A stretch of 64,000 nucleotides of DNA from Dysidea avara (taxonomy: Eukaryota; Porifera; Demospongiae; Dictyoceratida; Dysideidae). Each line of letters starts with the position of its first letter. Position 1 is the first letter of the stretch. This document shows positions 1 through 64,000 of the stretch, one piece after another. The stretch covers positions 11,890,694 through 11,954,693 of the forward strand of contig NC_089285.1 of NCBI RefSeq assembly GCF_963678975.1, given 5' to 3'. The notes beneath the pieces were generated by a model, which was not told where the DNA came from, made no database searches, and saw only the letters and a program-made list of their open reading frames with translations. The position numbers were made by a program, and so were the translations under genes.

Positions 1-327
1 ACTTGGAGAGTCCACTTGAGACACCGTTTCTTCGCTTAATTGTTCGCGTGATTGTTGTGTAACAGCACTAACCTGTGGGATCAGCTGTATTTCCTCTTCA
101 TTTTCAACGTCTTCATCCGAATCTTCGTCTAACTGTCGAACCGGAACATCAGCGGAAACGGATGAAAACGTGGTCGCTTCAATTGTATCCATTTCTTGAC
201 TATCGGAATCTCGATCGGAATCATCGATGATTATAACTTGGGTTGTGCTGTTCGGCCTAGCACCTGTGCTAGCAGCTTTCTTCTTGCTTGCCACAAACTC
301 GACGATACGTCTCTGACACTTGTCCAT
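1..327 (-). CDS. N-terminus of a putative hAT transposase (partial)
   Basis: An open frame of 109 codons runs from ATG at 327 to the window edge. The start chosen is the first Met after the terminal repeat. The protein begins MDKCQRRIVEFVASKKKAA. An acidic, Ser-rich low-complexity stretch follows, with DDSDRDSD near residues 35-42 and repeated Glu/Asp around residues 70-82. Such disordered acidic leaders are common ahead of the zinc finger in hAT proteins of the ZMYM1/TTF type, but no finger or catalytic segment lies inside the window. The function is inferred from its place inside a hAT-like end; it could equally be a captured host exon. Confidence 0.4.
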   Translation of the reverse strand, partial: MDKCQRRIVEFVASKKKAASTGARPNSTTQVIIIDDSDRDSDSQEMDTIEATTFSSVSADVPVRQLDEDSDEDVENEEEIQLIPQVSAVTQQSREQLSEETVSQVDSPS

Positions 328-350
328 TACTCGGGTACAATACAAAAAGA

Positions 351-375
351 ATCACGTGATGTACGATCACGTGAT
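351..375. promoter_or_regulatory. Pair of ATCACGTGAT palindromes upstream of the transposase frame
   Basis: Two perfect copies of the 10-base palindrome ATCACGTGAT lie at 351-360 and 366-375, with a five-base gap. They sit 24 bases upstream of the minus-strand ATG at 327. Each contains the E-box core CACGTG, the recognition class of bHLH-type factors. A promoter role is inference from position; the palindromes themselves are certain. Confidence 0.35.
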
Positions 376-435
376 ATGTGCTAAAATCAAAGGGGTGCGC
401 CAGCACCCGGCGCACCTGTGGCTCCTACGCCCCTG

Positions 436-1270
436 AGTATACGCATCACTTGAGATAATGTATGTTAAAAATAATAAAGTTCATGTCATGTATCCTCAAT
501 TATAAATATCCACACATGCATGCATATGGTATGGTATGTATATCATACCATGTATGCTAGGTATGTAACTCTTGCATGCATGCATGTGCAAGCAATTATA
601 AACATGCATACATACTTGTGCTATCTGTTATATATGCATGCATGGGTATATAGCCTCAGTATATGCATGGAAAAGTATATACTCTATTAAAGCAATCAGC
701 TTTTAAGGGTATGTATTACATACCACTCATGCCAAAGATATACCACTCATCAATATTCATGTGCAAACTATTAGACATGCATTCATGCATGCTTGTGGTA
801 TCATGCTATGCATGGGTGTGTTGTTTAAGTTCGGAAAAGTACAACTATATATATGCTGAAATATTTCATACCCTCGTAAAGTGTGTTATACACTCCAACT
901 GTGATATGTCAGCGTGACATACCATTGGTATGACCCACTAAAGGTGTGAATGCATACTTTCACGCGTGTAATGCATACTTCGTTTTTAACAGTGTATATG
1001 TTTCAAAAGCATAACACAGGCTTGGTCTGTGCTAAATTCACACCAAATGCACACAACTATAACAAACTATACTACGAGGACACCACTTCCTCAGCAAGAT
1101 GTGGTTTGATCTACGATCAATCTGTATGTGCTGAATTAATCTTTCAGTGCTAAACACATGAGTTGGTATACAAAAATATTAACAATCCCAATGGTATTGT
1201 ATAATGCTACAATCTTGATGCACACATACAGCAGTAATATCCTGGGATATCTTGTGATACAAACAAGTGA
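436..1270. other. Non-coding AT-rich stretch with many GCATGC/CATG palindromes
   Basis: No convincing exon is seen. The stretch is rich in short palindromes of the type GCATGCATGC and TATGCATGCATG. Short open frames here have no recognisable composition or motif. Confidence 0.5.
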
Positions 1271-1954
1271 GGCTTATTGTGTCCTATTGTACCTAAGATA
1301 TCTTAGGATATCTTAAGATATACCCCAGGCCAGTAGGATAATTCCAGGCTTATTGTGTCCTATTGTACCTAAGATGTCCTGGGATATCTTTAGATATACC
1401 CCAGGCCAGTAGGATAATCCCAGGCTTATTGTGTCCTATTGTACCTAAGATGTCCTGGGATATCTTTAGATATACCCCAGGCCAGTAGGATAATCCCAGG
1501 CTTATTGTGTCCTATTGTACCTAAGATATCTTAGGATATCTTAAGATATACCCCAGGCCAGTAGGATAATCCCAGGCTTATTGTGTCCTATTGTACCTAA
1601 GATATCTTAGGATATCTTTAGATATACCCCAGGCCAGTAGGATAATTCCAGGCTTATTGTGTCCTATTGTACCTAAGATGTCCTGGGATATCTTTAGATA
1701 TACCCCAGGCCAGTAGGATAATCCCAGGCTTATTGTGTCCTATTGTACCTAAGATATCTTAGGATATCTTTAGATATACCCCAGGCCAGTAGGATAATCC
1801 CAGGCTTATTGTGTCCTATTGTACCTAAGATATCCTGTGATATCTTAAGATATACCCCAGGCCAGTAGGATAATCCCAGGCTTATTGTGTCCTATTGTAC
1901 CTAAGATGTCCTGGGATATCTTAAGATATACCCCAGCCAGTAGGATAATCCCAG
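1271..1954 (+). repeat. 76-base tandem repeat, nine copies
   Basis: The unit starts GGCTTATTGTGTCCTATTG and recurs at 1271, 1347, 1423, 1499, 1575, 1651, 1727, 1803 and 1879, an exact 76-base period. The last copy is one base shorter. Each unit has a variable core alternating between the self-complementary AAGATATCTTAGGATATCTT and AAGATGTCCTGGGATATCTT, followed by a constant ATACCCCAGGCCAGTAGGATAAT. Adjacent units alternate between core types, which suggests exchange between copies. Confidence 0.95.
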
Positions 1955-3155
1955 GTTTATTGTATCCAAACTAGCCCAAGGGTGCCTTAATACATTAGTA
2001 TGGTACGTATGTATTGCCCTTCCCAGCAAAGCTGATTACATCCCAACTCTACCTAATCTATAATTTTGGTGTTCTTGTATGTCTTTAAGTTTTAGCAGTG
2101 TATTTAAATTAATTAGTTACTAACATTATCATGACGACTTTAAATAACTAACTAGATTTTAAGTGCTAGATTGTGTGATACTTGTTAAGTATGGCTGGAT
2201 TTAGTCGGCCAGCCATTAGATCTTTTTCTGCTATGGCTACCTGTATAGTATCATCTCAGGCTTTAGTTTATGATCAGTGAGGTATACAATACTGTGGTAC
2301 AAAACTGGCAATGTGGCTCAATTTCATGCTACAATCTGAGGATATCGTAAAATATACAACAATGTGGTGTGATCCAAGCCTTGCCTTGCATTGGTGTGAT
2401 CCAAGCCTTGCGTTTATTAACCCTAGCCAAAATTCCTATACAATGATAATGAACGTTTAATCACGTGAACATGTGAGCACGTATAAATATTAGAAACTGA
2501 AAGCGGCACTTTTGTGGCAGGCACCCATGTAATCCTTTCATTCTCAGCATCCATTGAAACAACCTAACCAAAATTTGTATATGATAGTAGTTGGCTACAA
2601 GTATCGACAAAGATTAGGAGTTTTAGATTTATTAAGTAACATGATAATGTACACATGTAGTTGCGCCAATAGATTTTTTTTCTAGCAGCTATGACTAAAG
2701 TAGGAGCTACCTGTCCACTTGTTTTTTTTTTATTTGTTAAGTTTGATGACTCTCCTTGGTTCATCCCTTATTCATTTACTTTTTGTCCGGTGTAGCATAG
2801 GTCATTACTAGCAAACATTTGTGCAACAAAAGAATAACATTAAATTTATTTTGAAAATTAATTGTTTGCCTGGATGAGTTTCCTGATTATCAATTACTGA
2901 AACAAAACATGACAGTTAGAGCTCTATTTCAGTTTTGTCGACTACTATAAAATAGAAATGCAGAATTGACTGTGTGTTACAAAGCATGCATCTTGCAATT
3001 TTTATGTAAATTCCTAAGTTTTGAAACTAATTTGCTAAATAGTTCCAATAACACGTACATTCACACTATATTTCTGACATATGTACAAACTAGAAACTGT
3101 AGCATGTTAATTGCTGTCAGCCAAGTACACACATGTACGTATAATGCTCTCTCAC
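1955..3155. other. Non-coding stretch, one short direct duplication
   Basis: No exon is supported. A 20-base block, TGGTGTGATCCAAGCCTTGC, occurs twice near 2363 and 2393. The rest is AT-rich with only short unconvincing frames. Confidence 0.45.
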
Positions 3156-3447
3156 TTCATAATAAATCCCACTTCGCGTTTGTTTCTTTCCAGTAACAAA
3201 TTGTGCAATGTGCTCAGGGTGATGCTGTTCAGAGACATCTAATGACTTTCGACTTTTTCGAGGTGCATGGTTGTAGCAGAACTTTGAATTCCAAGCTGGT
3301 GTTGATTGGCATCCTATTTTAATGCCCGACAAACCACGAAATGATAAATAGCCTGCTGAAGTTGATGCACAAATGTCTCGTCTATTCTTGAGGTTTCCGT
3401 CAAGTCCAATGACATCACTACACCCAGGAAAAGCACAGGCATGACCT
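3156..3447 (-). CDS. Exon of a Cys-rich protein with a chromodomain-like end
   Basis: The exon is bounded by a splice acceptor (CTGTAG, minus strand) at 3447/3448 and a donor (GTGAGAG) after 3156. It encodes CAFPGCSDVIGLDGNLKNR, then RRDIC, AGYLSFRGLSG, GCQSTPAWNSKFCYNH. This is a regular pattern C-x4-C ... DGN-x-KNRRD-x-C ... GC-x2-TP ... FC-x2-H that looks zinc-binding. The end, AQFVTGKKQTRSGIYYEV, resembles the first strand of a chromodomain, which would continue in the next exon. I associate this layout with uncharacterised, often multi-copy invertebrate proteins; no function is established. Neighbouring exons of this gene were not found, so this may be an isolated remnant. Confidence 0.5.
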
Positions 3448-3568
3448 ACAGGGTATGGATACATACTTTTATGAGTAGACGGTATGAACTATTTGACACC
3501 TGCCACACTACCAGTACAGTGCAACTATATTGTACAGTAAAAATGTTTTTGTCAACCTCCTTTTACAG

Positions 3569-4771
3569 TCGGATTGTTTGAAACACAGTGGAAAGAACCT
3601 GCTGCAGGAGACAAAGTAATAGAAGCAAGGGAATTTAAATTGCCCGAAAATTTGAAGGTTTTTGAAGACTTTTACGATCAAACTCAAGAGATGTTAAAGT
3701 CATTAGCTGGAGTTGATGAATTTTTAACAGGTTTGTAAATGTAATGAGGAGAAAGTAACATAACTCCCTTATTAAATGTAATTAGGAATGCTGAGCAAGA
3801 GCTGTGGGCAAGTATTGAGAGTGGCAGCTGTGTTGCACATGTTGTTTTCAATTGATAATGATAACTATGAAGTCAAGGAAGAAGTATCTCAGGATGCAAT
3901 CAAGGCTGCCATAAACTTGATTAAAACTATTTGCCAACAAACAGCTTTTGTTGCTGGTAGGGGAGTACTACAAGAAGTTGCTAACCCAACTCTGAAAGGT
4001 TTGTTTACATACAAAAGTAGTTTCACCAGTACTCACATTCAATGCACAACCACAATTTTGTTTCAGGCTACTGCCGTACAATAAAAAATTTTGACAGGAG
4101 AAAATTTTGACAAAATGATTTTATTTCCAATTTTTAGCCAATTGAATAAAGGGAATCCCATAGGACACCAAATTTTTATCCACCGAATTCACCTGAAATC
4201 ACTAAAATTTTGTCTTGTCAAAGTTTTGTATTGTACAGTATTTTGCCTGATGCAATGTAGAAGGCATATAATTCTTCCATGCTTAAATATTGTTTGAAGC
4301 TCAAAGGTGGTAAATCATGGTAAAGATGTCAATGGGCTTTATGTTGCCTAGTCTCATCAAGTTACAACATGCCTTAAATATTGGTATAGATTACATTAAA
4401 GATCATCTTTTGCATTTGCGCATTACCTATTTCCTTAATAACTTTTACAGAACTTTGAGCGCTGCTTTGTAACAATGATGCTACAAAAATTGAACTGTCA
4501 AAACAATGAACTATAAACATGATATAATTTGCTTTCTATAGAACTCAATCCCAATGAAGCTACAAAAGAGATAAAAACAGATGTTGCTGCATTCTGCCTG
4601 ACCTTGCCGGGGAAGAAACTACACCTATCCACCTTACTGGCACAGAAGAAATTTAAGCACAAGGGAAACAAAGAGAAGGCAGTTGCGGCATTTGTTATGC
4701 TGGAGACAGATGGACAGGGGACTGTTTTGGAAGTCGGGGGGTCAAGAGGAGCAATGATAAGACGGTTTTAA
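3569..4771 (+). CDS. C-terminal exons of a DUF3987-like (primase/helicase-associated) protein
   Basis: Three exons join in frame: 3569-3730, 3786-3998 and 4542-4771 (TAA), with consensus acceptors TTTTACAG, TAATTAG and TTCTATAG and consistent phases. The first reads FKLPENLKVFEDFYDQTQE. The second has KSCGQVLRVAAVLHMLFSID followed by AIKAAINLIKTICQQTAF. The lone-Lys plus R-x-A-x-VLH helix followed by a capping helix is typical of the end of DUF3987 proteins, known mainly from phage and bacterial primase-helicases and also from some invertebrate genomes. The third exon reads like a winged-helix end (FCLTLPGKKLHLSTLLAQKK ... AAFVMLETDGQG). Upstream exons are not visible, so the ATPase core is missing from view. 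The large second intron holds a MITE. The family call is from memory and moderate. Confidence 0.5.
4071..4238. mobile_element. Small MITE (TA-flanked) in an intron
   Basis: The left end CTGCCGTACAATAAAAAATT and the reverse complement of the right end, CTGTACAATACAAAACTTTG, match with small gaps. Both ends are flanked by TA (4069-4070 and 4239-4240). The 168-base size, lack of coding and TA target fit a Tc1/mariner-type MITE. It lies in the 3999-4541 intron. Confidence 0.6.
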
Positions 4772-5507
4772 CCATACTATACCATTTGAGCATAGTTACA
4801 AAGCATGTAACATGCATGACTACACACAGTGTCTTCTAAATAAAGTTACAGGATTACCAACGAAATCTCTATATCAAAACAATACATTTGCAGTGTGTAT
4901 ACCACCTAATCTACAGTATGTCCCTTGAGTTTGATACAATAATATAACTGGTGCAATGCATGCTTAATGGAGCAAATTTGTTTGTGCTTTGTACTATTGT
5001 AAATACTTTACAATCAGTAAAATACTTGACATGCATGCATGCTAAGTAATAGTTGAGCATGGATTTTTCTCCTTCCTGCACCTTTTTCACACATGTTATT
5101 TGTATTCAACATCTTGAAGCAGGCTGTAGGACCTAGTGTCCTACAAACCTTCAGCCTTTGAGCTGTAAAGCTTAATAAATAAAAATTCAAACATCGAAAC
5201 ACAAAGGAATTTAGAAACAAAGGCCCTCTGCTGTGGCACAAGAGCAAAGCGAGCACGCTACTACAGGGCCTGAGTTAAGGTTTCTGAAATTTATGTATTT
5301 CTGTGTTTTGATGTCTAACTTTAGACCACAGCTCATTGTTGTACCCTCACAGCTGCTGTAGCACAACACAACATTCTCAGCATTCATTATTGAAATAGTC
5401 CATATCACCTCCATCTCGTCACTAAAATGGCTTTTAACTGTCCAAATAAGGACCCATGTCTTGCTAGTGTTACAGGTGTGCAATTATCATGTTTTGTATT
5501 GCCTAAG
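4772..5507. other. Intergenic stretch
   Basis: It holds the 3' flank of the preceding gene, including an AATAAA at about 4840. No coding is seen that can be supported; short frames on either strand lack splice context. Confidence 0.4.
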
Positions 5508-6073
5508 AGGCAGCAATCTATTGGGACATGAACAAGGGAGCTACAAAAGTGATACCCGTAAGTGGCCAATGACATTTGAGTATTTTATCCTTCTGTGGTC
5601 CAAGCGTCATAATATGAATACCTGCATGCACATCAGTCATGCATTCAAATGTGCTTTATTCATGATGGCATTGCAAAAATAGTGCAACCACAGTCTCAGA
5701 GGATGTTACACCTACGTACTTACAGATTTTTTGAAACAATACTGTAACAGGTGTCTGGATATTAATATTCTACTATAGTAACCATGTTTGCTCTTGCGAT
5801 GTATTAGGGTTGATATCATATCAGTGCTGTTTATCTCCCTAGCTTTATGAGTTTGATAAAGTACCGGTACCAGAAGACAAAGAAGAAAAGATGGCACTTA
5901 TCAAGAAACTCAACAAATATGAGGTTTCAATAAGCCAGTACCAACGGGCAATCGAACTACCTGAAATTAGACCGTAAGCCGTACAATAATGTGAATGTAT
6001 ATAACCTTATATTACTTTTACTTGTAGAATCTCAGAGATAGCTGGTGTGAAAAGAAAGTTCACCGAGAACTGA
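5508..6073 (+). CDS. Terminal exons of an unrecognised gene
   Basis: Three exons fit splice signals and phases: 5508-5557 (donor GTAAGT), 5843-5973 (acceptor CCCTAG, donor GTAAGC) and 6028-6073 (acceptor TTGTAG, stop TGA). They encode AAIYWDMNKGATKVIP, then a charged helical segment (LYEFDKVPVPEDKEEKMALI ... KYEVSISQYQRAIELPEIR), then ISEIAGVKRKFTEN at the C-terminus. KRKFTEN looks like a basic tail. An AATAAA lies about 240 bases downstream. I do not recognise the family; the Lys/Glu-rich segment is probably an alpha helix. It may be the 3' end of a gene whose earlier exons overlap the preceding locus. Confidence 0.45.
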
Positions 6074-6359
6074 GCACTGTAGTACTGGGCACATACACCG
6101 GCACTGTTAGCACATTTAGTATTGAGCACATGCACCACTTTTAACACATTTAACCACACTAAGACAATGCTCTTATCCTACGTATATACAAGTGGTTTTA
6201 GCACAATTATTTACAAAAAAAAAAGAGATGCCTGCATAGTAACGGTAATGTGTACATTGAATAGTAATGCTGTGATGATATGAGCTTCTGTATTATATGC
6301 ATGAACTAAAATAATAAACAGCATAAAAGGATAAAAAGCAAATACATACTGGTTAGGTT

Positions 6360-7345
6360 ACCGAGCCCCGGTATTATAACACTACCACATTGTTGTGAAT
6401 ATCAGGAATATCCTTACCCAAAGCCTGGCACTATACCACATTACCACACTGTACGTATATCCTAGGAATATATGAAACCTAAGCTACCAGGTATTGCCAC
6501 ACTATCGTACCTGAGAATATTCTTAGACCAAAGCCTGAGAATATTTGATGCATCACATAGGTACTTACTTACTGTAAGGATATCCTGGGGTTTATATTCT
6601 GTGACTTTATCAGGATACCTAGGACAAAATAAGCCTAGGACAAAATAAGCCTAGGACTGTACCAGATTGTTGTGCTTCTCAGAATATCCCAGGATATCCT
6701 TAGTATAAAGTGCACTATACTTTTGTATGTCTGGGAATCATTAAAACTATCTCATTGTATCCTTAGACTAATCCTCTGACTACTAACATGATGGTATAAT
6801 CTCAGAATATCATAGGATATCCGATGTTCTGAAGTTATCCTAGGATACTCTTTGCTATAATAGGAGAAGATCAGCCTAAGACTATACCACATATACTGTT
6901 GAGTTTCTCTGAATATCTCAGGACTATCATAAGATATGGATATCCTGTGGCTAAAGACTGTGATTATACCACATTGCTGTATATCTCAGATTATCCTGGG
7001 ATATCTTTAGACTATCTTAAGATATCCTGGGATATCCTTAGACTAAAGACTGTGATTATGCCACATTACCATAGTGCTGTATATCTCAGATTATCCTGGG
7101 ATATCTTTAGACTATCTTAAGATATCCTGGGATATCTTTAGACTATCTTAAGATATCCTGGGATATCCTTAGACTAAAGACTGTGATTATGCCACATTAC
7201 CACATTACTGTATATCTCAAGATAGTAATCTTTAGACTATCTTAAGATATCCTGGGATATCCTTAGATTAAAGACTGTGATTACCACATTACTGTATATC
7301 TCAGATTATCCTGGGATATCTTTAGACTAAAGACTGTATGATGGG
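6360..7345 (+). repeat. Degenerate GATATC-rich repeat array
   Basis: Blocks of TTATCCTGGGATATCTTTAG, CTATCTTAAGATATCCTGGG and CTAAAGACTGTGATTATGCC recur with a period of roughly 100 bases. It is clearest at 6960-7340, with older diverged copies back to about 6360. The palindromic cores (CTTAAGATATCCTGGGATATC) are related to those of the 76-base repeat at 1.27-1.95 kb, so the two arrays bracket the gene cluster between them. Confidence 0.7.
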
Positions 7346-7528
7346 AATTAAGCAGACTGTCTGAGAATACAAAGGGTACACAGGATAATGTAGGAGATTC
7401 TATGGCAATCCTAGATACTTATGGAAGTAGTTCGCAAACAAGTATAAGGAATTTTAAACTAGAGTAGGGACAACATAGTACCAAATTAAATTAATTGTCT
7501 AATAGTGGGAAATTCTTTTACTTTACTA

Positions 7529-7894
7529 TCAGTTCTTTAATTTGCCAACCATGTATTTCACAACCTCAACAGATTTACCTGTAAATTTTTCTGCAATTGG
7601 TGGAGAAACATCTGCAATCACTTCCTTTACAATCACTTTGATATAACCACTAGGTAGATTGATTCCATGCAACACTGTCCCTTCAACGACGATACCATGT
7701 CTGACACAGTTAGTGCCTTTCATTAATACTACTTCACCATTTTCAGGGAAAAAGAGGAAAGAAGCTTCCTGTATTTGTTGCAAAGATGTTGATACTACTG
7801 TACCAGAACTAGATGGGAGTTCGCTGTTGTTGCAGCTGTTGCAATATGTATCATCATTCAAAACTGCAGCTGTACTATGGGTTTGTACAAGCAC
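7529..7894 (-). CDS. Single open frame, unrecognised protein or exon
   Basis: The frame gives 121 residues. The N-terminal third is Ser/Thr/Asn-rich. The C-terminal two thirds look folded: ASFLFFPENGEVVLMKGTN, GIVVEGTVLHGINLPSGYIK, VIVKEVIADVSPPI and end VEVVKYMVGKLKN. The alternating beta pattern with conserved-looking glycines recalls small beta-barrel domains found at the C-termini of multi-copy invertebrate proteins, but I cannot name it. The frame starts near a possible acceptor, so it may be a terminal exon rather than a whole gene. Confidence 0.4.
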   Translation of the reverse strand: MLVQTHSTAAVLNDDTYCNSCNNSELPSSSGTVVSTSLQQIQEASFLFFPENGEVVLMKGTNCVRHGIVVEGTVLHGINLPSGYIKVIVKEVIADVSPPIAEKFTGKSVEVVKYMVGKLKN

Positions 7895-7919
7895 TCCTGT
7901 GATAACAACGCAAATGTAA

Positions 7920-8887
7920 CTGCATGCAACAATAAGTATTGAGGTACGTACATGTCATAAGGGGTGCTTGAAAGAAAATATTTAAAGCATCATTTGGTAT
8001 GGAACTCTTAATGTATATACACAGTGTAGCTAGCTACCTTGGTATGCTAAATTGTGATCCTTAATGGCTGTGTGACCAGAAAACACAGTGAAATAGCTTT
8101 ACTATAATATTATTCCACACACATACAATTCTTTGTCTTTAACTGCTTGTAACTTAACCACTCAGTGTGCTATTAACCTACAATTTTCACACAATTCTTT
8201 CATTGCATCGAGCAATAACGGGTCTAACATTGAATGATAGCATACTGCTACATTGAGTTATGGTCTTTTAAAATAATAAAGCTGGATGTGTGTGGAAACC
8301 TGCAAGTCTGGTTTTGTCAAATCCGGTCACGTGTATAGAAATCTAGGCAGATAAACTTTCTCCCATGTATGACTCATAGCCATAAGCTTTTATGTCATTT
8401 TATAAGGGTATTCTGCTGCTACTACTCATGCATTACACATTGCCATCATCATCTGGTTGTTCAAGTCAGCAGACATGTGATGATACTTTCAATTCATCAA
8501 CAACTTCAACTTTCACATCCTTGCCTTATTCCCCAATGTTTTGACTATCTTTTCCAGGCATTCAACTGTTTAAGAAAACTATCTTGTTGGTACATCATGT
8601 CTTTGGTCACTGCTATTCTATCAGTGGACATCTGCATAATATTATACTGAATATTTAATGCTGACCAGTGAATGCATCTATAATGATTAGTGCTGTATAC
8701 CGGTGTCCAATTAACCAGTTATAAACCGGTGTTGTCTAGGTCAGCCAATAACCAGTGAAGGAACTTTTAAACCGGTTATTGCCCACCCACTTTGGTAAAC
8801 CATAAATTACCCCTGCTGACAAGTGTTAACATCATAACAGTATAGAGGGTTTTTACCGCGAAGACAGAGTGCTGTTGACGTAGGGAA
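7920..8887. other. Non-coding stretch with CCGGTTAT-type motifs
   Basis: No exon is supported. Repeated ACCGG / CCGGTTAT motifs at 8700-8790 look like the end of a decayed non-autonomous DNA transposon, but I cannot pair them with a second end. Confidence 0.35.
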
Positions 8888-10662
8888 TGGTGTATTCATG
8901 TGTGAGACATTACAACTGCAGCAATTTATTGATGAACTAAATGCTACTTCTGTGTGTTATACACCTTAATGTAAAGGAAAGTTGCTCCCAATCAGCATCA
9001 AGCATGTTGGTCTTGGTGGGAGTGCTACTGTACAGTTTTCATGCTCAAGATGTACCCAGAGAGTTCTAATTTTTAAAAGTTCCATATACATTTCTTATTC
9101 AAAATGCACTGTTTGCAGCTTAGCATTGTAAGTTGCATTTATTGCTGGTGGGTGTATGCACGAACAGTACAGTAAAATTTTAAGGCAACATTTATGATTA
9201 CCAGCAGCTGATGCCAACACATTTTATCAAACAATAAAAATGCTTCACCCAGTTGTGGAAGCAATGTTACAGGAATTGTGCAACGAGGCTAAACTTGATA
9301 TGAAATCTATGGATCCGTCAACTATAGGTAGTTGGCAAAGAGCTGTTACATCTGTTTGGTTGACTAGAGGAAAATTTAGTAAAAATTGTAGCTTCACTAT
9401 ATGGAATTATACTAACAATTCTCTTCTGTATTTTGTGCACCTGAGCATGCGTGGTAAAGTAACAGATACAGGTATTGAATTGTTTGAAGGCACTTCCTAA
9501 GGTGCAGATAGATATGCCGTTGGAATTGCTTTTAGTAAAGCTAAAGAGGAAGGAATGAATATTGAAATTCAGTGATTCTTCTGCAGCTAAATCGTTTGAA
9601 GAACATTATCCTACTGGTAAAGTGATGCATGTTGCTAGAGCCCACACAAAACACCTAGAAGAGTTGTCAAAGCGTAAATCATATTCTGCCACTATTCAAG
9701 ATACTTACAAGAATAATTACCCTGCAGTCACCACTGTGCCCTAAGCGCCATTCTAAACATTATCAAAGGCTTTCATGCGTGGAGCAAGAACAAATTTCTT
9801 TCATTGTTTACTAGATTCTGATACAAATCCTGATATATTTGAATCCCAAATGCATATCTTCGGGAAGTACCATGCACGTGATATACATGAATTTCCTAGT
9901 GGACAATGTGGCTTTCATGCTTTGAAAACATGTAATTGGTAAATGTGAAGAAGACATATTATGTCAGGGTGAAGACTACCATACCAAAATTTCACTCACA
10001 TGTCCCTTTCATGCACTACCCTATGAAATAGAATGCAATGCTCAAGCATCCCAGGCTTCAGAAATAATTCATAAAGAGTTAGGTCGTGGCCATTCTAATT
10101 ACTCTGAAACTTCTCACAATGTGTTGGTTCGATTTCAATCTAAAGACACAACATACAGTGTATTGACTACATGATGACAACCAATTTGGGATTACTTCAG
10201 CAGGCAAATATGTCATGGTTATATGAGAAGAAAGGTGCATCATACTACTGGATATTGGATTTATTTTCTTGCCTATGATTGGCTGTACTAGATGGAATGC
10301 AAGAAGCTTTACGTAAGGCTAACGAGAGGCGCCACAGAGATTTAGCTAAAAAAAACAGAGTGAGGAAGGAAAAGATGCCCGTACAAAGTGGAAGAAAGCT
10401 CGTGTGCAGGAGCATGAAGAAAGAAAATTGTGGAGCCGTCGGCAAACTATCCCGCATACATATGGATCAGAGTCAGATGAAGATGATGAAGAGAATAGCA
10501 ACCACACAACCACCTCTGTGCAGAAGTCAAAAAGGAATAAATAAGGATGTAGGAAGCAAGTGCAGGTACAGTTCGCTGATGATGAAAGTAATGGTGAAGG
10601 TGAAGGTAGAGTATGTACATGTGGATCAGCAAGAGCTACTCATCAATGGTCATGTCCATTGA
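8888..10662 (+). pseudogene. Decayed copy of a multi-copy Cys/His-rich protein
   Basis: Successive + strand pieces in changing frames follow one protein order. LQQFIDELNATSVCYTP opens the copy, followed by GKLLPISIKHVGLGGSATVQ with C-x2-C. Next come LHPVVEAMLQELCNEAKLDM, AVGIAFSKAKEEGMNIEIQ and SDSSAAKSFEEHYPTGKVMH, then MHIFGKYHARDIHEFPSGQC followed by GFHALKTC. LTCPFHALPYEIECNAQ-type and SHNVLVRFQSKD segments follow, then a basic coiled region (KANERRHRDLAKKN) and a terminal C-x-CG...H-W-x-CPLN at about 10,660. The order matches an uncharacterised family that I recall as abundant in sponges and cnidarians. Several frame changes and stops show that it is dead. Function is unknown; abundance hints at a mobile origin but no terminal repeats were found. 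Confidence 0.55.
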
Positions 10663-10879
10663 ACCCACGGAATATTTCATGACTTTTATAAAGCTGAGTT
10701 GTGCACAACTTGTAAGTTCATGTATGGTTTTGATTGTTTTTTGTATACATGGCCATGAAGGCAATTCTGTTGTGGTGGCTGTCATTGTTTTGTGTGTACT
10801 GTCTTTTTTTGGAAATCGAGTAATAAAATCACAAACAAGATGTATGAAAAAAAAACTGTGTTGAAAATTGCACATGTAT

Positions 10880-10898
10880 GTATATATATATATATATT
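10880..10898. repeat. (TA)n microsatellite
   Basis: An uninterrupted TA run of about nine units. Confidence 0.9.
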
Positions 10899-11086
10899 CA
10901 GCCACCAACCTAGCTGGTACTAACTAAACAGACGTGTACAATATATTGGCATGTGGTGTGGGTCACTGTTTTGTACTTGCTGATCAGTTACTTCACATTA
11001 CTTCTGTTGATTTATCTGTAATCAGATTTGTCACAGTTGGTCAGAGTAATCTAATTCGTTGGAGTATCTACTTCATCCATTTATAC

Positions 11087-12726
11087 TTACTGCCAGTGAT
11101 AATGACATGCTGAGGATAGGCCAAATGGTAACACCGTGAACACAAAATACTTACGAGCACCCTCCATCTCCCATGAGAACCCCAAATAAGGTTGATGCGT
11201 CCCAAATATATCCAAATGGTGGTAACCTGATTTCAAATCAAATTTCATTAAAAAGTCATCTTTATTAAGTATTAGCATGGCAGTTCGCAAATCCTCATAT
11301 TTGAAGTGGTCTCTTCGTAAAAACTGATTGAGGTGCCTGAGATTTAATACCAACCTGCATTTTCCCTCATGATTTGTAGCAACAGACAAGGGACTACACA
11401 CCAATGGCTTTTCCTTCACCTCGTGCACACACCTGTTAGTTAGTAACTCCTTCACACTGTCTGTAACAAACTCAAAATGTTCTTCGGTGGACTTGTGATT
11501 ATTTTGTTCATAGGGGGTTGGTGTGAACTGGAGAGGTAATCTATAGCCACACTGGATCCAATCTACCACTGTAGGTGAAGCTTTAAGTACCTCTGTCCAG
11601 AAGGGGAGGTGTTGCTTAAGCCTCCCTTGCACGTCCACTATCTGATGGTCAACTAAGGGCCCAGGTTCCTCCATTCCCATGACCTAGTAAGTTCCCACTC
11701 ATTGGACTCACTGGGTGTGTCTGATTCCAAACAATCCAAAGGCTCCTCACTGGTAGACCTGTGTCCCAGTGCTGTTTGCCCTGAAACCCTAGCTTTGCCT
11801 AAGGGTCCCCCAGTTCCAAGGCCAGAATTGTCAACACCTGTGACCTGGCTATTAGACATTTGCTTTGCTGTGCTATCAGCACATGGCTTCTGGACATGCC
11901 CTTTCACACCAGCAGCCAACTGTGGGCTGTGGTTGTCTACCTCTGTGACACTGTTACCCCCCACAGAGCCCTCTGTGCTTGACACCATACTACTATTTGA
12001 CCACACTGTATCACCAGCACTCACAACTGGTTCATCAAAAGGATACAGCTGATGGTTCCTGGGGCATGACCTTGTCAAGAGACCCCACTGTGAGCAGGAG
12101 TAGCATGGCCCAATGGCTCTGGTCGTCCTGGGTCCAAATGGAGCCCTCCGTACTCCGCCATCATCCAACCTGGTCGACCCTTTGGTCCTTTGCTTCTTCT
12201 TCTTCGCCGGCCCGCCAGAAGCTGCCCGCTTGCGCTTGCTGTCTCTCTCCTTTTGGGCCCGAAATTGCCGTTTCTCGTCATCGGAGTTGTCAGCAAGCTC
12301 ATCAGCCTCGTACTCCGCTACCACAGCCCAATCCGACCGGTCAGCAATCCGGATATGTTTCTGCCGGACGCGGATCTCGTCTTTACCTTGGTCTAGCTCC
12401 ACCTTGGCCCACTCCAGGGCTTGCTTTGAGGCGTTGTCGGCAGTAGTGATCTTATCTAACTGCTTCTGGGCATTTTGTAGGCGATCATCCACCTTATCGT
12501 TGAAAACGAACTGGTGCTCGCAGCCTTTCTTCTTAAATGTGCAGGACTTTCGGTTGAGCTTCTCCAGTACTTGTTGCGAGCAGTTTGCCTGCGTCGCAGC
12601 TACTTCCTGCCGCAGCTCGTGCAGATTCGTGGCGAATTGCTGCTCCATCCCTGATTTGGTGGCCGCTATGGCTTCCATGATCTGTTTGAATCGGTCTTCC
12701 TCCAGCGACATAGCTCGAGATAACAA
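11087..12726 (-). mobile_element. DIRS-like retroelement fossil: gag-like frame and start of reverse transcriptase
   Basis: The first frame (12726-11653) has a coiled-coil-rich N-terminus, a basic stretch (KRKRAASGGPAKKKKQR) and a zinc-knuckle-like segment CYSCSQWGLLTRSC. The overlapping second frame (11680-11087) carries the first half of a reverse transcriptase: VDWIQCGYRLPL, CRLVLNLRHLNQF, KFDLKSGYHHLDI, FVFTVLPFGLSSAC. The wording is typical of DIRS-like (tyrosine-recombinase) elements rather than Ty3/gypsy. The element is truncated: the rest of the reverse transcriptase, RNase H and recombinase are absent. Age is moderate, since the two frames are still long. Confidence 0.65.
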
Positions 12727-13046
12727 TTCGTCGTGGTCAAGAACAAAACAGTCACACAGTCAGTCACAAAGTAACCCACTTGTACGAACACGTGGTGTAG
12801 AAATGTATTTACACACTTAAAACACCTTTTTAAACCCTATGTCACGTGAGAGAGGTTCAGGTGACTACCAATAGTATTCCTGCGGGAGCTTATTTTCTGT
12901 CTAATTCATTACATTCAACCGACAGAAAATACACCAGTTTCACCTTGGGTGAAGGACTAACCGTAGATGCGGGTGAGAGATGGCTGAGTGAGCTTGTTAC
13001 ATCAGGTGATCCTCCTGAAGCTAATGTCGTTCTTGTCTCTGCTTTA

Positions 13047-13426
13047 GTATGTTCACGTTGAGCTGAATCCTGAAAAACAACTAAAAAATTAAAAGTGGAT
13101 TTTTTCTCAACAGAGTTAACATTTCAGCCAACCAGATGATTATTGGTAAAAGCAAAGGTGTCAACAACAGACACATACAGTTTGGCTCCATTACAAGTTC
13201 GAGAAAGGGCTGTAATGGACATTGTACTTATATGGCTTCCACATAGGAAATATATTGTGAAAATTTTAATTGGCTGTAAATATTATGTCAAACATTTGAA
13301 CAAAAAGATTTGAAATATTTTTAGTGGGTCAAGCAGTACTACAAATGAGCCAAATTTCAAGATCGCGTGTAATTGCATTCATGAGTTATTAAATGTTTCT
13401 GAGGATTCAGCTCAACGTGAATATAC
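13047..13426. mobile_element. MITE with about 30-base terminal inverted repeats
   Basis: The left end GTATGTTCACGTTGAGCTGA and the reverse complement of the right end, GTATATTCACGTTGAGCTGA, match at 19 of 20 positions and continue as ATCCT. TA flanks both ends (13045-13046, 13427-13428). No coding lies inside. It is a Tc1/mariner-type MITE by target site and lies beside the BEL/Pao fossil. Confidence 0.75.
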
Positions 13427-14005
13427 TATAAGTGGGGAGTGCTGAAAATAGGTGGAGAGATGACCGGCAATTCAACTGTAGAACTGGAGGTTGAAACTGT
13501 GAACACTGGGGTAGGAGGGATAGTAGCAACTGTAGAGACAGTGGTACTTGATGTAGCTGTATCTGTCAATACTGGAGAAGCATCGGGTTCAGGTGGTATT
13601 GATGCACTGGTTGAAGTCACTGTAACTTCAGCGGAAGGGGTGCTCATCTCCGCAGCTGACCCAGGGACACTTGTAGGTACTTCTGTTGAACCTGGCACTG
13701 ATCTCTTTGCTTCCATTGCTTGAGTAGCATCAATAACAGCCCTACGTACCCTCCCACTGAAAGTGTCTGATTCATTGATCTCGTGTTCTACTTCTTCATC
13801 TTCTACCAGCCCCAGTATTTCCTAATCTTGCCGCTTAAGAGCTTCCAGTTTCTCTTCTAGTGATCCCTTACACTGTTCCAATTTAGTTATGATCGAATCC
13901 CTATCAGCTGTAGACTCTATTGTTTCGTAAATCTCATGTATCATCCATGTAGCGGAGGCCCTGTGTCTGCCACGAACCTTTCTTTCTACTTAATCCTTCA
14001 GCCAT
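13427..14005 (-). mobile_element. BEL/Pao gag fossil fragment
   Basis: The minus strand from about 14,005 gives a basic leader and helical segments such as LEQCKGSLEEKLEALKRQD and EILGLVEDEEVEHEI, then VRRAVIDATQAMEAKRSVPG and a Pro/Ser/Thr-rich linker. This is the arrangement of the N-terminal gag region (DUF1759 type) of BEL/Pao elements. Only this part is present, so it is a truncated, broken fossil with few visible breaks. The MITE next to it abuts the Pro/Ser-rich end. Confidence 0.55.
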
Positions 14006-14349
14006 AATTACTTATATGACTCACATATTTGTTGTGGTTAACAATGTTCCGGCGTGTCCATGGGTAGCTGCCAGGACTTCCGCGTAGTTTGCCTTCACTA
14101 TTCTAATTAAGGCACACCAAGAAAAGCTTTAGTCTTGCGTGCCAACACCGCGCGAGACTTCCTATACAGGTAACAAGACACAAAACGTTCTAATACACAA
14201 CCAATTACTCGCCTTCCAGGGTACCATGCCCGGTACCAAGGATTCTGTGCGGTGGGTTAATAAGTGACGAGTTACACGTAGTAGCTATGTCAGGATTCAC
14301 AGAGTCGCCAGACAAATCTATCCGTAGGTCGTCGGCTCAAAGGACCAAC

Positions 14350-14494
14350 AGTTGTAATTATATGCACTTGTGGTTTTTTTATAGGTTTTCATGCATTAGG
14401 TAATTTATATTGTAAGTCTTCTGGTGTAAAGTATTAATTTAACTGTTCCTTTTGTATTGTTCTATTGTTACTGTACCCAGTGCATTCTGAACTT
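14350..14494 (+). repeat. Partial left LTR of the copia element
   Basis: About 145 bases from GTTGTAATTATATGCACTTG to CCCAGTGCATT match the inner part of the right LTR (18266-18403) with about three differences. Confidence 0.8.
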
Positions 14495-15738
14495 GTGCTG
14501 TATACTTGTGACTGTTTTGAAGCATCATGGTGGAACTAAAATCTGTGTCCATTGTTCCACTGAATGGGGTACAGTTTCAGAAGAAGACTTGGGCCAATAA
14601 ACTGGAACTTCCGACGCAAACTCTATGCACTCCGCCTAAAGGAGGGAGGGTCTGTACAAGGGCATATCAAAGCTATGACTGAGATGTTTGATGCCTTAGC
14701 TGTTGTTGGTGATCCTGTGCCTGAAGAAGACCGTGTAGTGCACTTACTTGCAAGCTTACCTGATTCCTTTGACATGTTGGTCACTGCTTTAGAGACAAAT
14801 GAAACAATACCTAAGATGGAAACTGTCACAGAGCACCTACTACATGAAGAGCGCAAACTGAAAGACAAAAGAGAGAAGGAAAGAGGGCATACCAAGGCAC
14901 TGGCATCTCAGACTCAGTTTAGTCAAAAGCCATTTAATTGTCATTACTATGGAAAGCCAGGACATTTCAAGCCTAACTGTCGTAAACTAACCCTTGATAA
15001 GGAGAAGAAAGGGAGGCTTGATGCCAAGAAACACAAGGCAAACAAAGTAACTTTGGAGCAAGGAAGTAGTGAAGATGATGCACTGGTAGTTACACAAGCT
15101 CTGTTAACTTCTTCAGAGTCCAAATACAATTGGATTGTTGATTCACGAGCCACTTGCCATATGTGCAATGATCAACAGCTATTTTAACAATTTGTTAGTT
15201 TGAAGAAGCCAAACCTGCATTGGTGGTAAGCATCATAAAAGCCCCCTGCCTCAAGTGGCACTCGTTCAAAGGAGTTGCTTGGCTTGGTGCACAGTGACGT
15301 TTGTGGAAAAATTAGCACAAAATCAATTGGCGGTGCTGAATATTTTCTTACCTTTATTGACAACAAAACACGTTATGTTTGGGTGCATACCTTAAAACAC
15401 AAAGCTGACGTGTTTGATCAGTTTGTCGAATGGAAGGCCTTGGATGAGAAACAGAGTAGGCGCAAATTGAAAGTGCTTCGCACAGATAACAGCAGGGAAT
15501 ATACCTCAAACAAATTTGAGGAGTTTCTGAAAACAGAGGGGGTACTTCATGAACACACAGTACCCAAAACACCCGAGCAAAATGGTGTTGCAGAGAGGCT
15601 TAATAGAACTCTTGTAGAAACGATTTGCTCAATGCTTGTCGATTCCAAACTTCCTCACAAATTCTGGAGTGAAGCGCTATCTACAGCAGCTTGTCTGAGA
15701 AAGTTGAGCCCAACTAAAGTGCTTGAAGGGATGACATC

Positions 15739-16224
15739 CAGTGGCGGATCTAGAGGGGTTTCTGGGGTTTCGACAGTAACCCCCTTTTAAATTTAGCTCA
15801 GTGGCATAAACATTGTTGCACTGACAATTTTTCATAGCAAACAACTATATACCACTGTATTTCAGTAGCATGCATGCAGTTGCACTTAACTGACACCATT
15901 TATAGGTATTAAACTCTCAGCAACACTTCACTTTTCATCTCTCACTGCATTAAAAATGATCAAGGTACTCTAATAGAGCAGTCATGTAACTACTCTAATA
16001 GAGCTATCAAAGCTACAGATTGCAGTTACCATCTTTGCCCTATAGTTAGCAATAGTGTTTGTTTAAAGCATTGGATTTATTGCAATTAGTAACTAAAAAT
16101 AGCCTGAAATCCGATCTCAGAACTTCTAAAGTCTCAAAAATTTCTGGAGAAATGTCATTAGATGCCTTATTCAGCTATACCAACTTTCAGAAACCCCCTT
16201 TTAAAAATCCTAGATCTGCCACTG
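15739..16224. mobile_element. hAT-like MITE nested in the copia element
   Basis: The ends CAGTGGCGGATCTAG and CTAGATCTGCCACTG are inverted copies with one mismatch. CAGTGGCGGATC is a well-known hAT-type terminus. The flanks GACATC (left) and GACACC (right) look like an imperfect short target duplication. Subterminal GGGGTTTC / GAAACCCCC also mirror each other. No coding was found inside. Confidence 0.75.
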
Positions 16225-18156
16225 GACACCTTATGAAGCTTGGACATATAAAAAGCCAAGGGTGAAACATTTGCACGTTTTTGGCTGTGGTGCATTTGCA
16301 CATATTCCGAAGGACAAGAGGCAAAAGTTTGATTCCAAAGCAAGAAAATGTATTTTTCTTGGGTATGGTCAAGGAACCAAAAGCTATCGGCTTTATGATA
16401 CAAATTGCCTCAAAGTGTTTAATAGCCATGATGTGAAGTTTTGTGAAAATGAGTGAGTGCTTGAACCAGAAGCAAATAGTGAGACTGATTATCACTTTGT
16501 TGTAGACTTCTCAGAGTGTGAGGTGCCTAGCCAGAAGCAACCAACTAGCCAGTCAGTTGCTGAACCTGTTCTTAGAAGGTCAGAACGACAAAGGCGACCT
16601 CCAGATTTTTATGGAGAGAGAGCAAATGCATGTACTCAAAGTGGAAAGGATCCCACTACTCTTCAGGAAGCTTTATCCAGCCCTGAAAGCTCACGCTGGG
16701 TGGAAGCTATGGATGCTGAAATGAACTCATTGGACCATAACAGAGTGTGGAACCTAGTTGAGCTACCCAGAGGTAGAAAAGCTGTAGGAAGCAAATGGGT
16801 GTACAAGATCAAAACTGGTGCAGATGGAATGATCAAGCAATACAAAGCAAGATTAGTTGCCCAGGGGTTTTCACAAAATATGGTGCTGATTATAAGGAGA
16901 CATTTTGTCCAGTTGTTCGGCTTGAATCAGTCCGTGTTTGATAGCATTAGCTGTCCTGTGTGGTCTTAAGCTACATCAAGTTGATGTGACCACAACTTTC
17001 TTGAATGGCGAGCTTGAGGAGGAGGTTTACATGAAGCAACCAGAAGGTTTTGCTGCTAAAGGCAAATAACATCTTGTTTGTAAACTTAAGAAGAGCATTT
17101 ATGGCCTTATTAAACAGTCTCCTCGTTGCTGGAACGTGGCCTTAGATTACCAGCTTAAGCAAATGGGCCTGTCAATCCGAGAGTGATGCATGCATATACG
17201 CAGATGCAGGAGGAGATATGTTCTTTATTGGTGTTTATGTTGATAACATCATCCTTGTTGGAAAGGATGAAAAGAGAATAGAAGAAATAAAGTATGCTCT
17301 TTCGCAGAAGTTTGATATTAAGGACATGGAAAAATTACACCATTTCCTGGGAATGAAAATCCTCCAAGATGAGAGCTCTGAAAGAATTTGGATTGGGCAA
17401 CCTGCTTACATTAGTAAGATTCTCCAAAAGTTTGGCATGCAAGATTGCAAGCCAGTTAGCACACCTGTTGATCCTAGAGCAAAGGTTATGAAATCTTCCA
17501 ACAGTGAAGATTGCCTTGATCAACAATGTTATCAATCTGCAATTGGAGCTTTGCTTCACCTATCGGTAAGCACTAGGCCAGATATCACTTACACTGTTAG
17601 TACTTTGGCTAAGTTCTCTTTAAATCCCACCAAACTGGCTAAGTTCTCTTTAAATCCCACCAAACAACATTGGACATCTCTGAAGTGCGTTATGCGATAT
17701 TTAAAGGGAACAGCAAACCATGAAATTGTTTACTCTAAGAAAGGCACCAAACAATGTGTCGGTTACTGTGATGCAGACTGGGCTGGAGATCTTGATGACA
17801 GAAAGTCAACAAGTATGTTCTTAGCCAGTGTGGCACAAGAAGCAATTTGGCTTAGACAGTTAATGTCTGAACTGGGGAATGCACCCATTATACCAACTAC
17901 TATGTTTGAAGATAATCAATCTGCCATCACAATGACAAAAAAATCCTCAGTCACATGGTAGAGCCAAGCACATAGACATCAAATACCATTTTATTCGTGA
18001 ACAAGTAAATAAGGGAACTGTAACTCTAAAATATTGTGCTACAGAAGAGATGGCTGCTGATATTTTTACAAAAGCACTTAGTCGTGAATGGTTCTGCAGA
18101 TTGTGAAATGATGGGAGTTAAACAAATACCAGAACATTATTCTTAAAAGTGAGGAG

Positions 18157-18464
18157 TGTTAAAGAATGCACTTTTAAGTATATGTGTTTATAAATATATG
18201 CATGAAGTGTGACATTTTATAGAAACACATATTTAGTGTTTGTAGAAATCTTTATTTGATTGGTTGTAATTATATGCACTTGTGGTTGTTTTTATAGGTT
18301 TTCATGCATTAGGTAATTTATATTGTAAGTCTTCTGGTGTAAAGTATTAATTTAACTGTTCTTTTTGTATTGTTCTATTGCTACTGTACCCAGTGCATTA
18401 GTTGTGTATTTTATTGTTTAAAACTGTTGTTGCTAGTGTTGTTGTTAGTGTATAAACTCTAACA
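18157..18464 (+). repeat. Right LTR of the copia element
   Basis: It runs TGTTAAAG ... CTCTAACA, a 308-base repeat with TG/CA and TGTTA/TAACA ends typical of copia LTRs. The 31-base satellite begins immediately after it. Confidence 0.8.
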
Positions 18465-18469
18465 AACAA

Positions 18470-19030
18470 GTCACCTGTAGAGAGTTCAGCTATAAGCATA
18501 GAGAGATCAGCTAGAAGAAGTTACCTTGTAGAGAGTTCAGTTACAAAGAAACTGCCACGTAGAGAGTAGAGCTGCAAACAAATCACTCTGTAGAGAGTTC
18601 TGCTTGAAACAATTCACCCTGTAGAGAGATCAGCTAGACGAAGTTACCTTGTAGAGAGTTTAGCTACAAAGAAACCAACATGTAGAGAGTTCAGCTGCAA
18701 TCAAATCACCTGTAGAGAGTTCAGCTACAAACGTAGAGAGAAGAAGCTACCTTGTAGAGAGTTCAGTAATAAAGAAACCACCATGTAGAGAGTTCAGCTG
18801 CAAACAAATCACCCTGTAAAGAATTCAGCTACAAACAAATCACCCTGTAGAGAGATCAGCTAGAAGAAGCTACCTTGTAGAGAGTTTAGCTAAAAAGAAA
18901 CCATCATGTAGAGAGTTCAGCTGCAAACAAATTACCTGTAGAGAGATCAGCTAGAAGTCACCTGTAGAGAGTTGAGTTACAAAGAAACTACCATGTAGAA
19001 TTCAGCTGCAAACAAATCACCTTTAGAGAG
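18470..19030 (+). repeat. 31-base satellite, array 1 left part
   Basis: The unit is approximately TGTAGAGAGTTCAGCTACAA plus ACAAATCACCC (31 bases). Variants alternate: GTTCAGCTACAAAGAAACC, GTTCAGCTGCAAACAAATC and ATCAGCTAGAAGAAGTTACC, giving a loose higher-order pattern. The hAT element at 19031-21409 interrupts the array. Confidence 0.9.
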
Positions 19031-21409
19031 TAGTGCTCGGCGGTATACCGATAATTATAGTTATCGCGGTTTATGTACGTAACCAGTTAGTTAGTTGTGC
19101 AATATTCCGATAACCAGTTTATAGAAATTCCGGTTTTTTTGTGCAGTAACGGTCACGTGTTTATATGTTCTTGAATATTCGATGGAGTTAGAGGCCAGAA
19201 AAAATGCAACGTCACTTGTGTGGACATGTTTCGGTTTAGAAAAAGAGAGCGATGGAAGGATTAAAAGCAAAGATGTTGTTGTTTGTCGAAGTGTTACCAA
19301 CGCGTACAGACGAAGGGAGGGAACACTTCAAATTTACTGTCACACCTGAGAATTCATCACCCGACTATTCATGGTTTAGTAATGACTGCTATTAAGACAA
19401 AAAATCATCGAAAAGAAGATTTAGAGAAGCGGCAGCAGCCATCCATCGCGAGTAGCATGAAGAAAGTGCAACAATATGACAGAACAATGAGAAAATGGTG
19501 CGAAATTACTACTGCTGTCACCTATTGTCTAGCGAAAGATAGTTTGCCTATATACACCGTTGATAAAGTTGGATTTAGAAACATGGTGGAGAAAATGGAC
19601 CCACAATATGATTTGCCAAGCAGTAAGTATTTCTCAAAAACGTCCATTCCAGCTCTTTATGAAGACACCCGTCAGAAACTGCAGGTAGATCTTCAAGAAC
19701 AAGGAAAAGCTTTCTCTGCCACTGCTGATATGTGGACTAGTGTTACAGGAGAGCCTTATCTGTCATATACCATTCATTACATCAACGATGAGTGGGAGTT
19801 GAAGACAAAGTGCTTACAGACCCTATATTTCCCTACAGACCACACAGGGCAAAATATTGCAGTTGCTTTAAAAGACACTCTTTCACACTGGGGTTTAGAT
19901 GTAGCAAACCAAGTGTGCATCACTACTGACAACGGTAGTAACATCTTGTGTGCCATAAGATCACACCTTGCTTGGCCATATCTTTCCTGTTTTGGTCACA
20001 ACCTTCATTTAGCAATCGGTAACTCAATTAAAGATGATTCCAGAGTACAACGGGCATTGAGCATATGCAGGAAGATTGTAACTTCATTTTCCCATAGCTG
20101 GAAGAAAAAATGGGATATTTTATCAGAAGCTCAAGCTACCCTTGAATTACCCCAACACTCACTTGTTAGTGATTGTGTGACACGGTGGGGGTCTCAACAG
20201 TTGATGGTAGGAAGGATATTAGAACAAGAATCTGCTATTCGACAGGTGCTTGCATCTGATAGAAGATGTTCACATCTACTACCAACCTGGCAAGACATTG
20301 AAGTGCTTCAATCAATTCTCAGCCCACTGGCCGAGTTTACCGACACACTGTCAGGTGAAGAACGTGTTACTGCTTCAGCCATTAAGCCACTGCTTGATTT
20401 ATTGCAGAGGAAGACCTTGGCTACATCTCCTACAGATACCACATTGGTTACTGATATCTAGGAAAGGATTATCAATTACCTTATGACAAAATATGATCAA
20501 TCTGACTTTGACGAGTTATTCAATGTTTCCAGTTTCCTTGATCCAAGGGTCAAGACAAAACATCTGAAAGATCAAGATGTGATTAAGCAGTGTGTGATAG
20601 AAGAAGGCGCTGAGTTGATAGAATCTGGAGCTGGTGTAGATGATCATTCTGTAGTTGTGGTCTCAGGTGATGAGCCATCTACAAGTAGTGGAGGTGTTGG
20701 TTGTCCACCAAACAAACAACGCAAGCTAAGCAGCCTACTTAGAGAGGCTACAAGTACTGTTTGTAGCACTGCAGGGACAGTGACACCTAGCAAGGAACAG
20801 ACAGCTGAAGACAAGATGAGAAATGAAGTTGAAGAATATTTAAAAACATCTACAATTGATCCGGAAGTGAATCCACTAAAATGGTGGAAAATACATGCCA
20901 CAGATTTTCCTGTGATCTCCAAATTGGCAAGAAAATACTTATGTGTATGTGCCAGTAGTTCACCATCAGAAAGAGTGTTCAGTTTATCTGGTCACATTGT
21001 GTCTAAGAAGAAAGCCACACAAGGTGAACATGCTGGTATTTCTAGCCAAAAACTTGTAGAAACTCTGAAGTTTCAGTTATTCAACAATGATTTTTATAAT
21101 ACTGATTTTTGTTTTACTGAAAGGGTATACGACATGATTAAGTCTGTGTGCATATACACATACAGTTGACAAGTTGTATTTCTGTAACTTTTTTATAAGC
21201 TTTCATAATCATGACTGTCTTATCCAGTACTTCATTCCAACTCACTTTACCTTGTCCTGTAAATTGCATATCAGTTAAATTATTCAACCTGTATGAAAAG
21301 AAATTGTATGCAAAGAGTACATGTGCATATAACAACTATATACCGATATATCGTGATATGTTGGGGTTACTAATATCGACTAATCAAAATCTGATACCGC
21401 CGAGCACTA
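19031..21409 (+). mobile_element. hAT transposon (ZBED-type) with both ends and target duplication
   Basis: The ends TAGTGCTCGGCGGTATACCG (left) and the complement of CTGATACCGCCGAGCACTA (right) form inverted repeats of about 17 bases. The flanks are TTAGAGAG (19023-19030) and GTAGAGAG (21410-21417), an 8-base target duplication with one mismatch. The insertion is inside the 31-base satellite. The 2.38-kb length is right for an autonomous hAT element with one transposase gene. Confidence 0.92.
19182..21169 (+). pseudogene. hAT transposase, BED-finger type, lightly damaged
   Basis: From ATG at 19182 the order is: BED zinc finger (LVWTCFGLEKESDGRIK ... GGNTSNLLSHLRIHHP), helical region, catalytic start ATADMWTSVTGEPYLSYTIH, ITTDNGSNILCAIRSHLAWP, CFGHNLHLAIGNSIKDDSRV, SDCVTRWGSQQLMVGRILEQ, and the C-terminal dimerisation domain (LKWWKIHATDFPVISKLARK ... 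ASSSPSERVFSLSGHIVSKK). Expected length is about 660 residues. Damage is small: a one-base frame change inside the BED finger near 19,289 and one in-frame TAG at 20459-20461, after which the frame continues open to 21,169. The enzyme would cut and paste its own element; this copy is probably inactive but recent. Confidence 0.93.
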
Positions 21410-22019
21410 GTAGAGAGTTCAGCTAGAAACAATTCACCCTGTAGAGAGATGAGCTAGAAACAAGTGATCCTGTAGAGAGATCAGCTAGAAGAAGTTACCT
21501 TGTAGAGAGTTCAGCTACAAAGAAACCATCATGTACAGAGTTCAGCTGCACAAGATCTCCCTGTAGAGAGTTCAGCTACCAAAGTTCACCTTGTAGAGAG
21601 TTCAGCTACAAAATATCCATCATGTAGAGTGTTCAGCTACAAACAATTCACCATTTAGAAAGATCCGCTAGAAGAAATTACCTTCTAGAGAGTTCAGCTA
21701 CAAAGAAACCATCCTGTAGAGAGTTCATCTACAAACAAGTTAACCTATAGAGAGACCAACTAGAAACAAATCATCTTGTAGAGAGTTCAGCTACAAAAAA
21801 AATCACCCTGTAGAGAGTTCAGCTACGAAAAGATTACTGTGTAGATAGTTCAGCTATATAAAAGAAGTCACCTTGTAGAGAGTTCAGCTACAAACAAACC
21901 ACCCTGTAGAGAATTCAGCTACAAATAAATCGCCCTGTAGAAAGATCAGCTAGAAGAAGTTACCTTGTAGAGAGTTCAGCTACAAAGAATCCATCATATA
22001 GAGAGTTCAGTTACAAACA
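21410..22019 (+). repeat. 31-base satellite, array 1 right part
   Basis: It continues the array split by the hAT element, with the same unit, strand and variants. Confidence 0.9.
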
Positions 22020-22022
22020 ATT

Positions 22023-22138
22023 AGTAGGTTAATGGTAAAAAATTTTAATAACAAAAATTCAGTGAATTTTGTGCCAAGACCAAGCAGCACCAAAATTCAC
22101 CTGAATCGTCGTTATTAAACATTTTACCGTTAACCTAC
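22023..22138. mobile_element. Small fold-back MITE
   Basis: GTAGGTTAATGGTAAAAAAT at the left end is mirrored by ATTTTACCGTTAACCTAC at the right, followed inward by TTTTAATAAC / GTTATTAAA. About 116 bases, no coding. Its right half plus the following 100 bases reappears at 46.59-46.72 kb. Confidence 0.65.
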
Positions 22139-22311
22139 CATCACAGCCATTTCTTGGCCGCAACCTTGGATTTCACATCTTTTTCACCATAGCCTTTTTG
22201 AGGACTGCACTCTTTTTTTACAGCTTGGTTGTTTTGGATTAGATTAACCTACCATGAGGAAAGTACATATATCCTCTGTCATAATATTTTAAGTAATCTG
22301 GGATGCCAGAC

Positions 22312-22497
22312 TTATCTCTTAAATTCATAGCTTGTAGCATAGATATTTGAATAGATATTGCATTCTTGTCTGTCCTTGAGCAATTCTTCAATTTCCTGTA
22401 CCTTAAGGTTCAACATAGCACATATTGCTGTACCCCCAATGCGGTAGTACATATCGTCATCATCTTCACCCACTAGTGTACTCTCTTGATCAATCAA
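22312..22497 (-). pseudogene. Fragment of an expanded invertebrate family
   Basis: One frame reads VGEDDDDMYYRIGGTAICAM then LNLKVQEIEELLKDRQEC. The D-Y/F-Y-R-x-G-G-x-A-I-x-M-L pattern recalls the middle of a large multi-copy family of unknown function. A different part of that family is visible at 31.2-31.5 and 36.8 kb. No flanking exons are seen here. Confidence 0.3.
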
Positions 22498-22499
22498 GC

Positions 22500-23679
22500 A
22501 TTGGTCAAGAAGACATCACATGCAAATGTATAGTAGTAAATTCAAAGTGGTGGCACGTACTGTTGTGGAAGAACACGATCCAGAAAGCAAGCCTGATACA
22601 GTTTATTGTGTGAATAAATCTTACTACATAATTAGCTTAGTAAGCTTACCTGTTGAATTTCTAAGGATACTACTACATTATTCATTATACTGTTTGTATC
22701 AAACTAAACTGCTTAGCTATGCCCTTAATGGTGTTACAGTTATACACAATTTCACCATGTGTAGTTAAAATAAATAATTTTTGTGCATACACAATGCTGA
22801 TGTATGCGAGTTATAACATCATGATAGTTATCATAATCGTGATAACTATCATATAATCCTATAATCGTGCATCCTATTATCGTGAAAGTAGCAAAATGTC
22901 ACAATTGCTCAGCCCTACTTTATCAGTGCTATTTAAACTTAAACCCAAGTACATTTGAAGACTACATTCAAGTTGGTCCAGATAAGTTTTGTATTTACAG
23001 TATCAATTGATTTTAAGTCTGCATTAATTTCAGGAACAACTGTACAGTGTCCTTCAAGTGAAATATACCACTTCCATACACCTATGCACAACTATACCTT
23101 GGTTGACCTGCCAATCCATGGTGAACATTGTAAGCCAAATCCAACTTTGTAGATTAATCCAAATGGAAGTTATGGCTGGGAATGCAAGTGCCTGTAGTTA
23201 ATTTTTAGTATGGTCACTGTACAAATTGATTTCCTTGTTCTTCCTACTTTCTAGCGCTGTAATTTCAAAACTACACACCACAGAAGCCTGAAACTTTGGT
23301 GATCCATTCCTTGGATGCTGCAGATAATGGTGAGTGAATAATTTTTGTTTAATATTATATCCCTTTGGCCCCTACATTAATAAATAAAAGTGTTCTGTTA
23401 ACGCGAAAGCCAATATATTGGCTCTTGTTACATGCATGTGTTCAAACACACATCTCGTAAATGAAACATCCTATGAATATATGGTTTGGACCACGCTACT
23501 CCTTACTAATTGGGTGATTTGTTCAGGTGCTGGAATGGCTAAAACTTAGTCTTAGACAATGATACATGGAATTTAATTGCAGAAAAGTACCAAGAATACT
23601 ACATTAAACTATCAGAAATGTCTTTTAAAGTATTTTAGATGGTAAGAATGGAATTATTAGTAACCAAAGTGATTTGTCA
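22500..23679. other. Non-coding stretch with a decayed hAT-like end
   Basis: The segment 22,800-22,920 is rich in ATCGTGATAACTATCAT-type palindromes and ends GCTCAGCCCTA. In reverse this gives TAGGGCTGAGC, a common non-autonomous hAT terminus. No exon can be supported in the remainder. Confidence 0.35.
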
Positions 23680-24111
23680 CCATGTGTCATCCTTAATCAC
23701 CCACAGAACTCAATACATTACCATAAAAGTTAGTTTGTAATGTACAGGACAGAAAATCGGTCATATCTAAGGAATGCATAAAGATATTAAGCTGAAATTT
23801 TAACACAAGATAGATGAGCACCTAGTATCTCATTTAAGCTATAAAACAGAAAATTGACCCATGTGCCAAAAAGGTATGTTTTCCAAGATCAGGTCACATT
23901 TGTCACCTTTATCACTCACAGAATTCAATACATTACCATAAAAGTTAGTTTGTAATGTACAGGACAGCAAATTGGCCATATCTCAGGAATGCATCAAGAT
24001 ATTAAGCTGAAATTTTAACATACGATAGATGAGCACCCAGTACCTCATTTAAGCTTTAAAACAGAAAATTGACCAATGTGCCAAAAGGTAGGTTTTCCAA
24101 GATCAGGTCAC
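23680..24111 (+). repeat. Two-copy tandem duplication, 215-base period
   Basis: The block containing CAATACATTACCATAAAAGT, TGTACAGGACAG, GATATTAAGCTGAAATTTTA and TTTTCCAAGATCAGGTCACA is present twice in tandem, offset by 215 bases and about 92-95% alike. It is non-coding. Confidence 0.9.
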
Positions 24112-25504
24112 ATATGATGTTGTAGATCTATCCTTCGTGAGCAGTTTAATGCAAACCATGAAGGAATAAGTGGATCCTACAAGGAGTAGCAGGAGCCCAA
24201 GTTTATATGTCAAAATGCATATTTTTTGTAAAATAACTTTCGTTTTTAAGAACCGGTTAATTGTGCAAACTGGTCACATATTACATATGCACATACTTAT
24301 ATGCATGTGAGGTAAATGTGAAGTAAAGGTGCATTAAATATTAAGAATATATAGAGTATTTTGTATCATAGAATATGCATCATGTGCTTGTAAACTGATA
24401 GTACAGATGCATGTTCTGACTACATGCATTAGATTGTGATGTGTGTTTGTATTTACTGTACACATTACTCATTATAATACAACACAGTCACTATCAATGA
24501 TGAATGTACATACTGGCAAATTATATACATACACAGTAATGTGCACAGATATTGATGTACTTGTACTCAAATAATTATCCTATGTACATAATATGATATC
24601 ATTGTAAATAATCAACAAATTTATTAGCAAACTGAGTTCCTATTAAACACACACACACACATATATATAAGCACATGTCACACTTTTTAAGCAAACACTA
24701 CAGAAATACTTTTACAATACTTTTTTACGATTTAGTTCAACTTCAACAGCTACACAAATTTGGTGGATTCACATCCATATGATGAATGAAGCTGGCCCAA
24801 AAGGTTTGTTCAATGAGCTGCACCACTCTTGGATGGGTTCAGGCAACTTATTCTTTTCAGGATAATTCTGATACCGATTAACATGTGCCATATATACTTC
24901 CTGACTTATTTATTTTCTGGCTAAAAAAATATTGAATTTCTTCAGCACAAAGATTATCACAAGCACAAGTAATCTAACCATCACTTCCAATCCAATGACT
25001 ATTCGGTTGTCATTATCACCTGAATATCTGACATTACCTATTTGCTGGATGCTACATTGTGCTTTTTGTACAGTTGAGGAACATCGATTAAATTTATTTC
25101 TGGTAAAACGTTTTATGAAGTAGGTAAGGTGAGAGTCATCAAACTTAATTTTGTAAGGTGGATATAATTTCATTTGGCAGTTACAAGTGTACTCTAGAGA
25201 TGACAGTACAGTGGCTGAAAGGAGCGAAATATGGCTGTTTAGTGTTTACATGTTCATGGTTTACTGATGAGGTGTGTTGGACTTTCCCAAAAAGAGTTTC
25301 AGATTATGTTCCATTGACCTTGGATGACAAAAACTTTGTAAAAACATATCCGTGTTCCAAATCAGAGATGTCACAGTCGTATTTACACTAAATCTTAGTA
25401 TAGTCTGCAGTTCAAAAGTATAAGAAAAATTTGGAATTTTAAATTTGATTAGGGACAGTGTATAACGCTGCGATAAAAAGTACTGAAACAAGCTGGATTG
25501 GAGT
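24112..25504. other. Non-coding AT-rich stretch with a CA/TA microsatellite
   Basis: A (CA)n(TA)n run lies at about 24,648-24,669. Two open frames at 24.9-25.4 kb, one with a hydrophobic run VMVRLLVLVIIFVL, have no splice context or recognisable domain, and I do not call them genes. Confidence 0.4.
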
Positions 25505-25624
25505 AGTACATAATGTTCAAATACTGTAAAACAATAAGAAGTGAATATCCCTACTGTGCTACACTCAATGCACAGTAGGGCTATCCACTTCTTATTGTTT
25601 TACAGTATTTGGACATTACATACT
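25505..25624. repeat. Long near-perfect hairpin (fold-back MITE)
   Basis: Arms of about 54 bases match with only a handful of mismatches: left GTTCAAATACTGTAAAACAA / TAAGAAGTGAATATCCCTAC, right the complement. They are separated by a 10-base loop (TACACTCAAT, 25560-25569). TA dinucleotides flank the arms. The form suits a fold-back MITE whose terminal repeats make up the whole element. Confidence 0.85.
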
Positions 25625-26938
25625 AAATACATAATGTACACTGAACAGAAACGTTTCTGCAAAACATTTTTTTTCTAAATTCTGTAGCAACTTGACGCAA
25701 ATGTTTTGGGTCGATCTGAAGACACTTTTGGGCTTGGTTTTACCCAACCAATACTGTCACATACATATACATACATGCATACAAGTTGCAGATGTTGGTA
25801 TGATAGAATCGGCACACGTGGCAGCACGCTGATGGTCCACTGACATCCTGTGTCAGTGGCCAGAAGCTAAATTGTAGTAGTGATTAGCTACAAAGTTTAC
25901 TTACTTGATTACTTAAAGGGGGGAAATTAACAGTTAAAGGGAGCTGAAGTTAGGTTGGTGGGGGATCTTTGAACACTCTGAGCATGGACATAGAATGAAA
26001 AAGAGCAGGTGTTGTTGGAGGTAAAATTGGCAGTTGGTGAGGGCATCTATGGTGAGGGGCAGCTATTGTCAGCAGGTAATGACCTTTTTTTTTTTGATCT
26101 TCAACTTACAGCTAGACTGAAGTTGCAATTTAAAGTGGAACCCCCCCTTTTAAAAGTCTGGATCCTCCCCTGTAATTATATAATCAACTCCTTCATGTAT
26201 TACAGTAGCTACTACGTGTTTCAGCATGTCTCGGGCACTGAGCCAGATTGCCAGTTGCTCACAGCACTAATCACCCGTGGGCACTGAAACCATCTCTGCC
26301 TCTGGATCCAGATTGCACTACTTGTCCTGAACAATTAAATTGATCAAATCTGATAAGTGTGAACCAAAGTGTAACCAAACAAGACTACCAAGCAGGACTG
26401 GCTCTGGCAAAATAGGGGTGGGTGGGCCACCACAGTTGAGGGCATAGCAATTGTAGCATATTTTCAAGGGGGTCTGGGGGCAGGCTCCCCCTCCACCAGG
26501 AAAATTTTTTAAATCATCACTCAAGCCTGAGATGCAGCAATCTGAAAGCATTTTTAATGTAATTTAGTTGGGTGCTGACAGTTGCATGCTGCTCAACAGA
26601 ATCTTTGAAGTAAGTCTGAGTGTACTGAAGGGCTGAAATAATATCAAGTAGCAAACTCTTACGTGCAATTGTATGGCTTCTCGTACGTTAGTCTGTGCAC
26701 TAGAGTTTAAAACCATAGAATATAGCCCTGTATATAATCTATGGTATAGTTACGTATAATATTTAGCTAGCTGTACATAATATGAGGGAAGATACTCTCT
26801 TTCTCTTCTAGAGTAAAAGGTTGGGTGGGTCGCAAAGAACAAGAATTTTAACCGATCGATTTTAACCTAAGCGCGCAACTTAATAGTTTTTTTCTGACAA
26901 AAGTTGAGGCGTTTGTTATGCTGCGTGGGAACATTAAA
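25625..26938. other. Non-coding stretch with MITE debris
   Basis: A hairpin CCACTGACA-TCCTG-TGTCAGTGG lies at about 25,832-25,856. At 26,172 a hAT-like terminus reads (reverse) CAGGGGAGGATCCAGAC; its partner end was not found. The segment 26,390-26,520 has the AGGGGGTCTGGGGGC motif seen in many short DNA transposon remnants. No genes are supported. Confidence 0.4.
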
Positions 26939-27889
26939 AATGGCGACGTTGGCAGGTGCTGGCAGAAAGTTGGAGAGAATCGAAGCGTTCTTCTTTGACA
27001 TAGAGAAAGAGAAGACTCCGCAAGCAAGTAGTGAAATAAAAGAATGCCAGTGAAGCGGCCGTCTCGACTCGAGGGGTTCTGGACTAAAGTCACTACTCGC
27101 ACATCACCCGCCTCCTTAACAGCTATAATTCCATATGGGTACGTGAAAAGGAATGGTATTATTGCCACTGCTTCTAATGTGAGGAAACAAACAAGCTCTT
27201 CTTACTACAACTCGGTGCAGGAAAACAAGGTAGGCATCATTTAGAGTCGCCTAGTCCAGTACACAAATATTTATTATATCCAGGTTATCAAAATCGCACT
27301 CATCAATAGAGTAGTATGTCTGGAGATAAATATAGTGTTACTCGTCAGTAGAATGTATCACCAGATATATTAAGAGAGTGGTAGCTTTGCCAAGATGGTG
27401 AACATCATTAAGACTATAGCACCTGTTGAAAAAGTCCATCGGACCTCAGGATGCCAACCTACAATTGAGTTTGAGCTGTTACTGAATGTCGTTGATGTGT
27501 CACCTGGTCTGTAGGTGAGGTTCTCTTTTGTGATTACAAGTCTTGTTTGTAATTATGTATTTGTTTGTAGTATGTGTTTATTCTGTGGTGTATCATTAAA
27601 CAAGGCCACAAACAGACATCCTGTTCAAAATATGTGTAACCTTATATCCTACATTGCTCATATCTTGCCTACAGTAATTGTGCTAAGTAGTACCTTGAGT
27701 AGTATGTATGCATTCCCAGGTGCATTTGGATTGAACATAATACCACACAGTACTTTACCATTATTTGTAACTTGATTTTAGAAAGCGGATCCAAATTATA
27801 CACCAGGGGAAATTGAACGACCACCTCTAGTGGGTAGCTACACTATCAAACTATCCGGCGATTTTGATGCTCAAAACTGGTTTCTTGAG
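26939..27889 (+). CDS. Candidate exons of an unrecognised gene
   Basis: An ATG at 26939 opens MATLAGAGRKLERIEAFFFD. An overlapping frame reads RPSRLEGFWTKVTTRTSPAS and YGYVKRNGIIATASNVRKQ. A clean exon at 27782-27889 (acceptor TTTTAG, donor GTTATG, 36 codons, no stop) encodes DPNYTPGEIERPPLVGSYTI then KLSGDFDAQNWFLE. The pieces have gene-like composition, but I could not connect them and do not recognise the product. Confidence is low. Confidence 0.28.
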
Positions 27890-28377
27890 GTTATGTTTTC
27901 TGGGTGCCCTGTCAGGCTCTAGTCACATTTTCTGGCTTTGACACAAGGACCTCGCTTCATAAGAATCAGTGGTGGATGGCCTTCAACAGCTAGCCAAAGA
28001 TTTTGGTATTGATTCTGCTGTATTTTGGCCACTTAAGGAGCTAGTTTTCAAGAATAGCTGCCAACCTGCTACTAATAGGCCTAATGTATTTTGTGGAGTG
28101 GACTCACACTAAATTAGAAACAGCTTCTTAACAATTATCCAGGAATTTCCTAGTTCTTGTACCACTGTAGACACTAATGTCAAGCTAAAACTACTGAAGC
28201 TGCTCTTCCTACAAAGTCACAAATATCGCACGTGCACTAATTTATTAGAATATTTACAAGATGTTATAATAGTGCATAAGTAGTTAGATATAGGCTACAC
28301 ATAGCCTTTTCTACACAGTCTATAGCTATAATTCCTTTGATGCTTTGCAAGTAGAAGATCCAGAGCTGTTCTGCCCT
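27890..28377. other. Non-coding stretch beside the hAT remnant
   Basis: No exon or second hAT end was found; the transposase's expected C-terminal dimerisation segment is also missing here. Confidence 0.35.
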
Positions 28378-29929
28378 TCAACCTTCAAACAAGTCTCCTA
28401 TCAATTTAGAAATTGGTCCCTTCTTTTTCTTGCTCACCGGTGGATCTAAATCATCATCATCCACAACTTCTTCAGTTCTCAATTCTTGATTTGTACTATC
28501 AGATTCCAAAGAAATCAACTCCTCTTCTACCATGTCTACAATTTCTCGCTTGCTATAGGAGTCAAGAAATGGTAGTCCTTATATCTTGGATCTAGGGAAG
28601 TAGCCATATTGATTATCCTCTTCACAGCTGGCTTGTGATACCTATCATCCAGGTCTTTCTTAATCTCCTGCTTTACTGCCTTAGAAGTAGCAGAGTCTCC
28701 TTGAGTGATCTTCAGTGTTTTAGTAAGTAACTTATAGAGCAGAGGCTTAACAATGCTTAATGTGGGATATCTAACAGCTCCCATAACAGTGGTAGCTTGC
28801 TGGAATGGCTTCAGTAGCTCTACTAGCATTTCAACAACTTCCCAATCACCGCTTTCCAACATCAAATGCCTGTCCTTCCCTTCCACCAACACTGCTGAAA
28901 TAGCCGTTTGTTGTTCAATCAGTCTCTGTAACATAGAAAGTGTGCTACCCCAGCGTGTTACACAATCTTGAACAAGCATGTGTTGTGGCAACTTTAACAA
29001 TTCTTGCTTTTCTCGTAACTTGTAGGTCTCTTTTGTTGATCTCTTGAAATGGCTGACAATTGCCTTGCAACGTGCAATAATTCTCTGCACTCTTGCTACC
29101 TTCAGACCTTTGTTGACTGCCAATTGTAAAGTGTGAGCTATGCATGGAAAGTGGTCGATATTCAACAGAGTGAAGGCATTGACAATGTTACTACCATTAT
29201 CACTGATACCTCCACAAACCTTATCTGTGATTTTCCAGTCTGAAAACATAGATGAGAGTACATCTTTCAATGAAGCTCATCATGGTCCTGTGGGACCTCA
29301 AGTGTTTGAAGACACTTGCTCTGCAGAGTAAAATTATCAGCTATGAAATGAACTGTTAAAGACATGTATGAACATTGCTGGTGCTGTGATGTCCACAGGT
29401 CTGTTGTTATGGTACATTTGCTTGCCAAAGCCAGCTGTTTTTCAACTGCCATCCTAACTCTGCTGTATGCCTCAGGTAGAACTTTTGTAGTTATGTGAGT
29501 ACGGTGTGGCAGCTGAAATCTAGGCTCAGCAACCTGTAATAGGTTGCGAAAAGCTGGCTCATCCACTAAGCTTAATGGCTGCATCGTGTGAATTATAAAA
29601 TTTGTTGTTGCACGAAGCAGAGAACAGTACCTGGGGCTATTCTGTAGAAACGGAGCTGTCCTTTTGTATGCTGCACTAAGCGTGAGTTGTTCAGACTCTG
29701 GCTGGGCTTCAGCTTCATCATCCACGACTGTGTCTTCTTCGGACAATTTGCTGCCATTGACAGAGTTGGTTTTCCCAGTTTTCTCTAAGTATTTCTTGAA
29801 TTCGCTGATGTGCAATCGTTCGAGATGATACGTCATATTGGACGTGTTACCCGAGTAGGCAATTATCACTCGACAAAGACGGCACGCTATTTTCTTCTTG
29901 TCTACTACCATTCCATCACTGTCCGCCAT
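28378..29929 (-). pseudogene. hAT transposase, ZBED-like, frameshifted and short
   Basis: From ATG at 29929: a zinc finger (KKIACRLCRVIIAYSGNTSN ... YHLERLH), the helical LSAAYKRTAPFLQNSPRYCS, catalytic start TITTDLWTSQHQQCSYMSLT, GGISDNGSNIVNAFTLLNID, CIAHTLQLAVNKGLKV, QDCVTRWGSTLSMLQRLIEQ, ATSLDPRYKDYHFL and an acidic/lysine tail ending SKKKKGPISKLIGDLFEG at 28378. Frame changes fall near 29,270 and 28,560. The usual C-terminal dimerisation motif (SxxSERxFS) is absent, so the copy is truncated. It is a different lineage from the hAT at 19 kb. Confidence 0.88.
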
Positions 29930-30147
29930 GAACCCAAAATAAGTCCATATTTCACTTCTAGTCTTAAACTAGGGGCAGCAAAAGTTAAATTGGCATCCAT
30001 TTCTTGAGACAATGGCCATTATTTACTTACAGGTGCACATGAGGTCACGTGTACGTATCGCGACATACAGTACTGTATGTCATATCGTATCGTAGACTTA
30101 TATGTCGTGACATGTCGTATATCGTGACTATCGTGGCATCCCTACTG
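28378..30147 (-). mobile_element. hAT transposon remnant with one recognisable end
   Basis: The minus strand from 30147 begins CAGTAGGGATGCCACGATAG, a hAT-type terminus, flanked by TTTAACAA (30148-30155). The interior encodes a BED/C2H2-type hAT transposase. The opposite end was not found, so the element is probably truncated on its 3' side. It inserted immediately beyond the 30163-30229 exon of the gene that lies upstream on the same strand. Confidence 0.75.
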
Positions 30148-30162
30148 TTTAACAACATTTAC

Positions 30163-31148
30163 CTTGATGAATCATCACAGAGCAAAGCATTTTCAGCTTC
30201 AACATACAAAAGAGTAGAAATTTGGTGACCTTGATCATTGGTATGATGATGTGTGGTAAAATAAACAATTCAACAGGTAAGAAACCTACCCATAGTCACC
30301 ATCACAGTTGTGGATGAGAAGGTCCATATCATATTCATACCTGTACAGTTCATCACTGATATCACATATGATAAGCAGAACTTATTTATTTATTTGGTAA
30401 TGCTTTATTACAGCACAACTCATACCAATTAGTATCATTCACTAGACTGGTACACTCATCCCCATCATCATTGCTACTATACAAGACAGTTTATGAAAAT
30501 CATGTCAAAGTGGAAAGTTACTGTACAATTCTTCTGTAGTTTGCTGATGTCCAATACTTGATTGTAGTCTAGCTGGAGTTGAAGCACAAATAGGTGGAAA
30601 CAATGCCATAGGTGATAAGTGTCTGTAATATTATGCTATACACACGCATGTACGCATACACACACACACACACATCTCTCTTCCTCAGTGAGATCAGCAG
30701 AATTGGAGCAAGGGGTCATAATAGGTGCACTGCAGTTGAACTCACTTTAACTAAGTTAGTCGTCACTTGAACATTTGCTGTATCCCTGTATGCAAGGTGT
30801 AGCCTTCCTGTTAGCTACAATATATTCTTAGTGGAGACACTTGTAATCAATTCAAAGGCTGGAATTTACAAAATTAAATAATGAACAAATCTATATCTAT
30901 CTTAACCACTACACCACGAACAATTACCTATCATTAGGAGAGTCAGCAGTTTCCTCTATCTTCATCAGGTCTTCGTTTCGCTTTAGCAGGTAGATGGCCA
31001 GAAGGTTGTCACTCGAGAAATCCAACTTCCTTCTTAGTTCCCTCCAATTCTCTAGCGTGTCCCTAGTCACGTATATCTTTGTGTTACTTGTTTCCCACCC
31101 TCCGTGATACTTTCGTGGCCTTCCTAAACACGCGGAGCATTGCACCAT
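30163..31148 (-). CDS. Five-exon gene fragment with very short introns
   Basis: Exons on the minus strand: 31148-30928, 30622-30527, 30476-30426, 30355-30290 and 30229-30163. All have GT/AG borders, and each junction inspected is in phase 2, which strongly supports a real gene. Exon 1 encodes MVQCSACLGRPRKYHGGWET and a compact domain KIYVTRDTLENWRELRRKLD with FSSDNLLAIYLL, resembling a short helical module seen at the N-termini of multi-copy invertebrate proteins. Later exons are acidic: SNDDGDECTSLVNDTNW, DELYRYEYDMDLLIHNCDGD. In the continued phase the last exon reaches a stop soon. The hAT element begins 15 bases beyond its donor, so the gene is likely cut off. The family is not named. Confidence 0.6.
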
Positions 31149-31239
31149 ACTACACAAGCTGAAGTGTGGGTGATTTACAAATAGTTTACAGAGCATATAC
31201 ATAAATATATGTTTTTAAGGACCGTAAAATAATAACAAA

Positions 31240-31547
31240 TCTTAAAAGGCTTCACTTACATCACATTGTCCCTTTAAATTTGTCTGGATACAAAAGCTGT
31301 TCCCTTCTTAATTGCTGCAGTGGAGTCCAAAAATTCTTGTATAGGCATATTAGTTAGTTTAGAGAGGAATTCGTGTAAGACATCATCGATGGCTGTGGAT
31401 TTAGTTGATTCCAGATGCTTGGTTTAATACAGCACAAACTTCATCCTTGTGTTGAACTTGACTATTAACAAGCTTGACAGTTTCCTGTACAAGTGACTTG
31501 CTATATTTTTGGAACCCAATTTCATTGTAGTGTTTTCACAGCTACAT
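31240..31547 (-). pseudogene. 3' part of a gene-family copy split by an LTR element
   Basis: The minus strand reads QKYSKSLVQETVKLVNSQVQ, then KDEVCAVLNQASGIN, then, in another frame, NMPIQEFLDSTAAIKKGTAF. EFLDS-x2-A-x-KKG resembles the C-terminal part of the expanded family glimpsed at 22.3 kb. Its upstream part lies beyond the LTR element at 36772-36835. Frame changes and stops show that it is a relic. Confidence 0.4.
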
Positions 31548-31660
31548 TGTTATAGCATGGTATTTTGCGCATGCGTATTAGAGTCTTAATAAGTGATAAC
31601 ACGAGTGAAGTGCCAGCTAGCGTTGATCCGCCGCTTGAAGCCGAATCCTACCGCGTAACA
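31548..31660 (+). repeat. Left LTR of the Gmr1-like element
   Basis: It is 113 bases, TGTTATAGC ... CGCGTAACA. It matches 36658-36771 with three differences, including one single-base gap. Confidence 0.9.
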
Positions 31661-31663
31661 ACT

Positions 31664-31680
31664 TGGGGGCTTGTCCGGGA
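31664..31680 (+). promoter_or_regulatory. Primer-binding site, tRNA-Pro type
   Basis: TGGGGGCTTGTCCGGGA lies three bases inside the left LTR. It differs at one base from the proline-tRNA primer site TGGGGGCTCGTCCGGGA used by several retroviruses and LTR elements. Confidence 0.7.
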
Positions 31681-34600
31681 GAACCAGAAGCTTGATCTTT
31701 TGAAGATCTTGGAGTACAGAAGTTGTATTTACTGTTGAATTATCGCCAATTGTCGTGGCCAGTTTACGCCACTTAGTACCACTTCACACTTCTAACCCCA
31801 AATACGAATTCCTTGGCACCGGGTTGAATGGTGCCCGAACAGGTGTGAATTTTGTTATTTGGCGTTGTTTCTTTCTGTGTTCTCGTTTGTTAGGGATCGG
31901 ATTGTTACCAGCGGCGGTGGGCAACTTTTGGAATTGTATTATTACACTACTAGAATTGCTGGCTGACGAAACTGTTTCGTATTTTCACTACTATTACCTT
32001 TTTGTATCTACGAGTCATCATTTCGTTTAGCATCGAATCTTTTGTGGACTCTCCTAAATTGTCAACCTTAGTACCACTGAAGAAAGCGGACTTATCCGCT
32101 CTTGCTCAACATTATAAGCTGGAAATTACTAGTACTATGAAGAAGAGCGATATTCAAAGGCTGCTTGTAGAGCATTTAGTGGAAGAAGAAATCGTTTCTG
32201 ACGATGAAGATTCGCTAACTAGCGCTAATGTGGTAGAGCTGAACAAACTCGAACTGAAAGATAAGGAAAAGGAATGCGAGAGCCAACTAAAGTTGAAGGA
32301 AATGGAGCTAAAAGAGCGTGAATTGACGATGCAATTAAAGATGAAAGAGTTAGAGTTAGCGGCAGCTACTGCCACAGCAAGCCCCACCCCCCGTCGTAGT
32401 GATTTTGACGTGAGTAAGCATGTTCGTTTTGTGCCTCCCTTTCAAGAAACTGAAGTGGATAAATACTTCTTACACTTTGAGAAGGTGGCTTCAAGCCTGT
32501 CTTGGCCCAGAGAAGTATGGACACTCCTGCTCCAAAGTGCTCTGCTTGGTAAAGCACATGAAGCTTATTCAGCCTTATCAGTGGATCAAAGTTCAGAATA
32601 TGACACTGTGAAGAGTGCTGTCCTCAGAGCCTATGAATTAGTACCGGAGGCCTACAGACAGAAGTTTAGGAACACCAGGAAGAATGACTCCCAGACTTAT
32701 GTTGAGTTTGCACGATCTAAGGAGACATTATTTGACCGTTGGTGTATATCCAAGGAAGTTCAGAAGGAATTTGGTAAACTGAGGCAATTAGTGCTAATGG
32801 AGGAATTCAAGAACTGTCTCCCAACTGATATCAAGACCTACCTGGATGAGCAAAAGATAGACACCCTCCACCAAGCAGCCACTCGTGCTGATGATTATGC
32901 TTTGACCCACAAATCATATGGCAAGACTGCAATCCGTACTGATAGCTCTAGTGATACCAGTACTACTCCCAATGGAAACACCAACCGCAGTGGTCATTCA
33001 GCTGGTCCTGGAAAGACTAATGGCCGAGGTGCTTTACTTCCTGGTGGACCTACGTGCTATTATTGTCGGCGAAAAGGTCATGTTATGTCAGAGTGCCGTG
33101 CTCTTCAGAAGAAGAATGATAAGTCAAAGCCAGATCTTCTTGTGTCACAATTTAGTAATGTGAATATCCCAGAAGAATATGGACCATTTATATCTCGTGG
33201 CAGTGTATCGTTAGTGGACACACCAAGTGAGAAACCTGTCACTATTTTGAGAGATACAGGTGCTTCACAGTCCTTAATCTTAGACAGTGTGCTACCCTTT
33301 TGCTCCCAGTCTGATACTGGTATGACAGTGTTGCTACAAGGAGTAGAGTTGGGTATCTTCAATGTGCCATTGCATAAGGTTTGTTTGAGGAGTCCTTTAG
33401 TGAATGGTCCAGTTGTTTTAGGAGTGAGACATTCTCTCCCAGTTCAGGGCGTTGATCTTATACTGGGTAATGATCTGGCTGGAGGCAAGGTAGTGGCAAA
33501 TCCCCATGTTTCACAGATGCCATGCAATGAAGAGATGCTGATCAATGCACCAGAATTATTTTCAGCTTGTGCTGTGACACGGGCTATGTCCAGAGCTGCA
33601 TCTAAGCAATCCACTCCGGATGTCTCTGTTGTTAAGGGAGATCCCCTTGAAGGTGTGGCTGGCACGATTCTTGATGATGAGGCTCCAAAGGTTTTAACAT
33701 CTACTTCTGCAAAGGACGCAGTGTCCCAAGTGAAAGATGATTGTTTGTTGTCTCGGGAATCACTGATCAAGGAACAAGAGAAAGATGAAGAGATTAGAAA
33801 GTTAGCCCTTCATGCTGTGGATGAACAAGAGGCTGCTATGGTGCCTGGTTGTTATTTTCGGAAAAATGGTATTCTGATGAGGAAGTGGAGACCTGAAGTT
33901 CCAGCATCACATGAGTGGAAGGTAATTTATCGAGTAGTGCTTCCACCTATGTACCGAAGTGATGTTCTAAGTCTTGCCCATGAAACACCAATGGCTGGAC
34001 ATCTAGGGGTAAACAAAACTTACCGCAAGATATTGGATCAGGAAGGATGTGAAGCAGTATTGTCGTACCTGCCATACTTGTCAATTGGTTGGGAAGCCCA
34101 ATCAAAAACCTCCACCAGCACCCCTGAAACCAATTCCTGTCACCACTGAGCCATTTTCTCATGTCATAATTGACTGTGTTGGGCCACTGCCAAAGACAAA
34201 GGATGGGAATCAGTATCTACTCACGATTATGCGTGCCTCTACACGTTTCCCAGAAGCAATTCCTTTAAGGACTATCAAAGCCCCGAAGATTGTTAGAGCT
34301 CTGATTAAGTTTTTCACCTTGGTGGGATTGCCCAAGTCCGTGCAATCAGATCGGGGCTCCAACTTTATGTCCCATTTGTTTCAGGATGTGATGCTCCAAC
34401 TTGGCATTAAGCAAGTGAAGTCGTCTCCCTATCATCCTCAATCGCAGGGAGCCTTGGAAAGGTTTCATCAAACCTTGAAAACCATGATGCGAGCATACTG
34501 TTTTCAGGAGAACAAGGACTGGGATGAGGGTATTCCTCTTTTGCTATTTGCTGCAAGAGAATCCGTCAAAGAATCTCTTGGCTTTAGTCCCTTTGAACTT

Positions 34601-36657
34601 GTGTTTGGACATGTACCACGTGGTCCTCTTAAGTTGCTCAAGGAAACTTGGTTACTAGATGATGCTCCAGAGAGTCTGTTAACTCGTATGTCCAATGTTC
34701 GTGACCGACTATACACAGCCAATGAGCTAGCTCAGAAACATCTCAAGAAAACACAATCTGCAATGAAGACGTGGTATGACCAGAAAGCCAGATATCGAGT
34801 TTTTAAATGTGGTGATAAGGTACTAGTGCTACTGCCAGTGCATGGAAGTCCTCTACAAGCACGTTATTGTGGACCATTTACAGTTGACGAAAAGGTGAAC
34901 AGTGTAGATTATATTATCAGTACTCCAGGACGTCGCAAAGCTAAGAGACTTTGTCATGTGAATATGTTGAAGGCTTACCATGAGAAACCAGACATGCAGG
35001 GAATTCCAAAGACTGTGAGTGTTGTTAGTTCACCACCAAGTGATCCCAGTAATGTGACCCAACCAATGATGATTGAGGATGAGCCCAGGGAATCTGTTCG
35101 ACTCCAGAACTCTGATGTTTTACAATGTTTAGATGAGAAACTGCGACATCTACCTGTAAGGGAGAGAGAGGCAGTAACAAGGTTGGTGAGAGAATTTGTT
35201 GTTGTATTCCCTGATGTGCCATGTAGAACCACCATTGCTTGTCATGATGTTGAAACACCCTTACAGACTCCACCCAAGTAAACTAGCAGCCTTGAGGAAG
35301 GAAGTGCAGTATATGCTAAAACATGGTATTGTAGAACCAAGCCAGAGTGAATGGAGTTCCCCATGTGTGCTGGTCCCGAAGGCAGATGGCAGCTATTGGT
35401 TCTGTACCGATTTTAGGAAGGTAAATACAGTAACCAAGTCAGACTCCTTTCCATTACCTAGAGTGGAAGACTGTATTGACTCTGTTGGTCACTCCCGTTA
35501 TATCACCAAGTTTGACCTACTGAAGGGTTATTGGCAGGTGCCACTTACTGAGAGAGCAAGAGAGATATCTGCATTTGTTACTCCTGATGGTTTATATCAG
35601 TACACAGTCATGCCATTTGGAATGAAGAATGCTCCTGCCACTTTCCAGCGCATGATTAATCGTGTTATTGGTGGTTTGGAAGGTTGCCAGGCCTACATTG
35701 ACGACATTATTGTGTATAGTAATGATTGGGACCATCATGTGAAGCAACTTCGTGAGTTTTTGTGCCGTTTGAGAGAGGCCAAACTGACTGTGAATCTAGT
35801 GAAGACAGAGTTTTGTCATGCTCGTGTAGAGTTCCTTGGACATGTCGTGGGACAAGGCTGGATAACTCCAGTTACTGCCAAGGTGGAAGCTATTGCTAAA
35901 TTTCCAGTTCCTACTGACCAGCGCCAGTTGACACGATTTCTAGGGATGGCTGGTTATTACCGGAAGTTTTGCCACAACTTCTCTACTATTGCTGATCCAC
36001 TCACTGCATTGCTGAAGAAGGGCAAGAAGTTCCACTGGTCTCCTGAGTGTAGAAGTGCTTTTGATAAGATTAGGTTAATACTACTTTCTGGTCCTGTTCT
36101 AAAAGCACCTGACTTTCAGAAGCAGTTTAAATTGTTTGTAGATGCCAGCGATGTTGGTATTGGAGCTGTGCTGCTTCAAGAAGACCCTTCTGGAGTGGAC
36201 CATCCTGTGTGCTATTATTCGAAGAAGTTGAACTGCCACCAAAGGAATTATTCAACAAGTGAAAAGGAAACTCTTGCACTTTTGCTGTCTCTACAACATT
36301 TTGAAGTTTATGTTGGGTCAACTGTTACTCCTGTTAAAGTTTTCACTGACCATAATCCATTGGTGTTTATTAACAAGATGAAGAATCACAACCAACGTTT
36401 GGTTCGCTGGAGCTTGGTTTTGCAGGAGTATAACTTAGACATTGAGCATATTAAAGGTAGAGACAATGTTATTGCCGATGCCCTGTCTCGGGCTGTTTGA
36501 TCACACCGTGCTTGAACTTTTGAACTATTTGGTAACTTGTTTATTGTAGGCTTTACCTTGTATTCCCTCTGTATTTTAGTAGCTACCTCCTTTTTGTATT
36601 TATGTGTGTATGTGTGATATGCTGCATGCATGTGGGGGGAGCTTTGTAGGGAGGGAG

Positions 36658-36771
36658 TGTTATAGCATGGTATTTTGCGCATGCGTATTAAGAGTCTTAA
36701 TAAGTGATAACACGAGAGAAGTGCCAGCTAGCATTGATCCGCCGCTTGAAGCCGAATCCTACCGCGTAACA
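36658..36771 (+). repeat. Right LTR of the Gmr1-like element
   Basis: 114 bases, TGTTATAGC ... CGCGTAACA, preceded by a purine-rich run (GTAGGGAGGGAG) that would serve as the polypurine tract. Confidence 0.9.
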
Positions 36772-36835
36772 ACATCCACTCCATGTAAAAATGGTAACAG
36801 CTCCTCACATGGAAAATACATATCTTCTAGCTGCT
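36772..36835 (-). pseudogene. 5' neighbour of the split gene-family fragment
   Basis: The minus strand reads MYFPCEELLPFLHGVDVA, continuing across the LTR insertion site into the 31240-31547 fragment. The motif FMYFPC-x-E-x-LPF is one that I recall from the same expanded invertebrate family. The satellite begins directly upstream, so the gene copy is truncated there. Confidence 0.4.
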
Positions 36836-38107
36836 CTCTGTACAGGGTGAATTGTTTGTAGCTGAACGATCTACAAGGTAACTTCTTCTAGCTGATCTTT
36901 CTACAGGGTGATTTGTTTGTAGCTGAACTATCTACAAGGTAACTTCTTCTAGCTGATCTTTCTACAGGGCAATTTGTTTGTGGCTGAATTTTCTACAGGG
37001 TGATTGCTTTGCAGCTGAACTCTCTACATGGTGGTTTCTTTGTAGCTGAACTCTCTACAAGGTAATTTCTTCTAGCTGATCTCTCTACAGGGTGATTTGT
37101 TTGTAGCTGAACTATCTACAAGGTAACTTCTTCTAGCTGATCTTTCTACAGGGTGATTTGTTTGTAGCTGAATTCTGTACAGGTGATTTGTTTGCAGCTG
37201 AACTCTCTACATGATGGTTTCTTTGTAGCTGAACTCTCTACAAGGTAACTTCTCTTCTAGCTGATCTCTGTACTGGGAAATTTGTTTGTAGCTGAACTCT
37301 CTACAGGTGATTTGTTTGCAGCTGAATTCTCTAAAAGATGTTTTCTTTGCAGCTGAACTCTCTACAAGGAAACTTCTTCTAGCTGATCTCTCTACAGGGA
37401 GATTTGTTTGTAACTGAACTCTCTACAGGTGATTTGTTTGCAGCTGAACTCTCTACATGATCGTTTCTTTGTAGCTGAACTCTCTACAAGGAAACTTCTT
37501 CTAGCTGATCTCTCTACAGGGTGATTTGTTTGTAGCTGAACTCTCTACAAGGAAACTTCTTCTAGCTGATCTCTCTACAGGGAGATTTGTTTGTAGTTGA
37601 ACTCTCTACAGGTAATTTGTTTGCAGCTGAACTCTCTACATGATGGTTTCTTTGTAGCTGAACTCTCTACAAGGTAACTTCTTCTAACTGATCTTTCTAC
37701 AGGGCAATTGTTTGTGGCTGAATTTTCTACAGGGTGATTGCTTTGCAGCTGAACTCTTTCTACATGGTAGTTTCTTTGTAGCTGAACTCTCTACAATACA
37801 GTAATACAGTACAGTAATTAATACAGTATTAATGGCTGAATTTTCTACAGGGTGATTGCTTTGCAGCTGATCTCTCTCTACATGGTGGTTTCTTTGTAGC
37901 TGAACTCTCTACAAGGTAACTTCTTCTAGCTGATCTCTGTACTGGGAAATTTGTTTGTAGCTGAACTCTCTACAGGTGATTTGTTTGCAGCTGAATTCTG
38001 TACATGATGGTTTCTTTGCAGCTGAACTCTCTACAAGGTAACTTCTTCTAGCTGATCTCTCTACAGGGTGATTTGTTTGTAGCTGAACTATCTACAAGGT
38101 AATTTCT
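36836..38107 (-). repeat. 31-base satellite, array 2 left part (opposite strand)
   Basis: The same unit as array 1 but on the minus strand (GTAGCTGAACTCTCTACA on +). The variants GCTGATCTCTCTACAGGG and CAGCTGAACTCTCTACATGA alternate. Split from 42673-43478 by a gypsy element. Confidence 0.92.
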
Positions 38108-38423
38108 TGTCGTAACTTGACAATAACTTGACAGCAGCATACAACAACTGAATAAGTACAACTACTACACAGTATTTATACACACAAATAAAACCATAAA
38201 ACCACAGGTACAGAACAATGGATAATTAAACAGTACAAAACACACATGAGAAAATAACTACAAGGGAAATTAATTACAAAACCAAAGGAGGGAAAACAGA
38301 TTACACACAAACACATGAATATATTTAACTAAGTACAAAAACATGTGAATAAGATTAAGAAAGTCTGTACAAATAATGCATCTAATCACTAAGGAATGTC
38401 ACTAATTACCTCAGTCTGTCACA
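38108..38423 (-). repeat. 3' LTR of the gypsy element
   Basis: 316 bases, TGTCG ... GTCACA on +. About nine substitutions against 42340-42667, plus a 12-base length difference near the start. Confidence 0.9.
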
Positions 38424-41400
38424 CTCCTTCCCATTTAAGATACTGCATATCACTTGGGAGGGTAGGTCAATCAGTCTGGAGCAGTTCTGACTCTGGTAGA
38501 TCGACGTAATGGTGTAGGTAGTTATGAATTGGCTTTTTGTGCAGTAGTGGGTGATTGAAATGGAATAGTCATCATTCACATCAGGAACAGTAGCATAATG
38601 ATCAGTAATGTCAGTTTTCCTCAGGTGATCAATGTGACGTTTGAAATAACGCCCATCTGACAACTTCACTATGTAGGAAAGTGGTCCCTTAGTGTTGACA
38701 ATTGTACCAAACAACCACTCAGGCCCTGTTGAGAAGTTATGTACTAAAACATTAGAGCCAATCTTCAAAGTTCGAGGCTTGCTCTTCTTGTCATGCTGCA
38801 CTTTCTGGGCAAGCTGTTTACTTCTGATTTTGCTTGCCAGGTTAGGTAACATAAAATCAAAATGTGAATGTGGACGGCATCCTAGTAACAGTTCAGCAGG
38901 AGATATCCCAGTAGTTGAGTGAGGTGTCCGACGGTACTTAAACAGAAATCTAGATACACGGGTCGACAAAGATTCTCGGGGATCTGCTCGCTTCATGGCT
39001 TCTTTAAAAGTCTGCACAGCTCTCTCTGCCAAACCATTGCTAGCTGGGTGGTATGGAGCACTCTTGACATGCTTAATGCCATTCTTAGAGCAGAAATCCT
39101 GGAATTAAACACTAGTAAAAACAGAACCATTGTCACTCACAATCATCTCTGGCAGCCCATGTGTGGCAAACAAGGAACATAAATGATCAGTTGTATTGGC
39201 AGTAGTAGCACTCTTTACCATTTTGACTTCCAGCCACTTGGAGTGGGCGTCAACCACAATCAAAAACCATTTCTCAAGGTAGGGTCCAGCATAGTCAATG
39301 TGGAGTCGAGTCCAAGGGCGATCAGGCCATTCCCAGGGATGTAAGGGGGCAGGTTGTGGAGCATGGTGAGTCAGCTGGCATTGGTTACATGATTTCACTC
39401 TGTCAGCAATGTCATCATCCATCTGGGGCCACCAAACAAAGCTTCTAGCCAGACTTTTCATTCTTGATGTACCTGGATGGCCATCATGTAACTGCTCCAT
39501 TACACTCTTGCGTCCTGCTTGTGGAACAACAACACGACTCCCCCACATAACACACCCATCACATACAGTCAGTTCATTGTGTCTCACTTGATACGGTTTC
39601 AGATTAGGATCATTAGAATACTGCCATCCCTGAAGTAGCAGTGTGTGTACCTTGGAAAGGATTGGATCTTGTGTGGTCCACTGTTTCAACTGGTTAAATG
39701 TTATTGGAGCTTGTAAGCTTTGCATTAGAAGAACAGTTTCTCCCAGAGCAGGAACTGATTCAGGCATCTCTGGCAAAGGTAATCTACTAAGGACATCTGC
39801 ATTAGCCATCTGAGATCCTGGTTTGTAAGAGACTGTATACTGGTATGAACTGAGAAGTAATGCCCAACGTTGAACTCTAGCAGAAGCAATAGCTGAAATA
39901 GCTTTACTAGGATTGAAAAGGTACTGTAGTGGTTTGTGGTCTGAATAAATTGTGAAAGAATGACCATACAAGTACACATGAAACTTTGTGACACCAAAAA
40001 CAATAGCTAGAGCTTCTTTGTCTAATTGAGCATACCGCTTTTCTGCTGGAGATAAGGATCTGGATGCAAAAGCTATTGGTCACTCACTGCCATCATCTAG
40101 TCTGTGTGATAGCACTGCACCAACTCCATAGGGAGAAGCGTCGCAGGCTAAGGTAAGTGGCTTCTGGGGATCAAAATGAGTTAACAAACACTCAGAGGTT
40201 AGTTGAGATTTGACTGCAGAAAAAGCTTTGTCTTGCTGAGCTCCCCATTTCAATTTGGAACCTTTCTGTAGTAAAACTATACAAGGGAGCTAGCACTGAT
40301 GATAAATTTGGCAAAAATTTACCATAATAGTTCACTAACCCCACAAATGACCGTAGCTGTGTCACATCAGTAGGTACAGGAGCATCTTTTATGGCTCTAA
40401 CTTTGTCTTCAGTGGGCTGTATTCCTTTGGTTGATATCTGGTGACCCAGGTACTCGACAGATGGCATCATGAAGGTACACTTGCTGCGCTTCAAACGAAG
40501 GCCTGCAGTTTGCAACTTGGACAAAACAACTTCCAGATTAGCAAGGTGGCTTTCTTGTGTGTCACCCGTCACCAACAGATCATCCAAATAAATGCAGGTA
40601 TTTGGGATGCCCTGCAAGACATTCTCCATTGTACGCTGGAAGATTGAAGGAGCTGCAGAAATACCAAATGGCAATCTGTTATAACAATACAAACCTTTAT
40701 GAGTGCTAATTGTTACCAACTGCTTTGACTTTTGCTCCAAGGGAATCTGTTGATAAGCATTAGCCAGATCTAATTTGCTGAATGTTTTACCACCAGACAG
40801 CAGACAGTGAAACAAAAATGTCATCAATTCTAGGGAGTGGATAAGTGTCAGGCTTAGCCGCACGGTTGACTGTCAGTCGATAGCCACCACAAATTCTCAC
40901 AGAACCATCTTTCTTGACAACTGGCACAATTGGAGCTGCCCAGTCAGAATGTTCAATTGGCTTAATGATGCCAGTCTGCTGTAGTCATTTCAGTTCTATC
41001 TCCACTTTAGTCTTTAAAGCATGTGGGACTGTACAGGCTCAACAAAACTTTGGTGGTACAGCTGGATCAACAACAATCTTGGCCTCAACTCCTTGGAATC
41101 TTCCAGTCTCATCATTGAACACTGTTGAATACTGCTGGAGGAGTGACTGCAGCTTATTCTCAGCTTGTACACTGTGGATAGTAGTCCAGTCAAGTTTCAG
41201 TTTATGAAGCCAGTCACGACCAATCAAGCTAGGTCCAGCACCTGCAGCAACTAATAACTCAAGCACTTTACACTGATTATGGTGATTAACAGTTACTTTA
41301 GCCACACCTAAAACAGGAATCAGCTCACCAGTGTATGTTCTTAACTTCACCTTGGCTGGGGTTATGGTTGGTTGCTGCTCTTCAGGCCATAATTGCTTGA

Positions 41401-42339
41401 AAGTGTTCTCACCAACAATAGATCTGGATGCCCCTGTGTCAATCTCCATTTGTAGTTTTGAGCTGTTGATCTCAATTGTGGCAACAATTGGGTCAGAATG
41501 GCCAACAGTGACATTGTGCATGCCATACTCAGGGCACTCTGATTCAGAATCTGAAGACAATTCATCTAACTGGAGTGAATGCTGCTGTTGAGGAGCTTTA
41601 GCTGCTGTGGACTTCAGAGGTTTGGCCCTGGATCGACACACCTTAGCAATGTGATCTACTTTCCCACACTTGTGGCACTTGGCCTTCTGGAAAGTACACT
41701 CTGGTGCTTTGTGAGGGCCTCCACATCTATGGCAAACAATAGGTTTTGAAGATCTGTCTTTATTAGGTTTCACAAAGTTGACACTGGAGGATTTGGCTTG
41801 CAACTCTTGAGCACTTTTATCCGCTGCTTCTAAAGCAAGAACAAGTTCACATGCCTTCTTGTAGTTAAGGTCTGGTTCAGACAGCAAATGGCATTGAATA
41901 CGGCTATCATTGATGCCACATACCAGGCGATCACATAGCATATCTTCCAGTATGCCTGCAAACTCACAATGTTCAGACAGATGTTTAAGCTCAGCTATGT
42001 AGGTAGCAACAGACTCACCCTGCTTGCGAACACGAGAATTAAATAAATAACGTTGCACAGCTCTGGAAGGTTTTGGCTGGTAATGTTCAGTCAACAGTTT
42101 CACAATGTCCTTGAAGGTAGCGTCAACAGGCTTAGTAGGAGCCAGAAGGTTCTTGATGAGCTTGTAAGTAGCAGCACCACAGACACTGAAAAGGACAGCT
42201 CTCTGCTTCTCAGCCTCCTTCACCTCATTGGCAGCAAAGTAGAACTCCAACCTCTCTGCATAGGAGGTCCAGTCTTCTCAGCAGGGTTGAACTCTCGCAG
42301 GCGGCTATGTGTGGCCATGGTTTATCCTCGTCGCCAGTA

Positions 42340-42667
42340 TGTCGTAACTTGACAATAACTTTAATAACTTTAAGACAGCAGCATACAACAACTGAATAAG
42401 TACAACTACTACACAGTATTTATACACACAAATAAAACCATAAAACCACAGGTACAGAACAATGGATAATTAAGCAGTACAAAACACAGATGAGAAAATA
42501 AGTACAAGGGCAATTAATTACAAAACCGAAGGAGGGAAAACAGGTTACACACAAACACATGAATATATTTAACTAAGTACAAAAACATGTGAATAAGATT
42601 AAGAAAGTCTGTACAAACAATGCATCTAATCACTAAGGAATGTCACTAATTACTACAGTCTGTCACA
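42340..42667 (-). repeat. 5' LTR of the gypsy element
   Basis: 328 bases. On the minus strand it is followed by TACTGGCGACGAGGAT, the expected place for a primer-binding site. Confidence 0.88.
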
Positions 42668-42672
42668 CTTCT

Positions 42673-43478
42673 TCTATCTGATCTTTCTACAGGGTGATTT
42701 GTTTGTAGCTGAATTCTGTACAGATGATTTGTTTGCAGCTGAACTCTCTACATGATGGTTTCTTTGTGGATGAACTCTCTACAAGGTAACTTCTTCCAAC
42801 TGATCTTTCTACAGGGCAACTTGTTTGTGGCTGAATTTTCTAAAGGGTGATTGTTTTGCAGCTGACCTCTCTCTACATGGTGATATCTTTGTAGCTGAAC
42901 TCTCTACAAGGTAATTTCTTCTAGCTGATCTCTCTACAGGGTGATTTGTTTGTAGCTGAATTCTGTACAGGTGATTTGTTTGCAGCTGAGCTCTATACAG
43001 AATGGTTTCTTTGTAGCTGAACTCTCTACAAGGTAACTTCCTTCTAGCTGATCTCTGTACTGGGAGATTTGTTTGCTGAACTCTCTACAAGGTAACTTCC
43101 TTCTAGCTGATCTCTGTACTGGGAGATTTGTTTGTAACTGAACTCTCTAAAGGTAATTTCTTCTATCTGATCTTTTCACAGGGTGATTTGTTTGTAGCTG
43201 AACTCTCTACATGATGGTTTCTTTGTAGCTGAACTCTCTACAAGGTAACTTCTTCCAACTGATCTTTCTACAGGGCAATTTGTTTATGGCTGAATTTTCT
43301 ACAGGGTGATTGCCTTGCAGCTGAACTCTCTCTACATGGTGGTTTCTTTGTAGCTGAACTCTCTACAAGGTAATTTCTTCTAGCTGATCTCTCTACAGGG
43401 TGATTTGTTTGTAGCTGAATTCTGTACAGGTGATTTGTTTGCAGCTGAGCTCTATACAGAATGGTTTCTTTGTAGCAG
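42673..43478 (-). repeat. 31-base satellite, array 2 right part
   Basis: It continues array 2 beyond the gypsy element, with the same strand and variant classes. Confidence 0.92.
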
Positions 43479-45643
43479 GCAATGTGTTAACACATAAAAG
43501 AAACAGACTGCTACCAGAGAATGTGAACCGGCTTGTATTCTTACATGAAAATCTTGTGGTTTAATCTCATCAGTTTACTTAATGTGAAAATGATTAAACT
43601 TAAAGTTTTCATTGTGAATGTTCAAATGTACAACATGGAAAATTAATGTACAAACTGTATTAAAACATGACTATACACAACATACAGTTATGATGTTTAA
43701 ATTAGCTATAGTATGTACTGTGTGGGTACGTAGTGCATATGGTCCATGGTCAGTTTCCTTCAGTATCGTGATACAGTATCGTATCAAACAGATTTGTTAC
43801 AGTGATACACAATACCCAAAATGCCCTGTATACAGAACACTATCACCCAGTACCTTCGTATGTACTATATAAGTGCCTCTAAATATAATAATATAATTAT
43901 CATGTTGCTGGTGTTTAAGACACATTTATGGCCTTTTAAACAGCTTTACATAAGACTTCACAAACATCTGCAAAGGCCAATATACTAAGAGGTGATTATT
44001 TGCTGCTTCAAAAACAATAAGAGAATGTGCTCTCCCCTTGCCAGTTCCTGGATCCGCACTTGTAACATGGGATTCTTGCAGATCCAGTCACATATATATG
44101 TATATGTTATACTACCAGAGGCTCCAACTCTCACACCCTAGGCGTGATTCTCACGATTTGGCCTTCAATTTCATGCTCTCACGCCCAACATTTGTGTTCT
44201 CACACCTACAAGTAATCGTCACTCCCCGAATTTCCAATATTGACTGCTTCACTCAAGGCTTCCTGAGGCCAAGAAGGTTGCAGCACGCGCCAAGTTATCA
44301 TGCTTTAGCGGTCACATTATCTCTCATTCAAACTTTTGTTTGGCGGTTGGAGTTCTCAATGGCAGCTGACTGATTCGTTTTAGACAATGACTGAGTGTAT
44401 ATGGATAGCAAGCAATGTACTGCAGGAACTTTGAAATTCACTGGGAATCCAGGCGGGATATAAATTGTGAAGTTCGGTGATTCTATTTATTTATTTTAAT
44501 TCCCGGGGTTTTGGTGCTACAAGATAGCTACAACCTGTGTGGACATGATTTGAAACTAGGTAGCTAGTTGAGCTGGCAAGACATCTAGTAGATACACAAG
44601 ATTATTATTATTGAAGTGTGTTCTCCAGTGGATCACGTGAGCCAGTCACGGTTGTCATGGAAATTGAATGTAATGTACAGTAGCTAGCACACATAACTTG
44701 CAGTTATTAATATTTTACACTTGTAGTTAGTAATACACAACTTCTTATAGTGGCAAACACTTTATATAACTAGCACAAGGAAGCCATGCTCTAGCACAAG
44801 GAAGCCATGCTCTAGCACAAGGAAGCCATGCTATTATAATGTCATGACATCCTGAAGTGCTGGTTTGAATTGCATGCGCTCGGCTGAAGGACTGCATCAC
44901 CATTATTCACTTTTGTGAAAAGTCTCACTCCCAAGAAAGATCCAAGGTTGGAGCCTGTGTACTACAGATATCACATCTTTTCTAAGTTTGTATATCTTTT
45001 GGTATGTATGGCCAGAAGTTATCATTTGTTTGATTATGGAATAGACAAAGTTAATGTTTGCATTCCATTCACCAGAAGGATTGATGACTAAAACATTGAA
45101 GTCATAACACATGTGCATAACTTTTTTAGTGTATCATTATTAATTATTTTTGTAAACTCCATACTTACTACTATATGCATTATTTTCTAATTAGAAGTAG
45201 CTGAATAAATAGTTTATATATGCTAAATAAGATACACGCAACTAAATTTACATCTACAAAGAATTTATGATCTGTTTATTCATATGTTTTTTGAAAAGGG
45301 AGTTTAACACACAGCAGCTCTTGAAGTTCCTTCAGCTATGTCATTCCTGTAAAAATTTCGAATGGTATCTATTGTATTATGTATGTCACAATACAACTTT
45401 CTGTTTGTGCTCCTTAGTTGATCTACTGGTTTCTAAGCTTCTTAGCAGAAAGTAAAGCTTCATCTCTTTCATTCATTAAATCATCAATGCACTTCTTAGC
45501 TTCCATTTCCTTCACTGTTTTGCTTTACATGGACATAAACTTCCTTAACTTGGGATACAAAAGAACAAATCACTACATTGAAAGATTAGTCAGAAAGAAG
45601 TCACCCCATAGAGAATGAAGTCCGCACCGTGTATATAGCACTA
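43479..45643. other. Non-coding stretch, one 21-base triplicate
   Basis: CTAGCACAAGGAAGCCATGCT is repeated three times in tandem (44770-44832). At 43,740-43,830 a CAGTATCGTGATACAGTATC-type palindromic segment resembles debris of a small DNA transposon. No exon is supported. Confidence 0.45.
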
Positions 45644-45965
45644 CCAGAGAACAGTACCATGAAACACCTATGGATTATCCATGAACAGTAAAATAACCCC
45701 CATTAAGTGCCATGGAAGTCATTTCATTGACATGAAATACTCATGAAAGTGGAGATTTCATAGTAATTTTATAGCACTGACAAATTACTTCATGGCACAA
45801 GAAAATTTCATGGTTGTTGTGGCCACGAATTATCAAATTTCCATAGGCAGTGTCCATTAATTGTCAAAATTTCATAGGAAGTGTCCATGAATTTTTATAG
45901 GCAGTGTCCTTGAAAACTACATGAAATTTCTGGTTTACCATCCCATTTTCATAATTCTTCTCTGG
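45644..45965. mobile_element. Possible MITE rich in CATGAAAT motifs
   Basis: The ends CCAGAGAACAGTACCATGAA and TTTTCATAATTCTTCTCTGG are partly inverted copies. The inside repeats TCCATGAA / TTCATAG motifs many times. It separates satellite-like sequence on both sides. No target duplication is clear. Confidence 0.35.
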
Positions 45966-46440
45966 GAGTTCAGCTAGAAATAAGTCAGATCAACTAGAAA
46001 CAAATCATGCTGTAGAGAGATCAGCTAGAAAAAAATCACTCTATAGAGAAATCAGCTGAAAACAAGGCACCCTGTAGAGAGACCAGCATGACAAATCACA
46101 CTGTAAGAGCCCAACTACTTTTCAAGTCACCCCATGGACATGGAGAATCCAGCTATGAACAAATCTCTCAGTAGAGATCAGTTAGGCAAGATATCCTGTT
46201 GCCAGTAAAAAGAGTTCAACTATTTTTCAAGTCACCTTGTAGAGAGCTCAGTAGAAATAAGCAGCACTGTAGAGAGATCAGCTAGAAACAAATCATCCTG
46301 TAGAGAGATCAGTTAGAAACAAATCACCCTGTAGAGAAATTAGCCTGATCATGTCACACGGTAGGGTCTTCCAAGTACAGTTCAAGTCAACCTGTAGAGA
46401 GTGTAGCTAGAAACAAGTCACTCTCTAGATCTGTGGTAAA
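45966..46440 (+). repeat. 31-base satellite, array 3 (diverged)
   Basis: Units such as CCTGTAGAGAGATCAGCTAG plus AAACAAATCAC recur on the + strand, with more substitutions and length changes than arrays 1 and 2. This makes it the oldest of the three. Confidence 0.8.
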
Positions 46441-46589
46441 GAAAAAGACAAGTTAATTAAAATAAATACATAAAGCTGGCCATAGCCTGGCTTTAGGTAT
46501 GAAATTATAAAAATAAGTCATATCTAATCAAAAAAACAGCCAAGCTGTAAAAAAGGGTGTGACCTCCACTAGGATTCGGGAACACAAAT

Positions 46590-46725
46590 TCACCTGAATT
46601 GTCGTTATTAAAATTTTTACCATTAACCTACCATCACAGCCATTTCTTGGCCGCCACCTTTGATTTCACATCTTTTTCACCCAGGCTTTTTTAAGGCTGC
46701 ACCCCATTTTAAAGCTTGGCTGTTT
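46590..46725 (+). repeat. Dispersed repeat shared with 22.1 kb
   Basis: AATTCACCTGAATTGTCGTT through CATCACAGCCATTTCTTGGC and CACATCTTTTTCAC matches 22,095-22,240 at roughly 90%. Both copies lie just downstream of a 31-base satellite array. Confidence 0.8.
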
Positions 46726-47331
46726 TTATGTAGACATGGGTATGCACTATAGGCCTCATATCCTAAAGCTGTACATGCACATACGTGCTGTTAGACATGA
46801 GGCTATTATGCTCCAAAAAGTGAACATTCTGCTTTTGAACAGTGCTCAAAAAATCACCTATTATGCTTTTGAGAATTGCCCATTATTCCCAAAATTATAC
46901 CACCATAATTGGTTAATAATACCATTTAATTGCTGTATTACACCATTTTCATTGATGTTTAACTTTCAAATAGTCTTGAATTCTTTAGCTGGTTGCTGTA
47001 TTGCAGTATTTCATTTCAATGTGACTGCTTTATTACAGTAAATAATATTCAGTGACTGCTCTATTAGAGTTTTTGACTGCTCCATTAGAGTATCTCGATC
47101 TTTTTTAACAGAATTGCACAATCTGCATATTTTCCTACTGTTAAAGCTTTATAATCACCTCTAGTATAATTCCTGATTCCCACATATACCTATTATGCCC
47201 GAAATTAGGCTGGCATAATCGCCACACCCCTATGTACTATACAATGTTGCACAAAATACAATCACGCATATACTGTCATAGAATTTAGTTACTTTCTATG
47301 CATGGTACATATATATTATACCTCTTCTTTT
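46726..47331. other. Non-coding stretch
   Basis: AT-rich, no supported exon. Near 46,800-47,200 it repeats ATTATGC and CTCTATTAGAGT motifs without a clear period. Confidence 0.4.
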
Positions 47332-47416
47332 ACTTCATCAAGTGTCAGGTCATGCTGAATTGGCCTTACATAAATCTTTGTCTGGTGGACTACAGCCTTT
47401 AAGTAATCTACAGTGT
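47332..47416 (-). pseudogene. Downstream part of the exon split by the pogo-like element
   Basis: The minus strand reads TVDYLKAVVHQTKIYVRPIQ then HDLTLDEVKEE, followed by a splice donor (GTATAA). It is the direct continuation of the exon at 51016-51880. The reading frame passes through the insertion site when the element and one copy of TA are left out. See that entry for the protein. Confidence 0.7.
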
Positions 47417-47458
47417 ACCGTATACGCAGTTTTTTTCGAGGGATGAAATTTTCACGAA
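47417..47458 (+). repeat. Left terminal inverted repeat of the pogo-like element
   Basis: 42 bases, CCGTATACGCAG ... TTTTCACGAAT, preceded by TA. It mirrors 50972-51013. Confidence 0.88.
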
Positions 47459-47573
47459 TGCCATGATTTGGAGGTTTTCGCGATTTTATTTCCACGAATA
47501 CTGTTTTTGAATCACGTGATTAAATTTTACTAATCATGTGAGTTTACGCGGTAACCACTGCACGCTGAGTTGA

Positions 47574-48972
47574 ATGGATATTAAGCAGTACTTCAAGTTA
47601 AACTTTGAAGACACCTTGCCGAAGAAGGTGCCAAAGGATAGCATACGAGCGGTAGAGAAGGAGCTTAAGGAACGGGCTGAGGCAGTAGCGAACATACGAA
47701 GTGGTGGCTATGTCAAGATTACAGACGAAGAGAGAGCAACGATTGGTGGGTATGCTGCTAGGAATGGAGTTACTGCTGCTTTGCGCCATTTCAAGCAAAC
47801 GAAAGAATATCCTGGTTTAAAAGAAGCCACAGTTTGCGGCTGGAAAAACTTGTATCAAGAAGAACTAAAGAGAAGATCAAAGAAGAGAGGTTCGTGCAAC
47901 GATCCAATAATGCAGTTGCCAGCCAAGCGCCGAGGAAGACCTCTGTTGGTAATCAACTTGAAGCAGAAATAAAAATTATTTCTTGAAGCTATGCGAAAAG
48001 ATGGAAGTGTTGTCAACACACAAGTAGTAATAGGCACTGTGATAGGAGTATGATGCAAACTTACTTGCAGAGCATGGGGGCCCTATCGACATAACAAAAG
48101 ATTGGGCTAAACGGCTGTTGGGGAGAATGGGTCTAGTGAAGCGACATGGTACTACTAAGGCAAAAATCAACCCTTTGGATTTCGACGCTTTGAAAAAGCA
48201 GTACCTTGCTGATATTAGAACCAAGGTCTACATGGAGGACATCCCAGCAGATCTTATTATAAACTGGGACCACACTGGGTTGAAATATGTGTCTGTGTCC
48301 AATTGGACTATGGAACACAAAGGTGCGAAGAGGGTAGAAATAGCTGGCAGTGACGACAAAAGGCAACTTACTGCATTGTTTTCTTGCACATGTAGTGGAA
48401 AATTTCTCTCATCCCAGGTGATTTATGCTGGGAAGACACCGGCATGTCTTCCAAAAGGTAACATTCCAAGTGGGTGGAATTTGACCTTCACCCGAAACCA
48501 TTGGTATAACGAACAAGCGATGATGACCTATTTACACGCCATTCTTATTCCATATGTTGAGAAGACTCGGGCAAATCTGCAATTGAGCAAAAATCACCCA
48601 GTACTTGTAATCTTTGATCAGTTCAAAGCTCAAACTACTGAAAACTCTTAATGCTTTGGAACAGCATCACATATCATTTGTAGAAGTACCAGCTAACTGC
48701 ACTGATCAGTTGCAACCTTTAGATTTGAGCATTAATAAACCTGTCAAGGATCATCTGAAGGGCAGCTTTCAGGATTGGTACGCTGCTGGGGTACGCAGGA
48801 AAATACTAACCGGAGATGGCGACAGAAATGTGATTGATTTGCGTCTTCTTTGCTGAAGCCATTAGGACTTCAATGGCTTGAAAGTGCCTGCACTTACATT
48901 CAGACTACTGATTTTGTAAGAAATGGATTTCATGCAGCAGGCATAACTGAAGCTATATCAGATCTAGTGTAA
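47574..48972 (+). pseudogene. Pogo-like DDE transposase, frameshifted
   Basis: It begins MDIKQYFKLNFEDTLPKKVP. An N-terminal helix-turn-helix region follows (DEERATIGGYAARNGVTAAL, YPGLKEATVCGWKNLYQEEL), then an AT-hook-like LPAKRRGRPLL, a second DNA-binding segment (TKDWAKRLLGRMGLVKRHGT) and the DDE_1 core. The core includes IINWDHTGLKYVSVSNWTME, GAKRVEIAGSDDKRQLTALF, NHPVLVIFDQFKAQTT and PANCTDQLQPLDLSINKPVK. The first two catalytic Asp are visible (INWD, VIFD) and the third is most likely in QPLDLSINK. TAA is at 48970-48972. About four frame changes interrupt it (near 47.96, 48.05, 48.65 and 48.85 kb). It is typical of pogo/Tigger relatives, with the TA target expected of them. Confidence 0.88.
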
Positions 48973-49111
48973 AGATACAGTTAATTGGCTTTTATAAACA
49001 TAAACAATGCTGTGATGTAATGTTGATTTACCAACTTATATTGAAATTAATTAAATGTACACAATAATTAACTTTTATGGTACATCATGTTTGGTATTGC
49101 TATGGAAATGG

Positions 49112-49539
49112 ACAAATGTATCAATCTTGCACAGCAATTGCTGAAGGAAACTTTTCCTAAAATAAATGGGCTAAGATTGACTTTGCTTCAAAACCAAGAC
49201 CACAAGGAGCAAACAGCTAATCGTGTACAGATTTTACATATCAATGGAAATCATTGGGTATGTGCTGCAACAACTAGCAAAGGCAGGTTAGTGCATGTGT
49301 ATGACTCCTTATATACAGGGTGGGACAAAAGTTCATACAAGATGCTGCAAAGACAGTTTCGTTGTAGTCCGTGCAATATCAAATTTGCTAATGTGCAGAA
49401 ACAGTGTGGAGGCACTGACTGTGGTCTCTTTTCTATTGCTTTTGCAACATCTATAGCATTTCAAGAAGATCCTTCACAGAAGAGATATAATCAAGATATT
49501 ATGCATCAGCACCTACTTAACTGCTTCTACTCAAAGAGC
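49112..49539 (+). CDS. C-terminal half of a Ulp1/SENP-like cysteine protease (inverted segment)
   Basis: The frame is open from 49087 to 49545. It reads DKCINLAQQLLKETFPKING, then LHINGNHWVCAATTS, VHVYDSLYTGW, and FANVQKQCGGTDCGLFSIAF. Counting from the first Met at 49087, the C48 peptidase triad is His56 (GNHWV), Asp73 (YDS) and Cys112 (TDCG). An oxyanion Gln106 lies six residues before the Cys, exactly the Ulp1 spacing. All catalytic residues are intact. Such enzymes process SUMO-like modifiers; no substrate can be inferred here. The N-terminal part of the same domain lies on the opposite strand just downstream (49540-49746), so this 430-base block appears to have been inverted. Confidence 0.75.
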
Positions 49540-50821
49540 GGTTAGCATCTGACCTGATGCTAGAGTTATTTTGTCCCCATTAATCAATGAAATATCCTTA
49601 ACCTTCACCCACATGTTACTGTCTTCAGATACTGCAATACTGTTATCAAACAATAACGGCTTTGGTGCTGCATACGAGTGCTCAGTATTGATGTAGCGGA
49701 GAACATTAATTTGATCCTTGGAAGCTCCCACTGTAGCAGTCGACATCTTATTTGCAGGACCAAGAACTAGAGTAGAAACTTGACTGGAGAGTGTAGCAGA
49801 ATGTTGACTGGAGAGTGTAGCAGAAGGTTGACCGGAGAGTTTAGCAGAAGGTTGACAGGAGAGTGTAACAGAAGATTGACTGGAGAGTGTAGCAGAAGGT
49901 TGACTGGAGAGTGTAGCAGAAGGTTGACCGGAGAGTGTAGCAGAAGGTTGACCGGATAGTGTAGCAGAGGTTGACGGGAGAGTGCAGCAGAATGTTGACC
50001 GGAGAGTGTAGCAGAAGGTTGACCGGATAGTGTAGCAGAGGTTGACAGGAGAGTGCAGCAGAATGTTGACCGGAGAGTGTAACAGAAGGTTGACCGGAGA
50101 GTGTAGCAGAAGGTTGACCGGAGAGTTTAGCAGAAGGTTGACCGGAGAGTGTAGCAGAAGGTTGACCGGAGAGTGTAGCAGAAGGTTGACCGGAGAGTGT
50201 AGCAGAAGGTTGACCGGAGAGTGTAGCAGAAGGTTGACCGGAGAGTGTAGCAGAAGGTTGACCGGAGAGTGCAGCAGAATGTCGACCGGAGAGTGTAGCA
50301 GAAGGTTGACTGGAGAGTGTAGCAGAATGTTGACTGGAGAGTGTAGCAGAAGGTTGACTGGAGAGTGTAGCAGAAGGTTGACTGGAGAGTGTAGCAGAAG
50401 GTTGACTGGAGAGTATAGCAGAAGCTTGACTGGGGACTGTTACAGTAATAGTCAAGCTGTTATTCTCATCATGACACTACTCCAAGTTACTATTAAAATG
50501 TGCTCACTCTTCTTTCAAATGATACTTTGCCTTTTCAGCTAGATGTTTATCCCTGTGGAAGATCACTCGAAAATCTCCTGCCACCTGTGATAGTGCAGGT
50601 AATGGACCCACCATGCAGTAGAAAAGTGGAAAACACACATGAAAACTTGCGTGGAACGTGCCCCACAACTACATCCCCCGCCTTCTTGGTGGGACAGCGA
50701 ATGGATCAGCACGATTTTGAGGCTCTCTTGCACAATTTAGAACTTCTCCTACGGTTGAGCTCCAGATTGCTTGATAAATGTGATAACCTCTCACACAGCT
50801 CTGTATCTCAAACTTAAACAT
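49540..50821 (-). pseudogene. HIRAN / QPSATLSG-repeat / Ulp1-start gene of the pogo-like element
   Basis: From ATG at 50821 (an earlier in-frame Met is at 50905): MFKFEIQSCVRGYHIYQAIW, GEVLNCAREPQNRADPFAV, then VVVGHVPRKFSCVFSTFLLH and GGSITCTITGGRRFSSDLPQ. This matches the HIRAN-type domain (R-G-Y ... DPFAVAV ... GHVP-K) found in many multi-copy invertebrate proteins. After a probable intron comes an 8-residue repeat, QPSATLSG, encoded by the minisatellite. Next is MSTATVGASKDQINVLRYIN and WVKVKDISLINGDK, then ITLASGQMLT, the lead-in to a Ulp1-like domain, stopping where the catalytic half has been inverted. HIRAN domains bind DNA ends in helicases such as HLTF; here the role is unknown. There is a one-base frame change after DPFAV and length changes in the repeat. 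Confidence 0.65.
49770..50437 (-). repeat. 24-base coding minisatellite, about 28 copies
   Basis: The unit on + is GTAGCAGAAGGTTGACCGGA plus GAGT. Read on minus, each unit gives eight residues (QPSATLSG / QPSATLSS / QHSAALSG). Most copies are exactly 24 bases, keeping frame. A few 23-base copies near 49.97 and 50.04 kb shift it. Confidence 0.92.
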
Positions 50822-50971
50822 AGTGTAGTGCGAGGTGTAGTGAATCGCCAACCACGTGCTACCGGTATGGGTTCGTGCAGCGGTACATGCTGCATAGCCG
50901 CCCACATGTATTCTATTTCCTTCGTGAAATTTTCACGATTAAATTTTCACGAATGCCATCGTATTCGCGAA

Positions 50972-51013
50972 ATTCGTGAAAATTTCATCCCTCGAAAAAA
51001 ACCACGTATACAG
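50972..51013 (-). repeat. Right terminal inverted repeat of the pogo-like element
   Basis: Mirror of 47417-47458, followed by TA. The adjacent CACGAAT / ATTCGTG motifs are repeated subterminally (50,925-50,990), a likely transposase-binding region by analogy with other pogo elements. Confidence 0.88.
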
Positions 51014-51015
51014 TA

Positions 51016-51880
51016 CCCATTTTCTGGACATGGGATTAATTCCAGCTACCTTCTGAAAGTGTTGATTCTCATTAGTTCCAAGCCTCCAGCAGAGGCTAGC
51101 TTTGGAAAAGTGGTGATTAAATCATCATGCACATCTCTGGAATCACCTCCCAAATATAATGTTGCTTTTTTCTCACCAAGTTGAGCCAGTTGTAAATTAG
51201 CCCTTTCACTGGCATCTGAGGGGATTTCTTGTTTTGAGTTTGCCAAAGCCACGAAAGTGTGGTTCCAAGTTTGAAGTTTTGGTCGCTTTTCCTTAGGCGG
51301 AATGTATGTTCTTTTCCCCTTAGCTGGAGCATACTTGAACTTAAAAATGAGACGCCAATTCCGCTCTACTAGTGCCAGTTACGTTACAGGTGGTAATTGG
51401 GATTCTTCCCGCACTTGCTAGACTTCTTCTAACAGGTAGACACGGAGTAGTAGCTACTGTACTTTGCCACGTGGCCATAGTGCTGATAGTAAACGGAATC
51501 ACTACTGGTATCTGCATACCTGACTGTGACATTGGATGACCGCCTGACTGAGATGGTGCAATTCTTCCTGACATTGCGGGCAAGCTTGTATGAAGTAAAA
51601 TCAGTGTCAATATACTGAACTGTGAAGGCGCCGATGTTATGGGTGCACTAATTGTCATAGTAGCAGTTGAAGCTGCTACTGTATTACTGACCACTGCAGG
51701 GCCAAACACTGGTAGTACTTGACCGCCTGTCTGAGATGGTGCAATGCTTCCTGATATTGCGGGCAAGCTAGTATGAGGTAGAATCAGTGTCAATATACTG
51801 AACTGTGAAGGCACCGATGTTATGGGCGCACTAATTGTCATATGTATTACTGACCACTGCAGGGCCAACACTGGTAGTAC
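51016..51880 (-). pseudogene. Upstream part of a split gene exon (multi-copy invertebrate family)
   Basis: The exon opens after an acceptor (CTGTAG) at 51880. The first part is Ser/Thr/Pro-rich and contains an internal tandem duplication (AAASTATMTISAPITS-type, two copies about 183 bases apart). It then reads KYAPAKGKRTYIPPKEKRP, TWNHTFVALANSKQEIPSDA, LQLAQLGEKKATLYLGGDSR, LITTFPKLASAGGLELMRIN and LELIPCPENG, ending exactly at the pogo-like element. The W-x-H-x-F-V-x-LA ... GLGEKK ... FPKL-x-GGFELMR pattern is one that I recall from uncharacterised invertebrate proteins, some carrying HECT ligase domains further on; no HECT region is seen here. One in-frame stop precedes LELIPCP and one frame change lies near 51,345. 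Confidence 0.6.
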
Positions 51881-52069
51881 CTACAGTATAAACATGAAAG
51901 TATAGTTTATGTGAAAGAAGCACACTCATGCATGGCAGGAGCGACTGACAGACCTACGTAGCTAAATGTGACCCAGTCTGGGAAAACCGGTCTGATTGCC
52001 TATTAAAAGTATCAAGAAATGCCGGTTTAAGTATTTAGTGTGTTGTAATGGTTGAAGCTGTGTGTTCAC

Positions 52070-52704
52070 ACATTTTTCTTCATGCCATGCTATACTATCT
52101 CCTTGGTCAATGGTGTCAATTGACAACTTCGTTGCTGCAGCCTCAGTTACTTTGATGTGAGCAGAATACTGTGATATGAGTTTGTTTAGTTCGTTAGGTG
52201 GTATGTCTGAAGGCACATCTACTGCATTTGGACCATCGTCATACCGTGAATAGTCCAATCTAGACTGAAGGTAGTTATCAGAACTTTTGCACTTCTTTCT
52301 CCTGATTCTCTTTTAATTGTAGATTATCTCTTCTTGTCTTTGGCTAGAGTTTTACATGCTTTGGTAGTTACAGCAGTGAAAGTGCTTTTAGGCAGTAATC
52401 CAGTCTTTTCCCAATAGACAGGACCCCAGTTAGCCCCTTCATTCAATCTTAGTGCAGCACCTGCACACCTCCCTTGCCATGACTCTTTTTGTGATTAGTT
52501 TATCTGCTTGCCTCCATCAAATTTAGATCTTATATGCATGTAGCTTTCTGCTAAATTTGTGGTAAAGTTTCCTGTAAAAGAATGAATATGTAATCTAGGA
52601 TGTTAAATTAAACATATAGATTACCTATCAGTTGTTCTACTTTCACCACAAGCATTTGATCATCAATGGTGTGAATTGGTTCTGGTAGATCTGTTGGGTT
52701 TTTG
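52070..52704 (-). pseudogene. Decayed fragment of a YqaJ-associated multi-copy family
   Basis: Exon 52704-52625 (acceptor CAG, donor GTAATC) reads PTDLPEPIHTIDDQMLVVKV. The next exon starts at 52571: NFTTNLAESYMHIRSKFDGG, SWQGRCAGAALRLNEGANWG, then, in another frame, LDYSRYDDGPNAVDVPSDI and TIDQGDSIAWHEEKC. The order NLTTN-x-AE ... I-R-x-KFDGGK ... RC-x-GA-x-LR ... W is one that I recall just ahead of YqaJ-like nuclease domains in invertebrate multi-copy proteins. The nuclease part is not present. In-frame stops and a frame change mark it as dead. Confidence 0.4.
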
Positions 52705-52850
52705 CTGATAGAGAACGACGCGGTTCTCTAAGAAATTCACCCAGTGTGTCACTCTCTATTTCATGTGGGCTACTAATGAACAGTCAGAAAGAAATGTATC
52801 ATGTGAACTGCTGGAAGACGACAATTGGTCAGAAGTAGACAACTCGATGC

Positions 52851-53363
52851 ATGATCTGGGGAAGACAACATGGAAATGTATTGGTGATCACTAGACAAGC
52901 TGTTAGAATTTGCTATGACAGCACATTGCAGGATGATGAATCAAGTTCTTCAATTGTATGGTCTGGATTTGAGGCAGTAGTACTGGTGTCCAAAGTAGAT
53001 GGATGTACACTGACAGCCAGCGAACTTGATTGCACTCTTTTAACCACTTTACAAAAGTCAGCACTACACTTGGTGTCATTAGTGTCATCTGCAGAAAAGG
53101 ATGATTTTGGAATACCCTTTAATCCTTCTGGACAATTTGCTCGAAATGTTGGCAAGTTTGTTGAATGTACAGAATGCAACAAGCCAAGAATATTGCGTTC
53201 AGCTCGTAAGCTACTGTGTAAAGATCAAGAAAACTTGGACCGTGTTTTAAATGACACTTCCTATTCTTGTGGCACAATATTAAAGGATTGCATCACAGAT
53301 GAGGTTGGTAATGAACACATTTTGAACCGTGTCTTTGTGAGAACAGTCAAGACGCAACCGTAA
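52851..53363 (+). CDS. Open frame for a Cys-rich protein fragment
   Basis: The 170-residue frame has FNPSGQFARNVGKFVECTEC then NKPRILRSARKLLCKDQENL, SYSCGTILKDCITDEVG and RVFVRTVKTQP. C-x2-C-NKPR followed about 40 residues later by YSCG looks like half of a zinc-binding module; the matching second half would normally follow but is absent. I recall the C-x2-C-N-K/R-PR ... YSCG motif from uncharacterised cnidarian and sponge proteins. The 5' half has no recognisable domain, and the start is uncertain. Confidence 0.4.
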   Translation: MIWGRQHGNVLVITRQAVRICYDSTLQDDESSSSIVWSGFEAVVLVSKVDGCTLTASELDCTLLTTLQKSALHLVSLVSSAEKDDFGIPFNPSGQFARNVGKFVECTECNKPRILRSARKLLCKDQENLDRVLNDTSYSCGTILKDCITDEVGNEHILNRVFVRTVKTQP

Positions 53364-53559
53364 TAAATTATGCTCTAAAACACCGTTTTAGTTGCAAGCG
53401 CCTCTACCAAGTACGTAATTTTAATTATCGGCGCCTATTGTACTTATCGTTTTGGGCAGCTGTAGCTAGTTCACGATGCACTGTATGGCTTCACTATTTG
53501 TCCAGCACGTAGCTCCAACAAATAGCTATCTCACGGTACCGAGAAGGTAGCTGTGCAAA
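53364..53559. other. Short intergenic stretch / 5' flank
   Basis: No coding. It probably contains the promoter of the gene starting at 53560, but no recognisable core element was identified. Confidence 0.3.
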
Positions 53560-55300
53560 ATGGCAAGAATGAGCAAACACAACGAGAATGAACTCGGTAA
53601 GTTATGCAAAGATGTAGTACTTTTGTGGAGCACTTTTGTTTTGGGTATTTTTAAAGTAAGTAAGTAGCACACACTAGTAGAGAAAGCCTTGCAATACATT
53701 TTAACATGGAAAGTACAACTGTGCTAGCAACCACAAATACATAGCCAATTGCTTTCAAGTAACGCATGCAATATGGTACTTGCAAAAGAATATGTACAGA
53801 TAACATTAAATATACTCATTTTTATATAACTTAAAAATATAGCAAGATTATCCTTGTTCATCTGGTATCACACGAAGAGACAGTGATTCATTCCAAGAGT
53901 GTATCCTCTGTGGAGACAAAGAAAGAAAGAAGTCAAGGTATGCTGCATGGGGGAATAAGGAACGCGTATACTTAGAGAACATTCTGGGAACAACTCCCAC
54001 TGACAGTGAGGTTTTATGTAAAAAACACTTACTTGAGGCCAAGAGACATAGTCATAAATATGACCATATTCCATCCTGGAAACGCACGACAGAGCCATCT
54101 GCTAGTCAGCCAGCATCAGCATGTAGTAACCCACCGTGTGAGACTCAGTCTAACGAGAAATTAATTAGAGCCTTGTTTACAACACCAAATAAACTGGCAG
54201 AAATTTTTCACACCAACTGCACAGGTGAGTCTCTTGCTCTCTGCAGACAGTGTTACAACAAGGCATTCAATGCAAGTCTTGTGGAGCTTACCCAAAGAGT
54301 GGGACAACTTTTCAGCGTCATAGCCCGTCACCAATTCATTGACTCCATCACATTGACTGTCTGTGAACGAATACACCCATCATTAGGAAAAGCAAGTGAC
54401 ACCAGCCAACACCTGAAGAAAGTTAGAACATATAATATTATCGGCTTACTACAATATTCTGCCCAACCCAACACAACCCTTATTGTTCCATGACCTACTA
54501 GCAGATGCTGTAGAGATATGTGGTGGTTTGTGACAGTTATTGCGAATTCTCAACAGGTTAGGTTTAACCAGCTCACCTGACACTCATGATCGTTTCATAC
54601 TCAGCATGCTAGTAAGTAACGAGTACAAAGTATTTGGAGTGAGTTGTCTGCAACAGCTTTCACAGTAGCTTCTGTGGATAATTTTGATATGTTACAGAGT
54701 CATGCTGTTGTATACTGTGGAAACCAACACAGAAGTTACCATGGCACCACTGTACAGTTAGTGCAGCCTAGCACATTGTACGCAGCCAACAACACTGAAG
54801 ATATTGATGAGATAAGTACATGCCACAAAGAGCTGTGTACCCCTCAACCCTCACCTAAGAGGGCACAGACACTAGCAGTGAAGAAAGCAACATCTTTTCT
54901 GAGGCATCCATCAGTAGCAGTAACAGTCTGAGGCCAATTTACAGAAGAAATCGTTGTTTTTTAATTGTCGCATCAAGGCATTTAAAAACTTGATGAAGAT
55001 GATATTCCCAGAACGCTTTAAAGAGTCTGTCAATTCCAACACCATCAATGATAACACACCGATGATATTCCCAGAACGCTTTAAAGAGTCTGTCAAATCC
55101 AACACCATCAATGATAACACACCTCATGCACAACATACAGAAGAGAACATCCATGAAATGTGTGCCTTGGTTGACAGTAGCAAAATGATGAGTCCACAGG
55201 AGGAGGACAGGGGAATAATGAATGCGTTCACTGGTCAATTGGCTACTGTGGAGCAGACAAAAGATGTTGTCATTCAGGCAGGTAGGAATACAGGCTAGGG
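53560..55300 (+). pseudogene. Spliced gene of an unnamed Cys/His-finger family, decayed 3' half
   Basis: Exon 1 (53560-53596, MARMSKHNENEL) joins exon 2 (from 53847) with a GTAAGT donor and matching phase. Exon 2 has CILCGDKERKKSRYAAWGNK then EVLCKKHLLEAKRHSHKYDH, probably a C2-x-CH zinc module, then EKLIRALFTTPNKLAEIFH and AFNASLVELTQRVGQLFSVI, open to 54493. Beyond that, the same protein continues in other frames: [40 protein letters not shown] and [17 protein letters not shown], then KMIFPERFKESVNSNTIND. The SVDNFD ... VYCG ... S-x-HGTTVQ-VQP motif belongs to an expanded invertebrate family of unknown function. A 63-base block is tandemly duplicated in frame at 54998-55123. Confidence 0.5.
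54998..55123 (+). repeat. 63-base in-frame tandem duplication
   Basis: Two copies of a 63-base block (GATGATATTCCCAGAACGCT ...), differing at one or two bases. It duplicates 21 residues (IFPERFKESV-x-SNTINDNTP) without changing frame. Confidence 0.92.
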
Positions 55301-55675
55301 CTGGGATGAATATTGAAATTTACCTTCAAATATTTGCTAACATTCGAAGCTTCGGTGATAGCTTTCTACTTACAAGTTTTCTTGTATTTATGCACATCCT
55401 TCTTAAGTTTTATCTTTCTAAACCTACTTAATAAGTCTGTAAGCATTTGGAAAGTGCAAAGCAGCGGTACTGAATGATGCGATCGATTGGCGTGTCCGCT
55501 ATACTGCAATCATGCATAAGTAACCACCGAGAAATGGATAAAAGTACGCTTTCCATGCATTATCTATCACTTTATAAGGTGTTTTAAGGCTGCAACTATG
55601 GTAGCAAGCTAAACTGCGATTGTTTAAAAAGTGGGCGTGGCACACGAAGATCAATCACGAAGAGACGAACATTGA
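55301..55675. other. Non-coding stretch at the 3' side of a hAT element
   Basis: TAGGGCTGGGATGAATATTG at about 55,298 looks like a non-autonomous hAT terminus (TAGGGCTGGG type). The second end of the hAT element at 55.7-57.7 kb should lie in this stretch, but I could not identify it. Confidence 0.3.
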
Positions 55676-57720
55676 TCACGCAAGAGGAATAAGCAGCTGC
55701 AATAAAGATAACCATGTTGAGATAAATTCATTTGCTACAAGTCTCATATCCAAGGAATCAGTCAGCTCTTGGTGATAATACAGTAACATCAGGCGGTTCA
55801 AGCATTCTTGTGACATCGTACTCCTTAGGTATGACTTTATCCTTCTAAGAGCACTAAAGGATCTCTCAGAAGTGCAATTAATTGCTGGTATTACTAATAG
55901 AATACAAAATGCAGAGCACACCACGTCCAACATGCCCCTCTGTGCAGGAGTCAAGGACTGAAGAACTGATTTGATAACTCTGATGGAAGGTGGCTCATCT
56001 TTAGCCTTTTCAGAATAAAGTGTTTTCAGTACTTTCAGCTGTGATTCCAGATTGACAGCATGTAAATTGTCATAAAATTCTGTTAAAAAGCTGAGTTCTT
56101 CATAGTTATTATCTGAATCAGCACAAGCTTTAAGAAATAGCTGTTCAATTTTACTATAAGTTTTGTAACCTGGTTGATCAAACCTATCAGTTATGCAGCT
56201 TATTGCCAAATCGAATGATTCAAAGTAAGCCTGCCGGAATAAATCCTTTGGTACAGTATGAAACTCTCCTTCACTCCTACCAGTTTCAAATCTCCTTGGT
56301 CTCTTACGCTTTCTTGGCAAACATGGATCTCCGACACCAAGCTGTTTCCTTTCTAATTCCACTTATTCCCAAAATAAATCAAAGTTGGCTTCTATGTGAA
56401 TAGATTGCAGAGTTTTGACAGTAAGCATTGCAATTTCATATGCTTGTGTACTGGCCAACTCAGGGTTCTGAAGTGATTTACTAAGATTGTCTGTATGCCT
56501 CAAGATCATCTCAGCCAGAATTAAGCTAAAATAGAACTTGAAAGTATCCATCTGGCTAGAAAAACCCTGAATTCGAGCTTTCATCTCTGTTTCTGAAGTG
56601 CATTCCAATGCTTCTTCCCACAAACTTAGGATGTTAGTGTAATTAGCCACGATGCTTTTCATTGACTCAGCACGAACTGTCCATCGTGTCAAACACAATG
56701 TGCGGATAGAAGGGGCATCATCACAGCTTTCCTCCTTCAGCCTCTTGAGCATAGTATCACGTTTGGGAGACCACTTTATGAGCTTTACCAACTCATAACA
56801 GGTGTCAAGGCAATCTCTCAGCATCACACACTTCTTGATAGTGTCACCAACAGCCAAATTAAGAGCATGGCCATAACAGTGTGTGAACACAGCTTTGGGC
56901 TCCATATCCTGTACCTTATTAGCCACACCATTGTGGGATCCAGCCATTGTTGAACAGCCATCATAACACTGACCACGAAGTTTTGTTAAAGGTATCTGAA
57001 AGTGCATAAGTGCATCCAGTATAGTAGAGGTTATACTTTCAACAGTGGCACTGTCTATTTGGTACATTCCCAGGAACTCTTCATACACATCCAAATTGTG
57101 ATCTATCCTACGCATAACCAATGTAAGTTGTTCTTTGTTTGAAATATCAGTGGTTTCATCTACCATTATTGAAACACAAGTAGATTCATGAATGAAACTG
57201 AGGATACTATTTAACACAGAGCGACCCATTATTTTTATCTTGAATCTCATGTGATGTGTATTTATTTGTTTGCCTTTCCATCCATCTGGTCAAATTAGAC
57301 TCTACATCATTTTTGCTACCACGCAAAGCCAGGCCTTGTCTTGCTAAAAATCTTACAGTTGACAAAATGATTTGAAGCATTCCTCTAGCTGTCTCTTTAT
57401 CTCACTTGTGGTTACTGCTCATCAACTCACCAATATCTCTTGTTGCTCTTGGTAGTGTAATCACAGACTCAACAGCCTCACTGTGTGTGCTAGAAGACTG
57501 GTGTTTCTTGATGGACATTGTGGCATCTTACCAGTTGCTAAATCCTTTGGTGATCTGAAATAAAACACTTTGTAAAAATAGCACATGTAGTTTACCACTG
57601 ACTTACAAAAGCTGCAGCTGCATTGTGACTGGACTTGATTTTATTAAGTTTAAATGCAGTGATACAAGTATGGCAAAAGACAACATCTTGAGATTCATCA
57701 TAGTGAAGAAATGGCCAATT
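55676..57720 (-). pseudogene. hAT transposase (TTF-finger/DUF4371 type), 3' main part
   Basis: Minus-strand order: WPFLHYDESQDVVFCHTC (TTF-type finger), a 52-base intron (57606-57555, GTAAGT...TTTCAG), ITKGFSNW, SIKKHQSSSTHSEAVES, FLARQGLALRGSKNDVESN (DUF4371), catalytic SIMVDETTDISNKEQLTL, LRGQCYDGCSTMAGSHNGVA, HCYGHALNLAVGDTIKKC, LCLTRWTVRAESMKSI, and the dimerisation end PAINCTSERSFSALRRIKSY. It is damaged by three in-frame stops (after FSNW, after SSNHK, and after DLFWE at about 56,364) and a frame change near 57,260. The N-terminal part of the same protein lies on the other strand at 59641-59981, because of an inversion whose left breakpoint is at about 57,715-57,720. Confidence 0.88.
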
Positions 57721-58458
57721 TACTTCTGCCAAATTCAATCAGTTTGCACAACAATGAGGCTTTTTTCATAAGACATCATCCCAGTACCACCCACAGAGCA
57801 ATGGCAAAATTGAATCCACAGTTAAATCGATGAAAAAATTATTTACACCTCATGGAATGGTCGCTTCTTAGACGATGACAAATTTTGTCGTGCCCTACTT
57901 CAATACAGGAACACACCCTCTCGAAAAGATAGTGTGTTACCAGCCCAAAAGCTTTTTGGACATCCTACCCAAGACAACCTACTACAATGCACATGCTCAA
58001 CCCCTCACTGAGATTGAGATTGGAACTAATGTCGCCATCCAAAACCCCCGCACCAAACTGTGGGATATCTATGGCATCATCACAGCCATTTCACCAAACC
58101 GAAGATATTACGTCAAAACCTCCAGTGGCCGAGTGTTGGTTAGAAACCGTCGATTCTTATGCTGAAGAGTCCCCCTTTCTATACCACTACAGTCAGGTAC
58201 CACAACGCTAGATCCTCACACAGACCCACTTCCTCCACCACCCCGCCACTCTACACGGGTCAAGTATCCAACCAAGCATCTCATTGAAGACCCCACATGG
58301 AACTGACGTGATACTTATTGACTGTAGCTAACTTAAATAAACATTTGTGATTTTTGTATGTACAACCTCCCAAATGCTTGGTGAGAGGTGTAGGATAATA
58401 TTCCTGTTGTTGCACACTTTGTATCACATGCATGTGTAATCATTATTGAGTTCATACA
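57721..58458 (+). mobile_element. Part of a Ty3/gypsy element: integrase end and one LTR
   Basis: The + strand shows the end of an integrase core (YHPQSNGKIESTVKSMKKLF, LLQYRNTPSRKDSVLPAQK), an integrase tail with IGTNVAIQNPRTKLWDIYG, IITAISPNRRYYVKTSSG and RVLVRNRRFL, and a 70-base LTR at 58389-58458. The remainder of the element is on the minus strand at 59982-63579. The fossil is broken; see that entry. Confidence 0.8.
58389..58458 (-). repeat. 70-base LTR of the gypsy element
   Basis: Read on minus it runs TGTATGAAC ... ATCCTACA and differs from 63510-63579 at two positions. GTTAC (minus strand, 58459-58463) precedes it, matching GTTAC at 63580-63584, a 5-base target duplication. Confidence 0.88.
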
Positions 58459-59640
58459 GTAACAAGCTATCTTCAATTGAATTGAAAAGTTGAGTTGGTG
58501 TTTCAAAGCCATAGATGGCTACAAATGCTTTATAATGTCTTTTAATGTAGCAAGTTCCTACCAGCCTAAGGAATGCTAGGAAATCTCTTTCTCTGTTTAA
58601 CAAGTCTGTTTCGTGCAAGCTGCCTTGACCATTCATGCCATTGATAAAAGTAGCATGCTGCATGAATACGTTTATAATGGTGGCCTTGCCAAAAGGTTTG
58701 AAATAAGATATGTAGTTGCACCCAGTGATGATGTACAATGACTGCATAATTGAGCCAAGGTGTTCACTCGGTAAGTTGTAAAGATCTGGATCTCTGTGCA
58801 GTACCACCTTGAGGTTGTTAAGAAACAGGTATTTCTTTTCTAGTGCATGACGGACGTTAAGTTTGATAATGTATTACTTGTTGTTGCTTGGTATGTTTAG
58901 CCCAATATTATAGATGTCTGTATCGGGAGAATGATATTAGCAGTTTTTTGAGCAGCATGATGCCATATTCTGTAGTCTGCCTCTGAAGCATTGGAATCAT
59001 AAGCTACAACTCTTTCTGGCAATGTTCCAGCTCTTATTGACCACGCACAATTACCATCAAAACAACCTGCTATGACAAGGTGTTGTTGGCCTTGAAGCAA
59101 AGTATGTACTGACTGTAAAAAGTAGAACCCAATTGCTTTTACTATGGCCCACTTACAAGTAAGGCACTCCGAAAGCTCCTGCCAAAAAGGTGGAATATCA
59201 GTGTTTACATCAAAATGACAATGTTCATGCATTTTAAATGTCTTCTTGTACCATCTATCTTGTTCAAATATCTTTGGGTTGAAAGAGTTTCTACATGGAC
59301 TATCAAATACCAAATGTACTTCACAGATCCCTGTTTTGAAGTGATGGAGGATGTATTGGTGGAATAAAAGCTTGCTGTACTCAGCAATGGTGTTTGTCCT
59401 CCTTAGTGGCTTTGTGTTCAGCATGAACATCGCATCAATGATAACTGCTTGTGGCAGACATTGGAGGGAATATGTGACAATTCTTGTTTCACTCAATTGA
59501 TATGGTTTTTGTAATTTGTCAGTCCAGTGGCTCTTACTTGACTTGTTAGGCATTCCATTTTCATCGCATAGTGCTCTTGGTAACACTGTGTATTGCTCTT
59601 TGTTGGAATTGAAAGATGCCTGGTGTTCATTGCACCAGTA
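58459..59640 (-). CDS. Nuclease-like gene, middle part (multi-copy invertebrate family)
   Basis: From the hAT end: YWCNEHQASFNSNKEQYTVL, PRALCDENGMPNKSSKSHW, QAVIIDAMFMLNTKPLRRTN, EVHLVFDSPCRNSFNPKIFE, HCHFDVNTDIPPFWQELSEC, LVIAGCFDGN, SNASEADYRIWHHAAQKTAN, then IYNIGLNIPSNN, LEKKYLFLNNLKVVLHRDPD, IMQSLYIITGCNYISYFKPF, GKATIINVFMQHA and FLRLVGTCYIKRHYKAFVAI. IDAMF ... VFD ... EADYRIW ... acidic pairs followed by a TGCDYISYFK-like segment resemble the layout of FEN1/XPG-type flap nucleases (D, E/D-rich N and I regions, then a helical hairpin); this is inference. One frame change lies near 58,870. It is cut upstream by a hAT element and downstream by an LTR element. Confidence 0.6.
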
Positions 59641-59981
59641 CAGGGGCGGCGCCACCGGTCAGGTTGGTCAGGGGAACCTGAACCGCTTTAGCTTGAAATG
59701 CAATAAAATTTTTATACCCGCTTTATAATTTTATAACACACTCACCTGAGGTACAGTGTGTAACTGTTACACACAGTATAGAATGGACGTTGTGAAGGAA
59801 CATAGCCCACACTTTACGAAAAATCGTTGTATTCTAATTAATTCACGTGGCACTATGAGTGTTAAAACTGATGAGCTGCCAGATTTGCCTGCTGAACCTC
59901 ACCAGCCATCTTCATTCAACTTCTTTTGGTCAGAAAAAGCCGGTGTACTGTAGCTTTCAAAGCCAGTGGTTTATTAATTGG
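59641..59981 (+). mobile_element. 5' end of the TTF-finger hAT element (inverted relative to its body)
   Basis: It begins CAGGGGCGGCGCCACCGG, a hAT terminus, flanked by CACCAGTA (59633-59640). An ATG at 59783 opens MDVVKEHSPHFTKNRCILIN, then DELPDLPAEPHQPSSFNF and, one frame over, FGQKKPVYCSFQSQWFINW. That is the start of the TTF finger, whose continuation (NWPFLHYDES) is found on the opposite strand at about 57,715. The split falls at a shared AATTGG / CCAATT hexamer. A one-base frame change lies near 59,920. Confidence 0.85.
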
Positions 59982-62900
59982 GGTCCACCATCGGACCAGA
60001 GAATGTCTGGGATGGCAGTCCTACAAAATGCTTGCCTGAGAGCTGCAGTGATTTGGGGTGTGGTGGTGTTATGTGGCATGGAGATGATAGCGGGCCAGTC
60101 AGTGTAGCAGTCTACCATAATTAGATAATCATGGCCAGCATATGAACAGAGGTCCACGGCGATTTCCTGGAATGGTTGGGTGGGTCTTGGTTTTTGAATG
60201 ATGGGTTCTTTAGAGTTTGATGGAAGGTGATCTTGGCACTGTTGACAGGCAAGTGTGATGTTTTCAATGTCATTGTCCAGCCCTGGCCAATATATGGTTA
60301 GTCTAGCACGTTGTTTGGTTTGTAGTGCTCCTTGGTGGGCTTCGTGAAGATTGGCAAGGACTTGGTTACGCATAGTGGAGGGTATGAGGAGTCTGCATCC
60401 ATATACAATCAGGTCATCGTCTAGGGTTAAGTGTTGGTGAACATTCCAAAATCTTTTGCAGGGCTCTGGTAACTGTTTACGGGTCTTTGGGAACCCGTTG
60501 ACTATAAAGTTTCGTAATAGCTGGTATTCCTCATCTTGTTCGGCTTCTTCGCATAGCTTTTGCAAGCGTAAGCTTTCAGGGTGTGTGTTGATGATTGCCC
60601 TGATTTCTGTAAAGGACTTTTCAGGATTATCATGTATGTCTAATTCAGCCAGCATTTCGCTTGTCTGAGGGTCGTGCACCGGGTGCCATGACAAAGCATC
60701 AGGGGCATCATTCTTACAGCCCTTGAGCCACTGTGCAGTGAAATTGTGCACCATCAGCCGTGTTTTGAGTCATTGAAGTCGGGGATTTTCGATTTCGTCT
60801 AGACGGTGGCTGTTCAGGATCGGAATCAGGGGGTTGTGATCTGTGATGATGGTGAAATGCTGTAGGCCTGTTAGAAATAGTTTGCATTTGGAGACGGCCC
60901 AACATACGGCCAGCATTTCTAGTTCCACGACGGCATACCTTGATTCAGTGTCAGTGAGGAATCTTGACCCTGCCTGGATGAGATTCCAAGTGCCTGCATT
61001 GTTTTGTTGTAGTATGAAGCCAAGGCCATGGCGGCTGGCATCAGTTGACAGACGAGTTGGCTTGTTAGCATCAAAATAGGATAGGACTGGTGCAGTTGTG
61101 AGGGCATCTTTGACTACTTCGATGGCTTGTTGATGATCAGGTGACCATAGGAAGTCGTTCTTGGTGCTGAGGAGTGGGCAGAGTGGTGTGAGTAGTGAGG
61201 CTACAGCATGTGTGCTTGATGACAGCTGATTGACTAAGCCAAAGAATGACCGCAAATCTGTTCGGTTAGTAGGGGTAGGAAACTGAGAGATGGCATCTGT
61301 GATGGAACAGTCGACTTGGTAGCCTTGTGCTGACGGTGAATCCTGCAAAGGTTACTTCACGCTGATTGAATTTGCACTTCCTTTGGGTTTAGGGCTATGT
61401 GCTTGTCTGCACAGCATTGGAGAAATTGCCTAACGTGGGTAGCATGTTGATGTTCGTCACTATCGTAAATGATAATGTCGTCAACGACACAGTGAAAACC
61501 TGTGAGTCCCGAGAAAGCCTCGGCCATCCAACGATCATAGTGTTCTGATATAGAGGAGACGCCATATGGAGCACGGAGGTACTTAAACCTGCCAAAGGGT
61601 GTGATGAAGGTGGTGAGGATTTGGCTATCTTGGTCTAATGGGCACTGATGGTAGCCTTTCATGGCGTCAAATACGGTGAAGAATTTCGCGTTGGCGGCTG
61701 CAATGTCAGCAATTGCCTGTGCAGGGGTATCTGATTGGTATCGTTCTCTGCAGACGTAACGATTGAGGTGTGAGAGGTCCACACACATTCAGATTCTGTC
61801 CGTGTCCTTCTTGGGGGTCACTACTATGGGGCACACCATTCTGTGGCAGTGGTGACTGGTGCTATGATGTGCTGCGATTGTAGAAGGTCTAATTCCGCTT
61901 GAAGTTTGTCGCGGTAGGCGAATGGAATGGACCGTGGTGTGTTGATACAAAAAGGCTTTACATCGTCGGTTAAGGAAATGTGGAACTGCTCGCCTTCCAT
62001 GCTCCTGATTTGTCCATCAAAGACAGTAGGGTATTCTAATGTGACGTGATCAGCTGTAAGAGTGCTGTGGGGATGGAGGGGGTTGGTGGCAGAGTCATTT
62101 CATGTACTTTTGGATATGTTATGGGGTTAGGATAGCAAGGTGGTAATATTTGGAGGGCCTTGCATGCCGTCCAAGAGAGGAGGGTACCCTGGATGTCTGG
62201 GTAAATGTGTACATCTTCAAGGTGTTCCGATTGTCCAAGGCGGAATTTGACTGGAAGCTTTCCTAATGGGAACATCGTACCCTGGATGTCTGGGTAAATG
62301 TGTACATCTTCAAGGTGTTCCGATTGTCCAAGGCGGAATTTGACTGGAAGCTTTCCTAATGGGAACATCTTGGCTCCATTTACTGCTTTGGGGATCACAT
62401 TAGAAGGTGCAAGGGTGTTGATGTGTTCATTGAGGTGAACGAGTATCTCTTTCCCAGCTGCTGAGATATCAGCACCAGAATCAGGGAGAGCTTTACAGTA
62501 ATAAGAACCATTTGCAGAAGTGATGTTAACTGTGATTAATGGAGCTGGATCAGAGGAAGCCACGTGGCGAATGTTAGATAGTCTTCTGGGGTGAGGCGTG
62601 GTGGCTGGGGCGGTAAAGGGACCATGGTGCCTAGCCTTGCTTCTGCAAACCTTTGCAAAATGGCCAACTTTTTGGCAGTTTGATTGTAAGCTGGGCACTG
62701 GGTCCGGCCGGCTGGGTGGGTTGGAGCACCACAGCCTTGACATGTGGATGTTGGAGGACGAGGGTGCTGGTCTTGTGGCTTGCGGAGTGCAGCTACTTCA
62801 GGGTTGTAGTTGTGTAGGTGAGCTCGCTGTTTTTTGGCAGCTTCCTGTGCTTGACATTTGCTGACTGCCTTAGCTAAGGTAAAGTCAGCTTCTTGTAAAA

Positions 62901-63579
62901 GGTCTTCGGTGGTATCTGCATCTAGCAGCCCATCAATGATCTGGTCGCGAATGTTTTTGCTAGTGCAGGCATCTGAACAGAAGTTGCGCGTCTTTACGAG
63001 TTCGCGAAGGGACACAAGAAAGTCATCAAACGACTCGCCCACTTGTGTGCGTTTACGGAAGTGTCTTCGTTCAACCGTTTCATTGACGTGACCATCTACG
63101 TAGCATTTAATAGCACGAATTATGGATGCGACATTTCCATTTTCTTCCTCGGTTAACCCAAGGTTTTGTACGATCGACAGGGTGTCACGAGAGAAGCATA
63201 GCATAAGGGCTTGTACCTGTTTTTGTGCGTTTTCATCGGACAGGCTGCAGTAAGACTCCCATTGTGTCATCTACGCCGCGAAGTCGGTCCCATGGTCCAC
63301 TGACAGGTCCAGTTTGGGAAGGTCTCCTTGGCGGAAGGTGAATGGCATAGTGTCTGGTAGGGGATAAAATGGCGACAAAAAACACAACGTGAACAATAAT
63401 TCCGTAACCTTTCTGGGTGCCTCTTGCCGGCACTAGGGAACCTTGAGGACAGTCGGTCAGACAAAAAACGATCATTAAGGTTAGGATTCTGACCCTGCTT
63501 GGAGCGCCATGTATGAACTCAATAATGATTACACACGCACGTGATACAAAGTGTGCAACAACAGGAATATTATCCTACA
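59982..63579 (-). mobile_element. Ty3/gypsy element with very short LTRs: gag, protease, RT, RNase H, integrase
   Basis: Minus-strand order: LTR (63510-63579), primer-site region TGGCGCTCCAAGCAGGG, gag (RHFRKRTQVGESFDDFLVSL, VAALRKPQDQHPRPP), a zinc-knuckle remnant, protease (KALPDSGADISAAGKEI), reverse transcriptase (CVDLSHLNRYV, FTVFDAMKGYHQCPLD, RAPYGVSSISEHYDRWM, VVDDIIIYDSD), RNase H (LSTDASRHGLGFILQQ, IITDHNPLIPILNSH), and integrase finger and core (LLIPSTMRNQVLANLHEAHQ, EIAVDLCSYAGHDYLIMVD). It is broken in at least five places and part of it lies on the other strand (57721-58458). LTR difference is about 3% (2 of 70). It inserted into the nuclease-like gene, with target duplication GTTAC. 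Confidence 0.88.
63510..63579 (+). repeat. 70-base LTR of the gypsy element
   Basis: TGTATGAAC ... ATCCTACA, followed by target duplication GTTAC (63580-63584). Unusually short for an LTR, but TG/CA ends, the duplicated flank and adjacency to gag agree. Confidence 0.88.
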
Positions 63580-63990
63580 GTTACCATCACAAAGGCATGA
63601 AATATGGCTGCAAAGAATCAGACAGGCTGTATCAACTACATCACTGAACGAAGACCGTGTGCCAACGTATACTTCTTTATGGCGACATTGGATGAGAGCA
63701 TGCTGGGTACACCAGATGTGGCAACAGTCAAACAGTGCAGATGTATACTCTTCTCTCCCACCTCCTGAGCAAAGTGGGTGGAAGAAGAATGGTGATGACT
63801 ATACTATTGATTGGTAGGCAGCAGATGTAATGGAAGAAATAGAAGAAAATATCAAATTCCTCACAAAGGTTGCAGCTGCAAGAAGGGATGTACTACCAAC
63901 AACTGTGGATGTAAGAAACGGTCCAATCATTGTGGGCCAGGTTGTTGTAACAGGGACTCAACATATTATATTGTAACGTATGTGTGTAAA
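63580..63990 (+). pseudogene. C-terminal part of the nuclease-like gene with a Cys-rich CXC tail
   Basis: The + strand reads RIRQAVSTTSLNEDRVPTY, TSLWRHWMRACWVHQMWQQS, PPPEQSGWKKNGDDYTIDW, then ADVMEEIEENIKFLTK, and finally, in a shifted frame, CSCKKGCTTNNCGCKKRSNH with CGPGCCNRDSTYY. The WRHW-x-R-x-CWV-x-MW segment and the repeated C-x-C-x3-GC motif form the usual end of the same multi-copy family as 58459-59640. The Cys-rich tail resembles CXC (tesmin/TSO1-like) zinc modules. One in-frame TAG follows TIDW and one base is missing before the tail. The rest of the gene is separated by the gypsy insertion and the local inversion. Confidence 0.6.
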
Positions 63991-64000
63991 ATAAGTATAG

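Follow-up and report, generated by a model that had tools for sequence, protein, structure and literature searches.

A broken pogo-like transposon in the sponge Dysidea avara with HIRAN and Ulp1-type protease sequence between its terminal repeats

The window analysed here is a stretch of 64,000 nucleotides from Dysidea avara (contig NC_089285.1, positions 11,890,694 to 11,954,693 of the forward strand). It contains what appears to be a dead pogo-like element, which carries HIRAN and Ulp1-type protease sequence as cargo. As far as can be judged from the sequence, this cargo was probably one accessory gene, the protease end of which was later flipped. The best explanation of the whole is a decayed DNA transposon of the pogo superfamily that formerly had two convergent genes, with a local inversion later turning round the protease end of the accessory gene; we regard this account as evenly balanced between right and wrong. 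It draws on one copy only, in which the N-terminal domain of the transposase is unrecognised. The features are collected in Table 1.

Table 1. Features of the element; positions are those of the window
Feature	Position	Strand	Basis
Left target site duplication, TA	47416–47417	.	Base comparison of flanks
Left terminal inverted repeat, 42 bases	47418–47459	+	39/42 identical to right end
Pogo-like transposase remnant, at least five frame pieces	47574–48969	+	Open frames and DDE_1 matches
Ulp1-type (Peptidase_C48) ORF, 152 aa, uninterrupted, own ATG and stop	49087–49545	+	Pfam
Open stretch beyond the repeats, putative start of the protease domain severed by inversion	49534–49779	-	Open frame
24-nt repeat array, QPSATLSG-like units	49780–50430	-	Repeat search
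HIRAN domain, two overlapping frame pieces (within 50672–50932 and 50550–50705)	50550–50824	-	Pfam on joined pieces
Right subterminal stretch with extra end-motif copies	50910–50971	.	Direct and inverted motif copies
Right terminal inverted repeat, 42 bases	50972–51013	-	39/42 identical to left end
Right target site duplication, TA	51014–51015	.	Base comparison of flanks

The unit bounded by terminal inverted repeats (TIRs) is real. The two ends agree at 39 of 42 bases, compared with 22 of 42 for the best of 20,000 random pairs taken from the window, and a 30-base core of the repeat is present twice, whereas 100 shuffles of the window average 0.00 matches. An earlier note on this DNA had described 42-base terminal inverted repeats, a TA duplication and a DDE_1 transposase starting 157 bases inside one end. 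All three descriptions hold, with the transposase frame opening 156 bases from the left end. The pogo superfamily is characterised by TIRs and a TA target site, and the present element has the TA duplication, TIRs at both ends and a DDE_1 domain. The additional copies of the end motif next to the right TIR are of a kind that is a common trait of transposase binding sites.

The transposase gene in this copy is broken. Its pieces (47574–47969, 47973–48050, 48046–48648, 48611–48853 and 48838–48969) are separated by one in-frame stop and several frame changes. The earlier note had called for a profile search for DDE_1, which gave 23.7 bits for one piece (Pfam cut-off 22) and 21.7 bits, just below the cut-off, for a second. 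Candidate codons for the acidic residues of the DDD/E triad are found at 48268, 48616 and 48704, the last two being 28.3 codons apart when counted across a frame change; the candidates were chosen by known motifs for the catalytic acids. The first piece, which encodes the N-terminal 132 residues, has no significant match in Pfam, and an N-terminal DNA-binding domain was therefore not recognised. By eye only, this region looks similar to a helix-turn-helix of the psq type. A match of the same region to HpnN (NCBIfam) was rejected as spurious, having 20.5 bits against a cut-off of 1100.

Evidence for the HIRAN domain comes from the two frame pieces taken together. When they are joined by a spacer of X residues, the Pfam profile (PF08797) gives 29.1 bits against a cut-off of 24.7; separately, one piece reaches 13.0 bits, which is below the cut-off, and the other has no HIRAN match. 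A comparison with the sequences in the PDB returned an NTF2-like protein (E 0.18) as the sole match. The frame of HIRAN and the repeats is interrupted by stops and frame changes, with stops and more frame changes following downstream of HIRAN on the − strand. The earlier note did not mention the broken state of this frame, or that of the transposase.

The repeat array has a period of 24 nucleotides and 27.2 copies, and two units of 23 nucleotides shift the frame. Compared with the consensus unit, the 25 units of 24 nucleotides have 28 codon differences that are non-synonymous and 0 that are synonymous, figures to be read knowing that 22 of the 72 possible single changes in the unit are synonymous and that the units, having spread by duplication, are not independent. 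Because of this absence of synonymous differences, nothing in the array suggests that its sequence is under purifying selection. Beyond the repeats, the − frame continues through a further open stretch. By itself this stretch has no Pfam match; its last residues before 49534 resemble, by eye, the start of an Ulp1/SENP domain.

The protease ORF matches Peptidase_C48 (PF02902) with 27.3 bits (cut-off 20.7) over profile positions 89–198 of 217, and the domain is thus incomplete, the first 88 profile positions being unmatched in the + strand ORF. The codons for His (49252), Asp (49303), Gln (49402) and Cys (49420) have all been located, and their columns align with those of 6dg4, an Ulp1-like SUMO protease. 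This was a weak match in the PDB sequence search, with E 0.13 for the protease alone and a similarly weak 0.19 when the − strand piece was added. With that piece added, the search also produced a ribosomal protein (E 0.72). Structure prediction from single sequences was unsuccessful, the mean pLDDT values being 41.2 and 32.9. A fold search using the protease model listed 535 matches at E ≤10, none of them at ≤0.001, and there was no Ulp1 in the best 50 of the 535.

These results agree with the earlier note on the contents of the element: there is a HIRAN-type domain on the strand opposite the transposase, a linker of QPSATLSG repeats, and a C48 (Ulp1/SENP) protease with the four catalytic residues present. 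The note had further placed HIRAN, repeats and protease in one second gene, convergent with the transposase, and for the copy examined this is incorrect. The protease ORF is on the + strand, as is the transposase, and HIRAN and the repeats are on the − strand; HIRAN and protease are nowhere in this copy found in one reading direction. What stands is that the ends of a pogo-like element enclose both HIRAN and Ulp1-type sequence, and what falls is their union in a single convergent gene.

The − frame leading out of the repeats stops at 49534 and the + strand protease ORF at 49545, so that the two meet tail to tail. A local inversion of around 0.43–0.46 kb (about 49087–49545) would explain both this meeting and the unrecognised start of the C48 domain, which has a look-alike on the − frame. 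Judging from the sequence, a single HIRAN-repeat-Ulp1 gene is likely to have existed before such an inversion. The joining of pieces in Pfam lends the inversion no support, because the added − strand piece neither lengthens nor raises the C48 match: the score is 26.7 bits with the piece placed before the protease, 27.6 without it, 26.9 with it reversed and 26.7 with it scrambled. Between the two breakpoint regions there is an inverted match of only 7 bases, which is at chance level (at least 7 bases in 872 of 2000 random region pairs).

The outcome of this fusion test is in keeping with a different arrangement, in which no inversion took place and two separate accessory genes lie tail to tail: one, on the + strand beyond the transposase, for a small protease, and the other, on the − strand, for HIRAN and the repeats. 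The protease ORF does have start and stop codons of its own. However, such a gene would lack a match to C48 positions 1–88, and the − strand frame happens to end within a few codons of the end of the protease. We consider this arrangement improbable.

The layout of the element is compact. The last transposase piece (ending at 48969) is separated by 117 bases from the protease ORF, and the HIRAN piece by 189 from the right end, so that the HIRAN-protease block occupies nearly all of the space from the last transposase piece to the right subterminal repeats. Of the 25 inner inverted-repeat pairs that were listed, not one encloses this block. The compactness and the lack of bounding inner repeats have been counted in favour of the former single gene with its inverted end, and they also speak against a nested element, that is, a second mobile element with HIRAN and Ulp1 inserted into a plain pogo element. 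Elements of the pogo superfamily (Tigger, Passer and others) share with this one the TIRs, the TA target site and the DDE_1 transposase. Nesting would suit two published surveys of the superfamily (PMC7386202, PMC7325037), in the main texts of which HIRAN, Ulp1, protease, peptidase and SUMO do not appear. It would also suit the occurrence of Ulp1 domains in other transposon groups, as described in parts of PMC2836005 and PMC3212892. Even so, we rate nesting as very improbable.

A further alternative is a one-off capture of the Pack-TIR type, in which gap-filling repair brought part of a host HIRAN-Ulp1 gene into an ordinary pogo element, leaving a chimera at this site only. Pack-TIRs occur in animals, and the single-copy ones are mostly ascribed to gap filling in the relevant part of PMC8277862. 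The searched collections contained no second copy, as capture would predict, though they hold few or no animal genomes. On the other hand, the captured sequence would span 1.7–1.9 kb, compared with a median of 224 bp in the same source, where the donor sequences tend to be nearby; within the 64-kb window there is no parental copy of the cargo outside the element, and nothing elsewhere in the window matches any of the element's pieces significantly (lowest E 0.15 for protein and 0.016 for DNA). The cargo frame also starts near the subterminal repeats, which is more in keeping with a settled layout. Capture is in our view rather unlikely. It should be said that a stable cargo and a one-off capture are indistinguishable here, because only one broken copy was examined.

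The search for relatives covered viruses, bacteria, archaea and plasmids, where an animal transposon would hardly be expected, and misses in them say little. In both viral_contigs and genome_contigs, each with few or no animal genomes, there were some matches to peptide patterns, none of which passed tblastn, and no relative was confirmed. Nor was one confirmed in the phages, searched with the protease, or in the plasmids, searched with a transposase piece.

On the basis of the preferred reading, a former single accessory gene with a flipped end, we can suggest how the intact element might have functioned. The transposase, read from the left end, would bind the ends and the subterminal repeats, excise the element and insert it at TA. 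Starting from the right end, the accessory HIRAN-repeat-Ulp1 gene would have encoded a single chain. HIRAN is a DNA-binding domain, and may have brought the accessory protein to DNA, where the protease part could strip proteins at the element of SUMO or of a different ubiquitin-like tag. SUMO is tied to silent chromatin and to transposon silencing in animals, and removal of the tag might help the element to escape silencing or to complete repair. A wider proposal is that there is a pogo lineage that stably carries a convergent HIRAN-repeat-Ulp1 gene, that its product removes SUMO-like tags under the guidance of HIRAN, serving escape from silencing or transposition, and that its spread has seeded the many HIRAN-type genes of some invertebrates. 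We put this forward tentatively, and lean somewhat against it.

Among the matches listed in the open-licence literature, judged by title and the start of the abstract, no paper links pogo elements to HIRAN or Ulp1; in the parts consulted, PMC2836005 and PMC3212892 treat Ulp1, and pogo is mentioned in passing only. Several known systems nevertheless have features in common with the present one. Ginger1 (PMC2836005) is likewise an animal DNA transposon with an Ulp1 domain, but, in the passages that describe it, the domain lies in the C-terminal part of a transposase resembling Gypsy integrase, and there is no HIRAN. The Mutator elements with Ulp1 that are cited in the same paper also combine a DNA transposon with an Ulp1-type protease, but are presented there with a Mutator transposase and no HIRAN. 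In oomycetes, CryptonF and CryptonS (PMC3212892) carry a C48 peptidase, either as an added domain or as a further protein, but are described as tyrosine recombinase elements and not DDE elements.

Other systems are similar in organisation. MarCry-1_FO, of which four copies are analysed in the section concerned of PMC3212892, is an element of Mariner type with TIRs and TA that has a second, foreign gene; there, however, the gene is a Crypton recombinase. The ciliate Tec and TBE elements, as outlined in PMC7325037, are Tc1/mariner relatives with three ORFs, one of which in Tec is on the opposite strand; they differ in that the extra genes are a recombinase (Tec) or a zinc-finger gene (TBE), and in the TIRs of about 700 bp in Tec. 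The animal Pack-TIRs, in the account given in PMC8277862, also have non-transposon sequence between TIR ends and are mostly short and single-copy, whereas the element examined here has a transposase as well.

Ulp1-type proteases are extras in several unrelated transposon groups. A pogo element with such a protease joined to HIRAN would add another independent case, and would suggest that SUMO or ubiquitin-like tags are a point at which transposition is repeatedly controlled. If other copies agree, a pogo element with HIRAN-Ulp1 cargo is a new version of an established type; if they do not, the present one is a one-off chimera.

It is worth adding an observation on the flanking site. Restoration of a reading frame in the empty site was considered as proof of insertion, and was rejected. 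The joined flanks do keep a − frame open, yet controls do likewise: among TA-to-TA excisions made in the window, 3495 of 4340 give a run of at least 43 codons, and because of this the frame is no evidence of insertion. The best run at the real site is 58 codons, against a control median of 75. Both pieces of this flanking frame are without a Pfam match, and the larger is without a match in NCBIfam; the resemblance of the frame to a gene family is putative.

When the decayed pogo-like transposon is removed and its flanks are joined, the open frames on either side of it fall into one frame with a single stop between them, as if the element had inserted into a coding region. The open run across the junction is not significant against control TA-to-TA excisions in the window.

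Within the element, the array of 24-nt units that encodes the QPSATLSG-like repeats contains two identical 23-nt units. Their surroundings are nearly identical, as would result if a single unit that shifts the frame had been copied along with the units beside it.

Repeats and open frames in and around the element and elsewhere in the window
Feature	Position	Strand	Description
Open frames flanking element	47319-47417 and 51049-51378	-	flanks joined
23-nt units	49953-49975 and 50024-50046 (region 49953-50046)		identical, inside 24-nt array
Direct repeat	51537-51842		123 nt, 2 copies, 93% alike; to one side of element
Inverted repeat	46529-46730		arms 31 nt, 87% complementary, separated by 140 nt
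Diverged repeats	46001-46429		6 copies of 47-nt reference, several spaced 31 nt
Weak hits	1326-1780		76-nt spacing
Long ORFs	11087-42250 and 55676-63270		numerous

Among the neighbouring repeats, the inverted repeat is possibly a small MITE. Further away, the spacing of weak hits obtained with pieces of the element suggests a tandem array. Judged by eye, the long ORFs are candidates for polyproteins of copia- and gypsy-like retrotransposons and for transposases of the hAT type.
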